Origin: Thermoanaerobaculia bacterium
GTDB taxonomy: Bacteria; Acidobacteriota; Thermoanaerobaculia; UBA5066
Assembly: GCA_022071945.1 (NCBI GenBank)
Contig: JAJVIN010000036.1
Coordinates: forward strand, 1-59,047
Length of the DNA: 59,047 nucleotides
Reading direction: 5' to 3'
Part shown: positions 1 to 59,047 of the stretch, one piece after another
How positions within the stretch are numbered: position 1 is the first letter of the stretch
How the letters are laid out: each line of letters begins with the position of its first letter
The notes under the pieces: generated by a model
What the model was told of the DNA's origin: nothing
Databases searched by the model: none
The model's input: the letters and a program-made list of their open reading frames with translations, nothing else
Made by a program: the position numbers and the translations under genes

Positions 1-69
1 TGACGCTCTGGTTCGCTCGACCACCCCATCCGCCGAGCGTGACCCACCCGCGGGCTCAGCTCAGCCCGG

Positions 70-336
70 TCACCCCTGGACCATTCCTCCCAAGCAGACC
101 CGGGTCATTTCTGACGAGCGGTCAAGTTCCGTTGAAGCCGAAACGAGGACGACGGTCGCGAGAGCCAGGCGTTGAGCCTTCGGAAGCTCGATGTCCCAAT
201 CGTCTCCAGGCAAGAGGTCGCGCTTGTCGAGAAAGCACGAGACCCCTGGATGAAGAACATCGTAGAGCGCTTCCGCTCTCGCGGTGTCCCGTCCAGCATG
301 CGCGATGAAATAGGCCGGGCGAACACGACTGGGCAT
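70..336 (-). pseudogene. Truncated TIR-domain protein (88 aa)
   Basis: The ATG at 336 has a good ribosome site (AGGAG, about 8 nt upstream), so translation probably starts here. The product begins with a recognisable TIR fold: strand A reads PAYFIAHAGRD, followed by SCFLDKRDLLPGDDWD (the BB-loop region) and TVVLVSAST (strand D). It stops after 88 residues, where an intact TIR needs about 130, and it lacks the segment that carries the catalytic WxxxE glutamate. Neither of the other two minus-strand frames downstream restores the missing part. It lies 130 nt after the SLOG-patatin gene in the same direction. I read it as a decayed or truncated second TIR of the same module; a short regulatory TIR remnant is possible but less likely. 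Confidence 0.6.
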
Positions 337-466
337 ACTCGTCTCCTGCGGTCTCCTCCTCCGAGGAATGTGGACAGAATGGAAGTCCCGGCAGAACTGA
401 GCTGCCTCCCGCCGGGAAACGCCGAGGGCTCGAGAACGTTGATCATGACGGGGGAACCGGCTTCGC

Positions 467-2107
467 TCACTTCCAGGGAACGATGGCAACCTCGTTCAAG
501 AAACGGGACCGGACCTTCGAGAACACGTTCGGATCGCTCGCCTTGTTCGCCCCCAGGTCCTCCAACTCCTTGATTGCCGCCGAAGAGTCGAGTTGGTACC
601 TCCCGGGCTCGGTCACGGCATCGACTCTGAGGAAGCGAGGTTCTCCGGCCAGAAGGCTGGCGAGGCTCAGCGAAGACTCCTGCTGAACGTTCATCAGCAG
701 ATCCAGGATCTTCTTCTTCCAGAGCCAGCCCAAGACTCCGGCGCGAGACTGCTGAGTGACCGAGAACGGTTCGTTCGTCGTCCCCACACTCAACACGTCG
801 ATTCGCTCGAGCGGCACTCCAAGGACGCAAACGGCCTCGATGATGGCCGTCAGGGCTGGTGAGTTCGCCCAGACTCCCCCGTCTAGATAGGCGCTCTCGG
901 AAACAAGCCCCTTGATCTTCGCCGCGGAGAAGAACGTCGGCGCGGCAGCCGTGGCCAGAGCCGCGTGAGCCGCGAGCGTGGCGGCGTCCGCCGTCCGGTC
1001 CGGATGGTGAGGCGTACGAAAAACATAGGAGCGGCCCGCAACCGCCGCGTAGGCCGGGATCACCAGGCGGCAGTGTGAATCGCTCAACGTCTTCGTGCCC
1101 AGGACGGCCTTCAGCTCGCGAAGCAGGATCTCCTGCGAGTACTTCGGGCAGAGGACGTGCCGGAAGAGGTGCCGGATCCGGCCTCGGATTCTGGTGACCG
1201 GGAAGATCACGGGTCCCCGGTCTCTGTAGAATCCGAGCACTTTCTCTGCCGTCAGCCCGAGACCGAGTCCGATGGCCAGGATTCCGCCCGTCGAGGTCCC
1301 TGCGATCAGCTCGAAGTGCTCAGAGACCCGGCGTCCTGTTTGACGTTCCCACTGGGCAAGAGCCGCGGCCGTGAATGTCCCCTTCAGTCCCCCACCGTCG
1401 AGTGCGAGGATTCTGAACGATGAGCCGTCCGAACCCTTGCCTCGGACGAGGGGAAGCCGTTCGAGCTGGTCGCAGATCTTCGCGGCCAGCGTCGAGACCT
1501 CCTGCTCTCTCAAGAGGCCCCGGTTCGTCACTTCGTCGAAGCCGTTGCGAAGCCGGGATAGCACGGCGGGATTGGCACTCACATACTCCTCGGTCGCTCC
1601 CCCGAGACCCGCGAGAAGGAAACAGGGAAGCCCGCGTTCGAGCGCGAGGTCCAGTTCCCGGTGCGTACCGGCCATCCCCGCTGCCAGACGCCACATCTTT
1701 CCGCCGACGACGACAATCGCGTCGCAGCGAGCGGCCATCCACTTTCGGAGCCGGTCGAGGCTCGCGGCCCGATCTCCGGTGACGCCGGGAATCTCGTGGA
1801 CCAGCGCGTGATGCTCCCATTCACTCTTCTTCGCCCGGCCGGGCTCGTTGGCGAAGTACTGCGAAACCGCGAGGGTCAAAAGGTCTTTCCGCCCGCCTGC
1901 TTTGTGGACCCCTTCGGCTTGTTCAAGAAGAGCCGGGGTGAAGCTCGGGTGACTGCCGTGAACAATGTAGCCGCCTCGAGTGAAAACACGGCGGGCGAAC
2001 GTCCGGACGAAGGTCAGAATCGCTTCGCGTTGCTCCTCGCCGCAGTGCTCGGGTTCCGGAATGGAGCCAGAGAGCCAGATCCGAGCACCTGAAAGGACAT
2101 CATTCAT
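467..2107 (-). CDS. SLOG-patatin fusion phospholipase, predicted immune effector
   Basis: This 546-aa protein has two parts. Residues 1-220 form a Rossmann-like SLOG domain: it opens ARIWLSGSIPEPEH and has a central IVVVGGKMWRLAAGMAGTH loop and a following PCFLLAG strand. SLOG domains bind nucleotides and nucleotide-derived signals, as in ThsA of Thoeris. Residues 231-520 form a patatin phospholipase: oxyanion loop LDGGGLKG (237-243), nucleophile elbow GTSTGG with Ser272, and the catalytic Asp in YLDGGVW (Asp409). All catalytic residues are present, so activity is expected. The ATG at 2107 overlaps the end of the preceding small ORF. With TIR and SLOG genes directly upstream, I infer an effector that cleaves membrane lipids when the SLOG domain senses a TIR product. 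CapV of CBASS is a comparable patatin effector, but no CD-NTase gene is present here. Confidence 0.85.
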   Translation of the reverse strand: MNDVLSGARIWLSGSIPEPEHCGEEQREAILTFVRTFARRVFTRGGYIVHGSHPSFTPALLEQAEGVHKAGGRKDLLTLAVSQYFANEPGRAKKSEWEHHALVHEIPGVTGDRAASLDRLRKWMAARCDAIVVVGGKMWRLAAGMAGTHRELDLALERGLPCFLLAGLGGATEEYVSANPAVLSRLRNGFDEVTNRGLLREQEVSTLAAKICDQLERLPLVRGKGSDGSSFRILALDGGGLKGTFTAAALAQWERQTGRRVSEHFELIAGTSTGGILAIGLGLGLTAEKVLGFYRDRGPVIFPVTRIRGRIRHLFRHVLCPKYSQEILLRELKAVLGTKTLSDSHCRLVIPAYAAVAGRSYVFRTPHHPDRTADAATLAAHAALATAAAPTFFSAAKIKGLVSESAYLDGGVWANSPALTAIIEAVCVLGVPLERIDVLSVGTTNEPFSVTQQSRAGVLGWLWKKKILDLLMNVQQESSLSLASLLAGEPRFLRVDAVTEPGRYQLDSSAAIKELEDLGANKASDPNVFSKVRSRFLNEVAIVPWK

Positions 2108-2289
2108 GTCGATCTTCCCCTTCTGCGCCCTGCAACTTCTGCTCAGTCATCCGGATCGCCATCAGTTCCTGGTACTCCCTGCCGAGGAAGGTCCGATGCC
2201 ACGCGGCGTCTTCCCCCGGGCTTCCGGGTGTAATCGTCGATCCTCTCCGCCACGACGAATGGCGAGGGGAGACCGATGCTGGCGGCCAT
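2100..2289 (-). pseudogene. Small ORF (about 62 aa) with one frameshift, between the SLOG genes
   Basis: From the ATG at 2289 the frame reads sensibly (MAASIGLPSPFVVAERIDDY) until a run of five Cs on the plus strand (2213-2217). After that, the coding-like sequence moves to another frame (EDAAWHRTFLGREYQELMA) and ends at 2100, 8 bases inside the start of the SLOG-patatin gene. Removing one base from the homopolymer gives a continuous protein of about 62 aa. The stop/start overlap with the next gene is typical of coupled genes in this operon. The shift may be a sequencing error or a real mutation. I do not recognise the product. The charged C-terminal half looks helical, and an adaptor or regulator for the neighbours is possible. 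Confidence 0.4.
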
Positions 2290-2320
2290 TCGTTGGGCCG
2301 TACCCGGCAGGCTCCTGAAC

Positions 2321-3118
2321 TCAGACCGTGGACCACCGCGCCCGTTCCTCCGAGATCTCGTCGACGATCCATTGGGCGATGAGTGGGTACGGGATGACCG
2401 GTTGCTCCTCCGGGTCTATGCGCGGGCGGTGTTCTTCATCCCCGCCCCGGTACTTGGCGCGGAGTGTCGACACTTCTTCGAGGATCTCCTGGTCGATGCG
2501 GCGGACGACGTTGTCGTCGTCACTCCGCACGGCGATGGACGCTGCCGCTCCGCCGGTCAAGGCGAAGACATAGACCGGAGCCCCTCGCCGGAGATGTGCG
2601 AAGGCTTCGAAATCCGCTCGTTCTTCAGAGGATCCTCCGATGCACACCATCGCTATCGGACTGGTTCTTTCGATCATCTCCTCGCGCAGGCGGCCAAGCC
2701 CGCCCGGATGTTCTTCCCCTCGCCGGCGCTCGCCTCCGCCTTCCACCCGATTGAGCCTCACGTGTCCGAGCCGGTACATCACGAGTGCTTGCTCTGAAGG
2801 GGACTCGGCGAACGAACCAGATTCGAAAACCTCGACGGAGGCAGTCGGACGCTCTTCACTAGAACGTTCAGCGAGACTGGGCTCGCGATACTCACCGGCC
2901 ACCATCCCGACGAGCATCGACATCGCCGGAACACCGCGCAGGACGATCTGACCGCCCTGACTGAAGACGGCCCGGGCCAGACTGATGACCGCCTGGTCGA
3001 TCTCGAAGTGCGCTCCACGAATCCGCCGGTGCCTGGCATCCGACTCCGGAAGTGGAATGCTTGCGGAGAGCAGGATGGAGCGACCCCGGAGCCGATTGCC
3101 GCGCGGATTCCGAATCAT
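2321..3118 (-). CDS. Stand-alone SLOG-domain protein (265 aa)
   Basis: I chose the ATG at 3118 because it lies 2 nt after the TIR stop codon and just before the domain starts. The protein opens with RGRSILLSASIPLPES, the same strand-plus-S/GSIP loop seen at the start of the SLOG-patatin protein. It continues with an amphipathic helix, a SQGGQIVLRG strand, a charged low-complexity insert, and a second nucleotide-loop region (PIAMVCIGGSSEERADFEAF) followed by APVYVFALTGGAA. These features fit a divergent SLOG/LOG-like Rossmann fold. No enzymatic motif or membrane segment is visible. It is probably co-translated with the TIR gene, so it may be a signal sensor, a signal processor, or an inhibitor of the patatin effector. 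Confidence 0.7.
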   Translation of the reverse strand: MIRNPRGNRLRGRSILLSASIPLPESDARHRRIRGAHFEIDQAVISLARAVFSQGGQIVLRGVPAMSMLVGMVAGEYREPSLAERSSEERPTASVEVFESGSFAESPSEQALVMYRLGHVRLNRVEGGGERRRGEEHPGGLGRLREEMIERTSPIAMVCIGGSSEERADFEAFAHLRRGAPVYVFALTGGAAASIAVRSDDDNVVRRIDQEILEEVSTLRAKYRGGDEEHRPRIDPEEQPVIPYPLIAQWIVDEISEERARWSTV

Positions 3119-3120
3119 GC

Positions 3121-4401
3121 TCACAAAGTCCCTCTTGCCATCTCCGCAGCCGCCCGCTTCAACAGGCCCTCGTCGAAGAGGTGAATACTCGCCAGGCCAG
3201 CCAGCCATTCGGTCTGGGACGCACGGACGGGTTCCATGAGCCTTGCGAGCCCGATTACGACACCCGAAGAAGTCGGATCGACGTGCGCGTGGACGCCGCA
3301 AAAGTCGTGCAGCTCGGGCGCCCGGGGTGTCAACCAGACGAGATAGCGCCGGCCTTGCCCTCCAGTCACGACGATTCCTCCTGGCGATACGGTCTGGGGC
3401 GGAACTCCCTCGAGAAGAAGTGCCCCCTCGAGAGAGTCTCTGAGGATCTGACGTCTACGAATCAGAGCCCTGGAATGCTCCATCCTGACGCGCTCGACCA
3501 CACGGTCGAGGGCGTCTGCTTTCAAGAGGTCAAGGCCAGGCGGTTCGAAGTCATTTCTGTTCAGGATCATCCGAACGGCTGGGTCGATCCCGTCAACATC
3601 GACGCCCTTCGGATGCCTCAGCGCCAGGATTCCCAGACTCGCGGTCTTGGCAACGTCGATCTCGTATCTCGTCCACTCGGATGCAAGGATGTTCTGCGAC
3701 TCGAGCAAGAGGAGCATGGCTTTGTCGCCGAGTTCCTGGGTCAGCCGGGCCTGGAAGTCGACTCCGGGAGGGATTCGAAAGTGATCCAGGAAGACGTCGA
3801 AGCCGGCATGGGCGAGCGCATCGAAGAGCTGAACGGCCAGCTGGGATGTGTCCTTCTGCCGGTAGCTGATGAAGATGCGCGGGTTCTCGGGAGTCAGTCC
3901 CGCAATCGAGAAGACGGCAGGAAGAACCTCCGCGACGGAGGAAGTCCAGAACTCCACGTTCAGGTTCCTCAACGAGTGCGGGATGAGCCGTTTGACGCTG
4001 CCCTTGGCGCTTTCCGGGAAGACGAGCAGGACCCGGAACTCGGGACCGCGCTGGGCCCAGTCCACAAGCTCCGGAAACGGGGGGAGAGGCTGGGCCACGT
4101 CCCCGACACAGACGAGGACCTTCTGGCAGTCCGCTTCTGCAACAGCGTGGCAGAAGGACGGTCTGCCCTTGCCGCCGCACGGTACGACCACCGATCTTGC
4201 GGCTGGCGCCAAGGTCTTGAGTTCACGCATCAGGGCCTGCCGGAGGTTCTGGAGGTCACGCTGGGCCGGGGCCGTCCCAGCACAAGCGAGGGCCAGAAAC
4301 ACCGGATGAAGAACCGGAAGCCCCAGGAAACCCTCGCACTCGAATAGCCCGTCTGGACGCTCGACTTGAAGAATGAGTTGCGCTCCGGATTGCAGGGGCA
4401 T
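3121..4401 (-). CDS. TIR-domain protein with WxxxE motif, probable NAD-consuming signal generator
   Basis: This 426-aa protein has a TIR domain at about residues 174-300: strand A PRIFISYRQKD, strand B FDVFLDHFRIPPGVDF, strand D AMLLLLESQN, and SEWTRYEIDVA. The last contains Trp243-x3-Glu247, the WxxxE motif whose Glu is catalytic in NAD-hydrolysing or cyclising TIRs. About 170 residues before it (with FRVLLVFPES) and 125 after it match no family I know, and probably form a sensor and an oligomerisation region. In Thoeris, ThsB TIR proteins make cyclic ADP-ribose isomers that activate a SLOG-containing effector. Here a SLOG gene follows after 2 nt and a SLOG-patatin gene soon after. I infer an infection sensor that makes an NAD-derived messenger. 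Confidence 0.8.
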   Translation of the reverse strand: MPLQSGAQLILQVERPDGLFECEGFLGLPVLHPVFLALACAGTAPAQRDLQNLRQALMRELKTLAPAARSVVVPCGGKGRPSFCHAVAEADCQKVLVCVGDVAQPLPPFPELVDWAQRGPEFRVLLVFPESAKGSVKRLIPHSLRNLNVEFWTSSVAEVLPAVFSIAGLTPENPRIFISYRQKDTSQLAVQLFDALAHAGFDVFLDHFRIPPGVDFQARLTQELGDKAMLLLLESQNILASEWTRYEIDVAKTASLGILALRHPKGVDVDGIDPAVRMILNRNDFEPPGLDLLKADALDRVVERVRMEHSRALIRRRQILRDSLEGALLLEGVPPQTVSPGGIVVTGGQGRRYLVWLTPRAPELHDFCGVHAHVDPTSSGVVIGLARLMEPVRASQTEWLAGLASIHLFDEGLLKRAAAEMARGTL

Positions 4402-4653
4402 TGCGCTCAGGCCCCCTTGGTCCTGCTAGGCGCCCCGGCGCTCTGCCTGGGTCGGTTCCGCCCGGGGAAGGGCCCTTTTGCTCTCGAGTCGACCGGTTCT
4501 TGGGATCCCGCACCGGAGCCCCGGCTCCGCCAAGGCGAAACGGACTGATATCTCTCCATGCCTGACTTCCTCCTCTGCTGTATAAGTGCGCGCAGAAGGG
4601 GAAATCGAGACAGCGCCCCTCAAGAAAGTTGGAAAAAAATGCGAGGCCTGCTT

Positions 4654-5475
4654 TCAGGCGCTCGGCGCATGGCCCTGGATGCGAGCCAGACAGACGCGGA
4701 AGCCGACGTTCGAGCCGCTGACAAACGGCCGCCTCCCGTAGCGGTTCGCCGAGCGGCAGTCCGCCGCCCAATCGCCCCAGGACCCGCCGCGCAAAACGCG
4801 CGCCAGACTCGACTCGAGCATCGTCGAGAGACCGGTTCTCCATTCCTCGATGCGCCGGAGCGAAGCGGGATCTCTTACTCCATCCTCGCGTCTCTCGTAC
4901 GCATCCTCGTTCCATCCGTCGTGGCACCACTCCCGGACGTTTCCGTGCATGTCATGAAGCCCGAAGGCGTTCGCCTTCTTACTCCCAACCAAGTGGGTCG
5001 TGCTCTTCGCGTTTCCCAGAAACCACCCAGCATCCGCCAGATCGTCCTCTCCGTCGCCGGTGTGGTAGGCGGTCTCCGTTCCCGCGCGGCAGGCGTACTC
5101 CCATTCCGCCTCGGTGGGCAGGCAGACGAACGAGTGGCCCGGAGGAAGCTTCATCCTCTTGGTCTTCGCCAGCCACGAGCAATAGGTGATCGCATCGCGC
5201 CACGACATGTTCTCGGCCGGGTTCTCCGCTTGACCCTCGAAGAAATGTTCATGCTCGACCTTCTCCGCCCGCTTCCAGATGTCGAATTGCTCCTGGGTTA
5301 CTGGCGTTTCTCCCAACCAGAACGGTTGCGTGATCCTCACGGTGTGGACAGGCTCCTCGTCCGTCCACTCGGTCTTGCGGGTCCCCATGCGGAACTCTCC
5401 AGGCGGGATGAGCCGAAAGGCCATCTCGACACCCGCTTCCGGCCAGTGGAGGACGTGGCGGTCAGTCTCGTTCAT
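4654..5475 (-). CDS. Formylglycine-generating-enzyme-like (FGE-sulfatase domain) protein
   Basis: This 273-aa protein has the full SUMF1/FGE fold signature: IPPGEFRMGT, WLGETPVTQEQFD, LPTEAEWEYACRAGT, NAFGLHDMHGNVREWC, RVLRGGSW and NVGFRV. No signal peptide is seen when starting at the ATG at 5475, where the domain begins; an upstream ATG at 5698-5700 in the same frame would add pseudogene-derived sequence. True sulfatase-activating FGEs use two C-terminal cysteines; that arrangement is not obvious here, and no sulfatase gene is nearby. Domains of this fold also occur as modules in bacterial conflict systems with TIR and other effectors. It lies 252 nt upstream of the TIR gene on the same strand, so it may belong to that island or be an unrelated protein-modifying or binding protein. 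Confidence 0.8.
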   Translation of the reverse strand: MNETDRHVLHWPEAGVEMAFRLIPPGEFRMGTRKTEWTDEEPVHTVRITQPFWLGETPVTQEQFDIWKRAEKVEHEHFFEGQAENPAENMSWRDAITYCSWLAKTKRMKLPPGHSFVCLPTEAEWEYACRAGTETAYHTGDGEDDLADAGWFLGNAKSTTHLVGSKKANAFGLHDMHGNVREWCHDGWNEDAYERREDGVRDPASLRRIEEWRTGLSTMLESSLARVLRGGSWGDWAADCRSANRYGRRPFVSGSNVGFRVCLARIQGHAPSA

Positions 5476-5694
5476 AAGTGCGAGGTCCCTTGAGTGGCTG
5501 GGCGGATGGCCGGTTCCCGGCCGGGGCCGACTCAGACTTTGGTTCGTTTGCCATCGCCGACGGTAGATTCGCAGGAAGAGACTCGCCGCGTCCAGCCCCT
5601 CGCAGCCGCGCTGACAAGTCCGGAAGGCCAAAGGACTCTCGGAGCCAAGCCTCCCCGGGGCAGGCAGTGAAGGCGGCTCCCTCTTGCAGTACTC

Positions 5695-8345
5695 CGACAT
5701 CGCCACGAAACTCCCGTCGTTCGTCGCCCCGCTCTCGGGGAACTCCCCGTCGTTGACGGCTCCTAAGACACGAATCTCCCTCGGCCGGAGATCCGCTTGA
5801 CTCTCACGAGGCCATTCGAGACACCTGCTGTCCGGAGCACGCCATCGATCTGCCTCCACTCTCCCGGTGAAACCGAGATCACGGAACCATCCCCCACCGC
5901 CGAGCCCGTCTCCCCGTCGAAGACCTCGAGTCTCACAGTGAGGTCTTCGCCTGCTTCCGGAAAGGCAGCTACAGCCACGTTGGCCCGCGTTTCCGAATAC
6001 TGGCGAAGGCCGTGGATCCAGATTTCCTCTGTTGCCGAAAACGAGAGGCTCGTGGCCGGGTAGAAGAGACCGCACCTGCCACCACCCGAGGCGGGAGCCA
6101 CGGTTCGTGCCTCGGCGAATCCGCTGGAGAGAGCCCCGCCCGAGCGGAACTCCACGAGCAGCGACCCCGCGTAGAACGCCTGTCCGCGTGACCCCGCGGC
6201 AACGCCCCCACGACGAAGGCAGTCGATCGCATCAAGAACAATCCTTTGCTCCGCCGGCGCCAGGTCGAGCGTCAGACTTCCCCCGGACCCGCGGATCGGG
6301 GAAAGAGATTCACGGTAGGTCAGCGTGACCCGCTGCGCGGCCGAGGTCGGATTCGTCAACACGAGTTCGCTCTCGGAAGTTCCATTTCGATCCGCACCGG
6401 GACGAGCTGGGCCTCGGAAAGACGCAATCCTGATTCAGCCGCGACGTAAGTCCCGTCGTTGGTGACGTTGTCGTTGAAGACGGCGTAGGCCAGATGCGGA
6501 CCCCGGCCCGACCGTCACGTCCGGTGACACGACGTGAGTTCTGAAGGCACCCGCTTCTCCCGAGTACAGCCTGACCCTCAGAGTCACGGGTTCCTTCCCC
6601 GTGTTGACAAAGGCGAGGTTGGTCCTGTCTGCCGGAGTGCTCCTAAGCCCATGAACCAGCGAAGTGCCAAACCTAGAAATCGTGAGTCGCGACCGCCGGG
6701 TACGAGAGGCCCGCTCGGCCGCTACCAGACGGAGTCGTCGTCCTGGCGCCCGCGGACAAGACGTCCGCCGAAGACGCTCCACGGAAAGTGATCTGGAACA
6801 TGCCTCCCTGGTTCGATCCGACCGGAATCAGAAGGCCGCACTCTCGCAGGTACGCGACCGTGTCCGCCAGGGCGATCTGGCGTCCCGCCGAAAGGGCAAT
6901 GGCCACTTCGCCTTCACCCGAGGCTCCGAGCGAAACGGCTGGCGTGTAGGAGAGCGTCGCCTGAACCGGCGTCGTCCCACGATTCGCCAGAATCAACTCG
7001 GTCGAGTAACGAGCGCCGCTTGCACCCGCTGTCTCGAGGACGACCGGAACCGACTTCACAGCCGTCAGCTCGGTGGGCTCTCCGATGATGAGCGCGGAGA
7101 AGGAGCGGCCCGTCGGGGTCGTCTTGCCCGAGAGGATCGATTCGGCGGCGGACGCGATCGCGAGCCGTATGATCGCGTCTGATCCCGGTGGAGGACTGGC
7201 CGCCATCATGGCTGCGTGGTCGAGGTTCCCGAAGAATAGCCGCGACCAGAATGCCGAGACGTAGTCGATCCGAGCCGCATGTGCCGGGCGCACCATCGCG
7301 CTGAAGAACCGGCGGTCGAGAGGCTCCCAGAACGTCCAGGAATCGCGCGGGAAGGCGGTCGAGTCGAAGGCCGAGTCGATCGTCCCGAGTTCGGAATCGC
7401 GGACCTTCTGGAGCCAGCACTCGAGCATCGTGACGTGCTTTTCGCTCACCCGCGCCTGGTCAGCGAGGGTGAGCAGCCGGTCGAGGAAGTCTCGGTTGTC
7501 CGGGTACACGTGGAGGTCGATTCCCCAGAGTCCCGGAATCTCGACGAGTGCCGCGACATACGAACTCGCTCGCGAATCCCAGGTCCCGGTACCGGAAACG
7601 AGAGCCACGCCCGCCTGCCCTTCCGCCTGGATGCTCTCGACCATCCCTCTCACCATCGACGCGAAGGCCGCTGGCGAACGGAAGGCGCTCTTTCCCGAGA
7701 GCCGGCTCTCCGTGTCAGGTTCGGAACCGAGATTCAGAGCGTCGGGTCGCATGCTGCGGGCCGGCGCGACGGCTTGGGCGGTGCGACCGGCAACGTACTG
7801 GCTATCCGTCAGCTTCGCGAAGAAGGGCCCCGCGTCGAGGCCGGACCCTTCCGAGTAGATTCCGGGGAACATCGCGCCGGTCTCGACTGTCAGCTTCATT
7901 CCACGCAGCCGGACCTTCGAGGCGACGGACTCGTAGAAGTTCAGGATACCTCCGTGCACTTCGGGCCGGCCGCTTTCGGCCAGGAAGACGGGATCGAGCA
8001 GCGGGTAGTTCACGGAGACCGTCACGGCGCGTAGCCCGAGAGCGGAAAGCCGGTCGAGTTCGAGGTCGACAGCACCCGGAACACCCGGTGCGAGAAGCTG
8101 GAGACCCCGGTTTCCGTTGGCCGACAGGAGAGTCGCGGCCGGCGTCACGGGTTGACGGGTTCCGTCCCAGCTGGTCGAGAGAGTCTCGTCGAAGGCGTCG
8201 AGACGCCGGGTTATCCCACGAGCAAGGTCCTGGAACTCCGCCGGAATTGCGGGTGCTCCAGCCACCGCCGGGCTGTCAAGGCGAGGATCCAGCCAAGAGA
8301 GAACGCTCGCAGGAATCCGAAGCCAGAGTTACCGGGCCCTCTCAT
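5695..8345 (-). pseudogene. Frame-shifted secreted glycosidase-like protein with C-terminal beta-sandwich repeats
   Basis: Coding-like sequence runs through this region but changes frame at least four times. The longest piece (8265-6673, starting at a GTG) holds a TIM-barrel glycosidase-like domain (LHVYPDN, HVTMLECWLQK) and the start of an adhesion-type repeat (YSTELILANRGTTPVQ). Its continuation (LVHGLRSTPADRTNLAFVN) is in another frame from about 6685. The frame shifts again near 6500, where the reading GPHLAYAVFNDNVTNDGTY resumes, again near 6385 (SESELVLTNPTS), and near 5770, where GAVNDGEFPESGATNDGSF continues. Coding similarity also extends upstream of the GTG, to about 8345, in shifted frames. 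The start region overlaps the end of the GH13 gene by 17 bases. Intact neighbours suggest real decay, but clustered sequencing error cannot be excluded. Confidence 0.7.
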
Positions 8346-10116
8346 CTCTTCCTCCGGACTCTCGTTCCACCAGGAAGATCGCCGCCGACAGCGCGGGCAG
8401 CGTGACGAACGGGTGCCCGTTGTCATCCTCGAGCCGGGCATCGCCCAGGAGTTCTGTCGCCCTCGGACGGACCAGTCCGAGGAGGTCCTCCCGGCGAACC
8501 TCGTCACTGTTGTTGAGAACCACCGTCAACTCCTCCCCGACTCCACTCCTCCTGTACACGTAGGTGCCCCCGCCGCTGTCGGCGCGAACCGTCTCGTAGG
8601 TCCCGGCCAGCGCGTCCTCGTGCGCACGCCTGATCGAGATCAGCCTGCGGAAGAACGAGCGAAGATCCCGCTCCGAACCGAGAGCCTCCCAGGGCATCAG
8701 CGATCGGTCCTCCCGTCCCGCAACACCGTGGACACCGAGTTCGTCGCCGTAGTAGAGGACCGGGATCCCAACGTGGGTGAACAGGAAGACCGATGCGAGA
8801 CGAAGGCGGCGCAGGTCTCCGCGCGCGCCGGCGAGGAACCGAGGCACGTCGGAGCCGTCGAGGAAGTTCCACTGGACCTCCTGGACAGAGCGGTGGTAAC
8901 GGGTCAGAAGCCTCCAGACCTCCCGGTCGAAGCCTTCCGCATCCGTGGCACGGTCCGCGAAGAAGCGGCAGAGCGAGCGGTGGAGCGGGTAGTTCATGGC
9001 GGAGTCGAGCTGGTCCCCCGAAAGCCAGGCATGCGCGTCCTGCCAGGTCTCCATGAGAAGGAAGGCATCGGGCTTGACCGACCGCACGGCCCTCCGGAAC
9101 TCCCTCCAGAACCCGGAGTCCACCTCGTCCGCCACATCGAGCCGCCAGCCGTCGATGCCGGCCTTCTCGATCCAGTGGGTCCCAACGTGCAGGAGGTACT
9201 CCCGCACATCCGGATTCGCGGTGTTCAGCCGGGGGAACTTCCAGTTGAAAGCGAAGGTCTCGTAGTTGGCTGGGTCCGCGGGAACGACGGGGAAGGAGTG
9301 CGGAAAGAACCAGTCGCGGTAGCGCGAGCCCGCCCCCTTCTCGACGAGGTCGCGGAAGGCGAAGAAGTCGGCCCCGGAGTGGTTGAAGATGCCGTCGAGG
9401 ATCACGCGGATCCCACGGTCGTGGCACTTGCGGACGAGATCGACGAGAGCGGCGTCGCCTCCGAAGCACGGGTCGACCGAGAAGTAGTCGGTGACGTTGT
9501 ACTTGTGATAGCTACCGGAGGTGAAGACCGGGTTGAGGTAGAGGAGATCGACGCCGAGATCGCAGACGTAGTCGAGGTTGGCCGCGATTCCGGCGAGCGT
9601 CCCTCCGGTACGCGCCGGGTCCCACTTGCGAGTCTTCAAGACCTCTTCGAGGCCGAAGTCCTTCACCTCACGAATCCCCGACGCGAAAGTCATGGGGAAA
9701 ACGTGGTACCCGACAGATGTACGCGCCCAGGCGGGAACACCGGGGACGGCCCGCTCGGATGCGTAGGGCAGCGAGAAGAAGGGACCGGCGAAGGGATCGA
9801 TCCTCTCGTGGAACTCCTGAGCGGCAAAGCAGAGCCGGGCCGAAGCGTCTTCGACAGTGAAGTAGTAGCGGATCCTCTTGAAGCTGGTCTCGACCTCGGC
9901 CTCCCAGATGTCGAAGAGTTCATCGGATCCAGCGCGGCGAAGGGGCTGCGTGGAAAAGTCCGGGGAGGATCCCGGCCGGACGAAGCGCTCGCCCCACGTG
10001 ATGGAGCTTGCCTTCACATCGCCTCTCGCCGTCCTGAGACGAAAGAGGAACCGGCCTCCACCGAGGACCTGGGCATCCTCGGAAAGCGGGACGTGACGGA
10101 TCGCGGGCAGGTTCAC
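8329..10116 (-). CDS. GH13 alpha-amylase family enzyme (neopullulanase/cyclomaltodextrinase-like)
   Basis: This 595-aa enzyme starts at a GTG. An N-terminal beta-sandwich (about residues 1-140) precedes the catalytic barrel, the layout of the neopullulanase/cyclomaltodextrinase subfamily. Conserved regions: I, DGIFNHSG; II, GWRLDVADEV with the nucleophile Asp; III, METW with the acid/base Glu; and the barrel end VLYYGDELGV. Region IV reads FLDGSDVPRF, where the family normally has His-Asp (as in SHD): the transition-state-stabilising His is Ser (codons GGC TCC GAC). It has no signal peptide, so a cytoplasmic role in maltodextrin breakdown is likely, possibly with altered or weakened activity. 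The glycosidase-like pseudogene follows directly and overlaps it. Confidence 0.85.
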   Translation of the reverse strand: MNLPAIRHVPLSEDAQVLGGGRFLFRLRTARGDVKASSITWGERFVRPGSSPDFSTQPLRRAGSDELFDIWEAEVETSFKRIRYYFTVEDASARLCFAAQEFHERIDPFAGPFFSLPYASERAVPGVPAWARTSVGYHVFPMTFASGIREVKDFGLEEVLKTRKWDPARTGGTLAGIAANLDYVCDLGVDLLYLNPVFTSGSYHKYNVTDYFSVDPCFGGDAALVDLVRKCHDRGIRVILDGIFNHSGADFFAFRDLVEKGAGSRYRDWFFPHSFPVVPADPANYETFAFNWKFPRLNTANPDVREYLLHVGTHWIEKAGIDGWRLDVADEVDSGFWREFRRAVRSVKPDAFLLMETWQDAHAWLSGDQLDSAMNYPLHRSLCRFFADRATDAEGFDREVWRLLTRYHRSVQEVQWNFLDGSDVPRFLAGARGDLRRLRLASVFLFTHVGIPVLYYGDELGVHGVAGREDRSLMPWEALGSERDLRSFFRRLISIRRAHEDALAGTYETVRADSGGGTYVYRRSGVGEELTVVLNNSDEVRREDLLGLVRPRATELLGDARLEDDNGHPFVTLPALSAAIFLVERESGGRDERAR

Positions 10117-10228
10117 GCCAGGATTCTCCCGCTTCGTGACGACCGCCGCGAGGCCATGACGCGCAAGCGGGCCGTGTAGCTTGGGTCCGGGTTGGAGGCA
10201 CCTTCACGCCTGCCGTACGATCCCGCGA

Positions 10229-12433
10229 ATGCGCCCCACAATCTCGGCGGCCGCGGTCTGCGGTCTCCTCCTCGCCCTGACGACCGCACGCCTCGACGCA
10301 GCGCCACCGCGTCAGTCGCCGGGTCCTCGCGTTGGACTGGTTCTGTCGGGAGGGGCCGCCCACGGCCTCGCGCACGTAGGTGTCTTGAAGGTCCTCGAGG
10401 AGATGCGCGTGCCGGTCGACGTCGTGGCAGGAACGAGCATGGGAGCGATCGTCGGGGGGCTCTACGCCTCGGGGATGTCGCCCGCCGAGATGGAGCACCT
10501 CCTGCTTTCGATCGACTGGGACGACCTCTTCGACGACCGGCCTGCCCGCTCGACGCTCTCTTTCCGGCGGAAGCAGGACGACATCCTGAACTACATCGAC
10601 CTCGAGATGGGGATCACAAAGAGGGGGATTGCCTTCCCCTCTGGCCTCGTAGCGGGCCAGAAGCTCGCCTTCCTCTTGAAGATGGTCACTCTCGGAACGG
10701 TCGGTGTGCCCGACTTCGACCACCTCCCGATCCCCTTTCGCTGTGTCGCCACCGACATCGGTACCGGCGAGAAGGTCGTCCTCTCCGATGGCAGTCTCGC
10801 CGAGGCGATCCGGGCGAGCATGTCGCTCCCGGCCGTTTTCTCGCCGGTGGAGAGGGGCGGACGGCTCCTCGTCGACGGCGGGCTCGTCGACAATCTCCCG
10901 GTCGGCGAGGCCGAGGCGATGGGCGCGCAGGTCCTGATCGCCGTCGACGTGTCGAGCGAGGCTGTCGATCCCGAGAAACTCAAGTCGTTCGGCGGAATTC
11001 TCGGCCGCACGATCAGCCTCCCGATCAAGGGGAACGTCGCTGCTTCGCTCCCGCGCGCGAGCGTCGTTCTGCGCCCGGATGTGCGCGACATCTCCGGCAT
11101 GGACTTCGCCCGCGCGGCTGCCCTCATCGCGCGAGGCGAGGCGGCGGCCCGCGCCAACGCGGCGTCCTTCGCGCCCCTATCTGTCTCCGAGGAGGAATAC
11201 CGCTCGTTTCTCGAGCGGGTCCGGGGGCGGCGGCCACCGGCACCCATCGTCGACGCGATCCAGACCGTCAGCGCCGGCGTCAACTCGCGGCAGATCACGG
11301 CGCGGCTCGAAACGGCGGTTGGCCGGCCCCTGGACATAGCGGTCCTCCAGCGGGACCTCGACCGGATCTACGAGATGGGGACCTTCGAGACCGTCGAGTT
11401 CCGCCTTCTCGACGACGAAGGGCGGCACGTTCTCGTCATCGATGCGCGCCCCAAGTCGTGGGGGCCAACATTCCTCCGAATCGGGACCGGCTTCGAGAGC
11501 AACCTTCAGGGCGACGCGACGGTTGCACTCCGGGCCACCGTTCACGCGATGCAGCTCAATGGCCTCGGCGGCGAGCTGAAGGCGACGCTGGAGCTGGGCA
11601 CCGTCCCGGGGCTCAACGCCGAGTTCTACCAGCCGCTCGACTACCGAGGCCGATTCTTCACGGCCATACAGGCGGGCTACACCCGCTCGCTCGGCCGCGT
11701 CGCCGTCGAGAACGGGCCGGTCGGCGAGGCACGGATCACGGTTTACCAGGCCTCCGGCGGCGCCGGGTTCACGCTCGGCTCCTGGGGCCAGCTCAGGGCC
11801 GGGATCTTTCGCGGAACCGGTGACGCCGAAATACTCATTTCCGAGCAGCCACTCGACGCCGTCAAGTTCGACCTCGCGGGGATTTACCTCGGGGCTGCGG
11901 TCGACACCCTCGACGACCTGGCCTTTCCGCGAACCGGGACTTTCGCCACGACTGACCTCTACATCTACCCCGAGTGGATCGGCAACGAGCACGTCTACTA
12001 CCAGTTCCGGGCGAAGGGGGTTGAGGCAATCCCGCTCGGAAGAAAGGGCTCGGCCGTCTTCACGCTCGGCTGGGAGGACACTCTCGGGAGCCACACTCCG
12101 TATTACCTGCAGTTCACGCTCGGCGATTTCACCCGATTTGCGGCCCTGTCCCGCGAGGTCGCTATTGGCGAGCGTGCGGCCTACGCCGGGGCGACGTACC
12201 TCAGAAGAATCGCCGGCCTGCCGACGCGCGTCGGCCGCGGCGTCTACATCGGTGGGACATTCGAACTCGGGCGGGTCTGGGCGAAGCGGGAAGACTCGAC
12301 GATCACGAACCTGAGGCCCGCCGGGAGCGTCTTCGCCGCCGCTGACACGGTCCTCGGCCCGGTGTATGCCGGCCTCGGCGTGAACTATGGCGGGACGAGC
12401 ACCGTCTACGTCCTGCTCGGCCGCCCGTTCTGA
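10229..12433 (+). CDS. Patatin-like phospholipase fused to POTRA and outer-membrane barrel (PlpD/Omp85-like)
   Basis: This 734-aa protein starts at the ATG at 10229, which opens a signal peptide (MRPTISAAAVCGLLLALTTA). A patatin domain follows, with oxyanion loop LSGGAAHGLAH, nucleophile elbow GTSMG and catalytic Asp in LVDGGLVDNLP. From about residue 360 there is a POTRA-like segment (QITARLETAVGRPLDIAVLQRDL reads as its core), then a surface-antigen/BamA-type 16-strand barrel ending in a C-terminal Phe (YVLLGRPF). This is the layout of type Vd autotransporters such as PlpD of Pseudomonas, in which the lipase is translocated by its own barrel. It is transcribed alone, divergent from the GH13 gene. 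Its patatin part is not closely related to the effector at the left end. Confidence 0.88.
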   Translation: MRPTISAAAVCGLLLALTTARLDAAPPRQSPGPRVGLVLSGGAAHGLAHVGVLKVLEEMRVPVDVVAGTSMGAIVGGLYASGMSPAEMEHLLLSIDWDDLFDDRPARSTLSFRRKQDDILNYIDLEMGITKRGIAFPSGLVAGQKLAFLLKMVTLGTVGVPDFDHLPIPFRCVATDIGTGEKVVLSDGSLAEAIRASMSLPAVFSPVERGGRLLVDGGLVDNLPVGEAEAMGAQVLIAVDVSSEAVDPEKLKSFGGILGRTISLPIKGNVAASLPRASVVLRPDVRDISGMDFARAAALIARGEAAARANAASFAPLSVSEEEYRSFLERVRGRRPPAPIVDAIQTVSAGVNSRQITARLETAVGRPLDIAVLQRDLDRIYEMGTFETVEFRLLDDEGRHVLVIDARPKSWGPTFLRIGTGFESNLQGDATVALRATVHAMQLNGLGGELKATLELGTVPGLNAEFYQPLDYRGRFFTAIQAGYTRSLGRVAVENGPVGEARITVYQASGGAGFTLGSWGQLRAGIFRGTGDAEILISEQPLDAVKFDLAGIYLGAAVDTLDDLAFPRTGTFATTDLYIYPEWIGNEHVYYQFRAKGVEAIPLGRKGSAVFTLGWEDTLGSHTPYYLQFTLGDFTRFAALSREVAIGERAAYAGATYLRRIAGLPTRVGRGVYIGGTFELGRVWAKREDSTITNLRPAGSVFAAADTVLGPVYAGLGVNYGGTSTVYVLLGRPF

Positions 12434-12514
12434 GGCCCGCCTCCGGCTCTCGAACGCTCGTCAGCGTCGCCTCTTCCGGCGCCGGTGCGGGCGCTCACGG
12501 GATAGTATTTGACG

Positions 12515-12742
12515 GTGCGGGACTCGAGTGGTTTGACAGAATCGCCGTCGGAGCGGTTGAAGTTGGCGTTCGAGCTTTACGAGATTGCCGAATCGTTGTT
12601 GCGCCAGCGACTTCGCCGGGAGAATCCGACCTGGACGGCCGGGGAGATAGACGAGCGAGTTTCCGACTGGCTGGCGAACAGGCCCGGGGCCGAAGAGGGA
12701 GATAGCGCCGGCCGGCCAGTGACATGGCCAAGAGGCGCCTGA
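12515..12742 (+). CDS. Rv0078B-like antitoxin candidate (75 aa)
   Basis: A small charged protein with the pattern SPSERLKLAFELYEIAESLL, then RQRLRRENP, an acidic helix (GEIDERVSDWLANRPGAEEGD) and a GRP end. This matches my recollection of the small Rv0078B-related antitoxin family, encoded directly upstream of nucleotidyltransferase-fold toxins. I chose the GTG at 12515; a TTG two codons earlier is in frame. No strong ribosome site is visible. Its last 19 bases overlap the start of the nucleotidyltransferase gene, indicating coupled translation. Confidence 0.6.
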   Translation: MRDSSGLTESPSERLKLAFELYEIAESLLRQRLRRENPTWTAGEIDERVSDWLANRPGAEEGDSAGRPVTWPRGA

Positions 12743-13374
12743 CCGAACTCGAGGCGGCGCTTCGGGGAGCCGCCGAGTGGCTGGATTCGAAACACTACCG
12801 ATGGGCGCTCGTGGGGGGCCTTGCCGTCTCGGCACGAGCGGAACCCAGAACAACCCGAGACGTGGATTTGGCTGTCCATGTCAGCGGCGACACGGAAGCT
12901 GAAACACTTGTCTTCTCGTTGCAGGCAGCCGGATTCAGGGTCCTCGCTGCCATCGAACACGATCGGGCAGGCCGCCTCGCGACCGTCAGGCTCCAACCTC
13001 CCGGGAGACGGATGAGGGGTGCCGTCGTCGATCTCCTGTTCGCCTCCTCCGGTGTCGAGAAAGAAGTGGTCTCCATGGCCGAGCGCCTCGAGATCCTGCC
13101 CGGTTTCTCCGTCCCGGTCGCTCAGACAGGACATTTGATCGCCCTCAAGATCCTGTCGAGAGACGATGTGAGAAGGGCGCGGGATGCAGAGGACTTGCGG
13201 GCGCTCCTGGCAGAGGCTGGCCCCGTCGACATCGCGCTGTCTCGAGACACGCTGTCGTTGATCACCGAGCGAGGTTTCAATCGGGAAAAGGACCTCGGGA
13301 TGGAACTCGAGCGCGCCAGACAAGAGCTGGGCCCGGGGAATCGAGACAGGCGAGAGGGGCCAGGACGAGGCTGA
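12724..13374 (+). CDS. Nucleotidyltransferase, AbiEii-like toxin candidate
   Basis: This 216-aa protein has the minimal nucleotidyltransferase fold: WALVGGLAVSARAEPRTTRD with VDLAV gives the GG...DhD metal-binding pattern, and VVDLLFASS supplies the third acidic strand. The C-terminal half includes HLIALKILSRDDVRRARDAEDL, typical of the AbiEii/DUF1814 toxin family, which transfers nucleotides to tRNA or other targets. It overlaps the preceding small gene by 19 bases. Together they form a likely two-gene toxin-antitoxin pair. A housekeeping nucleotidyltransferase is the alternative. Confidence 0.7.
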   Translation: MAKRRLTELEAALRGAAEWLDSKHYRWALVGGLAVSARAEPRTTRDVDLAVHVSGDTEAETLVFSLQAAGFRVLAAIEHDRAGRLATVRLQPPGRRMRGAVVDLLFASSGVEKEVVSMAERLEILPGFSVPVAQTGHLIALKILSRDDVRRARDAEDLRALLAEAGPVDIALSRDTLSLITERGFNREKDLGMELERARQELGPGNRDRREGPGRG

Positions 13375-13473
13375 CCTGCCAGCCGGACGATCTGGCGGAG
13401 ATGGTTCTGACTGGGTCGCCAGCTCGGTCGAACACCGCCTCCACCGACCGGTGACGTCGTAAACTCCCCCGCC

Positions 13474-13926
13474 ATGCCGAGATCCCTTCTCAACACGACG
13501 GACCGAAGCTCGACCCTGGACCGCATCGCGCAGCTCAGCCCGTCATCCACGCGGAAGTGGGGAAAGATGACGGTCTCGGAAGCCCTCTGTCACATGGCCG
13601 ACGGGCTCGTCATCGCCTTCGGAGACAAGCCCGTGACGTTCAAGCCGTCATTGATGTCCACGGGGCTCGTGAAGTGGTTTGTCATTTACTCACCGATCCC
13701 GTGGCCGAAAGGAAAAGTCGAGGCACCGCCCGGCTTCTTCGACACCCGGCCCGATCCGGACTTCGAGAAGAACCGCCAGCTACTTGTCGGACTCGTGAGG
13801 CGCTTCGAGAAGGGCGAAAACCAGAGATGGGGAACCTCACCCTACATGGGCCCCCTCGGTGCCGAGGACTGGGCGGTCTTGAACTACCGCCACCTGGACC
13901 ACCACCTTCGGCAGTTCGGGGTGTAG
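13474..13926 (+). CDS. DUF1569 (DinB-superfamily) protein
   Basis: A 150-aa four-helix-type protein. The stretch TRKWGKMTVSEALCHMADGL has the W-x-HM pattern of DinB-like metal-binding proteins, and the C-terminus (LNYRHLDHHLRQFGV) supplies a further histidine cluster. PWPKGKVEAPPGFF is typical of DUF1569 members. The function of the family is unknown; thiol or metal-dependent small-molecule transferases are known relatives. It is transcribed alone and faces the next gene, with a strong hairpin between them. Confidence 0.75.
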   Translation: MPRSLLNTTDRSSTLDRIAQLSPSSTRKWGKMTVSEALCHMADGLVIAFGDKPVTFKPSLMSTGLVKWFVIYSPIPWPKGKVEAPPGFFDTRPDPDFEKNRQLLVGLVRRFEKGENQRWGTSPYMGPLGAEDWAVLNYRHLDHHLRQFGV

Positions 13927-13949
13927 GACTTCCCGCGGCTCCCCTGCCC

Positions 13950-13977
13950 GTTCCTCTCCCGATCGCGGGAGAGGAAC
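13950..13977. terminator. 12-bp hairpin between convergent genes
   Basis: A perfect stem, GTTCCTCTCCCG pairing with its complement across an ATCG loop, lies between the DUF1569 stop and the stop of the facing gene. There is no T-run on either side, so it is a probable bidirectional or rho-assisted terminator. Confidence 0.55.
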
Positions 13978-13984
13978 CTCGAAC

Positions 13985-14449
13985 CTACGGGCTGACCTTG
14001 AGCTGGACCTCCCGGGTCCCCACGATCGTGTTACTCGTTCCGTCCGTGATGTTCGCGGTGACACTGACCTTGAACTTCACGTCACTCGGGACCTGGTACT
14101 GCTCCTCGTGGTTGATGACCACGACAGATGACCCGGGCAGAGCCTTGCCAGCAGCAACCGGAAGAGTCACCGCCCCGCGGTACTCCTTGCCCCGCGCCCC
14201 GATCAGGATCGCGATGATCGAGAAGCTCGACGGCTTCTTGAGGTTGTCCTGCTCCACGTAGCCCCAGGTGACGTCCAGCGAGACGCTCCCACCCTTGGAC
14301 GCCACCACCTTGACGTCTCGTACGTCGACGCGGGGAACGACCTTCTTGGCTGCCGGCGCCGGCTTCGCCGCCACTTTCTCCTCTGCCGCCGCCTGTCCCG
14401 ACACTGTCAGCAACACCATCAACCCGGCCACCGCCGCGGATCGCTTCAT
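13985..14449 (-). CDS. Secreted protein of unknown function (154 aa)
   Basis: It has a clear signal peptide ([20 protein letters not shown]) with cleavage after AAA, a short Ala/Lys/Pro linker, then a domain of about 110 residues rich in beta strands ([40 protein letters not shown]) that looks like an immunoglobulin or fibronectin-type sandwich. I see no catalytic motif and do not recognise a family. It is 127 nt downstream of the selenoprotein gene on the same strand and could share its transcript. Confidence 0.65.
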
Positions 14450-14576
14450 CCTGCCCTCCCAGTTGTTCTCTGGCCGCGTACGGTACCGCCTCGCCCCTCT
14501 CGTTGCAAACGTGTCGCAGGACTGGATACCACTCGACCGATCCCGCGATGGGACCCGTTCAACCGTCAGTCGGGTC

Positions 14577-16430
14577 CTACTTCAGGAGCGACGCAAGTTG
14601 CTTCTCCACGCTCGGGTGGAGGTCCGGCGCCGCCCCGAAATACGAACCTCTGGAACGGCCCTTGCCGTCGAAAACGAAGAGCGCCGGCACGGCACTCACA
14701 TCCCCGAAGGCGCGAACCATCTCCGGCGTGCCCATGGCCCACTCGAACGGGAGATCGAGTTCGCCGGCCAGCTTCTTCACGTTCGCCTCATCCGAGTCGA
14801 CCGCGACGGTCACGACGGTCAGCCGGTCTCCATGACGCTTCTTCAACTCGCCCAGCCAGCGCAGCGTGCCCCTGCAGGGCGGACACCACGTCGCCCAGAA
14901 CTCGACGATCACCACGCGGCCGGAGAGGCTGCCTGCCGAGAGCTGCGTGCCGTCGAGCTTCGTGACCGAGAACGCCGGGATCCGAGCGAGTTCGCCCGCC
15001 CTGGCGGGGCCAGCGGTCTTTCGAGCGGCTGCCTTCTTCCCTTCCAGGATGAGATCGATCATCCGGGAGAGGTCCGCGCGGAACCGGTTGTGGCTTTCCG
15101 CGCTCTTCCAGGGCGCGTAGCGCCCGTTCTCGGCACCTTCACCCTTCCCGTAGAAGCCGAAGTCCTTGGGGGTCGCCACCAGGATGTCGTCAACGAAGAT
15201 GGCCGGGTACCGTGTCACCCCGAAGCGCTTCGCGAGACTGGAATCCCCGTAGTTCTCGACCACGAACCGGACCTTTCCTCCGTACTGGTTGGCGACGCTT
15301 CTTCCCAGCAAACTTGCCGGGTCGGAGACGTTTCACGTGAAGGGCCACCGGACAAGCGTCACGGTGACCGCGGGCGCTGGTAACGGCGGCACGGAGCGAG
15401 CGGGAAGCAGAGCCGCGAAGTACCTCGGCAGAACGTCCTCGACGATCGCGGCGGCGACAGCCGGACTGCCAGGAGTCACCGGATCCGCCAGGTCCTCCTC
15501 GGCCAGTTCGACGAACAGACGGCCGAGACTGCTATCTGGCTCTTGTGCGGAGACTCGAGCTTCAAGGGCACGAAGCTGCCCCTCGAGCACGGTTTTCTCC
15601 GGCAGCGGCGCTGACCGGCGCAGGGTCGCGAACCTCACGGCTGCCTGAAGGTACCTGAGGAGCGCTCCGTGGCGCAGTCCCGCCGCATCGAGTTCCCTGG
15701 CCTCCTTCAGCGTTCCGCTGATGCTGATGAAGACCGCGTGCTTGTCGATGGCGGCCGGCGGCCGGTAGGCCGAGAGGACTTCGTTTTCCAGGGCGTCGAG
15801 TTCGGGACGGAGGCTGCGCACCGGCAGCGGCGGACGTTCAGAGGGAGCAGACAACTCCCGGCAGAACGCGGCGAAATCTCGCTGACCGAGCGCCGCCCCG
15901 ATATAGAAGAGCCCGTACTGGGGCATGGTGTTGCGGCCGTACTCGAGACTGGCCTCGTGATAGATGCGCGCCTGAGGTAACGCGGCCTCCCCGATGGCTC
16001 TCACGGCCGCGGGTGTCACGCCATCGAAGGCGCGACCGGAGACTGGCGACGAATCCTGGCCCAGCAGGGCGCCCGCGCGCTTCCATTCCGCCTCGAATCT
16101 CGCATCGTCCATGACCTTCAGGTCCCCGCGCTCCGCGACATAGATCGACGCGGCGAGGTTCCCCCTCACGGCGCTGAGTCTGTGCAAGGCCAGGAAGCGG
16201 CGGCCGCCCTTCAACGCAGCCTCCGCCCGCTTCAAGACGGGCTCCGAGCCATCCCTCACCTGGGTCCACAGCTCGTCCTTCGAGGGGTTCTCCTTCAGGA
16301 AGGAGGACCACCGGGCGACATCGGCGGCGAGCTTGTCTTGCGCTTCTTCCGCACTCGCGGTCGAACCGAGGACCGCGAAAAGGGCCAGCGCGGCAACGGA
16401 GGGAGTCCGTCTCGTGATCGCGCCTGTCAC
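14577..16430 (-). CDS. Candidate selenoprotein: thioredoxin-fold protein with UxxS site plus TlpA-like domain
   Basis: The gene reads through an in-frame TGA at 15333-15335, giving 617 codons with the UGA at residue 366. The GTG at 16430 has a GGGAG site 7 nt upstream and opens a signal peptide ([20 protein letters not shown]). Residues 30-350 are helical and unfamiliar. Then comes a thioredoxin fold: strand [38 protein letters not shown] and a cis-Pro loop [10 protein letters not shown]. Counting back from the conserved Tyr-Gly-Lys region, the UGA falls exactly on the first Cys of CxxC and a Ser on the second. A TlpA/ResA-like domain follows, with FWATWCPPC (Cys516, Cys519). A SECIS-like hairpin lies just after the UGA. 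I infer a periplasmic thiol redox protein; a nonsense mutation that split the gene is the alternative. Confidence 0.75.
15304..15321 (-). promoter_or_regulatory. SECIS-like hairpin after the UGA of the thioredoxin-like gene
   Basis: Eleven nt after the TGA, CCCGGCA pairs with TGCTGGG (one G-T wobble) around the loop AGTT. The loop begins 19 nt after the UGA and has a G at its second position. This fits the bacterial SECIS pattern: an apical loop about 16-37 nt downstream of the UGA with a G among its first two loop bases. Confidence 0.65.
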
Positions 16431-16679
16431 CGGCAGTCTCCCGCCCCGGTCTCGATGTTCTCGACGAGCGTCTTCCCAGCAATGGCCTGCCGGGACCAGG
16501 ACTCCGGGCGACACGGCTGGTGCGGGCACCGACGGATCCGAGACTGCATGAAGGGAACCTCCAGTGGCTCATACGGCGATCGATCGAGCAGGTTTCGAGA
16601 TCGCTTCAGGTCTGGGGTCCACGGAACAGCGCCGAGGCGAAAGGGACGCTCGAGAGACGCGGTGCCTCGCCGCGCTGTT

Positions 16680-17546
16680 CTACCGCTTCGCGGAAAACGT
16701 GTCGCAGGAACGAATGTCGCCCGACTGCATGCCTCGACGGAACCACTCCACACGCTGCTGCGACGAGCCGTGCGTCCAGCGCTCCGGCTGCACGCGACCC
16801 GTGGCCGCCTTTTGCAGACGGTCGTCACCGACGGCCGAGGCGGCTCCGAGCCCTTCTTCCACGTCTCCCGGCTCCAGCCGGTTCCGCTGCGCCGCCGAGT
16901 GCGCCCACACGCCCGCCAGGCAGTCCGCCTGCAACTCCATCCGGATCGACAGCTCGTTCTTCATCGAGGGACGGCGGGCGGTCTCCCGGTTCACCGCGTC
17001 GTCCACGCCGATCAGGTTCTGCACGTGGTGACCGAGTTCGTGCGCGAGCACGTACGCCTGAGCAAAGTCTCCCGGCGCCCCGAATCGACTCCGCAGATCC
17101 TCGTAGAACCCCAGGTCTATGTAGACGTTCTCGTCAGCGGGACAGTAGAAGGGACCGATCGCCGACTGGGCGTGCCCGCAACCGGAGCTCGTCGCATCCC
17201 GGAAGAGGACGAGTTTCGCCGGCCGGTAGCGAGTGCCGGACGCTGGCAGCGCCTGCGTCCAAAAGGACTGGGCGTCGTCGAGGATGAACGAGACGAAGTC
17301 GACGAGTTTCTCCTCGGACGCGGATGCTCGAACGGGACCGCTCGCCACGGGGGCCGAGCTGTCGACCGACGCCACCGGACCGCCCACGAACTGGAACAGG
17401 TTCTTCCGGAACAGGAGCGAGAGAACGATGAGGATGAGCGTCCCGCCAAGGCCGAACCTGAGCCTGAACCCGCCTCCGCCTCCTCCACCAGACTCGCCGC
17501 GTCGGTCTTCCAGGTTCTCCGACCTCCGTCCTGATTCCCAGCGCAT
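16680..17546 (-). CDS. YpfJ-family putative neutral zinc metallopeptidase
   Basis: This 288-aa protein starts at an ATG and has a short basic, Gly-rich N-terminus, one membrane segment (LGGTLILIVLSLLF), then the peptidase domain. The zinc site is YVLAHELGHHVQNLIG (HExxH), with a downstream MELQADCLAGVWAH segment that supplies the third ligand region. GHAQSAIGPFYCPADENVYI and EWFRRGMQSGDI are typical of the YpfJ family. It is probably anchored in the inner membrane with the domain outside. Its substrate is unknown. It begins 10 nt after the AidB-like gene's stop, so it may be the last gene of that operon. Confidence 0.88.
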   Translation of the reverse strand: MRWESGRRSENLEDRRGESGGGGGGGFRLRFGLGGTLILIVLSLLFRKNLFQFVGGPVASVDSSAPVASGPVRASASEEKLVDFVSFILDDAQSFWTQALPASGTRYRPAKLVLFRDATSSGCGHAQSAIGPFYCPADENVYIDLGFYEDLRSRFGAPGDFAQAYVLAHELGHHVQNLIGVDDAVNRETARRPSMKNELSIRMELQADCLAGVWAHSAAQRNRLEPGDVEEGLGAASAVGDDRLQKAATGRVQPERWTHGSSQQRVEWFRRGMQSGDIRSCDTFSAKR

Positions 17547-17556
17547 GTCTCACCTC

Positions 17557-19296
17557 TCAGACTTCGGGATAAGAACCGGGACGCCACTCGATCGGCATGG
17601 TCCCGCTTCGCGTGTCCTGATCGAGGCCGAGGACCCGGTCTTCGTGGAGGGTCGACTCCTCGGGGAACTGAGCCGTGACGAGCTCTTGCGCGCACCAGCG
17701 GCGCAGGGAGTACATCGGCCGGATATCGCCGTCGTTGTCGAGGTGCCACCCGGCCGACTCGAGAAGCAACGAGACGATCGTCAGGCGGGCCAGAGAGTAA
17801 GCGAGAGCCCGCGCGACGGCCTCGGCCGGCTCGCGCCGCGCGCCGTGCAGCCGCCTCGCGAAGGTCGCGAGCTTCTCCAGGCCGTGCTCGGCGAGCGCCT
17901 TCTGCGGGATCAGCTCGGGACGCCGGACCTGGCTGAGGCGTTCCCGCATGTCCACGAGGTACGGGGCGAGCGCGTTCTCTCTCTCGATGGCGCGCAGGAC
18001 GTCCAGGGAGAGCACGCTCGTCGTCCCCTCCCAGATCGGCAGGACGTGGGCGTCGCGCAGAATCCGGGGGATTCCCGTGTCCTCGACGTAGCCGGCTCCG
18101 CCGAAGCACTCCATGATTTCGGTGAGGCCCGCGACCGCCTCGCGGGCGGTGAAGAGCTTGGTCACCGGTGTCAGGATGCGCAGGACCGAGTGCTCACCCG
18201 CGGCCAGGTGCCCCGTTTCCTCGCGGCCCAAAAGCTCGGCCACCCTCACGGTCAGGAGGAACATCCCCTCGTAGAGGGCCTGCAGGCGGGCGAGGGTCTC
18301 GAGGTAGAGCGGCTGTTCGGCGAGCTGGCTTCCGAAGGCGATTCGCCGGAAACCGTAGTCCCGCGCCAGGGCCAGTCCCCTTCGCAGGTAGCTGACGGCG
18401 CACACCGAGTTGTAGATCCGCGTGATGTTGAGCATCGACGCGACCTGGCGGACGCCCTTGCCTTCCTGTCCGATGAGCCGGGCAGGGGTCCCGAGGAGCG
18501 ACAGCTCGGCGGTCGGCAGGGCCTTCGTCCCCATCTTGTCCTTCAACCGGTTGACCTGGATGTTCTTCAGCCGTCCCCACTGGTCCCTCATCTCGACGTA
18601 GAAGAGGCTCAGGCCCTTGCTCCCTTCCACGGCCCCCTCGATCCGCGCCAGGGCCAGGGCCATCTCCGAGGTCGTTGCCGACGTGAACCACTTCGGCCCG
18701 TAGAGGCTGAAGCCGTTCTCCTCGCGGCGGGCGAGGGTTTCCGTCCGGCTGACGTCCGAGCCGCCCGAGCGCTCCGTCATCCACTGGCCCGAAGACCAGA
18801 ACCGTTCGGGATCCCGCGTGGTCAGAAGCACGAAGGCCCGCGCCTTCATCTCCTCGTCGCCATACTTCTCGATCACGCGGGCGGCGCCGTCGGTCATCGC
18901 GAGCGGGCACGTGTAGATCGCCGAGGACGGGTTGAAGATGTGGATCATGGCCGCCTGCAGGATTCGAGAGTAGTAGCTGTACCGCCGCTCGTAGGCCGTC
19001 GCGACGATCCCCTCCTCCGCGGCGATGCGGTGCAGCATCCGCCAGCCGTACGAGACCTCGATGTGGTCGATCCGGTGTCCCCAGGCGTCGTAGGGAACGT
19101 GCTTGGGAGGACTCGACTCTGCCTGGTCGGCGATGAGGGCGAGATCCGAGACCGCGCGCTGCCCGAGGCGCCTCAGACCCGAGATGACCTCGGAGTAGAT
19201 CTCGAGCGGCAGCTTGCGCCTCAGGTAGGAGGTGAGGACTCGATCCTCGTCGAACTGGTTGCCGATCCGGGGAGGATCCTGGAAGAACCCGTTCAT
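17557..19296 (-). CDS. AidB-like acyl-CoA dehydrogenase
   Basis: A 579-aa flavoprotein of the acyl-CoA dehydrogenase superfamily, with the size and layout of AidB. The N-terminal helical domain contains YDAWGHRIDHIEVSYGWR, characteristic of this branch. The middle domain has WMTERSGGSDVSRTET (FAD/substrate loop) and FSLYGPKWFTSA. The C-terminal domain has ECFGGAGYVEDTGIPRILRD and LPIWEGTTSVLSLD. I chose the ATG at 19296, which overlaps the phosphatase stop (ATGA), because sequence upstream in this frame does not look coding. AidB itself binds DNA and has weak dehydrogenase activity; the acyl-CoA substrate here is unknown. Confidence 0.88.
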   Translation of the reverse strand: MNGFFQDPPRIGNQFDEDRVLTSYLRRKLPLEIYSEVISGLRRLGQRAVSDLALIADQAESSPPKHVPYDAWGHRIDHIEVSYGWRMLHRIAAEEGIVATAYERRYSYYSRILQAAMIHIFNPSSAIYTCPLAMTDGAARVIEKYGDEEMKARAFVLLTTRDPERFWSSGQWMTERSGGSDVSRTETLARREENGFSLYGPKWFTSATTSEMALALARIEGAVEGSKGLSLFYVEMRDQWGRLKNIQVNRLKDKMGTKALPTAELSLLGTPARLIGQEGKGVRQVASMLNITRIYNSVCAVSYLRRGLALARDYGFRRIAFGSQLAEQPLYLETLARLQALYEGMFLLTVRVAELLGREETGHLAAGEHSVLRILTPVTKLFTAREAVAGLTEIMECFGGAGYVEDTGIPRILRDAHVLPIWEGTTSVLSLDVLRAIERENALAPYLVDMRERLSQVRRPELIPQKALAEHGLEKLATFARRLHGARREPAEAVARALAYSLARLTIVSLLLESAGWHLDNDGDIRPMYSLRRWCAQELVTAQFPEESTLHEDRVLGLDQDTRSGTMPIEWRPGSYPEV

Positions 19297-20408
19297 GGTG
19301 CGACTCCTGGTTTCTCCTTCGGGGGTTGATCCGGAGTGGGGACAGGACGCCAGAATTGCAGCTCCGACAGATCGAGCTTTTGCGCGAGGCGGACGTCGCC
19401 CTCCTCGTCGCGGATTTGCAGGGTCAGGCGGGGGTTCTTCCTCTCCCAGTCGATCGCGACCACGCCGAAATTGTTGACACGCGCGACCGTTCCGACCCTG
19501 CTGTCGTTGTGCTCGAGGGGCCTCAGGTTGTAGATCGCCCTGTTGAGGCCGCTCGAGGTGAGGTCGTAGAGAACGTAGCCGAGCCCCGCATCCGTCGCGG
19601 AAAGCTCGCCGAGGTGCCGGTCGCCGCTGAGGATGACGAGGCCCGAAACCCTCAGTTCGGCAAGGAGGTCGAACAGGCGCTGCCTCTCGGCCGGGAAATT
19701 CCCCCACTTCTCGTAGGCGTGGTCGTTGGCCACGACCTGGATGCTCGAACACAGAAGCCGGACCTCTGCCGGCTTGACGAGCTCGCGCCTGAGAAAGTCC
19801 CACTGCTCCTCCCCGAGGATCGTGGCCTGCGGATCGGTGTTCGGCTGGTAGGGACCCCGTGCCCGGTCGAGGAGGCCGGCCTTTTTCAAGGGAGACCTGT
19901 TGTAACGGGTGTCCAGCAGAATGATCTGGACTCTCTTGCCGGGCGGGCCGAGGATCGCGGCGTCGTAGACTCCACTCCGGTTGCGCCTCGGCGAGTCTTT
20001 CGGCTCGCCGAAGAAGTCGAGGAAGATCTCCTTGGACTCGGCCTTCTTGCTGTATTCGGCGCCGGCGTCGTCCTCACCCATATCGTGGTCGTCCCACGTC
20101 GCCAGGATCCGGGCCGACTTTCTGAGCTTCTCGAAACCATCCATCCGGCCGAGCTTGGCGTATTCGGCCCTCAGCTTCCCCATGTCCGATGTGTCCCCGT
20201 AGATGTTGTCACCCAGGAAGACGAAGACCTCGGGGTTGAGCTTGAGGATGGATACCCAGACCGGCTGCTGCTTGTTCTGGTCGGCACACGACCCGAACGC
20301 GATTCGAGAAACCAGGGCCTGGCTCGACGGAGCCGCCCCCGCCAAAGAGACGACCGCGGCCGCGAGGGCGGCCGCGGAGACACATGCATGGATTCGGGAT
20401 CCCCTCAC
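19293..20408 (-). CDS. PhoD-like secreted metallophosphatase
   Basis: This 371-aa protein starts at an ATG that overlaps the alpha-2-macroglobulin stop (ATGA). It has a signal peptide (SAAALAAAVVSLAGAA), then the metallophosphatase blocks of the PhoD family: RIAFGSCADQ, VFLGDNIYGD, LATWDDHDMGEDDAG, SIQVVANDHAYEKW and LVILSGDRHLGELS. These residues bind the metal pair. The enzyme should hydrolyse phosphodiesters or monoesters in the periplasm. Its place between alpha-2-macroglobulin and the dehydrogenase is unusual; I see no obvious shared pathway. Confidence 0.9.
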   Translation of the reverse strand: MRGSRIHACVSAAALAAAVVSLAGAAPSSQALVSRIAFGSCADQNKQQPVWVSILKLNPEVFVFLGDNIYGDTSDMGKLRAEYAKLGRMDGFEKLRKSARILATWDDHDMGEDDAGAEYSKKAESKEIFLDFFGEPKDSPRRNRSGVYDAAILGPPGKRVQIILLDTRYNRSPLKKAGLLDRARGPYQPNTDPQATILGEEQWDFLRRELVKPAEVRLLCSSIQVVANDHAYEKWGNFPAERQRLFDLLAELRVSGLVILSGDRHLGELSATDAGLGYVLYDLTSSGLNRAIYNLRPLEHNDSRVGTVARVNNFGVVAIDWERKNPRLTLQIRDEEGDVRLAQKLDLSELQFWRPVPTPDQPPKEKPGVAP

Positions 20409-23400
20409 TGACCTGATTCTCGCACTCCTTCAGTCGGAGAGATCTTCAGGAGGTGCCCCGCCGAGTAGGCATTGAATTCCGGAGCGTACAGCGACTGGAT
20501 CGTGGCCGGTCCCACGCGGAAGCTCCCCGCCATCGCCGCGCGGATCCGGTACTTGAATGTGTACTCGCCCACCGGGAGCTGCTCGAAGAAGAAGTTCGTC
20601 CCGCTGTCGCGGATCTCCTCGTACCACCCGATCCCGAGATCCCACTTGAACCTCGAGACGTTCCCTTCAGGCTCGAAGCCCGCGCCGCGGGGATCCCTGA
20701 GATGGACGTACTCGGCCGCGTGCTTGGTCCGGAGCGAGATCTGGACCTCGACTTGGTCTCCCACCTTGATCTCGGCACCGTCCGCGAGCGGCTTGAGAAC
20801 CCATTCCTTGCCGTTGTTCTCCCTGAGGAAGTACCGCCGCGAGACCGCGAAGAAGTCTCCCCGGTCCTCCTTCGGCAGCTCGTCCGTCGAGAAGTGCCAC
20901 GTCGCGGAGGCGAAGACGAACCCCTTGCTCTCCTTCTCAACGATGATGGACGAGGAGGTCTTCGGGTCGACCTTCTCCCCGGGGACGACAATCTGGTTCT
21001 TCTTGCCCGTGTACCGGTCGGGCTCGAAGACGAACGAAACCTTCTGGCTGCCGATCGTGACCGTTGCGTCTTCCCGGATGGCGAGCGCCCCTTCGGCCTT
21101 GAGGTAGTGCAAGAGCGAGTAGATGACCTCAGCCGTGGCCCGGGTCGATTTCCACTGATTGAGCTTCTTGTTCAGGAGGAGCCACTGGACGAGCCCATCG
21201 CGCCGGGCATCCTTCGGATCGAGCTCCATCAGGGTGCGAAGGGCGAAGGCGTGGGACTCGATCGTGTCGTTGTACCAGAGCCAGGAGCGGTCCTCGCGAG
21301 CCCAGAAGGTCCCCTGTTCCTCGTTGGTTCTCGCGGAGTCCATCACGCTGTCCCACACGAGCCTCGCGTCCTTCATCCGCCCCATCCTGTTGAGGGTCAG
21401 GGCCAGATAGCCCTTCAGATACGGCGAGTGCTGTTTCCAGTGCTTGAACGAGAAGTCGAGGATCTCCTTGCGTTCTTCCGGAGTCAGGGCGTTGCCCGTG
21501 TACGAGCTGTCGGGATAGGACGAGGCGACGTAGTTGAGGAACGTCAGGAATTCCCAGCACCCATCCTGCTTCATGCAATTGCGGAGGTCGTCGCGGTAGT
21601 GCCGCGCCAGGTACTGCCACCCGCGCTGGATGACGTCTTTCGGGACATCGACGCCGAACTCGGACGCCTTGCCGAAGCCGTGCATGATGTAGAGCGTCAT
21701 GTAGGGTGAGGGAGGGCCGCCCGGGAACCACGGGAATCCGCCGCTCGCCGTCTGGGCCTTCTTCAGCTTGTCGAGGGAGACTGTTTTCGTCGCCCGGGCA
21801 ATCGCCGGATCGAGGACCTTCGTCAGGCTCGTGTCGCGGCCATCGGGCCCGCCCCGCGCCTCGAGGAGCCAGGGAGACTCCTCGAGAGACATCCGCCGGT
21901 TCGGATCCGGCTCGTCGAATTTCTCCAGGAGCGTGTCGCGCGACGACATCTCCTTGGCCATCTTGGCCACCGCGGGGTACTTGTCAAAGAGCGTCGAGAC
22001 GATCCCGGTCGACAGGAACCGGTTCAACGTCTGCTCCGTGCACTCGTACGGATAGTCGATCAGGTACGGGAGAGACTGCAGAACCGTGTAGAAGAGCTGG
22101 GCGTCGACGGTCACGACCATCTGCGAGGTGACCCGCGTCGGATCGTCGTTCTTGGCGAGATCCGCGAACTCGAGGACCTTCCGGTCCTTGTTCCGGAGCG
22201 TCACGAAGCGAGACTGGACGAGGTGATACCGGCTCGGCAGGACGGGCAGGGGCCGAAGCTCGCCGTCTCCGAGATCACCGGCCTTCGCCACCGCCTTGAC
22301 GGCGATCGTGCCCAGGCGCCTGGGGGTCTTCAGCGAGAACGAGAGGTTCGCCCCTCCTCCCGCCGGCACCTTGAAGGGCCTCGAGGACGGACCCGAAAGG
22401 CCAAAGAGAGACCTGAGGTCCTCGTTGGTCTCGGGATCGAAGATCGAGAGGTCGAGTGTCCCGGACAGTTCCTTTTCCGAAGCGTTGTTCACGACGATCT
22501 TCAGCTCGGCCTGGTCCCCTTCCCTGAGGAAGCGCGGGATGTAGGGCCTCACCATCAGCTCCTTGACCGACTTGGTCTCGGCCTTGAGCGAGCCGCCCGT
22601 CATGTCGCGCGTGACCGTGTGAACCCAGACGTTCCACGAGGTGACGGAATCGGGCACAGTGAACTCGAAGGAGGCCGAGCCATCCGCGCCTGCGACGAGG
22701 TTCGGGAACCAGAACGCCGTCTCGGCGAAGTTGGACCGGAGCGGAACCGGGGCGCTCTCCGCTCCGCTGGCGGCCGAGTCCTCTTTCTTGCCGGCGGTCT
22801 CGTCGGCGAGATTCGCGTCCTTGCGCGCATCCTGCTCGGGAGTGCGCTGTCTCTCGGGAACCGGCGCGGCGGCCGGGGCGGGAGGTGGAGCCATCGCCAT
22901 CGGCACCGCTTCGGCCGCTCCCTCGACGGCCCCGACTCCGCCGCGGGCCGCGGACTTGAACATCACCCCCGATCCGTATCCGCGGCGGCCCGGTCCCCCG
23001 ATCCCGTAGCGGTCGAAGAAGATGAGGCGGTCCGTCGAGAAGGACGGGTAACCCGGCGGCGAGTCCATGTGTCCCTGGATCCAGAAGATCGACGTCTGGC
23101 TCAGACTCGCCCGCACCCATCCGGGGCTGGCGCGATACGGGTAGACGGATGTCACGGATGGCGGCGTGTGCGGCCGGAAGATGTCGAGGCTCCGGTCGTA
23201 CATGTAAGCCAGGAGCTCGGCCGCCTCGCGGTCGACGGGTTTTCCATCGGGCCGGCTGACCTTGACGGTCCACTTTTCCTTCTGACCGGGCCGGAGCTTG
23301 TCCCGGAAAGAAACGAACTCGACCTTCAGCTGCTTGTTGTCCCAGGGCACGAAAACCGGCTGGCTCGCCTGGAAGAACTGGAAGTCACGCAGGCCGAAAA

Positions 23401-26400
23401 CCGTGACGGCGAAGCCCCCGCGATCCGCATCGGTCACTGGCAGCTCGAGGACGGCGGGGCCCTTCGAAGAGCGCAGGAACCGCCTCTCGACGGGGCGGCC
23501 GGGCCGCGAGATGTCGAGAATCAAGAGCTGCTCGGGAAGGCCGGAGTGGACGAGGATTCTGGCTGTCGAACCCGCCGGGACCGAGGCCGCCTCGGGCTTG
23601 AGGACGAGCGGCACCGCGAGCTCCGCCTTTTCGCCCGCCACGATGAACTCCTTGCTCGTCTCGTACTTCGTCCCGAATTCGTCGACCGTTTCGTAGCGAA
23701 GCCGGTACGCGCCAGAGGCGAGCTTTCCCGTCTCGAGGACCGAGCGGCCCTTCTCGTCGTGGCTCGCGTCACCCCTCGCAACCTCGGCGCCATCGGGCCA
23801 CTGACGAAGGAGCATCTCGGCCGAGGGAGTCGTTTCCCAGCGGGCCCTCTGCCGGTCTCCCTCAGTCGCGAAGGCCCCATCGCCTTCCTCGCCCGTGGAG
23901 ACCGGCGGCTTTGCGACCGGGATCTCGGACGGCACCTGAGCCGCGGGCTGCGTCAGCTTGACGAGCCGCCACGACCCCTTTCCCGCGCGCGGCGTGCCAT
24001 CGAGGCTGCGCCTCACAATCGTCGCCTTCAGCGCTTCGCGGTCGCTCTGGAAGCCCGAGGGCACCTCGAGATCGGCCTCGACAGAAACGAACCCGATCCT
24101 GAGGCTCTTCGTCGCGGACCGGGTCTCACCGCCCTCGTCGGTCACGTCGGCCGAGACGGAGTAGCGGTAGGTGAGCTCGCGGCCCGAAGCACTCTTCGGC
24201 TCCTCCGCCTCGGGCAGGAAGGTGATGGAGAACGACCCCTTCTCGTCCGGCGCGGTCGTGCCCGAGGCGATGACCTGCTTCTGGGCCCGGGATCCCCCAC
24301 CCCAGTACCACCACCACCACGGATAGACAGGCTCGCGGCTGACGGTCCACTTCACCGTCCCATTCGTCACGGGGAGGCCGAAGTAGTACTTCGCCTCGCC
24401 CGCGAGGGTGGCCTTGCGATTCATCCGGAGGGGATCCTTGATCTCCTTCCACTCGACCTCGAAGGTCGGGCGCTTGTACTCCTCGACCCCGATCGACGTC
24501 ATGCCTCCGAGAGACGACTGGATCATCCAGTTGCCGAGCAGCCGACCGGTCGGAATCGTGAATTCCCCCGCCGCGGTGCCGAAGCTGTTCGTCTTGACGG
24601 TGGCGCTCTCGACGCGCTGGCCGTTCGGGTCGACGAGATTCACCAGGAGCGACGACTCTTTGAGGACCTCGAACTTCGCCTTATCCGAGTCCCCCCGATA
24701 GGCAACGACCTTCCACAGGAGTTTCTGCAAGGGACGGTAGATGCTCCGGTCCGTGTAGACGAGCGAGCCCGTCGTCTCCCCCGGCTTGTACGGCCTGGAA
24801 AAGCCGGAGAAACTCGGATCGATCGCCAGGTCCCTGCCCGACTCGGCCAGGAAGAAGTGAGACCCTCCGTCCTTGCCGGCCTCGAGAGGGAACGATGCCT
24901 CGCCCGCTTCGTCCGTCGTGAGGGTCTGGGACTTCCTGTGGCCCTTCTGCCAGTCGAGGCGGTAGAGATGGACGGAAGCGCCCTTTTTCGGGAGCCCCGA
25001 GTCGCCCGAGAAGACGTTGATCTGGTAGCCGCCCTCTCCGTCGGCCTTCGTCGTCATGACGAGACTCGTGAGCAGGATGTGGCCACCCGTGACCTTGTTC
25101 GACTCTTCGCGGAAGTCTGGCTTCATGGACGCCACGACCGTGAAGAAGCCCGTCTGCTTCAGCGGGGGAACGACGAAGGTCTTGTGCGACTTGAAATCGG
25201 GAGTCGCGGGGAGGTCGACGGACCACTCCGCGACGGGCTTCTCGGATCTCACGAGGCGCCGGACCTCCTCCGCCTGGGGGAAGAGGCTGTAGTCCTTCGT
25301 GGTCTCGATGAACCGGACGAGATCCGACCGGTACGCCCTGAAGAAGACCTTGCCGAAGTTCCGGTGCCGGATCAACAGGCTCCGCTTTCCCGGGGCGTCC
25401 GAGGACATCGAGGCCAAGTCGTAATCCGGCGCCTCGATCGATCGCGCGATGCTGAGACACCGCTGTCCGCCCGGTGACGACGGATAGGCTTCGTGCCCCT
25501 CGAGCGCCAGCTTGCGGGCACGCACGAGGTTGTCCGGCCTCGCCTCGGCTCTCACGATCTCGGCGAGCTCCGCCTGCCCCATCGCCCACCAGGCGTGCTT
25601 GCGGTAGCGCGGCAGAAGGCCGGTGAGCTCGTTTCTCGCCAGGGAAAGGTCGTCGGCCGAGGAGAAAGACGCCCGCCATCTGCGCAGTCTCTCGAGGAAG
25701 ACCTCGAGCACGGCCTCTTGTTCATTCCGGCGAGCGTGCCAGGCGCCGAGGTCGTCCAGGACGGCCGAGATCTTCATGAGGGGATGGGCCCCAGGATCCG
25801 TCAGAGCCGCCGCCGAGGCCTTTGGCTCCGAACCCTTCAACAGGGCGCGCCGGTCGAGGCGGAAGAGATCGTTGGACTGCTCGGGCGTCCAGTGCGACGA
25901 GTTCGCCAGGAGCTCGACGAAGAGGTAGGAGACCGCGTCCCTCAAAGTCCCGCGGATCCCCTCCGGGTAGCTGTTGGGGGAAACGAACTCCGAGATCTTC
26001 GTGACCGGAGTGTCAGAGAGCGACTCGCGCCCCTTCCAGACCTCCAGGTACGCCTTCTGGGCCTCCACATAGATCTGATCGCGAGTCCAGGCCTTCAGGT
26101 CGACCTCGCCCTTCGTATCGACGCGCTCTCTCTTCCCGATCTCCCAGGAGTAGGCGTTGTTGTAGGTTTCGAGGGAGTGCGCATAGAAGAGGTTGAGGAG
26201 GGTCCGGGAGAGAGGTTCATCGGGCCAGGGTTCACTCTTCAGGAACCGCACGGCCGTCTCGAACCCCGAGAGCGCGGTCTCGAGCTGAACCTCGCGCACG
26301 AGGGCGCGGGTCCACTCACCGGAATCGCCGGCGGCCCTGGCCCTCTTGCGCAGCTTCTCGACTTCTTTTCGAGCCTCCTCGAGCTTCTGTTCGTCGATCA

Positions 26401-26575
26401 GCTTGTCGACTCTCGTCCAGGTGGGGGCTGCGTTCACGTTTGCCTCCTGAGCCGGCCTGGCGCCCGGTTTCGGCTTCTTCCGGTTTTCGGCGAGGAGGGG
26501 CTGGAGAAAAAAGACGACGACGGCCACCGCTGCCAAGACCGCAACGTAAACCAGGACCCGTGCGCGTGATCTCAT
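20405..26575 (-). CDS. Bacterial alpha-2-macroglobulin, thioester type, membrane-anchored
   Basis: This 2056-aa protein has an N-terminal membrane anchor (VYVAVLAAVAVVVFFLQPLL) and no lipobox. It contains macroglobulin domains with an MG2-like segment near residue 645 (LVNLVDPNGQRVESATVKTN), a low-complexity Ala/Pro stretch at about 1205-1275 that could serve as bait region, an A2M core near 1285 (ETAFWFPNLVAGADGSASFE), and the reactive thioester motif YECTEQTLNR with Cys1512. A helical toroid and a C-terminal MG domain follow. The family traps attacking proteases in the periplasm by covalent capture. The usual partner, penicillin-binding protein 1C, is not next to it; instead it heads an operon with a PhoD-like phosphatase and an AidB-like enzyme. 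Confidence 0.92.
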   Translation of the reverse strand: MRSRARVLVYVAVLAAVAVVVFFLQPLLAENRKKPKPGARPAQEANVNAAPTWTRVDKLIDEQKLEEARKEVEKLRKRARAAGDSGEWTRALVREVQLETALSGFETAVRFLKSEPWPDEPLSRTLLNLFYAHSLETYNNAYSWEIGKRERVDTKGEVDLKAWTRDQIYVEAQKAYLEVWKGRESLSDTPVTKISEFVSPNSYPEGIRGTLRDAVSYLFVELLANSSHWTPEQSNDLFRLDRRALLKGSEPKASAAALTDPGAHPLMKISAVLDDLGAWHARRNEQEAVLEVFLERLRRWRASFSSADDLSLARNELTGLLPRYRKHAWWAMGQAELAEIVRAEARPDNLVRARKLALEGHEAYPSSPGGQRCLSIARSIEAPDYDLASMSSDAPGKRSLLIRHRNFGKVFFRAYRSDLVRFIETTKDYSLFPQAEEVRRLVRSEKPVAEWSVDLPATPDFKSHKTFVVPPLKQTGFFTVVASMKPDFREESNKVTGGHILLTSLVMTTKADGEGGYQINVFSGDSGLPKKGASVHLYRLDWQKGHRKSQTLTTDEAGEASFPLEAGKDGGSHFFLAESGRDLAIDPSFSGFSRPYKPGETTGSLVYTDRSIYRPLQKLLWKVVAYRGDSDKAKFEVLKESSLLVNLVDPNGQRVESATVKTNSFGTAAGEFTIPTGRLLGNWMIQSSLGGMTSIGVEEYKRPTFEVEWKEIKDPLRMNRKATLAGEAKYYFGLPVTNGTVKWTVSREPVYPWWWWYWGGGSRAQKQVIASGTTAPDEKGSFSITFLPEAEEPKSASGRELTYRYSVSADVTDEGGETRSATKSLRIGFVSVEADLEVPSGFQSDREALKATIVRRSLDGTPRAGKGSWRLVKLTQPAAQVPSEIPVAKPPVSTGEEGDGAFATEGDRQRARWETTPSAEMLLRQWPDGAEVARGDASHDEKGRSVLETGKLASGAYRLRYETVDEFGTKYETSKEFIVAGEKAELAVPLVLKPEAASVPAGSTARILVHSGLPEQLLILDISRPGRPVERRFLRSSKGPAVLELPVTDADRGGFAVTVFGLRDFQFFQASQPVFVPWDNKQLKVEFVSFRDKLRPGQKEKWTVKVSRPDGKPVDREAAELLAYMYDRSLDIFRPHTPPSVTSVYPYRASPGWVRASLSQTSIFWIQGHMDSPPGYPSFSTDRLIFFDRYGIGGPGRRGYGSGVMFKSAARGGVGAVEGAAEAVPMAMAPPPAPAAAPVPERQRTPEQDARKDANLADETAGKKEDSAASGAESAPVPLRSNFAETAFWFPNLVAGADGSASFEFTVPDSVTSWNVWVHTVTRDMTGGSLKAETKSVKELMVRPYIPRFLREGDQAELKIVVNNASEKELSGTLDLSIFDPETNEDLRSLFGLSGPSSRPFKVPAGGGANLSFSLKTPRRLGTIAVKAVAKAGDLGDGELRPLPVLPSRYHLVQSRFVTLRNKDRKVLEFADLAKNDDPTRVTSQMVVTVDAQLFYTVLQSLPYLIDYPYECTEQTLNRFLSTGIVSTLFDKYPAVAKMAKEMSSRDTLLEKFDEPDPNRRMSLEESPWLLEARGGPDGRDTSLTKVLDPAIARATKTVSLDKLKKAQTASGGFPWFPGGPPSPYMTLYIMHGFGKASEFGVDVPKDVIQRGWQYLARHYRDDLRNCMKQDGCWEFLTFLNYVASSYPDSSYTGNALTPEERKEILDFSFKHWKQHSPYLKGYLALTLNRMGRMKDARLVWDSVMDSARTNEEQGTFWAREDRSWLWYNDTIESHAFALRTLMELDPKDARRDGLVQWLLLNKKLNQWKSTRATAEVIYSLLHYLKAEGALAIREDATVTIGSQKVSFVFEPDRYTGKKNQIVVPGEKVDPKTSSSIIVEKESKGFVFASATWHFSTDELPKEDRGDFFAVSRRYFLRENNGKEWVLKPLADGAEIKVGDQVEVQISLRTKHAAEYVHLRDPRGAGFEPEGNVSRFKWDLGIGWYEEIRDSGTNFFFEQLPVGEYTFKYRIRAAMAGSFRVGPATIQSLYAPEFNAYSAGHLLKISPTEGVRESGQ

Positions 26576-26632
26576 AGCAAAAGTGTAGACCCTCTCACCA
26601 GCCGAAGAGTTCCCGGCCGTTTCGCACCCGGC

Positions 26633-29101
26633 CTACTTGCGGCGGAAGAACCGGATGCCCGCGACGGCCTCCATCTGGCCCGGGATCTCGGCCTTCTCGG
26701 CGACGGCGCGGCACAGAGCAGGCCAGTAGCGAGGTTCGGCTGACTTGCCCTTCAGGCTCGAGAACCAGTCGGCAACGGGGAGATTCCGGAGCTCCGAGAA
26801 GCGCCTCTTGATCAGGTCGAGGAGATCCGGGCGCTCCCGGCCCGTCAGATCGAAGAGGGCCAGGCCGGTCTCTCCATGGAAGCGGTAGACGAAGACGAGC
26901 CCCGCGGACTCGACTCCGGCATCATGGAGACAGAGCATCGAGGCCCGGCCGCGAACGCTGTCTTCCAGTTCCTGAAAGATGCCTTCCACGAGGGGGTGGC
27001 CCGACGAGAAGAACTCGAGCTCTTCTCTCTCGACCGCTTCTTCCCTCACGAAGGTCCCCAGCCAGCGGCTTCCTCCCGGAACCCCAGGCAAGTGGTCGAC
27101 GATCGCCTCTCCGCCCAGCTCGATGTACCACGAGTCTCTTCCCGGGCGTTCGGCCGTCTCGAAGCCGAGGAGCTGGCAGGATCCAAGGACGGCCTTCTTC
27201 ATCCTCGAGTCGAGGTCGCGCGGGATCCTCGACAGGATGCCCGCGGCCATGTCCGCGGTGTACCGGCCCGAGATCAGATGGTGATAGGCGGCGCGCTGGC
27301 GCAGGGCGACGCCCGACCGGACCTCCGTGGCGAGTTCCTCGACGGGGAGGCTCCATTCCCCGCGAAGCCGCCACAGTCTCTCCGCCTTGTCGATCGCCCG
27401 CTCGACGTGCGAGAGGGAACGCTCCAGGCCGCCGAGCGGCTCGCGAAAGAGGCCCAGGGCCTCGTAGAGCCTCACGAGCTCGGCCTCGAAGCCGGCGGGG
27501 GGACAGAAGTAGACGATCTCGACCGGCCGAGTCCGGTTGATCCTGTCGAGCCTGCCGATTCTCTGTTCGACGGCCGCCGGGTCCCGGGGAAGATCGAACA
27601 TCACGAGCCGCCGGCAGAACTCGAAGTTCCGGCCCTCGCCGCCGCACTCGGTCGAAATCATGTACTGAGGCCCGTCGGACCGCCGGAACTCGGCGCACTC
27701 GATGTCGCGGCGGTCGGGCGAGAGGTCCTCGTGGAAGATCGCGACCCTCTTTCGGGTTGCTGACTCGAGCACCTCCTTCAGCGAGGCGAGGAGCTCGCGG
27801 TCGTGACAGAAGATCAGGCTCTTGCCTTCTTCCTCGCCCCCGCGGGCGAAGGCGGCCGCGCGCGCGACCAGCCACTCGACCCGAGGGTCCTGGCCATCCG
27901 AGCGGGGGTGTCCGGTCAGGTTCAAGGACACGGGCTCGCGCGGAAGGTCCACGCGGCACGGGAGGCGCGGCGGGAGACCGCCGATGTCGACCCGGCGCGT
28001 CGCACTCGTCGACGCCGGAAGAGGGCGCCCCTCCTCGAGGGCCGCAACGAACTCGAGCTCGGAAGGGTACGCGTCCGGGCGCAGGAGCGAGAGAAGCCCG
28101 AAAAAGCCGCTCACGTCGGCCTCGAGCGGAGTCGCGGTCAAGAGCAGGACGTGCCGGGCCGTCCGGGTCAGGGGCGCGACCGCCCGGTAGGCCTCGTTCC
28201 CGTCGTCGTTTCTCCCCCTTTCCAGCCGGTGCGCCTCGTCGATGACCAGGAGGTCCAGCCGGGCCGCCGAAGCCTGCTCGGCGAGGGCGGGCTCGTGGAC
28301 GAGGTCTTCCAGCGCGATGACGGCGTGGGCGTGCGCCTCGAACGGATTGAAGGAGGCGCCGAAATCCTTGGCGACATCGGCCCGGCGTCTGGCGTCGAGC
28401 CAGACGAACGTCTGGTGGAACTTCCGGTACAGCTCCCCGAGCCACTGGACCGTGAGGGTCGACGGGGCCACGACGAGGGCTTTGTGGGCCCGGCCCGTTC
28501 GCAGAAGCCGAGAGAGGATGAGGCAGGCCTCGATCGTCTTCCCGAGCCCGACCTCGTCGGCGAGGAGCCAGCGAACGGGATCGGTGGCGGTCGCCTGTTC
28601 GGCGACGTGGAGCTGGTGAGGGTGTATCGCGATGCGGCCCCCGAGAAACGACCCGAGGCCGCGGGCCTCCCTGAGTCGGGAAAGCTCGAGGGTCTCGACC
28701 CGGTTCTTCCACCACCCCGCCGTGTCGATTTCCAGGGAGGTGAGGCGCTCGACCGGATCCTGCGGAAGCTCCAAGGGCCACAGCTCCTGGTCGGCAAAGA
28801 CGCGCCCATCCACGAGCCGGAACAGGTCGACGCCCTCCGGGCCGTCCTCGACGCGGCCCTGGATGACGGACTCCTCTCCCGTCGCCTCGATCGAGACCTT
28901 CAGGTGCGCGCCGAGCTCCAGGGGCTTGAGCGCGTGATCGTCGGCGATGAACGTCAACGTCTCCTCGGTCCTGGGGAAGAACACCGTGATCTGTCTGCCA
29001 TGAAGCGACAGGACACGCCCGGGCCCGAGAAGCTGGTTGAAACGGTGAACGAGCCGGTCGTTGACCCGAAAGCGCGGGCGATGGGAGGGGTGACGGCTCA
29101 T
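26633..29101 (-). CDS. RapA/HepA-like SNF2-family helicase
   Basis: An 822-aa superfamily 2 ATPase. Residues 1-130 form an SH3/Tudor-like N-terminus (RPRFRVNDRLVHRFNQLLGP). Helicase motif I is LLADEVGLGKTIEA (near 180), motif II is VIDEAHRLERG (near 295) and motif III is LLTATPLEADV. The C-terminal lobe carries KSLIFCHDRELLASL, STECGGEGRNFEFCRRLVMF and EQRIGRLDRINRT. The order matches RapA, which recycles stalled RNA polymerase, although this protein is shorter than the E. coli enzyme (968 aa). A phage-defence helicase of the same superfamily is a less likely reading, as no partner nuclease or methylase is nearby. Confidence 0.85.
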   Translation of the reverse strand: MSRHPSHRPRFRVNDRLVHRFNQLLGPGRVLSLHGRQITVFFPRTEETLTFIADDHALKPLELGAHLKVSIEATGEESVIQGRVEDGPEGVDLFRLVDGRVFADQELWPLELPQDPVERLTSLEIDTAGWWKNRVETLELSRLREARGLGSFLGGRIAIHPHQLHVAEQATATDPVRWLLADEVGLGKTIEACLILSRLLRTGRAHKALVVAPSTLTVQWLGELYRKFHQTFVWLDARRRADVAKDFGASFNPFEAHAHAVIALEDLVHEPALAEQASAARLDLLVIDEAHRLERGRNDDGNEAYRAVAPLTRTARHVLLLTATPLEADVSGFFGLLSLLRPDAYPSELEFVAALEEGRPLPASTSATRRVDIGGLPPRLPCRVDLPREPVSLNLTGHPRSDGQDPRVEWLVARAAAFARGGEEEGKSLIFCHDRELLASLKEVLESATRKRVAIFHEDLSPDRRDIECAEFRRSDGPQYMISTECGGEGRNFEFCRRLVMFDLPRDPAAVEQRIGRLDRINRTRPVEIVYFCPPAGFEAELVRLYEALGLFREPLGGLERSLSHVERAIDKAERLWRLRGEWSLPVEELATEVRSGVALRQRAAYHHLISGRYTADMAAGILSRIPRDLDSRMKKAVLGSCQLLGFETAERPGRDSWYIELGGEAIVDHLPGVPGGSRWLGTFVREEAVEREELEFFSSGHPLVEGIFQELEDSVRGRASMLCLHDAGVESAGLVFVYRFHGETGLALFDLTGRERPDLLDLIKRRFSELRNLPVADWFSSLKGKSAEPRYWPALCRAVAEKAEIPGQMEAVAGIRFFRRK

Positions 29102-29141
29102 CGAAAGGCTCCTTCCCTGAAGGCGGCCGGGGAGCTATCGG

Positions 29142-29206
29142 ACTTCATCGGCAGAGGAACTTCATCGGCAGAGGAACTTCATCGGCAGAGGAACTTCATC
29201 GGCAGA
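29142..29206. repeat. 17-bp tandem repeat, almost 4 copies, over a stop codon
   Basis: The unit acttcatcggcagagga occurs three times perfectly (29142, 29159 and 29176), followed by a 14-base partial copy at 29193. The stop codon of the nucleotidyltransferase gene (29196-29198, minus strand) lies in the last copy, so the array extends the 3' end of that gene toward the helicase gene. Confidence 0.9.
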
Positions 29207-29969
29207 GCGCGGCGAGCTTCTGGATTTCCGAGGCAATCGCGGGGTTGACCTCATGGCGGTTCTTCAGGAAGTCGAGGATGGCCAGAGCGGAGGCGGGTGT
29301 CGCGTCATAGCCCTGCATCATCGGAGCCAGCAGGGCCCGCGAATCCGGAAATCGGCTCTCGAACCTCCGCTCCCTGGAAAACGGGTCGGGCGCCGGAGTT
29401 CCCTCCCGCGGGCTTCGAGACAAGAGCTCGACGACGCGGTCCACGGCGTGTCCCTCCACGAATCGAAACGCCGACAGCCTCTCGCCCCTCGCGTAACGTC
29501 CGAGGCCGACATAGAGATTCGTCAGCGCCTCGCCCACGACCCAGGCCAGATCGCGATCCTCCTGGGCGGGAGTGCGGACGGCAGGGGTGGCCAGGGAGGC
29601 ATCGAACCCGGGAACCGACCAGATGACGCGTCCGGGCGCGAAGGAGACCGCGGCCAGCTCTCGCGTCTCGAAGACGGCGAACTCGCAGAAGACGCCGTCC
29701 GAGAAGAGGAGCTTGTGGCCATCGGCCGTATTCCGGAAGCTGTAGGCAATCGGGGCGATCCGCGACAGCCAGGAGAGGTCGTCGATGAAGCGGGATTTCC
29801 ACCCGTCCGCGACGACGGCGAAGAAATCGAGGTCCGAGAACTCGTCGAGCCGGTCTCGCTCCAGACCCACCGAACCGAGTCCGATCAGGGCGAGTCCGTG
29901 GCCCGAGTCTTCGAGAGACCGGCCGATCGCCGAGAGACGATCGATCAAAAAGGCGGGCGGGGTCGGCAT
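29196..29969 (-). CDS. Nucleotidyltransferase-fold protein (257 aa)
   Basis: The N-terminus holds a nucleotidyltransferase active site: LALIGLGSVGLERDRLDEFS followed by DLDFFAVV, which is the GS-x-DxD pattern. A third acidic position is probable in CEFAVFET. The C-terminal half is helical (WVVGEALTNLYVGLGRYARG), similar to aminoglycoside and related adenylyltransferases. The substrate is unknown. It starts at the ATG at 29969, with no strong ribosome site. Its stop codon lies in a 17-bp tandem repeat. Antibiotic modification, nucleotide transfer to a protein, or a toxin role all remain possible. Confidence 0.7.
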   Translation of the reverse strand: MPTPPAFLIDRLSAIGRSLEDSGHGLALIGLGSVGLERDRLDEFSDLDFFAVVADGWKSRFIDDLSWLSRIAPIAYSFRNTADGHKLLFSDGVFCEFAVFETRELAAVSFAPGRVIWSVPGFDASLATPAVRTPAQEDRDLAWVVGEALTNLYVGLGRYARGERLSAFRFVEGHAVDRVVELLSRSPREGTPAPDPFSRERRFESRFPDSRALLAPMMQGYDATPASALAILDFLKNRHEVNPAIASEIQKLAALCR

Positions 29970-30048
29970 CCTCGAAATCCTCCTCGGGCGGCTTGGCCTG
30001 GATCCTGGGAGCTCCTCGTGCGGATGTTAGTCCCCCTCGACGCCTCTC

Positions 30049-31167
30049 TCACGCGAGGGCCTGATCCAGATCCTCGATGAGGTCTTCCGGATGTTCGAGA
30101 CCGATCGAGAGCCGGATGAGGTCTTGAGGGGTGGTCGAATCCGGTCCCTCGCTCGAGGCCCGGTGCTCCATCAGGCTCTCGACGCCGCCAAGAGAGGTTG
30201 CCCGGATGAAAAGGCGTGCCCGGCCAACTGTCCGAAGGGCGAAGTCCCGCCCCCCGGCCGTGCGAAACGAGAGCATCGCCCCGAATCCCCTCATCTGTTT
30301 GCGGGCGATGTCGTGACCCGGGTGCCCCGGAAGGCCGGGGTAGAGGACCTCGACCACGCGGGGGTGAGAGGCGAGAAAGGCCGCCACGCGCCCCGCCGTC
30401 TCGGTCTGGCGTTCGACCCGGCACGGAAGCGTCCTCAGTCCGCGGAGGACGAGCCACGCATTGAACGGCGATCCGGCCCCGCCCCCGAGCGTTCGCATCT
30501 GGAGGACCTTTTTCGAAAGCTCGCCGTCGCGAGCGAAGATGGCGGCGCCCCCGAGAAGGTCCGAGTGACCTCCGAAGTACTTGGTCGCCGCGTGGAGCAC
30601 GGCATCGGCGCCCAGGTCGAGGGGCCGCTGTAGGACCGGCGTGGCGAAGGTGTTGTCGACGACGGCGAGCGCGCCGGCGCGGTGGGCGAGCTCGACCGCC
30701 GCTCGAAGGTCCGTGATCTTCAGGAGGGGATTGGAGGGCGTCTCGAGCCACACGCAGGACGCTCCGCCCTCCAGGGCGTCCGCGAGCCGCTCGAGCCGGT
30801 CCATCGGAATGAACCCGGCACGAAGGCCCCAGCCGGGAAGGACCTCCGCCGCCGCGGCCCTGAATCCGTGGTAGACGTCGTCGGGAAAGAGGACCTTTCC
30901 GCCTCGCGGCAGGCTTGCGAGGATCGCCATGCCCGCGGCCATGCCGGAGGCGAAGAAGAAAGCCGTCTCTCCGCCTTCCAGGAGCCTCAGGGCCTCCTCG
31001 AGAAGGTCCTGGGTGGGGTTGGACTCCCGGATGTAGACGTGGCCTCCAAGAGGCACTCCAGCCTCGTCTCGGGCGAATGTGGTGGAGAGGTGGATGGGCG
31101 GCGCGACCGCTCCCGTCACCGCATCGGGACGAAGGGCCGCGTGAACGGCGAGAGTCTCGAACTTCAC
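30049..31167 (-). CDS. Cystathionine gamma-synthase/lyase family PLP enzyme
   Basis: A 372-aa enzyme of the Cys/Met metabolism fold. Motifs: [20 protein letters not shown] at the start, [62 protein letters not shown], and the PLP lysine in [32 protein letters not shown] and the C-terminal [16 protein letters not shown] are typical. I chose the GTG at 31167, which has a G-rich ribosome site; an in-frame ATG lies 8 codons upstream. It acts in trans-sulfuration or methionine synthesis; which reaction cannot be fixed from sequence. No partner met genes are adjacent. Confidence 0.88.
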
Positions 31168-31232
31168 GCCCCCCACTCTACGCGAACGCACCCTTCATGG
31201 GCCTCCGCGCCTCCGGAGCGGCTTGTGGAAGA

Positions 31233-31973
31233 ATGAAAGCCGTGAGGTTCCTGATCGCCGCCGTCCTCGCCTCCTTCATCCCGCTCCCCTTGCCGGCCAG
31301 CGAGGAACCGCCCCGCCCGACCCCTCTGAGCGATCCGGGGTCTGGCGTTCAGAAAGGTCGGGAAAAGCTCTCCTCCTACCGCTGGCGTGTCCGGACCGAG
31401 ATGCGAGTGGACGACGACCTGAGGATCACCAAGCTCGAGGATGTTCACATCGCACCGGACGGCGGGCTGGCCTGGGACAAGACGGTCAAGTACGAGCGCC
31501 AGCCGCCCCCGACCCCCTTCCCCTACGCCGATCCGAGGCGATCGCTGCCGCAGCCCCCGTCGGAAAAGGACGAGGACATCTACTTCGAGCAGGGCTACTC
31601 GCTCATCCAGCTCTACGCCCGCGTTTCGCCATCACACATCAATGCCTGGGCCAGCGGAGCGAAGATCACCACGACGGACCCGGACCGCTCCGGCCACACC
31701 AAGATCTCGGGACGGGGGCTCGTGAGGCGCCTCGACGAAGCGGTCGTCTACCTCGACTCCGCGTCCCGTCAGGCCGTCGAGATCGAGGTGAAGACGACCG
31801 TCACCGAGCTCGTGAAGGACATCGCGTTTCTCAGGGTCCAGCTGGAGCCGCTCGCGGAGAGGCGGGCCGAGAGCCCGATCGTGGCGCCCAGAAAGATCTT
31901 CCTCAACATGAACCGGGGAACGCGAAGGATCGTGATCGAGATGACGTTCGTCGACTTCAGGAAGTGGACCTGA
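31233..31973 (+). CDS. Secreted protein of unknown function (246 aa)
   Basis: The ATG at 31233 (GGAAGA just upstream) opens a signal peptide (MKAVRFLIAAVLASFIPLPL) cleaved near PAS. The mature part alternates strands and charged loops (LSSYRWRVRTEMRVDDDLRI; AVEIEVKTTVTELVKDIAFL; TRRIVIEMTFVDFRKWT), and could bind a lipid or lipoprotein-like ligand. I see no catalytic motif and recognise no family. It is divergent from the PLP enzyme and convergent with the next gene, so it is probably monocistronic. Confidence 0.7.
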   Translation: MKAVRFLIAAVLASFIPLPLPASEEPPRPTPLSDPGSGVQKGREKLSSYRWRVRTEMRVDDDLRITKLEDVHIAPDGGLAWDKTVKYERQPPPTPFPYADPRRSLPQPPSEKDEDIYFEQGYSLIQLYARVSPSHINAWASGAKITTTDPDRSGHTKISGRGLVRRLDEAVVYLDSASRQAVEIEVKTTVTELVKDIAFLRVQLEPLAERRAESPIVAPRKIFLNMNRGTRRIVIEMTFVDFRKWT

Positions 31974-31985
31974 GGGTGTCGAGCT

Positions 31986-32762
31986 TCAGCGAGCCTTGAC
32001 GCCCCCGCTCCTGACCCGCCTCCGGATCAGCTTTCGCACTTCTTCCTCGAGCTTCACCATCCGGTCAACGTGAGAGGACTCGGACCGGTACTTCTTCGCG
32101 GCCGCCCGCAGGGTCTCGAGGGCTTTTCTTTTGTCGCCAGGCGGAACGAGGCACCCGTGTTCGCGGGCCATGTCGAGCGCCAGGGCGGCTTCGTTGAGAC
32201 GCTCGTCCCGGGGCTTGAGCACCTCATCGGAGATCCTCTCCGAGTCCGACACGAGGGCATCGAAGCCGGGCTGGAGGTTGATCTCGGCGATCTCGTGTTT
32301 TCCCGGCATGAAGAAGTCGCCCAGGATGTCGAACGCGGCCTGGGTCACGGAATCCTTGCCCGCTCGCCGGACCTTCGACGCCGCGCGGATCGCCTTCAGG
32401 TAGGTTTCGACGAGCTGGTAGGTCGAGTAGAAGCTCGCGCCCAGTCCCCCGGTTTCGTCCTCGGCGGCTCTCGAGACCCGCCTGGCCAGCTCCTTGCGAA
32501 CCTCTCTCGCGACGGCCTCCGCCAGGACGACCTCGGGGTCGAGTCCCCACTCCTCGGCGATCCGGACCATCGTTCCCCGGTCGTCGAGACCGCTTCGGGC
32601 TTCCTCCAGGATCACGCGGACGACGGGATCGAGCCAATCCTCGAGGCGTCCGGGCGAAACCCTGACCGGCTCGGCGGCCGGAGCCAGCAAGATCTCTTCC
32701 ATCAGCTTGTCGAGGGCCTCTTCTTCCCGGACGGCTCCCGGGCTTTTCTGGAGCTTGGCCAC
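31986..32762 (-). CDS. Cytoplasmic helical protein of unknown function (258 aa)
   Basis: I chose the GTG at 32762 because a perfect AGGAGG lies 6 nt upstream. The product is almost entirely charged helices, with a compact central part (STYQLVETYLKAIRAASKVR; AAFDILGDFFMPGKHEIAEI) and a basic C-terminal coiled segment (VKLEEEVRKLIRRRVRS). It has no signal peptide, membrane segment or metal site. I do not recognise the family. It ends 13 nt from the facing secreted-protein gene. Confidence 0.7.
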   Translation of the reverse strand: MAKLQKSPGAVREEEALDKLMEEILLAPAAEPVRVSPGRLEDWLDPVVRVILEEARSGLDDRGTMVRIAEEWGLDPEVVLAEAVAREVRKELARRVSRAAEDETGGLGASFYSTYQLVETYLKAIRAASKVRRAGKDSVTQAAFDILGDFFMPGKHEIAEINLQPGFDALVSDSERISDEVLKPRDERLNEAALALDMAREHGCLVPPGDKRKALETLRAAAKKYRSESSHVDRMVKLEEEVRKLIRRRVRSGGVKAR

Positions 32763-32835
32763 GCTGATCCTCCTCGGGGACCGGATTCCTGCCAGACAGG
32801 GTAACAAGTTGAGGAACTCTGTTCAAACAGGGCCG

Positions 32836-32870
32836 CAAAAACGGCAACCGGCTTCCCGCGGGAAGCCGGT
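32836..32870 (-). terminator. Rho-independent terminator after the LytM gene
   Basis: A perfect palindrome (half-site ACCGGCTTCCCG, 32847-32870) is followed on the minus strand by TGCCGTTTTT. It lies about 75 nt past the stop of the LytM peptidase gene and ends the EF-P/LytM transcript. Confidence 0.75.
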
Positions 32871-32887
32871 CCGGACGCGAGAACGAT

Positions 32888-32946
32888 GAAGTTCTTGCGA
32901 GAAGTTCTTGCGAGAAGTTCTTGCGAGAAGTTCTCGCGAGAACTTC
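32888..32946. repeat. 13-bp tandem repeat (4 copies) ending in a palindrome over a stop codon
   Basis: The unit gaagttcttgcga is repeated at 32888, 32901, 32914 and, with one change, 32927. The last copy plus the next bases form a perfect 20-bp palindrome (half-site GAAGTTCTCG, 32927-32946) that touches the stop codon of the LytM gene at 32946. Confidence 0.9.
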
Positions 32947-34004
32947 TACCGTGGGATCAGCGGCGCAAAGACCACATAGGGATTGATGGCGAACCCCGTC
33001 TTGAAGTTGGACTCGCCCTCGACCCTGAAGATCGCGAAATGGAGGTGGGGACCGCCGATGACTCTCCCCGTCGAGCCGACGAACCCGATCCGCTGACCCT
33101 TCTTGACAAGGTCCCCGGGGCGGATGCCGGGTTCGTGCGCGGCGAGGTGCGCGTAGTAGAAGAGGAATTTCCCGGTCGTGTCACGCAGGTAGACGACCTT
33201 GCCGCCGCGAGGGTCGCGGCCGAGGCGCTCGATGGTGCCGTCGGTGACGGCCACGATGGGGGTGCCGTGAGGGGCGCCCAGGTCGATGGCGTGATGCCTC
33301 TTGTGTCGCCCGCGGGGAGACTCGAAGGTGTCCTTGAGCTTCGCGAAGGAGAACTGCTCGATGGGGAGCGGGAATCCGGCGGAAAACAGGGCCTCGAGCT
33401 CCTTCTCGGGCATCGAGACCGGCTTGCCGTCCGACTTGCGAACGGCCCAGTTCTTGACCGTGCTCACGAAACGACGCCACATGGAGTTCTTCTGACTGTC
33501 GAGAAGCTCCCGGGCCATCGAGCCCGTGGACTGGGACTTCGCATCGACGGGTGCGAGGACGCCGCCATCCTCCACGTCCTCGCCGTCGGGGTCCTCCTCG
33601 AGAGGAAGCTGGGAATCGGCAAGCGTCGTGAGGGCGACCCGGGTGTGCTGCGAGAGGGCCGGAGCCGAGGCAGGCGCGCGGGGAGGGGCGGGTGCCTGGA
33701 CGGCGCGGGCGAGCCAGGCTTCGTCCGCCGCGTCGGCTGTTGGGTAGCACTTCCCGTCCTCCGGGTCCTTGAACGCGCAGGGCCGGGCGGCCGCTCGCGG
33801 AGGGGACATCTGGAACGCGGGGGCGCCGGAAGCGGTGTCGGACGGCCTCACGACCACCGGAGACGAGTCGGGAGCGGCGGAGAGGGCTTCGTCCGCGGAG
33901 AGACAACACGGAGGAGTGGACAGAGCGAGGAGCGCTCCGCCCAGGACCGTGAAGACCAATTTGTGGATGCCGGGACGTCCGTTGGGGATCGTCAGCGGCG
34001 TCAT
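32946..34004 (-). CDS. M23/LytM-domain murein peptidase
   Basis: This 352-aa protein has a signal peptide (KLVFTVLGGALLALSTPP), a Pro/Ala-rich linker of about 120 residues with two Cys, and a C-terminal LytM domain. The zinc ligands are seen in HHAIDLGAPHGTP (H-x3-D) and GGPHLHFAIFR (HxH). GTIERLGRDPRGGKVVYLRD and FYYAHLAAHEPGIRPGDLVK are the typical core. All ligands are present, so it is probably an active endopeptidase rather than an EnvC-like regulator. It begins 2 nt after the EF-P stop, an unusual operon partner. Confidence 0.9.
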   Translation of the reverse strand: MTPLTIPNGRPGIHKLVFTVLGGALLALSTPPCCLSADEALSAAPDSSPVVVRPSDTASGAPAFQMSPPRAAARPCAFKDPEDGKCYPTADAADEAWLARAVQAPAPPRAPASAPALSQHTRVALTTLADSQLPLEEDPDGEDVEDGGVLAPVDAKSQSTGSMARELLDSQKNSMWRRFVSTVKNWAVRKSDGKPVSMPEKELEALFSAGFPLPIEQFSFAKLKDTFESPRGRHKRHHAIDLGAPHGTPIVAVTDGTIERLGRDPRGGKVVYLRDTTGKFLFYYAHLAAHEPGIRPGDLVKKGQRIGFVGSTGRVIGGPHLHFAIFRVEGESNFKTGFAINPYVVFAPLIPR

Positions 34005-34006
34005 CG

Positions 34007-34567
34007 CTATCCCGCCCGCTCCAGGTAGGAATCGTCGCGGGTGTCGATCCGGATGACCGTTCCCGCTTCGATGAACTGCGGAACCTGCACGAGCAGTCCC
34101 GTCTCGAGCTTCGCGGGCTTGTAGGAGGCCGAAGCCGTGGCCCCCTTCATGCCGGGCTCGGTCTCGACGACCTTCAGGGTGACGGTCGTCGGGAGCTCGA
34201 CGGAAACTGGATTGTCGTCGTAGAAGTCGACGGTGATGACCGTCTCGGGCAGGAGGTACTTCATGGCCTCCCCCACGACCTCATCCGACATGCGGACCTG
34301 GTCATAGGTTTCCTGGTTCATGAAGTGGTGGCCCTCGGTATCCGAGTAGAGATACTGCATCTCGTGGGTGTCGAGGGTGGCCTTTTCGATCCGGTCTTCC
34401 GAGCGGAACCGGTGCTCGTTCATGGCACCGGACTTGAGACTTCGGAGTTTCGCCTGGACGAATCCCCGGAGGTTTCCGGGGGTCTTGTGGATCACGCTGT
34501 GAGCGCGATGGAGCTCGCCGTTGTGGATGACGATCATTCCGGGACGGAGTTCGGTCGCTTGAATCAT
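34007..34567 (-). CDS. efp: Translation elongation factor P
   Basis: A 186-aa EF-P with three beta-barrel domains: it starts MIQATELRPGMIVIHNGELH and ends QFIEAGTVIRIDTRDDSYLE. EF-P rescues ribosomes stalled on proline runs. The tip loop reads HKTPGNLRGF; by alignment with KPGKGQAF of E. coli, the modified Lys34 is Asn here. Tip residues other than Lys or Arg are known in several phyla, so a modification by EpmA/EpmB is not expected. I chose the ATG at 34567 because upstream sequence does not resemble EF-P. It is co-transcribed with the LytM peptidase. Proline-rich proteins in the window (for example the Ser/Thr kinase) are likely clients. Confidence 0.95.
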   Translation of the reverse strand: MIQATELRPGMIVIHNGELHRAHSVIHKTPGNLRGFVQAKLRSLKSGAMNEHRFRSEDRIEKATLDTHEMQYLYSDTEGHHFMNQETYDQVRMSDEVVGEAMKYLLPETVITVDFYDDNPVSVELPTTVTLKVVETEPGMKGATASASYKPAKLETGLLVQVPQFIEAGTVIRIDTRDDSYLERAG

Positions 34568-34667
34568 TGCTTCACCAGGCGAAGTGGAAGTGCTTCCAGC
34601 GCCGTCCCACCAGAAGAAGCAGGACGATCCAGAGAGGAAACCCGGTGCAGGGTAACGGCGGATGCCC

Positions 34668-34703
34668 AAAAAGGCAAGTGGGGCTGCCTTTCGGCAGCCC
34701 CAC
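34668..34703 (-). terminator. Rho-independent terminator after the SGNH lipase gene
   Basis: An 11-bp stem, GTGGGGCTGCC paired across a 4-nt loop (34678-34703), is followed on the minus strand by TTGCCTTTTT. It lies 29 nt past the lipase stop codon. Confidence 0.8.
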
Positions 34704-34731
34704 GAGGGATAACGCGGTCTGGGGTCTCTCC

Positions 34732-36228
34732 TTACTCTCGGGTCTCGGTGCCGCGGGAGACGAAGTCCTCGTCGCCACGGACCGGGGTCTCGCTCGAGGA
34801 GTCGGGAACGAGGGGGCCCGCCTTCAGCTTGCCGCCGAACATCTCGACGAATGGCTTGTGGGTCTCGGGCGGGAAGATCTCGGCCGCCCACTTCAACGCC
34901 TCTTCAGGCGTGTACGGGAAGGAGATGGTCGGACTGAAGCCGCCAGAGGAGGCGTTGCCGTTGAACATGAACGCCGCCATGTCGGGGCGCTCGATCGTGG
35001 CGCCGTATGCCTTGTTGATGAACTTGATCAGTTCGTCGGTGAACAGGGCGTAGCCCGTCGAGGTCGGGTGGACGCCATCGTAGGAGAAGATGCCGCCGGA
35101 GAGGAAGGCGGTAGTGAGCTTGACTCCGCCGTAGAGCCGGCCGTTCGCCACGACGTCGGCGAAGAGCGCGTTGGCATCGAAATACTTGTATCCCGCCGCC
35201 TCGGAAAGCGACTTGATCGTCGCGTTGAACTCGGCCGTGCGGTTCTTCAGGGCCGTGACCTCCTCCGGGTAGAGGACGACGCCCGGGATCCCGGTGAGCG
35301 GGTTGGCGGTGTCCGGCAGGGGCTTGTTGCAGTTGGCGCGCTGGGGGTGATTGGCCGGGGCTCCAGCGGCGTCGAGGACGGCGCAGGGGATGCCATAGCC
35401 CGTTCCGATAAAGGTCGAGGCCAGGAGCGTGACGATGCTGCTGGCCGGAATCGGGGCCGGCGTTCCCGTGTTGTTCCTGGCCGACAGGAAGGTGATGGGC
35501 TGCCCGTTCAGGGTCGTGATGACGGGAGAAATGGTCGTGAAGAACGGAATGCTCGTCACGTCGGGGAGGGCGATGGCGACGCCCGCTCCCGTTCCGCCCT
35601 GGGCGGCCTTCATCGTGTCGATGATGGTCTTGTACTTGGCATCGAACACGGCCTTGGGCGTCAGGGTGACGCCGTCGATGACCGTTCCGGTCGTGGCGGC
35701 GCCGAGGACGTCGTTGTTGCCGATCCAGATCGTGAGGAACGTCGGCTTCAGAGATGCCGCCTGCTGGAGCTGGGTCGTGCCCCCCGCCAGACCGCGCAGA
35801 ACGAGGTCGGTCAACGGGTTTCCGTTGTCGGCCGAGGTCTTGGCGTCGACGGTGTCGGAAACCTTGTAGCCGGGGATCCCGAGGTTGTCGTATGGGCGAG
35901 GCAGGGTCAGATTGAGCGGCTTGCCCGTCGACGGCTTGATGGCAAACTGCGGCGATGGGGCGATGGCTGTCAGCTTGCGGCAGCCGCCGAGACCCGGCTC
36001 GTCGACGATGGGCTGCTGGAACTCGCCCACCTTCGCCTGGCGAGCCAGGATGGCTCCGTAGCTGTCGGCCTGGCCGTACTTGACGAGACAGGCATCGAGG
36101 AAGCCCGCCGTGAGCGAGTCACCGATCTGGACGAACTTGGAGAAGTTCTGGGCCTCGACCGGAGCGGAAGACAGAAGCGCGGCGACGGCAAGAGCGGCGG
36201 AAGAGGCGAAGAGTCTGGTCATTTTCAT
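34732..36228 (-). CDS. SGNH/GDSL-family secreted esterase or lipase
   Basis: This 498-aa protein has a signal peptide (MKMTRLFASSAALAVAALLS) and the SGNH blocks: block I FVQIGDSLTAGF (nucleophile Ser), a Gly in the region LGIPGYKVSDT, block III IWIGNNDVLGA (Asn), and block V YDGVHPTSTGY (Asp and His). It has an insertion of about 100 residues with Thr/Pro-rich loops compared with short GDSL lipases. The ATG at 36228 has GGAG 8 nt upstream. It starts 26 nt after the FadL stop. Together they suggest extracellular or periplasmic ester hydrolysis coupled to uptake of the released fatty acid. Confidence 0.88.
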   Translation of the reverse strand: MKMTRLFASSAALAVAALLSSAPVEAQNFSKFVQIGDSLTAGFLDACLVKYGQADSYGAILARQAKVGEFQQPIVDEPGLGGCRKLTAIAPSPQFAIKPSTGKPLNLTLPRPYDNLGIPGYKVSDTVDAKTSADNGNPLTDLVLRGLAGGTTQLQQAASLKPTFLTIWIGNNDVLGAATTGTVIDGVTLTPKAVFDAKYKTIIDTMKAAQGGTGAGVAIALPDVTSIPFFTTISPVITTLNGQPITFLSARNNTGTPAPIPASSIVTLLASTFIGTGYGIPCAVLDAAGAPANHPQRANCNKPLPDTANPLTGIPGVVLYPEEVTALKNRTAEFNATIKSLSEAAGYKYFDANALFADVVANGRLYGGVKLTTAFLSGGIFSYDGVHPTSTGYALFTDELIKFINKAYGATIERPDMAAFMFNGNASSGGFSPTISFPYTPEEALKWAAEIFPPETHKPFVEMFGGKLKAGPLVPDSSSETPVRGDEDFVSRGTETRE

Positions 36229-36254
36229 CGTTCGATCTCCAAAACCCGCTCTCT

Positions 36255-37574
36255 TTAGAAGTTCATCCTGAGGCCGATGGTCGGAATCCAAACGAACGTC
36301 TTGTAGGTGCCGTTGAAGTTGTTGTCGTTCGTCGTGGTGGTCCGCTCGTGGAAGAAGAGAGCCATGACGGAGAGGTCGGTGTAGACGTTCTTGAAGGGCG
36401 AGAAGGACGCGCCGAGCGTGTAGCCGGCACGGTTTGCATCAGGCAGGAGCGGTCCCGTCGTCTCGTCGGGCTGCGGGGTCTGGTCGTAGACGTAGCCGGC
36501 CATGAACTCCGTCGTCTCCCCGAGCTTGTAGTTCAGGCCGACGCGGTAGGACCACACGTTCTCGTAGTTCTGAGGGATGACCTTGGTGGGAAGCGTCTTG
36601 CCGTCGACGGTTCCGAACTTCAGGATCGTCTCCTTGAAGATGTCCCACTGCATGTAGTTCGCATTGAACTCGACCCGGAAGCAGTCGGTGAAGTCGTACG
36701 CGATGCCCGTCATCCAGGTGGCGGGGAACTGGATCGCGGTCTCGACCGGGATAGGCTTGTCGAGCGGAGCGAGCCCAGCGACACGCGCATCGAAGTCGGC
36801 GTACCCGGTGGGCCGGCTGAAGAAGATCGCCTCGCCGGTGTAGTCCTGATCCACGCTTCCATGGTACGCGAACCCGATGTGCAGCTTCTTCGTCGGTTTG
36901 AACTGGATGCCCGCGCCGAAGCTGAGCGCCGCTTCCATTCCGTCGCTGACGACCTGAACGTGCGCGACTTCGACAACCCGGTTCGTATACGGGTTGAGGG
37001 CCGGATAGCCCTGGAAGAGCTTGACGTCGCTGACGCGAAGCTCCGGCCCGAGGCCGAAGGAGAACCACTCGTTGACTCGCATCGAAAACTGCAAGCCAAA
37101 GGCGAAGTGCCGCAGCTCGGCGCGCTTGGAGATGAAGCGCCCGTAGTACTGATCCGGGTTCTCCCAGGCGGTCGTCAGACCGAACGGGAACCAAGAGCCG
37201 AAGGAGAGGTTCATCCCCTCGCCGACGGGCATCGCCAGGTAGAGGTTCATCGGGAAGAAGATCATCGACTTCCCGTTCACCGTGTAAGAGGAGCCCGGGT
37301 ACGGGTTCGCTCCGGTGAATTCCTGATCGGGAATCAGGAACGTGATGCCGCCCATCGCCGTGAACTGCTTGTTGTCGGCGAGACCAGCCGGGTTGTAGAA
37401 CATGGCCGAGCCGTCGTTGATGGACGCCGTGACGGCGCCCGCCATGCCCGTGGCCCTCGAACCCTGCTCAAAGATCGAGAAGCCCGCCGCCCGGGCACTC
37501 GGAGTGGCCCAAAGCAGCAGGGAAAGAACCGTTAGAACCGCTCCTGCATGGAGCCCCCGGGACATTCTTCTCAC
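36255..37574 (-). CDS. FadL/OmpP1-family outer-membrane fatty-acid transporter
   Basis: A 439-aa barrel protein starting at a GTG with AGGAGG 6 nt upstream. It has a signal peptide (GAVLTVLSLLLWATPSARA) then the family's plug segment: AGFSIFEQGSRATGMAGAVT and SAMFYNPAGLA. The rest alternates strands of a 14-strand barrel (NLYLAMPVGEGMNLSFGSWF; YRVGLNYKLGETTEFMAGYV) and ends in Phe. It imports long-chain fatty acids or other hydrophobic molecules. It is first in a two-gene unit with the SGNH lipase. Confidence 0.92.
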   Translation of the reverse strand: MRRMSRGLHAGAVLTVLSLLLWATPSARAAGFSIFEQGSRATGMAGAVTASINDGSAMFYNPAGLADNKQFTAMGGITFLIPDQEFTGANPYPGSSYTVNGKSMIFFPMNLYLAMPVGEGMNLSFGSWFPFGLTTAWENPDQYYGRFISKRAELRHFAFGLQFSMRVNEWFSFGLGPELRVSDVKLFQGYPALNPYTNRVVEVAHVQVVSDGMEAALSFGAGIQFKPTKKLHIGFAYHGSVDQDYTGEAIFFSRPTGYADFDARVAGLAPLDKPIPVETAIQFPATWMTGIAYDFTDCFRVEFNANYMQWDIFKETILKFGTVDGKTLPTKVIPQNYENVWSYRVGLNYKLGETTEFMAGYVYDQTPQPDETTGPLLPDANRAGYTLGASFSPFKNVYTDLSVMALFFHERTTTTNDNNFNGTYKTFVWIPTIGLRMNF

Positions 37575-37641
37575 TCGCGCCTCCTTAATGTAGCCACCGC
37601 TCGCGAAACGGCAGCCATGGTGAAACTCCAGATTGGCCGAA

Positions 37642-37670
37642 ATTCTTTGCTTCTAAGCGTTCCGAGTCAA
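37642..37670 (-). promoter_or_regulatory. Possible sigma-70-type promoter for fadL-lipase
   Basis: On the minus strand, TTGACT (37665-37670) and AAGAAT (37642-37647) are separated by 17 nt, about 70 nt upstream of the FadL start in an unusually AT-rich stretch. The -35 box is good and the -10 box matches 4 of 6. Confidence 0.4.
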
Positions 37671-37687
37671 GGCTTTACAAGATGCAG

Positions 37688-37717
37688 AAAAAAGCCCGGG
37701 GCTTTATCACCCCGGGC
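37688..37717 (-). terminator. Rho-independent terminator of the glycine cleavage operon
   Basis: An 8-bp stem GCCCGGGG with an 8-nt loop (37694-37717) is followed on the minus strand by six Ts. It lies 33 nt past the gcvPB stop codon and ends the gcv operon. Confidence 0.9.
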
Positions 37718-37749
37718 TTGCACGGCGCGTTTTCGCTCCGGCGTAACGA

Positions 37750-39291
37750 TCAGACGCTCTTGACTCCGGCCGGAGCGCGCAGGCCCGGGGCGAAACTCCC
37801 GGCCTTCGAGGCCTCGCGAGCAGCGGCCGCCTCGTCCAGGCGCCCGATGACGGTCGTGTGGGGCGCTCCCCTGACGAGGTCCGGTGTCTCATCGGCCTCC
37901 TTGGCGATGGCGATCATGGCGTCGATGAAGGCATCCATCTCCTCGATGGGCTCCGACTCGGTCGGCTCGATCATCAGGGCGCCCGGAACGATCAGGGGGA
38001 AGGACATCGTGGGCGGATGGAACCCGTAGTCCATCAAGCGCTTGGCGATGTCGATGTTGTGGACCCCCTTCGCCGTCTGCGCCTTGTCCGAGAAGACGAC
38101 CTCGTGGTAAGAGGGGGCGTCGTACTTCAGGTGGTAGAAGGGCTCGAGCTTCTTCCTGATGTAGTTGGCGTTCAAAACGGCGTTTTCCGCGACCTGGTGG
38201 ATCTGGCTGCCGTAGGAGAGGATGTACGTCAGGGCCCGCACGAGCACGCCGTAGTTGCCGAAGAACGTCCGCATCCGTCCGATCGAGCTCGGCCGGTTCT
38301 CGTCCAGGTAGTACATGTCTCCCTGCCGCTCCACCGTCGGAGTGGGCAGGAAGGGCACGAGGCGGGAGACGACTCCGACCGGTCCGGCTCCAGGTCCTCC
38401 CCCGCCGTGCGGGGTCGAGAACGTCTTGTGGAGGTTCATGTGCATCACGTCGGCGCCGAGGTCGGCGGGACGGACCTTGCCCACGAAGGCGTTGAAGTTG
38501 GCGCCGTCCAGGTAGACGTAGGCCCCCTTCGCGTGAACCATCTCGGTGATCGTCAGGATGTTCTCCTCGAAGACCCCGAGGGTGTTCGGAACCGTGATCA
38601 TCAGGGCCGCGACGTCCCCCGTCAGCTTCGACTCCAGCTCTCCCAGATCGAGGGTCCCCCTCGACGAGGAGGTGAGCTCCTTGACCTGGTAGCCAGCAAA
38701 ATGAGCCGTCGCCGGATTCGTCCCGTGAGCGGAATCGGGAACGAGGACCCACTTCCGCGCATCTCCGGCCTTCTGGTGCGCGGCCCGGATCATCAGCGCT
38801 CCCGTCAGCTCGCCATTGGCGCCGGCGGAGGGCTGCAGCGTCACTCTCTCGAACCCCGTCAGAACCTTCAGGCACTCCTCGAGCCGGTAGAGGAGCTCGA
38901 GACAGCCCTGGACGAGGTGAGGGGCGGTGTAGGGGTGAACGTCGGAGAACCCCGGGTAGCGGGCCGTCTCCTCATTGATCCTGGGGTTGTGCTTCATCGT
39001 GCACGACCCCAGCGAGTAGAGGGCCGTGTCGATGGCGAAGTTCATCTGGGAGAGCCGGGTGAAGTGCCTCACGACATCGACTTCCGAGAGCTCGACCTCG
39101 CCCTCGACCTCGGGCCGGAACTGGGCTCCGAAGGCCTTCGCCGGATCCGCTTCGGGAACATCGAGCGCGGGAAGAAACACTCCCCTGCGGCCCGAGGACT
39201 TCTGGTCGAAGACCGTTCCCTCCCGCCGCCTCTTGTCGAGCTGGGCCGCCACCGGGCTTTTCTCTGGCGTCAGGGTTCCGTGGTCGCTCAT
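37750..39291 (-). CDS. gcvPB: Glycine dehydrogenase (decarboxylating) subunit 2
   Basis: The 513-aa C-terminal subunit of the split P-protein, which decarboxylates glycine and passes the aminomethyl group to lipoyl-GcvH. The PLP lysine lies in MHMNLHKTFSTPHGGGGPG. Other family blocks: LYSLGSCTMKHNPRINEETA, TLQPSAGANGELTGALMIR, PDSAHGTNPATA and GADVMHMN. The ATG at 39291 shares one base with the gcvPA stop (TGATG), so translation is coupled. It is the last gene of gcvT-gcvH-gcvPA-gcvPB and is followed by a strong terminator. Confidence 0.96.
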   Translation of the reverse strand: MSDHGTLTPEKSPVAAQLDKRRREGTVFDQKSSGRRGVFLPALDVPEADPAKAFGAQFRPEVEGEVELSEVDVVRHFTRLSQMNFAIDTALYSLGSCTMKHNPRINEETARYPGFSDVHPYTAPHLVQGCLELLYRLEECLKVLTGFERVTLQPSAGANGELTGALMIRAAHQKAGDARKWVLVPDSAHGTNPATAHFAGYQVKELTSSSRGTLDLGELESKLTGDVAALMITVPNTLGVFEENILTITEMVHAKGAYVYLDGANFNAFVGKVRPADLGADVMHMNLHKTFSTPHGGGGPGAGPVGVVSRLVPFLPTPTVERQGDMYYLDENRPSSIGRMRTFFGNYGVLVRALTYILSYGSQIHQVAENAVLNANYIRKKLEPFYHLKYDAPSYHEVVFSDKAQTAKGVHNIDIAKRLMDYGFHPPTMSFPLIVPGALMIEPTESEPIEEMDAFIDAMIAIAKEADETPDLVRGAPHTTVIGRLDEAAAAREASKAGSFAPGLRAPAGVKSV

Positions 39292-40652
39292 CAGGAAAGC
39301 CTCCTCAGGACGCTGGCGAACCGGTCCATCTCCTCGCGCGTGTTCCGCTCGGTCACGGCCACGAGCAGGAGGTCGTGCCACTTCGTCTCCTCAGGGGCTA
39401 GCCGGCGGACGGGCACGCCCCCGAGGATTCTCTCCGACTCGAGCTCAGCCAGAACCCGATCGACGGGCACGCCGCACTTGACGGCGAACTCGTTGAAGGT
39501 CGGTCCGCTGAAGGCAACCGAGAAGGGTCCAGGGATCTGGGCGATGAGGCCCTTGACGTACTCGGCCTTGGCGAAGCACTGGCGGGCCGTTTCCTTCAGG
39601 CCCTGCTTTCCGAGAGCCGCGAGTGTCATCGTGGCCGCGAGCGCGAAGAGACCCTGATTGGTGCAGATGTTCGAGGTCGCCTTTTCACGCCGAATGTGCT
39701 GCTCGCGCGTCGAGAGCGTCAGGCAGAAACCCGGCCGGCCCTCGCTGTCGAACGCGCGTCCGGCGAGGCGGCCCGGGATCTGCCTCTTGTAGGCGTCCCG
39801 GCATGCCAGGAACCCGACCAGCGGCCCGCCGAACGAAGGGGGCACGCCGAAGGAAGCGGCTTCACCGCAGGCGATGTCCATGCCCGCGGCACCAGGTCCC
39901 TTCAGAGCCGAAAGCGAGAACATCTCGTTGATGGCTCCGACCGCCAGGGCTCCCTTGGCGTGAGCGCACGCCGCGGCCGCGCTCCAGTCCTCGACGACGC
40001 CCATGAAATTGGGGGACTGGACGCCGACCGCGAATGTGGCGTCGTCGACGGCATTCGCCAGGGCCGCGGAGTCCGTTCTTCCATCCTCGCCGAGCGGGAC
40101 CTCGACGATCTGGAAGGGGAAGTTCGCGAGGTAGGTCCGGAGGCAGGCCCGGTACTCCGGGTGGACCCCTTCCGAGACGACCACCTTGCTCTTCTTTTTC
40201 GTCAGCCGCTCGGCCATCAGGACGGCCTCGACGAAGGCCGAGGCCCCCTCGTACATCGAGGCGTTGGCGACGTCCATCTCCGTCAGGAGCGCGATGTGGC
40301 TCTGGAACTCGTAGATCGCCGTCAGGGTCCCCTGAGAGACCTCGGGCTGGTAGGGCGTGTAGGCCGTCAGGAACTCGCCGCGGAGCAGAAGCTGCGACAC
40401 GAACGCCGGCGAGTGGTGGCTGTAGAGGCCTCCCCCGAGAAACGACGCCCAGTCCGAAAGGGTGGCGTTTCTTGCCGCCATCCGCCCGAACTCCCTGCGA
40501 ACCTCGATTTCCGACAAGGGCGGCGGCAGTCCCGGCACCGCGTCCCTGTAGACCTCGCGGGGCACTGTCGCGAAGAGGTCGTGGATGCTCTCGGCTCCCA
40601 CGGCCTTTCTCAGCTCGGCCTGCTCGGCTTCGCTGTTGGGTATGTAACGCAT
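39291..40652 (-). CDS. gcvPA: Glycine dehydrogenase (decarboxylating) subunit 1
   Basis: The 453-aa N-terminal subunit of the split P-protein. It begins MRYIPNSEAEQAELRKAVGA and has FLGGGLYSHHSPAFVSQLLL, TAYTPYQPEVSQGTLTAIYE, MDVANASMYEGASA and SFGVPPSFGGPLVGF, all typical of the subunit. It forms the decarboxylase with GcvPB. The 166-nt gap to gcvH holds an 18-bp palindrome and a short tandem repeat, so there may be some transcript processing or partial termination before it. Confidence 0.96.
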   Translation of the reverse strand: MRYIPNSEAEQAELRKAVGAESIHDLFATVPREVYRDAVPGLPPPLSEIEVRREFGRMAARNATLSDWASFLGGGLYSHHSPAFVSQLLLRGEFLTAYTPYQPEVSQGTLTAIYEFQSHIALLTEMDVANASMYEGASAFVEAVLMAERLTKKKSKVVVSEGVHPEYRACLRTYLANFPFQIVEVPLGEDGRTDSAALANAVDDATFAVGVQSPNFMGVVEDWSAAAACAHAKGALAVGAINEMFSLSALKGPGAAGMDIACGEAASFGVPPSFGGPLVGFLACRDAYKRQIPGRLAGRAFDSEGRPGFCLTLSTREQHIRREKATSNICTNQGLFALAATMTLAALGKQGLKETARQCFAKAEYVKGLIAQIPGPFSVAFSGPTFNEFAVKCGVPVDRVLAELESERILGGVPVRRLAPEETKWHDLLLVAVTERNTREEMDRFASVLRRLS

Positions 40653-40730
40653 CCGGGTCCTTTCTTGCCGGATGTTCCGAGCCCTCAGGACCTTTTCTTC
40701 GCGGCCCGCGCCCGGCCATCCGTGTGAGTC

Positions 40731-40748
40731 GGGGCTCGGCCGAGCCCC
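40731..40748. repeat. 18-bp perfect palindrome between gcvH and gcvPA
   Basis: A GC-only palindrome (half-site GGGGCTCGG) lies in the 166-nt gcvH-gcvPA gap. It can form a stable hairpin but has no T-run, so it is better seen as an RNA processing or stability element than as a full terminator. Confidence 0.5.
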
Positions 40749-40796
40749 GGATTGGCTACGCCGGGCCGGGCTCCCTCTGAAGGAGCGGGCTCAGCC

Positions 40797-40824
40797 CCTG
40801 AGGCTCAGGCCCTGAGGCTCAGGC
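40797..40824. repeat. 14-bp tandem duplication over the gcvH stop codon
   Basis: The unit cctgaggctcaggc occurs twice in tandem. The second copy contains the gcvH stop codon (40819-40821, minus strand). Each unit also has internal dyad symmetry (CCTGAG/CTCAGG). Confidence 0.8.
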
Positions 40825-41214
40825 CTTCGCTTCTTCCTGGACGAACGCCTCGTACTGAGAGGCGGACATCAGTCCCTCGACCTCGCCGCCCGATGCGACG
40901 CGGATCTTGACGAGCCAGCCCTCTCCGTACGGATCCTCGTTGATGGCTCCTGGTTCGTCGTTGAGGTTCTTGTTGATCTCGAGGATCTCTCCGGCCACCG
41001 GGAGGAAGAGCTCGGAAACGGCCTTGACGGACTCGATGGTGCCGAATTCCTGGTCCGCGTCGAAAAGCTCTCCCGCATCGGGAAGATCGACGAAGACGAC
41101 CTCGCCCAGCTCCTTCTGCGCGTGGTCGGTGATTCCGATCGTGGCGACGTCGCCCTCGATCCGAATCCATTCATGGCTCTTGGTGTACTGCCTGTCATCC
41201 GGGCACGAACTCAT
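40819..41214 (-). CDS. gcvH: Glycine cleavage system H protein
   Basis: The 131-aa lipoyl carrier of the glycine cleavage system. The lipoylated lysine is Lys64 in FGTIESVKAVSELF. SHEWIRIEGDVATIGITDHA and GEVVFVDLPDAGELFDAD form the characteristic hammerhead fold, and NDEPGAINEDPYGEGWLVKI is the conserved C-terminal block. It starts at an ATG 85 nt after the gcvT stop, with a terminator-like hairpin in between. Confidence 0.97.
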   Translation of the reverse strand: MSSCPDDRQYTKSHEWIRIEGDVATIGITDHAQKELGEVVFVDLPDAGELFDADQEFGTIESVKAVSELFLPVAGEILEINKNLNDEPGAINEDPYGEGWLVKIRVASGGEVEGLMSASQYEAFVQEEAKA

Positions 41215-41230
41215 GGTTCTCCTCTTTTAG

Positions 41231-41268
41231 AAAAGGGAAAAGGCTCTCTTTTTGGATAGAGAGCCTTT
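41231..41268 (-). terminator. Terminator-like hairpin between gcvT and gcvH
   Basis: A 10-bp stem (AAAGGCTCTC pairing with GAGAGCCTTT, 41239-41268) is followed on the minus strand by TTCCCTTTTC. It probably lowers read-through from gcvT into gcvH, or acts as a processing site. I see no alternative antiterminator fold. Confidence 0.6.
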
Positions 41269-41299
41269 CTCCGACATTCGGGCAGGGGCAAAAAGGGGG

Positions 41300-42415
41300 T
41301 CACTTGGTGCCTGGCCGCTTGTAGAAGGGAGTCGGGACGACCACCGCCGCCACTCCCTTTCCGCGAATCTCGATCTCGAATTCCGTGCCCACCGCGGTCC
41401 GGTCAGCGGGAACGAGCGCGAGGCCGATCGCCTTGCCGACCGTGGGCGGCTGGGTTCCGGACGTCACGACGCCGGTGGCGCCGTCCGGGAACCTCACCGG
41501 ATACCCGTGCCGGGCGATCCCGCGGCCCACGACCGCAAAGCCGGCGAGCTTGCGGGGCACGCCCGCGGCCTTTTGGGCCTCGAGAGCGGCTCGTCCGATG
41601 AAGTCGCCCTTTTTCATCTTCACGATCCAGCCGAGGTCGGCCTCCCACGGTGTCACCGTGTCGTCGATGTCGTTGCCGTAAAGGGCCATCTTCGCCTCGA
41701 GGCGCAGGGTGTCCCGCGCGCCGAGACCGGCGAGGGCGATCCCGAAGGGCTTCCCAGCCTCGAGGATGGCGTCCCAGACGGTCACGGCGCCCTCGGGGGC
41801 GCAGTAAACCTCGAAACCGTCCTCGCCCGTGTAGCCGGTGCGAGAGACGATCCCGCTGACCCCGGCGACCTCCGTGATCGTGAAGGCGTAGTAGCCGATC
41901 GCCGGGAGGTCCGCTTTCGTGAGGGACTGGAGGATCTCCTGCGAGCGGGGGCCCTGCAGGGCGATCTGGGCCCACTTCGGGGACTCGTCCTCAACCGTCG
42001 CGCCGTCGATCTCGTGGGCCTTGGCCCAGGCGACGTCCTTCGGCGTGTTTCCCGCGTTGACCACGAGCAGAAAGTCATCGGAGGCGATCCGGTACGTGAG
42101 GAGGTCGTCCACGAACGTCCCCTGATCGGTCAAGAAGGCCGAGTACTGGATCCGTCCGTCGGCCAGAGCGCCCGCATCGTTGCAGGTCAGCTTCTGCACG
42201 AGCGCCAGGGCACGCGGGCCCCGGATCCGGATCTCGCCCATGTGGGAGACGTCGAAAAGTCCGGCGCGAGTCCGAACGGCGATGTGCTCGTCGGTGAGAC
42301 CGGAGAACTGGACGGGCATCTCCCATCCGGCGAAGTCCACGATCTTGCCACCCAGAGCTCTGTGGCGGTCGAAGAGAGGTGTGCGCTTGAGGGGAAGGCC
42401 GGCAGGTTCCGTCAT
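41300..42415 (-). CDS. gcvT: Aminomethyltransferase (glycine cleavage T protein)
   Basis: The 371-aa folate-dependent T protein releases ammonia from aminomethyl-GcvH and makes methylene-tetrahydrofolate. Blocks: KRTPLFDRHRALGGKIVDFA, GWEMPVQFSG, RTRAGLFDVSHMGEIRIRG, VSGIVSRTGYTGEDGFEVYC and ARDTLRLEAKMALYGNDID. It is the first gene of the operon. The 81-nt region upstream is too short, and lacks the conserved elements, for a glycine riboswitch. Confidence 0.96.
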   Translation of the reverse strand: MTEPAGLPLKRTPLFDRHRALGGKIVDFAGWEMPVQFSGLTDEHIAVRTRAGLFDVSHMGEIRIRGPRALALVQKLTCNDAGALADGRIQYSAFLTDQGTFVDDLLTYRIASDDFLLVVNAGNTPKDVAWAKAHEIDGATVEDESPKWAQIALQGPRSQEILQSLTKADLPAIGYYAFTITEVAGVSGIVSRTGYTGEDGFEVYCAPEGAVTVWDAILEAGKPFGIALAGLGARDTLRLEAKMALYGNDIDDTVTPWEADLGWIVKMKKGDFIGRAALEAQKAAGVPRKLAGFAVVGRGIARHGYPVRFPDGATGVVTSGTQPPTVGKAIGLALVPADRTAVGTEFEIEIRGKGVAAVVVPTPFYKRPGTK

Positions 42416-42496
42416 GGCCTGAAACGACGATAAGGCCCCGGGGTCTCGTCGTCAACCATTCCCTTCCCGCCGTCGAATCGGGATAATCCGGGCCAC

Positions 42497-43426
42497 GTGC
42501 CCACCCCGCTCGACGACGCAGAATCGCTCCTCTCCGGCCGGAGCCTCCAGTTCTTCTCGGGAAACGTCGACATCACGGACTCGGCGGAAGGTCCCGACGA
42601 GATCATCCTTCTCGGACATGGCTGCGCGCTCCTCAGCGTCCTGACCCCGTTCGGGCCCCACCCGATCGACATCCTCCACGGACCGGTCATCCTCAACCTC
42701 GCCCGGGCCCTGGCGGGGACGACGGACCTCTGCCTCTTCTCGCCGGAGCCGGAAAGCGAGGTCATCGTCTTCTCCACGGCGGAAGCGCGCGGCTTGCTCA
42801 CCGATCCGGGCCCCCATGGTCAGGCCTTCCGCCGCCTCTCGCTCCTCTCGGTCAGCTCGATCATCCGGCTGACGAACGCGGCCCTCTCACGGTTCTTCGA
42901 CACGTCCCCCGCAAAGGCCGAACCGGCTTCGCCCGCGCAGCCAGGCCGGACCGCCCGGAAGGTCGACGTCGATCACAGGCGCATGCAGGACCTGTTCGAC
43001 GCGGCGGGGATCGATCCGAAAGGCCTCCCGGATCTCGGCCTGACGGCCCTGGAGATCGCGGCCGGCTCTCCGCTCTTGAGCGCCGGAACCCCCGGAGAGG
43101 AGGCGTACCTCCTTTCCGAGGGAAAGCTCCGGGTCGAGATGACCATTCCCGGCGTCGGCCGCGAGGCCCTGGCCATTCTCGGTCCGGGCGAGATCGTGGG
43201 AGAAATGGCCCTGATCGAGGACGCTCCCCGCTCCGCGGACGTCTTCGCGCATGAGGGGCCGGCCCTCGTCCTTTCGATCTCTCGAGCGGTCTTCCGCCAC
43301 ATGCTCGAATCCGGGCAGCCCGCCGGGGCCCCCCTGCTGGCCGGCATCACGATGTCGCTCGCCCGGCGGCTGGACGAGGCGCTCCGGCGCGCCGCGACCT
43401 TCAGGGTTCTCTCGGGACCCTTCTGA
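42497..43426 (+). CDS. Cyclic-nucleotide-binding-domain protein (309 aa)
   Basis: This protein starts at a GTG. The C-terminal half (about 175-300) is a cNMP-binding fold: PLLSAGTPGEEAYLLSEGKL, then AILGPGEIVGEMALIEDAPR with the phosphate-binding cassette, and RSADVFAHEGPALVLSISRA. The N-terminal 130 residues (DDAESLLSGRSLQFFSGNVD; LFSPEPESEVIVFSTAEARG) could be a second, diverged cNMP-like domain. No DNA-binding helix-turn-helix is visible, so it is not a CRP-type regulator. It may be a sensor working with the Ser/Thr kinase encoded convergently 8 nt away. Confidence 0.8.
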   Translation: MPTPLDDAESLLSGRSLQFFSGNVDITDSAEGPDEIILLGHGCALLSVLTPFGPHPIDILHGPVILNLARALAGTTDLCLFSPEPESEVIVFSTAEARGLLTDPGPHGQAFRRLSLLSVSSIIRLTNAALSRFFDTSPAKAEPASPAQPGRTARKVDVDHRRMQDLFDAAGIDPKGLPDLGLTALEIAAGSPLLSAGTPGEEAYLLSEGKLRVEMTIPGVGREALAILGPGEIVGEMALIEDAPRSADVFAHEGPALVLSISRAVFRHMLESGQPAGAPLLAGITMSLARRLDEALRRAATFRVLSGPF

Positions 43427-43433
43427 CCTTCCG

Positions 43434-44981
43434 TCAGTTCGCCAAGGCGGCCGTCGGCACCGGCGTCGGAACCGGCGCCTCGGCCCCCGTCCCCGGGATC
43501 GCGATTCCCACCGAGACCGGAGCCTGAGGGGACTCGGTCGAGGGCGGCAAACTGATCGGGAACGTCGGCAGCGGAGGCACAGGGGTCGGCGTCGGGACCG
43601 CCTTGAGCGCGGCCTGCCGCCTCACCTCCGACACGGCGAAGAGAATCGCGCTCAAGAGGATCACGAGCGAGAGGCCGATGAGCGAGTAGCGCCACAGCTT
43701 GTCTTTCTTGACGGCCTCGGAAGCCTCGGCCGTGCCGGGCGCGGGCTCCGGCGGAGCGGGTTTTGCGCCCTCGGCCGCGGGCGGAGGAGCCGGCGGCGTC
43801 AGCGGGGGCGGGGGCGGATTCCCCTTCTGCTTCCCTGGTTTCGGGGGATTCGCTTCTTCCTTCTTCGAAAGGAACGGGGGCGGGGACGCCAGGTCCCGCT
43901 TGGGCGGCTCGGGCGGAGGCGGGGCCTTCTTTTCCTTGGGTCTTCCCTCGGGAGGCGGAGGCGCGACGGGCGACGGCGCCGAGGCCGTCTCCACCGCCGC
44001 GGGCAGGTCCCCGGGAGGGGGAGGCGCCCCAGGGTGGTGGCGGGAGGGCATCTTCATCACGATCTGGATCGTGGGTCCCTCCGAGGGCGGCGCGACCGTG
44101 GCCTTCGGCCGCCGGATCCGGCTGTCGCTGAGACCCGCGAGCACTCCCGGGAGGTTCACGAGCTCCCGAAGGTCCTGGGCCACTTCGGCGGCGTCCGCGT
44201 AGCGCTCGTCCCGGTTCTTGGCGAGCATCCGCTTCAGGACCGTGCCGACCTCGTGGGGAATGTCCTCGCGAATCGTCGTCGGATCGTCGGGCTCCTCGTT
44301 GAGGATCTGCAGGACGAGGGTCGTCAAGGTCTCGGCCGGAAACGGCCGCTTGAACGTCAGGGTCTGGTAGAGGACGATGCCGAGCGAGAAGATGTCGCTT
44401 CTCGAGTCGAGCTTCTCGCCCCGGATCTGCTCCGGCGACATGTAGGCCGGGGACCCGACCATCTGGCCGGCGCTCGTCAACTCGACATCGCCCCAGATGA
44501 TCTTGCCGATGCCGAAATCCGTGACCTTGGCGGCGAGAGTGTCGGTCAGGAGGATGTTCGCGGGCTTGATGTCTCTGTGGATGACCCCGCGCTCGTGAGC
44601 GTAGCCGAGGGCATCGGCAACCTCCGCCACGATCCGGATGCGATCCACGACCGGGACGGCCGTGGGCGGCCCCGTGAGCTTGTCGGCCAGGCTTCCCCCG
44701 CTGACGAACTCCATGGCCAAAAAGAGCGTTCCCTCGTGCTCCCCGACGTCGTAGAGGGTGACGATGTTCGGATGCTGGAGCTTTCCGGAAATGCGCGCCT
44801 CGCGCTTGAACCGGGCCTTCGCCTCGTCCGGATCGAACCCGCCTCCCGATTCGTTGAACTGGATGGTCTTGAGCGCGATGATGCGTTCGATTTCAGGATC
44901 GCGCGCCAGGTACACGACGCCCATGGCGCCCTTGCCGAGCTCCCGCAGGATCTCGTACCGTCCGATCTTGTTGTTATCCAC
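43434..44981 (-). CDS. Membrane Ser/Thr protein kinase (PknB-like)
   Basis: This 515-aa protein has an N-terminal Hanks-type kinase (residues 1-270): Gly loop LGKGAMGVVYLAR, Lys in IALKTIQFN, HRDIKPANILL near 134, DFGIGK near 154 and an activation-segment end GSPAYMSPEQIRGEK. A long Pro/Ala linker (about 290-425) precedes one membrane segment (WRYSLIGLSLVILLSAILFA) and a short external Pro/Thr tail with no PASTA repeats. It probably signals across the membrane. The DUF2007-like gene ends 18 nt upstream of its start codon on the same strand, suggesting co-transcription. The many proline runs should need EF-P. Confidence 0.92.
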   Translation of the reverse strand: MDNNKIGRYEILRELGKGAMGVVYLARDPEIERIIALKTIQFNESGGGFDPDEAKARFKREARISGKLQHPNIVTLYDVGEHEGTLFLAMEFVSGGSLADKLTGPPTAVPVVDRIRIVAEVADALGYAHERGVIHRDIKPANILLTDTLAAKVTDFGIGKIIWGDVELTSAGQMVGSPAYMSPEQIRGEKLDSRSDIFSLGIVLYQTLTFKRPFPAETLTTLVLQILNEEPDDPTTIREDIPHEVGTVLKRMLAKNRDERYADAAEVAQDLRELVNLPGVLAGLSDSRIRRPKATVAPPSEGPTIQIVMKMPSRHHPGAPPPPGDLPAAVETASAPSPVAPPPPEGRPKEKKAPPPPEPPKRDLASPPPFLSKKEEANPPKPGKQKGNPPPPPLTPPAPPPAAEGAKPAPPEPAPGTAEASEAVKKDKLWRYSLIGLSLVILLSAILFAVSEVRRQAALKAVPTPTPVPPLPTFPISLPPSTESPQAPVSVGIAIPGTGAEAPVPTPVPTAALAN

Positions 44982-44999
44982 GAACCGATAACCTTACCA

Positions 45000-45362
45000 T
45001 CACGCCTCTTTGTTCGGTTCCGGCTCGGCTGACTCGTCGATTGAGACCATGCCGTCCTCGGTCAAGACTGTCTCTTCCCCTTCCTTGGCCGACGCGAACT
45101 CCTTCTCGCGGTTCGCCAGGGCGGCCCGGGCGGCCTCGAGCTGAGAAGCGGGGACCGCGATCACGACATCCATCAGTTCCTCGTTCTGCGCCGGAACCTG
45201 GTGGAGGCTCCTGTCCACTATGGAAGCGCGGAAGCCCATGGACTCCAGGAATCCGACGACCAGGGCGGCCTCGGCCTCCCCGCCGGCCTCCTCGAGAGCC
45301 TCCCACGGCTCCTCGACAGCCTGCTCCGGGGTCTCTTCCTCGCGTTCGTCACGTGGTTCCAT
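45000..45362 (-). CDS. DUF2007-like signal-transducing small protein (120 aa)
   Basis: It has an acidic N-terminal tail, then a ferredoxin-like core: EAEAALVVGFLESMGFRASI and ELMDVVIAVPASQLEAARAA. This resembles the DUF2007 family (putative prokaryotic signal-transducing protein), where the helix-strand pair is followed by a V-P-x-x-x-x-E-A segment. The C-terminal 25 residues are acidic and probably disordered. It is cytoplasmic. It lies between selD and the kinase gene, on the same strand and with short gaps. Confidence 0.7.
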   Translation of the reverse strand: MEPRDEREEETPEQAVEEPWEALEEAGGEAEAALVVGFLESMGFRASIVDRSLHQVPAQNEELMDVVIAVPASQLEAARAALANREKEFASAKEGEETVLTEDGMVSIDESAEPEPNKEA

Positions 45363-45392
45363 GACTCCCTCCTTGCGTCTCTACCGGGTCCG

Positions 45393-46505
45393 TCAGGGCC
45401 GGATCCGGATGCGCGCCTGGCGCGTTTCTTCTTCGAGAACTCTCCCAATTATCCTCGCCATCACCCCTTCCGCCTCGGCTCGCTTGACGAAATCCGATGC
45501 GTCCTTCTCCTCTAGGGCAAGGAGGAGCCCTCCGGAAGTCTGGGCATCGCATAAGAGAAGAAGGGTGCTCTCGGCAACGGACGAGGGGGCTTCCAGAAAC
45601 GGACGCTGGGTCTCGAGGTTCCGGACAGACCCGTCAGGAGCGATTCCAGCTTCCGCAAGACGCTCAGCCCCGGGCAGATACGGGATCGCGTCGAGCCAGA
45701 GCTCGGCGCACCGGGCCGGGGGACCAAGAAGCATCTCGCGCAGGTGACCGGCAAGACCGTATCCCGTGACATCTGTACACGCGGAGACTCGCAGGCCCCT
45801 CGCGAGTCTGGCAGGCGCGTCGTTCAGGGAGGCCATGACCTCCACGGCCGTCCGTTCCTCCTCGGCCGAGATCTCCGGTCCTCGCCGGAAGAAGCCTCCG
45901 AGCGCCCGGGCCCGAAGCGCGGAGGCGACCACTCCCGAGCCGAGAGGTTTCGTCAGGACCAAGGCGTCTCCGGCACGAACGCCCACGTTCCGCCAGATGT
46001 CGCCAAGCCGGGCCCTGCCCGTGACCGCCATCCCGAAGACCGGCACGTCAAAGTCGACGGAATGGCCGCCGAGCACCGGGATACCCGCGCGCCGGGCCGT
46101 CTCGCTTCCGCCTGAAACGATCTCGGTGAGGACCTCCAGCGGGAGATCCTTCACCGGGAACCCGACGATGTTGAGCGCGAAGAGCGGCTCGCCCCCCATC
46201 GCATAGATGTCCGAGAGCGAGTTGGCCGCGGCCACGCGGCCGAAGTCGAAGGGCGACTCCACGATCGGGGTGAAGAAATCGATGGTCGAAAGAATCGTCT
46301 CGGCGGACGGATCCGAAGGGTCGCCAAGGCAGTAAGCGGCTGCGTCGTCTGACGAAGACACCCCGACCACGGACCGGCCATCGGACGGCCTCGGAATCGT
46401 GGCCAGGATCCTCGCCAGGTCAGCCTGACCCAGCTTGCACGCTCACCCCGCCGCGGAGGCAAACGTCAGGATCGAGCGGTGGGTCTTCTTGCCCAGGATG
46501 GTCAT
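45393..46505 (-). CDS. selD: Selenide, water dikinase (selenophosphate synthetase) with in-frame UGA (Sec)
   Basis: The gene must be read through a TGA at 46443-46445 to include the catalytic loop: ATG at 46505, then MTILGKKTHRSILTFASAAG, UGA at residue 21, ACKLGQADLARILAT. In E. coli SelD the same loop is GAGCGCK, and the UGA falls on the catalytic Cys17; the next Cys and the essential Lys are kept (ACK). The rest (370 aa in total) is complete: SSSDDAAAY, TIDFFTPIVESPFDFGRVAA, NSLSDIYAMGGEP, LGGHSVDFDVPVFG, TDVTGYGLAGHL and DAQTSGGLLLAL. SelD makes selenophosphate for selenocysteine and selenouridine synthesis. Sec-containing SelD is well known. An automatic call would start too late, at the GTG at 46370. 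Confidence 0.93.
46414..46434 (-). promoter_or_regulatory. SECIS-like hairpin after the selD UGA
   Basis: Eight nt after the UGA, a 9-bp stem (GCTGGGTCA with TGACCTGGC, two G-T pairs) closes the loop GGC, which starts 18 nt after the UGA. The G at the first loop position and the distance fit a bacterial SECIS and closely match the hairpin in the thioredoxin-like gene. Confidence 0.7.
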
Positions 46506-46523
46506 CGAGAGACGCGGACCGGC

Positions 46524-47159
46524 TCAGGAGAGCTTGGCGAGCTTGGCCACGTCGATCGAGGAGTAGACCTTCCGGACGAAGTCGGGTTCCACGCCGCTCG
46601 CGCGGATCGTGATGACGAAGCGCTTGTTCACGACGATCGAGAGCTCACCCCGCTTCGACTCCTTCTCCCACTTCTCGACGCCCGGGTTCTCCCCGATCGT
46701 CACGCCCTTCTCGTACCCCTCGGTCGATTCCCGCGAAAACTGTGACGCCATGGCCACGAAGGCATAGATCGGGGCGTTGAAGGCTCCATCCATAAGAGTG
46801 ACCTCGAGATCCTGCCCTTCCTTCGAATAGTTCCTTTCGGCCTGGGAGATCTTGAACCCCATCGCGGCCGTGGTTTCCCCGCGGGGTTCCTGCGCCTCGA
46901 AGCCGGACGGCGCGGCGGGCAAAAGCTCGATGAGCTTCGAGAAGTGCACGGGCTCGACGGGTTTTTGAGATTCCATCTCCTTGGCGGCCTTGGCGGCCTT
47001 CTCCGCGGCGTCGCTGATCTGCTTCATCGCGGCGATCGGGTTGTTGGAAAGCTCCTTTCCCTCCTCGACGGGCTTGGGAGCCTCTTCCTTGCGGCATCCC
47101 GAGAAGACGAACCCGCACAGGGCAACGAGGCAGACGAACGTGGTGAGTTTCTTTTTCAC
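46524..47159 (-). CDS. Lipoprotein of unknown function (211 aa)
   Basis: It has a lipoprotein signal: MKKKLTTFVCLVALCGFVFS followed by GC (lipobox FSGC). A helical Lys/Glu/Ala stretch (AMKQISDAAEKAAKAAKEME) leads to a strand-rich domain (FEAQEPRGETTAAMGFKISQ; ELSIVVNKRFVITIRASGVE) of a kind seen in periplasmic lipoproteins with unknown ligands. It should be anchored to a membrane facing the periplasm. It ends 18 nt before the selD start on the same strand, so the two may be co-transcribed. I do not recognise a named family. Confidence 0.75.
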   Translation of the reverse strand: MKKKLTTFVCLVALCGFVFSGCRKEEAPKPVEEGKELSNNPIAAMKQISDAAEKAAKAAKEMESQKPVEPVHFSKLIELLPAAPSGFEAQEPRGETTAAMGFKISQAERNYSKEGQDLEVTLMDGAFNAPIYAFVAMASQFSRESTEGYEKGVTIGENPGVEKWEKESKRGELSIVVNKRFVITIRASGVEPDFVRKVYSSIDVAKLAKLS

Positions 47160-47189
47160 TTTTTCCTCCAGTCCCCTTTCCGCCAGCTT

Positions 47190-48191
47190 CTAGAGTGCGC
47201 TGGTGCCGGGAGGGACGAGCTTGTCGATGGTGGCTGAGTCCTCGGCGGTGATCTCGAGCTCGGTCGCCTTGACGCAGTCCTCGAGCTGTTCGAGCGTCCT
47301 CGGACCAATGATGGCCGAGGTCACGGCCGGGTGACGGAGTGTCCAGGCAATCGCGAACTGGCTGAGCGGGACCCCTTTCGTCGCGGTGAGCGCAAGAAGC
47401 GACTCCACGACATCCAGACGTCTCTCGAACTTGGGGTTGGCCAGATCCCCGATCCAGACGGCGGCGCGGGGGCTGTCCATCGGATTGGCGCTGGCCTTCC
47501 GGTACTTTCCGGTCAGCCAGCCGCCCTCCAGGGGGCTCCAGACGATGGCGCCGATGCCGAACTTCTGGGCCATCGGGAAATGCTCGGCCTCCATCGTGCG
47601 GCGCAGGATGCTGTAGGGGGGCTGCAGGGAGATCCAGCGTTCGAAGCGGTTCCGATCGCTGATCCAGAGCGTCTCGACGACCTCCCAGCTATCCAGCCTT
47701 CTGCTCCAGGCCAGCGAGCTGTCATTCTGGTGGCTCGTGGAGCAGCCGATGTAGCGGATCTTCCCGGCCGCCACCAGGTGGGTGAGGGTCGCGAGGGTCT
47801 CCTCCCAGGGCGTGTCGGGATCGGGCCGGTGGATCTGGTAGAGATCGATCACGTCCGTACCGAGACGTCTGAGGCTGTTTTCGACCTGTTCCTGGATGGC
47901 TTTCCTGGAGAGCCCGCGCTGGTTGGCCCCCGGACCCATCGGGGCCCAGACCTTGGTTGCCAGGACGACGTCGTTTCTGCGGCCGGCGAGAGCCTTGCCG
48001 ACGATCGTTTCGGACTCCCCATCGGAGTAGTTGTTCGAGGTGTCGATGAAGTTGATGCCGAGATCCAGGGCTCGATGAATGATCCGGACGCATTCGGAAT
48101 GGTCCGGGTTACCCCACTTGCCGAACATCATGGCTCCCAGACAAAGCGGAGAGACCTTGAGGCCCGAGCGGCCGAGATTCTTCGTTTTCAC
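47190..48191 (-). CDS. Aldo/keto reductase
   Basis: A 333-aa NADPH-dependent oxidoreductase with the AKR barrel. It starts MKTKNLGRSGLKVSPLCLGA. The catalytic tetrad is seen as Asp and Tyr in INFIDTSNNYSDGESE, Lys in VVLATKVWAP and His in DLYQIHRPDPDTP. The C-terminal cofactor region is WTLRHPAVTSAIIGPRTLEQ. It resembles the YajO/Tas group rather than the sugar reductases. The carbonyl substrate cannot be inferred. Upstream lies a repeat-rich region that could control it. Confidence 0.9.
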   Translation of the reverse strand: MKTKNLGRSGLKVSPLCLGAMMFGKWGNPDHSECVRIIHRALDLGINFIDTSNNYSDGESETIVGKALAGRRNDVVLATKVWAPMGPGANQRGLSRKAIQEQVENSLRRLGTDVIDLYQIHRPDPDTPWEETLATLTHLVAAGKIRYIGCSTSHQNDSSLAWSRRLDSWEVVETLWISDRNRFERWISLQPPYSILRRTMEAEHFPMAQKFGIGAIVWSPLEGGWLTGKYRKASANPMDSPRAAVWIGDLANPKFERRLDVVESLLALTATKGVPLSQFAIAWTLRHPAVTSAIIGPRTLEQLEDCVKATELEITAEDSATIDKLVPPGTSAL

Positions 48192-48220
48192 GTCCGCCTC
48201 CCGCGAATCCGGGGAAGTCT

Positions 48221-48296
48221 ACGCCTGATCCGGTCCCTGATCCGGTGTCTGATCTGGCCCCAGGCTAGGCGCCGGATCAGGCGCCGGATCAGGCGT
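48221..48296. repeat. Nested inverted and direct repeats of CTGATCCGG
   Basis: Three direct copies of ctgatccgg (48225, 48237 and 48249, the last with one change) face two inverted copies (48272 and 48284). The outer arms are a perfect 13-bp inverted repeat (48221-48233 with 48284-48296). It lies in the 150-nt divergent spacer between the aldo/keto reductase and a small plus-strand gene, so it could be an operator array or a large RNA hairpin. Confidence 0.8.
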
Positions 48297-48342
48297 AAAC
48301 CATTTGTCCCGCCCTACGTCTAAAGGAGGGAAGGGGATTCTG

Positions 48343-48570
48343 ATGCCGACGACGGCTCTTCCGAGCGCCCACCCGAGCGATGCGGAGCTGATCCTCACGA
48401 TCGAGGGAAAGGGACTCGCCGCGACGGTGGCGCACCTTTACTCTTGTTTTGCCTGCGCCAGTCTGGTCAGGGGTTTCGTGGCGGAGTACCTCGCTCCCCA
48501 GGAGACGTTCGAAGCCGAGAAGGACCCCCGGGACCTCCCCTGGCCGGCGGCCGCCGTTCACGGTCGCTGA
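48343..48570 (+). CDS. Small protein of unknown function (75 aa)
   Basis: The ATG at 48343 follows AGGAGG by about 12 nt. The sequence (DAELILTIEGKGLAATVAHL, YSCFACASLVRGFVAEYLAP) has two closely spaced cysteines in CFAC and a Pro/Trp-containing end. It might bind a metal or form a disulfide. No family is recognised. Codon positions look coding and the ribosome site is fair, so it is probably real. It is expressed divergently from the aldo/keto reductase across a repeat array. Confidence 0.5.
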   Translation: MPTTALPSAHPSDAELILTIEGKGLAATVAHLYSCFACASLVRGFVAEYLAPQETFEAEKDPRDLPWPAAAVHGR

Positions 48571-48603
48571 GGAGCGGGACGGGATTCGCGAAGCCGGGGG
48601 CGG

Positions 48604-48632
48604 CCGGGCGGGGGCCAGGGGCCGCCGCCCGG
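48604..48632. terminator. Strong hairpin between convergent genes
   Basis: A 13-position stem with one G-G mismatch and a 3-nt loop (48604-48616 with 48620-48632) lies between the small-protein stop and the OsmC stop. There is no T-run; it probably serves both directions. Confidence 0.5.
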
Positions 48633-48639
48633 CGCGCTG

Positions 48640-49059
48640 TCAGGGCCGATGAGCAGGCCCCCGCTGATACGTTTCCACGATTTCGACCCGATCCCCGAGA
48701 GTCAGCCGGACCGGGCAGGTCTTGGCCGCTCCGACGAGGCGCCTGAAATCCTCGTCGGAGCAGTCTGAATCGATCCAGATCACCAGGGTGAGACGTTCGA
48801 TCCGGCGGGGAGCGGCGGACATCTCCTTTTCGACCTCGAACTCCACGTGCCGAAGAGGAATCTCGTTTCGCCGTGCGAACAGGGCGACGATCGTCACCGC
48901 GCAGGCTCCGAGCGAGGCCGCGCAGAGGTCCGTGGGGGAGAAAGCGCTGCCGTCTCCCCCGTTGTCCACCGGCGGCGTGGTCCGGATCTCGGCTCCCGAC
49001 GGGCCGTGAACCAGCCGCACGTCCAGGCCGGAGAGGATCCCCGCGATCTTCACTCCCAT
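48640..49059 (-). CDS. OsmC/Ohr-family peroxiredoxin-like protein
   Basis: A 139-aa protein with the OsmC fold. Both reactive-site cysteines of the family are present: TDLCAASLGACAVTIVALFA and GAAKTCPVRLTLGD. The family reduces organic hydroperoxides with thiols. The N-terminal strand pair (DVRLVHGPSGAEIRTTPPVD) and NGGDGSAFSPTDL loop are typical. It starts 4 nt after the stop of the upstream DUF4914-like gene on the same strand, so the two are likely co-transcribed. Confidence 0.88.
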   Translation of the reverse strand: MGVKIAGILSGLDVRLVHGPSGAEIRTTPPVDNGGDGSAFSPTDLCAASLGACAVTIVALFARRNEIPLRHVEFEVEKEMSAAPRRIERLTLVIWIDSDCSDEDFRRLVGAAKTCPVRLTLGDRVEIVETYQRGPAHRP

Positions 49060-49063
49060 CGCG

Positions 49064-50839
49064 TCAGCCCGCCATGTCGAGCCAGTTGAACCAGATCGGG
49101 TGGTGCTCCTTGTACCAGCTCAGGACTTCGCGGATCAGGGCCCTCTTGTCCGGCGCGAGGACGGCGTCATCGATCCGCTCGAAGTGCAGCCGAATCCGGT
49201 TCTCGCCGAAGTACTCGAGGGACTCAGAGCAGAGGGTCTGGAGCTCGTTGCGAATCCGTCCCGAATCGGACACCTTGACGGGGCGGGTCCTGTAGTCCTG
49301 GCCGCGATAGAACCGGTCGAGGAGAGGGGAGAAGACGAGTCGGCTCTCCTCGAACGACTCCATGAGGCGCAGAGTCAGGTCGACCTCGAGGATGCCGTTG
49401 GCCGAAGATGCCCGCGTCGTCACCTTGTAGACGCCCTTCTGGATCTCCTCGACGCCCGGTGCTCCGGTGTAGGGATCCGGAAGCATGAATCCCGAAAGCG
49501 AGAGAACGCCCCATTCCTTCTTCGGGAAGAAATCGTCCACCGTAACGGTGCGCATCGACACCGGCATGCCAGCGTCCCGGGCTTCACGGAGGATCTGGGT
49601 GTACTCGGCGACTTCCTTTTCCGAGGCGGACTGGCCGAGGAGCTCGGAGAGGCGGGCGGCGAAATCAGGGGCGTCGGTATCGAGGTGGATGATCTTCCTC
49701 TCGATGTCGTAGCTGACGTCGAATTTCGACGTGAAGAGGCACATCGACGTGACGTTCTTCAGAACGGGATCGAGGCTCGCCGCCTGGATCGCTTCCGCCG
49801 TCGCCGCGTAGCCGTCGACAAGGAACAGGTGCCGCTTGCCGTCGCCGTCCGTGAAGAGCCCGACCCGGTAGGTGGGCGCGTAGGTGCCCGACTCGGTGAA
49901 GGCCTTCAGGCCGGACGGAAGGACCCAGCCGTCCGGAATGACGTGGGCGCCCGCCGCCTTCCACTCGTCCCAGAGCTTCCCGATCCTGCCGATCCGGGTC
50001 GAGCCGCCGAGGGTCCAGACATGGACGCGGTCGGCCTCGATATCGGGGTAGGTGCTCTTGATGGCCTGCATGACGAGCGAGCGCGGCGCGAGGTAGTCGA
50101 GGAGGATCGAGGACTCGGCCGCTTTCGTGACGACCTCGCGCGGCAGCACGAGGTTCCCCATGTAGCCCTCGTAGGGCTTGACGACCTTCAACGGCTGGTC
50201 GAAGAGGTGAAGGACCGTCAGGGGGCCGCTCTCGTTCCCCCGGGCGAAGCGGGACGTGTTTTCGAGAGTGTCGACCGCGGCGCCCCAGACGATCACCCGG
50301 TCGCGCTGCACCTCCCGCCAGAACATGGCCCAGTTGTAGGCCGGGTCGTTGATCAGGCGATGGACTTTGCGCTCGAGGTACTTGGCGATCTGGGGCCGGG
50401 CGTAGATGCGGCCGAAGCCGAGGAGCGGATTCGACCCCATGTCGGGGGTCTCGCCCCCCTTGGGCATCAGACCCTCTCCGAGACAGACCATGATCGCGTG
50501 GTTCTCTGGAAGGGTCCGCGTCAGGTACCAGAGCGACTCGCTCATCGCGTAGGCGGAGGCGGCGTCGGCGTCCTTCTTGATCCGGTTCGAAGCGCTCTTG
50601 TCCAGACCCTTGGCCTCGCCGAAGCGCCCGAAGAGGCGGGTCCCGAGGGCCGTGACGGCCGAGGCCGAGATCAGGGCCTTTTCCATCCCGGGACCAACGA
50701 AGGAGAGCGGTCCGTCGGGCTTGCCCTCCACCCACCGCTCTTCGACGTCTTCGAGCCAGAGGTGGAAGCGCCCGAGTACCGGACGGCTGTCGAACGCCCA
50801 CTGGGCGATCCGGTCGCGCCGTGTTCGATCCATGATCAT
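49064..50839 (-). CDS. Conserved DUF4914-like protein (591 aa)
   Basis: A large cytoplasmic protein; GGAGG lies 4 nt before the ATG at 50839. The N-terminal half has NHAIMVCLGEGLMPKGGETP and DMGSNPLLGFGRIYARPQIA. The middle has VIVWGAAVDTLENTSRFARG and RVHVWTLGGSTRIGRIGKLW. The C-terminal half has TVDDFFPKKEWGVLSLSGFM and a final YKEHHPIWFNWLDMAG. From memory these fit the uncharacterised DUF4914 family, which I cannot verify here. Phosphoenolpyruvate-carboxykinase-like segments may be present, but no P-loop is clear. The function is unknown. Pairing with OsmC may mean a role in stress or carbon metabolism. Confidence 0.7.
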   Translation of the reverse strand: MIMDRTRRDRIAQWAFDSRPVLGRFHLWLEDVEERWVEGKPDGPLSFVGPGMEKALISASAVTALGTRLFGRFGEAKGLDKSASNRIKKDADAASAYAMSESLWYLTRTLPENHAIMVCLGEGLMPKGGETPDMGSNPLLGFGRIYARPQIAKYLERKVHRLINDPAYNWAMFWREVQRDRVIVWGAAVDTLENTSRFARGNESGPLTVLHLFDQPLKVVKPYEGYMGNLVLPREVVTKAAESSILLDYLAPRSLVMQAIKSTYPDIEADRVHVWTLGGSTRIGRIGKLWDEWKAAGAHVIPDGWVLPSGLKAFTESGTYAPTYRVGLFTDGDGKRHLFLVDGYAATAEAIQAASLDPVLKNVTSMCLFTSKFDVSYDIERKIIHLDTDAPDFAARLSELLGQSASEKEVAEYTQILREARDAGMPVSMRTVTVDDFFPKKEWGVLSLSGFMLPDPYTGAPGVEEIQKGVYKVTTRASSANGILEVDLTLRLMESFEESRLVFSPLLDRFYRGQDYRTRPVKVSDSGRIRNELQTLCSESLEYFGENRIRLHFERIDDAVLAPDKRALIREVLSWYKEHHPIWFNWLDMAG

Positions 50840-51011
50840 GTCACCTCCATCAGGGCCGCCTCAGAACGAGGGACGGCTCACACTCCTGTCAGGACTGCTC
50901 CGACAAAAATACCGCACTCGGGCTCTTCCGGGCCGCCAAACTGAAACCCCCGAGCCCTGAATCGTGTCGAAGGCAGGCCCGGGCCACGATCCGGGACGGG
51001 AATGGCGGCTT

Positions 51012-52565
51012 TCAGGTCCGCGAGGTTTTCCGGCGGTACACCGTCTCTCGTTCCAGCACTCCCAGGGTGTGGGAGTAGATCTCCTGTGCCTCGGCCCGGC
51101 TGTTACCGATGGCCGTCATGCCGAACTTCCCGTACTGCGAAACGGCCCCGATCATGTGAAAGAGGACGCCGGTCTCGGCCGCGGGGCTGTACTGCAGGCC
51201 GTGAGTCGTGAGGATCTCGATCAGGTCCTCGGGCAAGAGCCCGCGGTACTTGGGCGAAATGAGGTTGTCGGTGGCGCGGTAGTACTTTTCGTGCCCGGAC
51301 GGGGTGTAGAAGATGCCCGTCATCCCCTCGAGGTTGCCTCCCGTGAGGAACTGGAGGGCCATGAAGGGGTGCGTGGTCCCGCCCTTTCGCAGATTGATCT
51401 CGACGGCGTAGGACTCCCAGGCCAGGCCTTCGGGGTCTTTCGGCCTCACGACGAAGTCGATGCTGAAGCGGCCGATGACGCCCTTTTTCGAGAGAACGTC
51501 GGCCACCCGGAAGGCCTCCGTCTGGATCAGGGTCCGGTAGCCGTTCGCCGCCGGGAAAAAGCAACCCGAATAGAGCTGCCCCGCCGGCCCCTCGAGGATC
51601 TGGTCGTGTGTCGAGACGAGGTGGATCCGGCCGGTCGGATCGATCCGGAGCTGGGCTGACGGGGAGCGCTTCGCCTCATCCCCCTCGATGAACTCCTCGA
51701 CCACTCCCCCCATCCGGCCGAGCTTGGCGAAATACGACTCTGGAGTCTCGTCCCCGACGGGGAGCTCGAGCTTGTGGAGGGCCACCTCGATCGGGCCAGT
51801 CTCGGAGCTGTCGGGCAGCCAGACGACAGCGTTTCCCTCGCCCGCGAAGCTGTCGTTCAGCTTGATCATGGCGCGGCGGAGCGTCGGGTCGTGGCGCTTG
51901 ATGTCGGCGAGGGCCTCGACCATGTCCCGGAAGGTGAAGAGCTCCTCGTGCCCGTAAGGGAACGAGGTCCCGGCCTCGCGGAACACCCGCCGGCTCCCCG
52001 ACTTCGTGCCGAGGTGCACGAGGGCGGGATCCGCCCCGTAGAGCGGGATTCCGAGGAGAACGGCGAGCTTGCGCTCCAGAGGGGTGGAGTTGAAGACCGT
52101 CAGGAAAGCCCGGGACGGGTTCGGCACCCCCGCCTTGATCCGGTCGATCAGCCTGGGCCTCTCGAGAATCTTCTCGGTCAGGGGGCGGGGCGACCCGTCG
52201 TAGGCGGACAGGAGGGTCAGACGCGACTGGGCGTGCGAGGCCGGGATCCCGGCCAGGAGCTGCAGGTAGTACTCGACGACCAGCGGATGGATGGGCTGCG
52301 AGGTGACGTAGACCAGCCGGGCCTTGGGATTCCGGAGCCTGATGAGCGTGAAGAGGAGGCGTTCCTCGTAGTAGGAGACCCCGTCGACCTTCCGAAGCTC
52401 GTTCTGATCGAGAGAAAGCGACGGGATGACGACCGACGTGTAGGCCTGATCGTCCTGGTTCTTCGCGATGTCGTTCCAGAGCTCGACGAGCCTTGGCTTG
52501 AGGCGTTCGAACTCCGTCATCTCCAGTTCCGGCGTCAATTCTGGGTAGAGGCCGTCATCCAGCAT
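51012..52565 (-). CDS. ATP-grasp peptide ligase, PGM1-related
   Basis: A 517-aa protein; I chose the ATG at 52565 because AAGGAGA lies 7 nt upstream. The N-terminal region has LVYVTSQPIHPLVVEYYLQL and SRLTLLSAYDGSPRPLTEKI. The centre has GIPLYGADPALVHLGTKSGS, RRAMIKLNDSFAGEGNAVVW (ATP-binding strand and loop) and GGVVEEFIEGDEAK. The metal-binding end is SYAVEINLRKGGTTHPFMAL. These match peptide ligases related to PGM1 of pheganomycin biosynthesis, which join an amino acid or guanidino group to a peptide. The product is unknown. No peptide biosynthetic genes are next to it. Confidence 0.8.
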   Translation of the reverse strand: MLDDGLYPELTPELEMTEFERLKPRLVELWNDIAKNQDDQAYTSVVIPSLSLDQNELRKVDGVSYYEERLLFTLIRLRNPKARLVYVTSQPIHPLVVEYYLQLLAGIPASHAQSRLTLLSAYDGSPRPLTEKILERPRLIDRIKAGVPNPSRAFLTVFNSTPLERKLAVLLGIPLYGADPALVHLGTKSGSRRVFREAGTSFPYGHEELFTFRDMVEALADIKRHDPTLRRAMIKLNDSFAGEGNAVVWLPDSSETGPIEVALHKLELPVGDETPESYFAKLGRMGGVVEEFIEGDEAKRSPSAQLRIDPTGRIHLVSTHDQILEGPAGQLYSGCFFPAANGYRTLIQTEAFRVADVLSKKGVIGRFSIDFVVRPKDPEGLAWESYAVEINLRKGGTTHPFMALQFLTGGNLEGMTGIFYTPSGHEKYYRATDNLISPKYRGLLPEDLIEILTTHGLQYSPAAETGVLFHMIGAVSQYGKFGMTAIGNSRAEAQEIYSHTLGVLERETVYRRKTSRT

Positions 52566-52658
52566 CCTTCGTCTCCTTGGGGGATTCCCGAGTTTAGGCA
52601 TCCGGGCCGGAAAAGCGAAACCCGGGCGCGGCGATGGCCGAGGTTAAGATGCAAATCG

Positions 52659-53975
52659 ATGGGTCGACTCCCCTTCCGGCACGGGTTTGCTCTCCTTTTT
52701 CTCATCTGCTTCCTCCCAGTCAAGCCCGCGCGAGCGGAAGCCCTCTCGATCGAAGCCGCGGTGGCCGCGGCGATCGCGAACAACGAACGCCCCCAGGCCG
52801 CCTCCGAGCGCGCCAACGCCGCCGAGGCTCGAGTTCAGAAGGCTCGCGCGTTCTTCTTTCCGACCCTCGGAGCGGACGCGACCTACACCCGGCGCGCCTT
52901 CGAAACGGTCCGCAACGACGGAGGCACGTCTGTTGTCCTCCAGAAACGCGACGCCCTCACGGCCAGAACGAGCGCCTCCCAGACCATCCTCGACATGAGG
53001 GCCTTCCCCATCTTCTCGCAGTCCAAGAGCGACAGGGACGCCAGCGTCCTGGAAGCCGCGGAAGTGCGGCGGACCGTCGCCTTCGAGGTGGCGAGCGCGT
53101 TTCTGCGAACAGTCGGTCTCGGCCAGGTCCGCCAGGCTGCGGAGAGACGGCTCGAGCTCTCGCGGCAGAACCTGGCGGACGCGACGGCCCGCTTCGAGGC
53201 CCAGATCGCCAGCAGCAACGACGTCACGCGCGCCGAGCTCGAGATGGCCACCGCCGAACGCGAAGTGACCCGCGGCAAGAACCTCGAGTACGAAGCCACG
53301 CTCAACCTGGGCTTCCTGACGGGAACGACCGTGGACTCCCTCGCCCGGCCCGATGCCTTTCTCCTCGACGAAGTCCCGGAGAAACAGGCATCCCTCGGCG
53401 AGCTCGAGAACGCCGCCCTGTCGCGCCGGCTCGACCTCGCGGCGAGGCAGAAGCGGATCGAGGCCCTCCACTTCTTCGCCAAGGAACCGATGCAGCGCTA
53501 CTACCCGGCCTTCACGCTGACCGGCGAGTACAAGTACAACAACGAGGCGGGCTTTGCCGGGCGCAACACGACCTGGGCTCTTGGCGTAAACGCGGTGTGG
53601 ACCTTCTTCGACGGGCTCGCCCGGCATGCGGACGAACGCGAGCGGCTCTCGCAGGCTCGAGCCGCGCAGCTCGAGAGGGACCAGAAGGTCAGAAGCCTGG
53701 AAGTCGAAATCAAGGCGGCCCTGACCGCCATCGAGGACGCGCGGGCCGCCATCCGGCAGTCGACAGTGGCTCAGGCCGCCGCGAAGAAGAACGCCGCCGA
53801 GACCACCGAACTCTACAGGAACGGACTCTCGACGGCCTTCGCGGTCGCCGATTCCGCCCAGTCGCTCTTCGAGGCGGAGGTCACTCTCGTCAGCGAGCGG
53901 TTGAATCTCGCCCTCGCCGTCCTCAGCCTTCGGTCCGCCCTCGGCTTCGACCCCTTCGGAAAGGACCCCAAGTGA
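52659..53975 (+). CDS. TolC-family outer-membrane efflux protein
   Basis: A 438-aa protein with signal peptide (RHGFALLFLICFLPVKPARA) and the two coiled-coil and strand repeats of TolC. Repeat one: LSIEAAVAAAIANNERPQAA and PTLGADATYTRRAF. Repeat two: LENAALSRRLDLAARQKRIE and YYPAFTLTGEYKYNNEAG. QVRQAAERRLELSRQNLADA is a helical segment. It forms the outer-membrane channel of the efflux pump. I chose the ATG at 52659. Its stop overlaps the GTG of the adaptor gene (GTGA). Confidence 0.9.
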   Translation: MGRLPFRHGFALLFLICFLPVKPARAEALSIEAAVAAAIANNERPQAASERANAAEARVQKARAFFFPTLGADATYTRRAFETVRNDGGTSVVLQKRDALTARTSASQTILDMRAFPIFSQSKSDRDASVLEAAEVRRTVAFEVASAFLRTVGLGQVRQAAERRLELSRQNLADATARFEAQIASSNDVTRAELEMATAEREVTRGKNLEYEATLNLGFLTGTTVDSLARPDAFLLDEVPEKQASLGELENAALSRRLDLAARQKRIEALHFFAKEPMQRYYPAFTLTGEYKYNNEAGFAGRNTTWALGVNAVWTFFDGLARHADERERLSQARAAQLERDQKVRSLEVEIKAALTAIEDARAAIRQSTVAQAAAKKNAAETTELYRNGLSTAFAVADSAQSLFEAEVTLVSERLNLALAVLSLRSALGFDPFGKDPK

Positions 53976-55102
53976 AGATCTTCCGACCCCTCACGCTCGG
54001 CCTCCTCTTCATCCTCGCGTCCTCTGGAGGCTGCTCCTCCAAGTCGTCGGACAAGAAACAAGCCACCGGAAAGAAGGGCCCCTCGCAGTTTCCGGTGGAG
54101 ACGATGAAGCTCACCAGCCAGAAGATCGAGTACAGCATGACGGCCGTGGGATCGGTCGAGGCTTTCGAGACCGTCCAGGTGACGGCCCGGGTGCCGGGCG
54201 TCGTGGAGAAGGTCCTGTTTCGCGAGGGCGACCTCGTGGAGAAGGACCAAGTTCTGGTGGAGATCGAGCCCGAGCGGTATCAACTGACCGTGGAGGCCGC
54301 CAAGGCGAACGTCGAGAAGGCCGAAGCAACCAAGCGCGAGGCTCAGGCGGCCCTGGCTCGGCGCGAGTCCGTCGTCGCCAAGAGCCCGGGCCTCATCCCG
54401 GGCGAGGAGATCGAGAGCTTCCGGACGAAGGTGAGCACCGCCAACGCCGATCTCTTGCAGCTGCGCTCCGTCCTCTCCCAGGCGGACCTGAATCTTAGGG
54501 ACGCCTACGCGCGAGCGCCCGTCGCCGGCAGGATCCAGACGCGTACCGTGCAGACGGGGCAATATGTCCAGACGGGCGCTGTCCTGGCGACCCTGGTCCG
54601 CCGGGATCCCCTCCTTCTGCGCTTTCAGGTGCCCGAGCGCGACGCCGGGCGGCTCGCCAACGGGGCGAAGCTGCGGTTTCGCGTCGCGGGAGAGGAGAAG
54701 GACTTCACGGCGAAGATCGTGAGCATCGCGGAATCGGCCGATCCGGCGTCGAGGATGGTGACGATCACGGCCACGGTGGACGAGGGGAGCCGCGACCAGG
54801 TCCGGCCGGGAGCGTTCGCGGACGTCACGATCCCGGTCGCCAGCCCCTCCGGGGCGCTGGTCGTGCCGCAAACCTCCATTCGGCCGAGTGAACGGGGATT
54901 CCTCGCGTTCGTGGCGGACGGGGAAACGGCTCGCGAGCGGCTCGTCGAGCTCGGCCTGCGAACACCCGACGGGAGGGTCGAGATCAGGAAGGGCCTGTCC
55001 GCCGGTGAAGTGCTGGTCGTCAGGGGCGCGGAAGCGCTGCGGGACGGAGCGCCGATCAAGCTGGCCGAGTCCACGGAGGGGGCGGGAGGCTCGGGAAAAT
55101 GA
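53972..55102 (+). CDS. RND efflux periplasmic adaptor (MFP) lipoprotein
   Basis: A 376-aa membrane-fusion protein starting at a GTG that overlaps the TolC stop. It has a lipoprotein signal (RPLTLGLLFILASSGG then Cys), a lipoyl/barrel-sandwich region (VQVTARVPGVVEKVLFREGD, LVEIEPERYQL), a helical hairpin (ANVEKAEATKREAQAALARR), then the second half-lipoyl motif ARAPVAGRIQTRTVQTGQYV and a beta-barrel (LLLRFQVPERDAGRLANGAK). It bridges the RND pump and TolC and overlaps the pump gene by 4 bases. Confidence 0.93.
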   Translation: MKIFRPLTLGLLFILASSGGCSSKSSDKKQATGKKGPSQFPVETMKLTSQKIEYSMTAVGSVEAFETVQVTARVPGVVEKVLFREGDLVEKDQVLVEIEPERYQLTVEAAKANVEKAEATKREAQAALARRESVVAKSPGLIPGEEIESFRTKVSTANADLLQLRSVLSQADLNLRDAYARAPVAGRIQTRTVQTGQYVQTGAVLATLVRRDPLLLRFQVPERDAGRLANGAKLRFRVAGEEKDFTAKIVSIAESADPASRMVTITATVDEGSRDQVRPGAFADVTIPVASPSGALVVPQTSIRPSERGFLAFVADGETARERLVELGLRTPDGRVEIRKGLSAGEVLVVRGAEALRDGAPIKLAESTEGAGGSGK

Positions 55103-58100
55103 ACATCACCGAGGTCTGCATCCGCAAGCCCGTTTTCGCCTGGATGCTGATGGCGGGCACCGTCGTCTTTGGCGCGGTCGCCCTGTCGAGAATCGGCATC
55201 AGCCAGTTCCCGGATGTGGACTTCCCCACGATCAACGTCGGCGTGACCTGGGAAGGCGCGGCGCCCGAGGTCATCGAGAACGACGTCGTCGAGATCATCG
55301 AGGAGGCGGTCACGCAGGTCGAGGGTGTCAAGTCGATCACCTCGTCGTGCCGTCAGGGCAACGCGAACGTCACCGTGGAGCTCGACCTGAACCGCAACGT
55401 CGATCTCGCCCTGCAGGACGTTCAGACGAAGATCGCGCAGGCCCAGAGGCGGCTCCCGCGAGACATCGATCCTCCGGTCGTCTCGAAGTCCAACCCGGAA
55501 GATCAACCGATCCTCTGGGTCGGGGTTTCGGGTCCGTTCCCGCGTCAGATCATCGCCGACTACGCCCGCTACCGGGTGCGGGAGAAGCTCCAGACTGTCC
55601 CGGGGGTCGGGGAGGCCGTCCTGGGGGGCTACCTCGAGCGGAACGTCAGGATCTGGCTGGATGCCGACAAGCTGGCCGCGCAGGCGCTGACGGTCACCGA
55701 CGTCATCTCCGCGCTCAGACGCCAACACATCGAGCTGCCTGCCGGGCGCCTCGAGGTCGAGGGACGAGAAGTCAACGTCCGGGTCCTGGGAGAGGCCTTG
55801 AAGCTCGACGAGCTCCGCCGGATCGTGATCCGGGAGAGAGGAGGCGCCCCGGTCTACCTCGAGGACGTGGCGCTCGTCGAGGACGGATTCGAGGACTTGC
55901 GCCGGATGTCCCGCGTGAACGGGCAGCCGGCGCAAGGGATCGGCTTCAAAAAGCAGCGCGGCGCCAACGCGGTCGCGGTCGCCCGCGGGATCCGCGCCGA
56001 GATGGCGGAGATCCAGAAGACGCTACCGCCCGGCATGGAGCTCGGCATCAACTTCGACTCGACGCAGTTCATCGAGAACTCCGTGAACGAAATCAAGTTC
56101 GAGCTCATCTTGTCCGTGATCCTGACGGGCATCGTCTGCTGGATGTTCCTGGGCTCGCTCTCGAGCACCCTCAACGTCATCCTGGCAATCCCGATGTCCC
56201 TGATGGGAACGATCGGCGTCATTTACTTCGCCGGTTTCACGCTCAACACGTTCACGCTCCTGGGGCTCGCCCTGGCGGTCGGGATCGTGGTGGACGACGC
56301 CATCATGGTCATGGAGAACATCTTCCGGCACGCGGAAGGGGGCAAGGACAGAGCCACGGCCGCGCGGGAGGGAACCGGTGAGATCACCTTCGCCGCTCTC
56401 GTGGCCACCATCGCGGTCGTGGCGATCTTCATACCGGTGATCTTCATGCAGGGGGTCGTCGGGAAGTTCTTCCTGCAGTTCGGCGTGACCCTCTGCACGG
56501 CGGTCCTCCTCTCGTACCTCGAGGCCGTGACCCTCGCGCCGTCCCGGTGCGCCCAGATCCTGCAGGTGCAGACGGAACACCGCTCGGGCGCCGGAGGGAT
56601 GGTGGACCGCGCGTTCGACTGGCTGGCGAGCGGCTATGGCTGGCTTCTCCGGCACGGGCTGAGGCGCCCGGTCACGGTGCTCGCGATCGGCGTCATTCTG
56701 TTCGCAATCTCGCTTCAGATCTTCTTCACTCTTCCGAAGGAGTTCGTGCCGTCACAAGACCAGAGCCGGCTCCTCGTCAGGATCCAGACACAGGTTGGCT
56801 CGGACATCACCGAGGCGGACCGGGTCTTCAAGAGGGTCGAGCAGTACCTCTCCACGCGTCCGGAAGTGCCCCGCTACTTCGGTGTGGTCGGCGGGATGGG
56901 CGCATCGGTGAACGGCGGATTCCTCTTCGTCACGATGACGCCGCCCAAGGAACGGAAGATCTCGCAGAGCGAATTCGCCGCCATCCTGAGGAAAGAAATC
57001 AACAGCTACCCGGGTGTGAAGGGGATCGTCCAGGACCTGTCGCAGTCCGGATTCACGGCGCAGCGCGGCTTCCCCGTCGAGTTCTCCGTCCGCGGGAGCA
57101 ACTGGGAACAGCTCGTGACGGAGTCGATGAAGGTGAGAGACAAGCTGGCGCAGAGCGGGTACGTCGTCGACCTCGACACGGACTACCAGCTCGGGATGCC
57201 GGAGTTGCAGATCGTGCCCGACCGCGCCCGCGCGGCCGACCTCGGGATCTCCGTCGAGGACGTCGCGACATCGATCAACGCGATGGTGGGCGGCCTGAGG
57301 GTCGGCAAGTACAGCTCGGAAGGGCGGCGGCTCGATGTGCGGCTGCGGCTCCTGGCGAACCAGCGAACCCGGCCCGAGGACTTCTCACGCCTTCGCCTCC
57401 GGACGGCGGCGGGAGACATGGTGCCGCTGTCATCTCTGATCACCACCGAGGAGAGGCCCGCGCTGCAAGCCATCACCCGGCGGGACCGGGAGCGCGCCAT
57501 CACGATCTTCGCCAACGTCGCGGCGGGGAAATCGCAAGACCAGGCGCTGGCCTACGTCGAGTCACTGGGCAAGGAGCTTCCCACCGGAACCCGCATCGTC
57601 CTCGGAGGCGCGAGCGTCGCGTTTCGAGACTCGATGGGCGAGCTGATCTTCGCGATGTTCCTCGGAATCCTCGTCGCCTACATGGTGCTCGCGTCGCAGT
57701 TCAACTCGTTCCTGCATCCGGTGACGATCCTGGCCATCCTGCCGCTGGCGGTGGCCGGGGCGGCCTTCGCACTCCTGAGCACGGGCAACTCTCTGAACAT
57801 CTTCAGCATGATCGGCCTTCTGCTCCTGCTCGGAATCGTCAAGAAGAACTCGATCATCCTCGTCGACTACACGAACCAGCTGAGAGCGCAGGGCATGAGC
57901 ACGCTGGAGGCTCTCTTGAAGGCCGGACCGGTGAGGCTGCGGCCCATCCTCATGACGTCGATCGCAACGTTGATGGCGGCGATCCCGCCGGCCCTGGGGC
58001 TGGGCGAGGGTTCAGAGATCAGACGGCCGATGGCGATCGCCGTTATCGGGGGCCTCGTCGTCTCGACGGCCCTCTCGCTCCTCGTGGTTCCCGCCTTCTA

Positions 58101-58203
58101 CCTGGCCGCGACCCGGATCGCCGAGAAGCGGGGAAAGAAGCAGGCGGGAGCTGGCGAGGGGATCGAGGATGTGGCGCCCGGGACGGGGCCGGCCAGCTCG
58201 TGA
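55099..58203 (+). CDS. RND-family multidrug efflux transporter (AcrB/HAE1-like)
   Basis: A 1034-aa inner-membrane pump. It starts MNITEVCIRKPVFAWMLMAG (first membrane helix) and has PxxDFP in SQFPDVDFPTINV. The proton relay is intact: two Asp in VGIVVDDAIMVMEN and Lys in GIVKKNSIILVDY. The periplasmic porter loops (about residues 40-330 and 560-860) include YEVNV-like strands and SDITEADRVFKRVEQYL. The family exports drugs, bile salts or lipophilic compounds with proton antiport. It is last in the TolC-MFP-RND operon. No regulator gene is adjacent, so substrate and control are unknown. Confidence 0.95.
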   Translation: MNITEVCIRKPVFAWMLMAGTVVFGAVALSRIGISQFPDVDFPTINVGVTWEGAAPEVIENDVVEIIEEAVTQVEGVKSITSSCRQGNANVTVELDLNRNVDLALQDVQTKIAQAQRRLPRDIDPPVVSKSNPEDQPILWVGVSGPFPRQIIADYARYRVREKLQTVPGVGEAVLGGYLERNVRIWLDADKLAAQALTVTDVISALRRQHIELPAGRLEVEGREVNVRVLGEALKLDELRRIVIRERGGAPVYLEDVALVEDGFEDLRRMSRVNGQPAQGIGFKKQRGANAVAVARGIRAEMAEIQKTLPPGMELGINFDSTQFIENSVNEIKFELILSVILTGIVCWMFLGSLSSTLNVILAIPMSLMGTIGVIYFAGFTLNTFTLLGLALAVGIVVDDAIMVMENIFRHAEGGKDRATAAREGTGEITFAALVATIAVVAIFIPVIFMQGVVGKFFLQFGVTLCTAVLLSYLEAVTLAPSRCAQILQVQTEHRSGAGGMVDRAFDWLASGYGWLLRHGLRRPVTVLAIGVILFAISLQIFFTLPKEFVPSQDQSRLLVRIQTQVGSDITEADRVFKRVEQYLSTRPEVPRYFGVVGGMGASVNGGFLFVTMTPPKERKISQSEFAAILRKEINSYPGVKGIVQDLSQSGFTAQRGFPVEFSVRGSNWEQLVTESMKVRDKLAQSGYVVDLDTDYQLGMPELQIVPDRARAADLGISVEDVATSINAMVGGLRVGKYSSEGRRLDVRLRLLANQRTRPEDFSRLRLRTAAGDMVPLSSLITTEERPALQAITRRDRERAITIFANVAAGKSQDQALAYVESLGKELPTGTRIVLGGASVAFRDSMGELIFAMFLGILVAYMVLASQFNSFLHPVTILAILPLAVAGAAFALLSTGNSLNIFSMIGLLLLLGIVKKNSIILVDYTNQLRAQGMSTLEALLKAGPVRLRPILMTSIATLMAAIPPALGLGEGSEIRRPMAIAVIGGLVVSTALSLLVVPAFYLAATRIAEKRGKKQAGAGEGIEDVAPGTGPASS

Positions 58204-58233
58204 CCGCCCCCGTCCGGGCTCTTCTCGTGGACC

Positions 58234-58623
58234 TCAGGCCTTGTGCGTCATGAAGACGACGAGGAACTCGTTGTCCTCGGTCACGTAGAGCTCGTGACAG
58301 ATGACGCCGGGGTGAGTGGAGGCACGCTCACCGAGAGCGGCCTCGAGGGAGGCAAGGGCCGCGGCATCCAGAACCGGCTTCTTGCCCAGCGACTCGACGA
58401 AGAGCTTGACCTCGTAGGCGGGCTCATCGGCCCGGTACCCGAGCGTCATGACGGCCTTCTTGTCGTCCTCGAGGTACTCGACGCCGATGCTCTTGGCGGC
58501 GACTTTGTTGTCCGCCACGAAGGCCTCGACCTGCTGGGTCAGGTTTCCGAGCTTGTTCGCGGCGTCCAGCTCGCCCAGGAACATCTTGAAGCTGCCGTGG
58601 TACTGATCGGTGACTATGGACAT
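58234..58623 (-). CDS. Small cytoplasmic protein of unknown function (129 aa)
   Basis: The ATG at 58623 follows a strong AGGAGG. The protein (MSIVTDQYHGSFKMFLGELD; LTQQVEAFVADNKVAAKSIG; DEPAYEVKLFVESLGKK; NEFLVVFMTHKA) mixes helix and strand and has no signal peptide or catalytic motif. It may adopt a small alpha/beta fold. I do not recognise a family. It is convergent with the RND pump gene. Confidence 0.7.
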   Translation of the reverse strand: MSIVTDQYHGSFKMFLGELDAANKLGNLTQQVEAFVADNKVAAKSIGVEYLEDDKKAVMTLGYRADEPAYEVKLFVESLGKKPVLDAAALASLEAALGERASTHPGVICHELYVTEDNEFLVVFMTHKA

Positions 58624-59047
58624 GGGGAACCTCCTCGAGCAATCAGAATGCCCCTACGATACCGCGCCCATCGAATGTCGATCCCAGGAGAGCATGAAGC
58701 GGTTCGAACAAAAAGGGAGGTCCCCCGCTGTCAGTCCGGGCGCGAACCCTGTTGGGGATCTGGACCCAGATGATGGGGTGTCCAAGGCCGTGGATACCCT
58801 TAGGGGACGCTTTCTCCCCGGCCGTGTTCGGGCGAGCGTCTGACGAATACTCAGGCCCTCGGGTGGACGTGTCCCCGATCCGGATGAGGTGAGGCCGCTA
58901 TGGCCGCTCGCTCCGACCCTTGAACCTAGAAACGGCAGTTGGAGGGTCCTGAAGGGATGGGTCTGTGCCGGATTGGGCGTAGGTCAGACGTAACAGGGAA
59001 GCAGATGGAGTCTTCTCGATGCAGGTGAGCCCGCAATCAGTCTGATC
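58624..59047. other. Window end without an identifiable gene
   Basis: The 424 bases contain short open frames only, none with a credible start site or family motif. I see no tRNA, terminator with T-run, or mobile-element end. It may be the upstream region of the 58234-58623 gene plus the remnant of a gene lying outside the window. Confidence 0.5.

Follow-up and report, generated by a model that had tools for sequence, protein, structure and literature searches.

A probable UGA-encoded selenoprotein family of Acidobacteriota joins a predicted UxxS thioredoxin-fold domain to a TlpA-like domain

The window, by which we mean the whole stretch of 59,047 nucleotides analysed here, carries on its minus strand a single frame of 617 codons that runs from 16430 down to 14577 and contains only one TGA (15335-15333; Table 1). 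Under the standard code this frame is read as two open frames, 15333-16529 and 14577-15311. The initial annotation, made from the letters alone and with no strand given, had observed that the two lie in the same frame with coding character on both sides of the TGA, and both observations are borne out by comparison with related genomes. A search of 61 such genomes returned three relatives of full length (55, 46 and 41% identity), in which coding continues in frame across the TGA and each of which has exactly one internal TGA. In an alignment of 26, the full-length relatives are 33-59% identical to the window gene. Reading 14577-16430 on the plus strand gives a broken, non-coding frame, and we discarded that reading.

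Table 1. Features of the candidate selenoprotein gene and the Sec-containing SelD gene, in window coordinates
Feature	Position	Strand	Basis or remark
Selenoprotein gene (candidate)	14577..16430	-	Single frame, 617 codons including UGA as Sec; start taken as GTG; stop codon TAG, 14579-14577
Probable signal peptide	16350..16430	-	Judged by eye; start codon uncertain
N-terminal all-helical domain, about 308 aa, long form only	15411..16334	-	Predicted helices, pLDDT mostly 84-97
Sec thioredoxin-fold domain (predicted), ending RYPAIFVDD	15036..15371	-	Predicted model, mean pLDDT 86.3 when folded alone
In-frame UGA, probable selenocysteine 366	15333..15335	-	UGA in 39/39 distinct homologues
Bacterial SECIS hairpin (candidate)	15304..15321	-	+15 to +32, counting the U of UGA as 1; the core, +16 to +31, is conserved and lies at window 15305-15320
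C-terminal TlpA/ResA/DsbE-like thioredoxin domain	14580..14984	-	Pfam Redoxin 2.3e-14, AhpC-TSA 3.5e-12
Dithiol motif Cys516-Pro-Pro-Cys519 (WATWCPPC)	14874..14885	-	Both Cys invariant in 26 aligned full-length relatives
Sec-containing SelD gene	45393-46505	-	TGA at 46445-46443

Profile searches and a species-level genome scan left, after removal of duplicates, 39 distinct homologues with identities down to 33%. All 39 have UGA at the Sec codon, with zero Cys, other residues or stops, and all share the motif RWP[FY]T-U-x-x-S-DPA around the TGA, which in the window gene reads RWPFT-U-NVS-DPA. The scan, which covered one genome per species in GTDB 220 and contributed 24 loci, was unbiased towards UGA, since the peptide patterns used to locate genes all lay downstream (3') of the Sec codon and left that codon out. 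Cys or UGA had been expected in this column; the UGA part of the expectation holds throughout, the Cys part found no example, and the unrelated residues or natural ends that would have pointed to two genes or a nonsense mutation are absent. A standard gene finder would indeed call two open frames here, as it would for two separate genes, or for one gene carrying a nonsense mutation or a sequencing error in a single genome. However, the same UGA recurs in 39 distinct homologues from many genomes, the hairpin behind it is conserved, and the frame is continuous through the UGA in all homologues, which makes this explanation vanishingly improbable; the UGA-bearing homologues by themselves rule out two genes or a nonsense mutation. 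UGA as a genome-wide sense codon was likewise ruled out, because many genes of the family themselves terminate at TGA. We read the locus as one selenoprotein gene, neither two genes nor a broken one, whose UGA almost certainly encodes selenocysteine, judging from these sequence comparisons.

By the profile of the Sec region, the family occurs in 9 of 149 genomes searched within the class and in 15 of 396 searched within the phylum, and most relatives come from MAGs. Nearly all of the 39 are from Acidobacteriota: record titles in the GTDB 220 scan name Acidobacteria or Acidobacteriota, Thermoanaerobaculia, Vicinamibacteria and Terriglobia, and Planctomycetota for five. Four of the five Planctomycetota-titled MAG homologues (L070, L074, L078, L086 and L087) branch among Acidobacteriota sequences in the tree, L086 being a long and unsure branch; such homologues could reflect gene transfer, or their record titles may disagree with the genome taxonomy. 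A search for viral and plasmid relatives returned none beyond generic TlpA.

The genome that carries the window gene has tRNA-Sec (anticodon TCA), SelA, SelB and two SelD genes, so that selA, selB and tRNA-Sec, the genes that the initial annotation proposed to look for, are all present together with selD. Across the phylum, SelB scores above cut-off in 254 of 396 genomes and in all 15 carriers of the family (hypergeometric p 0.0011, a value that ignores shared ancestry). The Sec-containing SelD, already recognized in the initial annotation, lies within the window about 30 kb from the selenoprotein gene and has the active-site motif SAAG-U-ACK. The second SelD (L092, on contig C7, around 179145-180071) has Cys in place of Sec (GCACK) and is preceded, within the same 750-codon open frame, by a fused cysteine desulfurase (NifS/IscS-like) domain, so that the genome holds in total one Sec-SelD and one Cys-SelD/desulfurase fusion.

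An 18-nt hairpin with a G in its loop, at the distance expected of a bacterial SECIS, had been noted downstream of the UGA; it is present and is kept in the 39 relatives. With the U of UGA as position 1, the window hairpin, CCCGGCA-AGUU-UGCUGGG, occupies positions 15-32 with G23 in the loop, and positions 16-31 read CCRGCA-RGUY-UGCUGG in nearly every one of the 39 sequences. The constraint over +16 to +31 in these sequences exceeds what the protein needs. At +6, Ala is encoded by GCA in 39/39, whereas GCA makes up 5.6% of the Ala codons elsewhere in the same genes, and the Ser or Gly codon in the hairpin ends in T in 39/39, compared with 5.4% AGT among Ser codons and 8.3% GGT among Gly codons elsewhere. 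AGT is always followed by TTG (21 sequences) and GGT always by CTG (18 sequences), without exception, so that positions 22 and 25 stay complementary; these codon counts are inflated by related sequences, and the AGT/GGT switch represents about three changes on the tree. RNA covariation is weak, the stem being almost invariant and its one covarying position having changed only about three times on the tree, and with too few independent pairs for a test we did not take covariation as independent proof of a SECIS. Single-sequence folding is modestly better than for shuffled sequences (z -0.5 to -2.6, with -2.0 for the window sequence). The candidate SECIS is thus convincing through its conservation in 39 relatives, the window sequence alone being only modestly above chance. 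The hairpin can also be compared with the SECIS of E. coli fdhF, whose apex at positions 19-28, checked in an E. coli collection, is GCAGGUCUGC. An identical apex at the same distance from the UGA occurs in 18 of the 39 family members, and G23 and U24 are at the same distance in all 39. The two differ in the stem, which is CCRGCA/UGCUGG in the family, and in a bulged U17 that we take to be present in the E. coli fdhF SECIS and that has no equivalent in the family hairpin.

The full-length model (mean pLDDT 85.5) consists of a helical N-terminal domain, a Sec-bearing thioredoxin-like domain and a TlpA domain. Like the window protein, most relatives show, when judged by eye, a basic N-terminus followed by a hydrophobic segment, and the protein is very probably exported. 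The helical N-terminal domain has no match in Pfam or NCBIfam. For the Sec domain folded alone, the top Foldseek matches of the model are nearly all thioredoxins (best E 0.0014), and alignment of the model with a designed thioredoxin by VIA-align gives Z 10.1 and rmsd 2.0 over 83 aligned residues. The predicted order of elements is beta-alpha-beta-alpha-beta-beta-alpha with a cis-Pro loop, and the family keeps an invariant YP at 408-409. A thioredoxin fold is predicted for this domain. Its motif is UxxS, with the Ser at +3 invariant, which differs from the CxxC or UxxC of the thioredoxin family proper, and its score stays under the Pfam Thioredoxin threshold. The C-terminal domain has the Redoxin/AhpC-TSA profile, the predicted thioredoxin fold and the CxxC expected of a TlpA/ResA protein; TlpA domain matches fill the structure search with the full model, and the model of the domain aligns with the DsbE structure 3gl3 at VIA-align Z 20.1 and rmsd 1.9 over 138 residues. 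The initial proposal of a thioredoxin fold fused to TlpA therefore describes both halves correctly as far as predicted folds can tell. Its further proposal of a periplasmic protein with one selenothiol and one dithiol domain fits the signal-peptide-like N-termini and the WCPPC motif, both parts standing as predictions.

The helical domain of about 300 residues is not a fixed part of the architecture. Five short forms (L110, L111, L112, L113 and L115) have a signal-like start followed directly by the Sec and TlpA domains, and in two further homologues (L089 and L091) the part before the Sec domain is short as well, their starts being uncertain. On the tree, the presence or absence of the helical domain takes about three changes, compatible with gain or with loss. 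The pair of Sec and TlpA domains is kept in every homologue, short forms included, and thus forms the constant unit of the family, which suggests that the two domains work together. Taking the selenoprotein and its two-domain anatomy as a whole, and leaving the substrate out of this judgement, we consider the description highly probable.

Different comparisons place the Sec on different positions of the thioredoxin CxxC. The motif given in the initial annotation, UxxS, is right by sequence (UNVS), and its placing of the UGA on the first Cys is favoured both by the model and by an alignment of the DsbA-like type; an alignment with thioredoxins favours the second. In that case the Sec would replace the second, C-terminal Cys, the motif would really be PxxU, and Ser369 would not be a substitute at the resolving position. 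A profile alignment with an Acidobacteriota thioredoxin does set the U under the second Cys of WCGPC, and an alignment with a PDB thioredoxin gives the same placement. However, the alignment with the Acidobacteriota thioredoxin requires a three-residue gap within the following helix, whereas in the DsbA-like alignment U and S fall under the first and the second Cys, respectively, and the alignment runs gap-free through the helix and the strand. In the model, the U lies five residues past strand 1 and three before the helix, nearer to the first Cys of the TlpA domain (four after its strand and one before its helix) than to the second. With these observations combined, we find it unlikely that the Sec has taken the second position, and the first-Cys placement is used in what follows.

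We propose that tRNA-Sec and SelB would insert selenocysteine at UGA 366 under the direction of the hairpin just downstream, giving a UxxS motif with Ser where the second, resolving Cys usually stands. The single selenol could then attack a substrate outside the cytoplasm, a peroxide or an oxidised sulfur, and so become a selenenic acid or form a mixed selenosulfide, either of which the neighbouring TlpA dithiol may resolve and reduce, with a membrane protein of the DsbD/CcdA type recharging the dithiol in turn. A DsbD/CcdA-type protein is present in 18/18 carriers, such proteins being widespread anyway. Recycling of the Sec domain by the fused TlpA domain is the step towards which we lean slightly, since UxxS has no resolving thiol of its own and the fused CxxC is the only partner kept in every homologue; the transfer itself is deduced from the fusion alone. 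The substrate may be a peroxide, a sulfenate, a disulfide or of another class. Apart from the gene itself and overlapping frames, no cluster common to at least four loci lies near the gene, so operon partners were rejected and no substrate can be named from outside the protein.

Two other explanations were weighed. The Sec domain might be a selenol peroxidase or a glutaredoxin-like enzyme with its own external reductant, the TlpA domain acting beside it as an independent thiol-disulfide enzyme. Thioredoxin-fold enzymes with one selenol or thiol and a Ser or Thr at the fourth position do exist, such as the UxxT of glutathione peroxidase, and both UxxS and UxxT rows appear in a recent inventory (PMC13188914). 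The TlpA domain, however, is kept in every homologue seen, while the N-terminal domain can be lost, and we regard independent action of the two domains as rather doubtful. The second possibility concerns the UGA as a partly efficient stop, which would yield a secreted N-terminal protein of 365 residues alongside the full selenoprotein, in a ratio that reports selenium supply. UGA recoding is generally incomplete, and the large helical domain that precedes the UGA in the long form could fold alone. The short forms L110-L113 and L115, however, keep the UGA without any domain before it, so that a separate N-terminal product is not the general reason for the UGA, and we consider this use of the codon very improbable.

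No Cys homologue at the family level was found in the 149 class and 396 phylum genomes or in the species-level scan, an absence bounded by these collections. In a relaxed search of the 396 genomes (E up to 5), the weakest member of the family, with UGA like all the others, stands at E 1.6e-48, after which nothing appears before E 0.01; from there on the matches are unrelated DsbA-like, thioredoxin and other proteins, the best being DsbA-like or thioredoxin proteins of the general superfamily. According to the authors of deep-Sep, Cys homologues now seem to exist for every known selenoprotein, an empirical rule that is not part of the definition, and their method may filter out selenoproteins that lack them (PMC12013277). 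Discovery by pairing UGA with Cys homologues would therefore drop this family. We give even chances to a selenocysteine-only family, in which the reaction would be impossible with Cys and lineages would keep or lose the UGA gene and never swap in Cys. If no Cys form exists, then, with a Ser-backed selenol and an ordinary CxxC in one molecule, the protein would offer a direct test of what selenium can do beyond sulfur.

The family appears to be undescribed, and adds to the known selenoproteins a widespread one whose gene standard annotation cuts in two. Among the 119 families and subfamilies of a 2026 inventory of selenoproteins (PMC13188914), where families lacking models were compared by description, none joins a UxxS thioredoxin domain to TlpA, in agreement with the initial annotation, according to which such a pairing of selenothiol and dithiol domains is not known to have been described. 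Only the TlpA half matches NCBIfam (June 2026), below cut-offs, and the literature on selenoproteins with TlpA, in Acidobacteriota or in Thermoanaerobaculia, yielded no description. Earlier detection is possible in a groundwater MAG survey with unnamed candidates that the inventory cites (PMC13188914).

Several known systems resemble parts of the protein. Sec thioredoxins, DsbG-like proteins, SaoT and other UxxC selenoproteins also carry Sec in a thioredoxin fold, at the first Cys or close to it; however, they keep the second Cys and have Cys relatives, whereas in our family the Ser never varies and our searches gave no Cys relative. The peroxiredoxin-like selenoprotein of cd02970 (PMC13188914) shares UxxS in a protein of the thioredoxin superfamily, although no peroxiredoxin profile matches the Sec domain of our family, the comparison being with the inventory row alone. 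The UGC-containing TlpA selenoproteins (NF041054, WAxxUGC_long; PMC13188914) similarly combine Sec with a TlpA-like domain, but their Sec sits in the WAxxUGC of a ResA-like domain, whereas here the Sec has a UxxS domain of its own and TlpA carries a plain CPPC. The NF041054 model scores 31 bits against the window protein, far from its cut-off of 300, and only in the TlpA (CPPC) half, which places the protein outside that family. Finally, the C-terminal domain is itself an oxidoreductase of the TlpA/ResA/DsbE-CcmG type by sequence and predicted fold, with WCPPC, although its sequence scores lie far under the NCBIfam equivalog cut-offs, and it differs from these oxidoreductases in being preceded by a second, Sec-bearing domain of predicted thioredoxin fold.

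Follow-up and report, generated by a model that had tools for sequence, protein, structure and literature searches.

The 59,047-nt stretch of Thermoanaerobaculia DNA analysed here (the window) carries on its minus strand, at positions 45393 to 46505, a reading frame that opens with ATG at 46505, ends with a TGA at 45393-45395, and contains an in-frame TGA at 46443-46445. When this internal TGA is translated as selenocysteine (Sec, U), the product has 370 residues with U at residue 21, and it scores 321.4 bits against TIGR00476 (curated cut-off 125) and 307.1 bits against NF002098 (cut-off 299). In the printed alignment with structure 3u0o, which we take to be E. coli SelD, U21 lies on Cys17 and Lys24 on Lys20, the positions at which the preliminary description had placed the UGA and a conserved flanking lysine; the catalytic Cys/Sec and the Lys three residues further on, which together mark SelD membership, are thus both present. 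The UGA stands at a conserved catalytic Cys site with the frame conserved on either side, the arrangement by which bacterial selenoproteins are recognised, and the gene can be assigned with near certainty as encoding a predicted Sec-containing selenide, water dikinase (selenophosphate synthetase). With an internal UGA at residue 21 and a terminal TGA, UGA would serve as both Sec and stop within this one gene. Plain ORF calling begins the gene at a GTG (46368-46370, minus strand), exactly 45 codons downstream of the real start, as had been noticed beforehand; in close relatives, the ATG or GTG start of selD is about as far upstream of the UGA. The annotation is corrected accordingly, since ordinary gene calling drops both the 45 codons and the catalytic residue of selD.

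The genes around selD are partly shared with relatives. Adjoining it downstream is a small DUF2007-like gene (45000-45362, minus strand; weak match to NF040569, 20 bits, below cut-off), which is also next to Sec-selD in six loci of the same family (L021-L026) and in L050 and L051; in the last two, SelD is the same as in L023 and L026. The family members G138 and G139 share identical SelDs with the named metagenome-assembled genomes of L051 and L050, respectively, which places the family in Acidobacteriota, probably in the class Thermoanaerobaculia. The next gene codes for a Ser/Thr protein kinase (43434-44981, minus strand; PF00069) that is syntenic with Sec-selD in the order, with identities of 62-67% in L021-L026, L050, and L051, and 49-55% in L027, L028, L033, and L042. 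Families f2 and f3, which are related, also have the kinase gene near Sec-selD, so the selD locus is old in the order. Directly upstream of selD is a gene without a Pfam or NCBIfam match (46524-47159, minus strand), for which tblastn searches near selD in relatives returned its own locus only. We note that glycine cleavage genes (P-protein subunit and T-protein; 39291-42415, minus strand) lie a few kb downstream of selD, and that gcvT is near Sec-selD in L051 and L175 as well.

The genome assembly to which the window belongs (6.17 Mb in 69 contigs, 96% complete) has one selA match over the cut-off (433 bits against 267.9), one full-length selB match (299 bits, cut-off 242.25) with the C-terminal SelB winged-helix domain, and one tRNA-Sec with anticodon UCA (TCA) and the tRNA-Sec fold; the window itself contains no tRNA, and an Rfam scan of it gave no matches. 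A tRNA-Ser of the window's genome likewise exceeds the 47-bit cut-off used for tRNA-Sec, so that class-wide counts of tRNA-Sec are upper bounds. Two other genomes have selA, tRNA-Sec, and Sec-selD adjacent to one another (G022, contig C153, 46509-49436; G057, contig C342, 79964-84814), and in the window's genome the three are on separate contigs; G057 has two Sec-SelDs (L187 and L191) and two strong tRNA-Sec matches.

A second UGA-containing gene of the genome encodes an AhpC/TSA peroxiredoxin on contig C26 (L234:1417-1956, minus strand), with a TGA at 29107-29109 in the motif TGG-U-TQEC. This TGA falls on a cysteine column of the solved relative 4x1u, at the peroxidatic Cys position, and is followed by a 7-bp hairpin with loop GUGAG that 4.4% of synonymous recodings equal. 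It is the only one of the genome's 13 AhpC/TSA matches with a TGA, and probably represents a second selenoprotein; as a second UGA gene it supports decoding of UGA as Sec. The search for selenoproteins covered five families (SelD, FdhA, Rdx/SelW, AhpC/TSA, and CMD). None of the 18 TIGR01591 matches for Sec formate dehydrogenase is over the cut-off or has an internal stop, Rdx/SelW has no match in the genome, and both AhpD/CMD matches are without TGA. The genome also has no match to selenouridine synthase (TIGR03167), so of the two uses of selenium looked for, Sec and selenouridine, Sec is the only one found. Zhang et al. 2006 (PMC1794560) describe Sec-decoding organisms without FdhA as having Sec-SelD, a pattern that the window's genome fits.

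To place the gene among its relatives, SelD was surveyed in 148 genomes of the class at a threshold of E<=1e-40, beyond which more distant or broken SelDs fall. A match is present in 106 genomes and 42 have none at this threshold. The 121 matches divide into 81 with UGA at the catalytic site, 39 with Cys, and one truncated there; by genome, 67 have one Sec-SelD only, one has two Sec-SelDs, 12 have both a Sec and a Cys form, 25 have Cys types only, and one could not be assigned. Family f13 (G062-G085) is without SelD at 1e-40 despite selA matches, and may have a divergent SelD or one of a different type. Frames of 683 aa with a TGA in G144-G146 were considered as a new fusion and rejected, the extension being a compositionally odd out-of-gene frame and the SelD having its own ATG; similarly, the 'TGA' in the fusion match of G146 lies elsewhere than at the catalytic residue, which is a Cys.

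Immediately 3' of the UGA, the window can form a 9-bp hairpin (46414-46434, minus strand) with a 3-nt loop, GGC (46423-46425), 17 nt from the UGA. Bacterial SECIS elements are hairpins directly 3' of the UGA with a G early in the loop and a spacing of 16 to 37 nt, and the selD hairpin conforms to this rule with its 17 nt to the GGC loop. Taken alone, this hairpin does not exceed chance: the lowest-energy structure of the 53 nt lacks it (z -0.14), and 7.0% of synonymous recodings equal it (p 0.070). Of the earlier proposal of a 9-bp hairpin at SECIS distance, the stem and its spacing stand and are backed across the class, but the window sequence on its own gives the hairpin no distinction. Single-sequence folding, in which another fold is preferred, was replaced by class-wide tests as SECIS evidence.

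These tests separate Sec genes from Cys genes. The best stem at about the expected distance has a mean energy of -8.48 kcal/mol in the 81 Sec genes, compared with -2.82 in protein-preserving recodings; the 39 Cys genes average -2.87, compared with -2.17 in synonymous recodings. Taken gene by gene, 50 of the 81 Sec genes reach p<=0.05 and 31 fall short, and 2 of the 39 Cys genes reach it. Of the 76 distinct Sec sequences, 72 can form at least four of five core pairs (59 with a 3-nt loop, 13 with a 4-nt loop), as can 8 of 39 Cys sequences with either loop length; four Sec sequences misfit this geometry, one of which, L153, has another strong stem. Stem pairs covary among the Sec genes, with pair 19-23 being C-G in 39 and A-T in 25 of the 81, and pair 17-25 being T-A in 58 and C-G in 11, and part of these changes also alter amino acids. 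Codon choice shows the same constraint: all 29 Sec genes of the K[L/I]GQxDL type use GGT for the stem Gly, and GGT accounts for 167 of the 1086 Gly codons across those genes (stem codons included). The two Cys genes of this type (L028 and L046, with catalytic TGC) have GGA or GGG at the stem position. Their genomes (G132 and G011, respectively) retain selA and tRNA-Sec matches, suggesting that the switch to Cys arose in Sec-decoding genomes and that the hairpin decayed afterwards. Common ancestry inflates all of these hairpin counts, which are not independent events, and synonymous and column shuffles leave the kinship in; the evidence is nonetheless convincing that a SECIS hairpin is selected in the Sec genes of the class and absent as a signal in the Cys genes. 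The Cys-type SelD of L216 (G086), located in a long frame, has a very strong stem (-19.8 kcal/mol) at about SECIS distance, which is either a remnant or chance.

Two readings of the UGA other than Sec can be weighed against these data. Read-through by an ordinary tRNA, with Cys or Trp inserted for instance, can be practically dismissed: Sec at residue 21 is read from sequence, but the genome has a tRNA with the UCA anticodon and tRNA-Sec fold together with selA and selB, the hairpin signal of Sec genes is missing from Cys genes, and selD itself also ends in UGA. It is also very improbable that the UGA is a stop created by nonsense mutation, with selD either a pseudogene or starting at GTG 46370 without its catalytic loop, and with selenophosphate made solely by the NifS-SelD fusion described below. 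Such a loss could be tolerable, as that fusion is a second intact, Cys-type SelD in the same genome. However, UGA is kept in 81 of the 121 SelDs of the class, the frame upstream of it is conserved, the hairpin is under selection, and the Sec machinery is present. The preliminary description took UGA to be decoded as Sec in this genome and tied the nonsense reading to an absence of selA, selB, and selC; all three are found, along with the second UGA gene, so decoding as Sec is upheld and the nonsense reading fails.

In the favoured scheme for the Sec-SelD, Sec would be inserted at residue 21 in the cell by SelB acting with Sec-tRNA-Sec and the hairpin that follows the UGA. Sec21 would then act as the nucleophile of a flexible N-terminal loop, handing selenium to ATP-dependent phosphorylation, and the selenophosphate produced would feed SelA, the maker of Sec-tRNA. 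The Sec-tRNA would in turn serve translation of SelD itself and of at least one further probable selenoprotein, the peroxiredoxin. The SelD of the window is in these respects an ordinary Sec-SelD, an arrangement long described, for example in Haemophilus influenzae. Like other members of Sec-SelD/SPS2 (TIGR00476), it has a catalytic Sec, a bacterial SECIS directly behind its UGA, and selA, selB, and selC in the genome; we see no essential difference, other than that the class is Sec-rich (81 of 121 SelD matches at E<=1e-40). As was already recognised in the preliminary description, Sec-SelD is not new by itself, and Mariotti et al. 2015 (PMC4561486) report that 19% of the SelD genes in a 223-genome reference set have Sec.

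The same genome encodes a second SelD outside the window, on contig C7 (L002:316-2523, plus strand), where a single open frame of 735 aa joins a NifS-like desulfurase to a C-terminal SelD. PF00266 (aminotransferase class V) matches at 4-364, and TIGR00476 matches with 396 bits. The SelD active site is GMG-C-ACK without a TGA, and is thus of the Cys type. The desulfurase motifs AGHK and GAACHA are present, containing what are presumably the PLP lysine (GHK) and the catalytic cysteine (GAACH), and among solved structures it is nearest to cysteine desulfurases (322 bits), with mammalian Sec lyase further off at 236 bits; either cysteine or selenocysteine may be its substrate. Counting as fusions those with a NifS-like score of at least 200, there are ten in the class; both motifs are intact in all ten, all ten carry Cys, and seven of the ten genomes also have a separate Sec-SelD. 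L197 was left out, with a NifS-like score of 195 and no GAACH motif. The placement of a NifS-like desulfurase N-terminal to SelD is that of NifS-SelD (NifS-SPS), for which PMC4561486 gives two prokaryotic instances; PMC2398784 reports one in Geobacter sp. FRC-32 that carries Sec, in contrast to the Cys of all ten class fusions.

Within the window's family, 6 of 14 genomes have the fusion at E<=1e-40, including the window's own, so it is not universal there. These six fusions form one clade spanning four genera (SH-aLRT 100; 100/99 in a second tree), but no such clade unites the Sec-SelDs that accompany them, which belong to unrelated lineages in different genera: the window type is in G000 and G143, and another type, with its nearest kin in f9, a different family, is in G142, G144, G145, and G146. 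A third type, near f7, occurs in G141, where the fusion has no match. A tree in which the window type groups with the G142-G146 type is worse by 63.8 log-likelihood units (AU p 5.7e-06, with 50 of 137 rows in the test), a p value that is not a clean prior test because the group was picked after the first tree. With the fusions in one clade and the Sec-SelDs scattered, the Cys fusion looks constant and the Sec-SelD exchanged; ancient paralogy followed by losses would leave much the same picture. The open-access literature searched describes neither this pattern of a constant Cys fusion with an exchanged Sec partner nor an Acidobacteriota genome that has Sec-SelD alongside NifS-SelD. Each of the two is already in print by itself, the NifS-SelD fusion from very few genomes.

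The co-occurrence of the two forms raises the question of how a Sec enzyme needed for its own translation is started up, and whether a Cys copy acts as starter; the 12 of 106 genomes with Sec and Cys SelDs side by side are a natural setting for it. The Cys-type fusion would also make selenophosphate, a source independent of Sec for its own synthesis, and it could restart Sec-SelD synthesis after selenium starvation. That the genome's two SelDs instead do the same job, the pair being mere redundancy after gene transfer, is nearly as likely as not. A partner is dispensable in 67 of the 80 genomes with Sec-SelD, which have no other SelD at 1e-40, so a starter copy is not required in general. On the other side, the fusion clade persists in six genomes and four genera of the family, all with the GHK and GAACH motifs intact. 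We put forward only tentatively, and as rather unlikely in its full form, a split of the family's selenophosphate supply, in which a stable Cys fusion that can be made without selenium would restart the system or recycle from cysteine or selenocysteine, and a fast, repeatedly exchanged Sec-SelD would make most of the selenophosphate whenever selenium is abundant.

Fusions of a further kind offer a parallel to such pairs. Ndh-SelD differs from the C7 fusion in its partner domain, and the SelDs of the window's genome include no Ndh-type copy. Like the C7 fusion, a Cys-type SelD with an N-terminal extension accompanies the Sec form in several of the class genomes; judged by their length and a CGGCAAK motif, these open frames of about 750 aa would be Ndh-SelD fusions.
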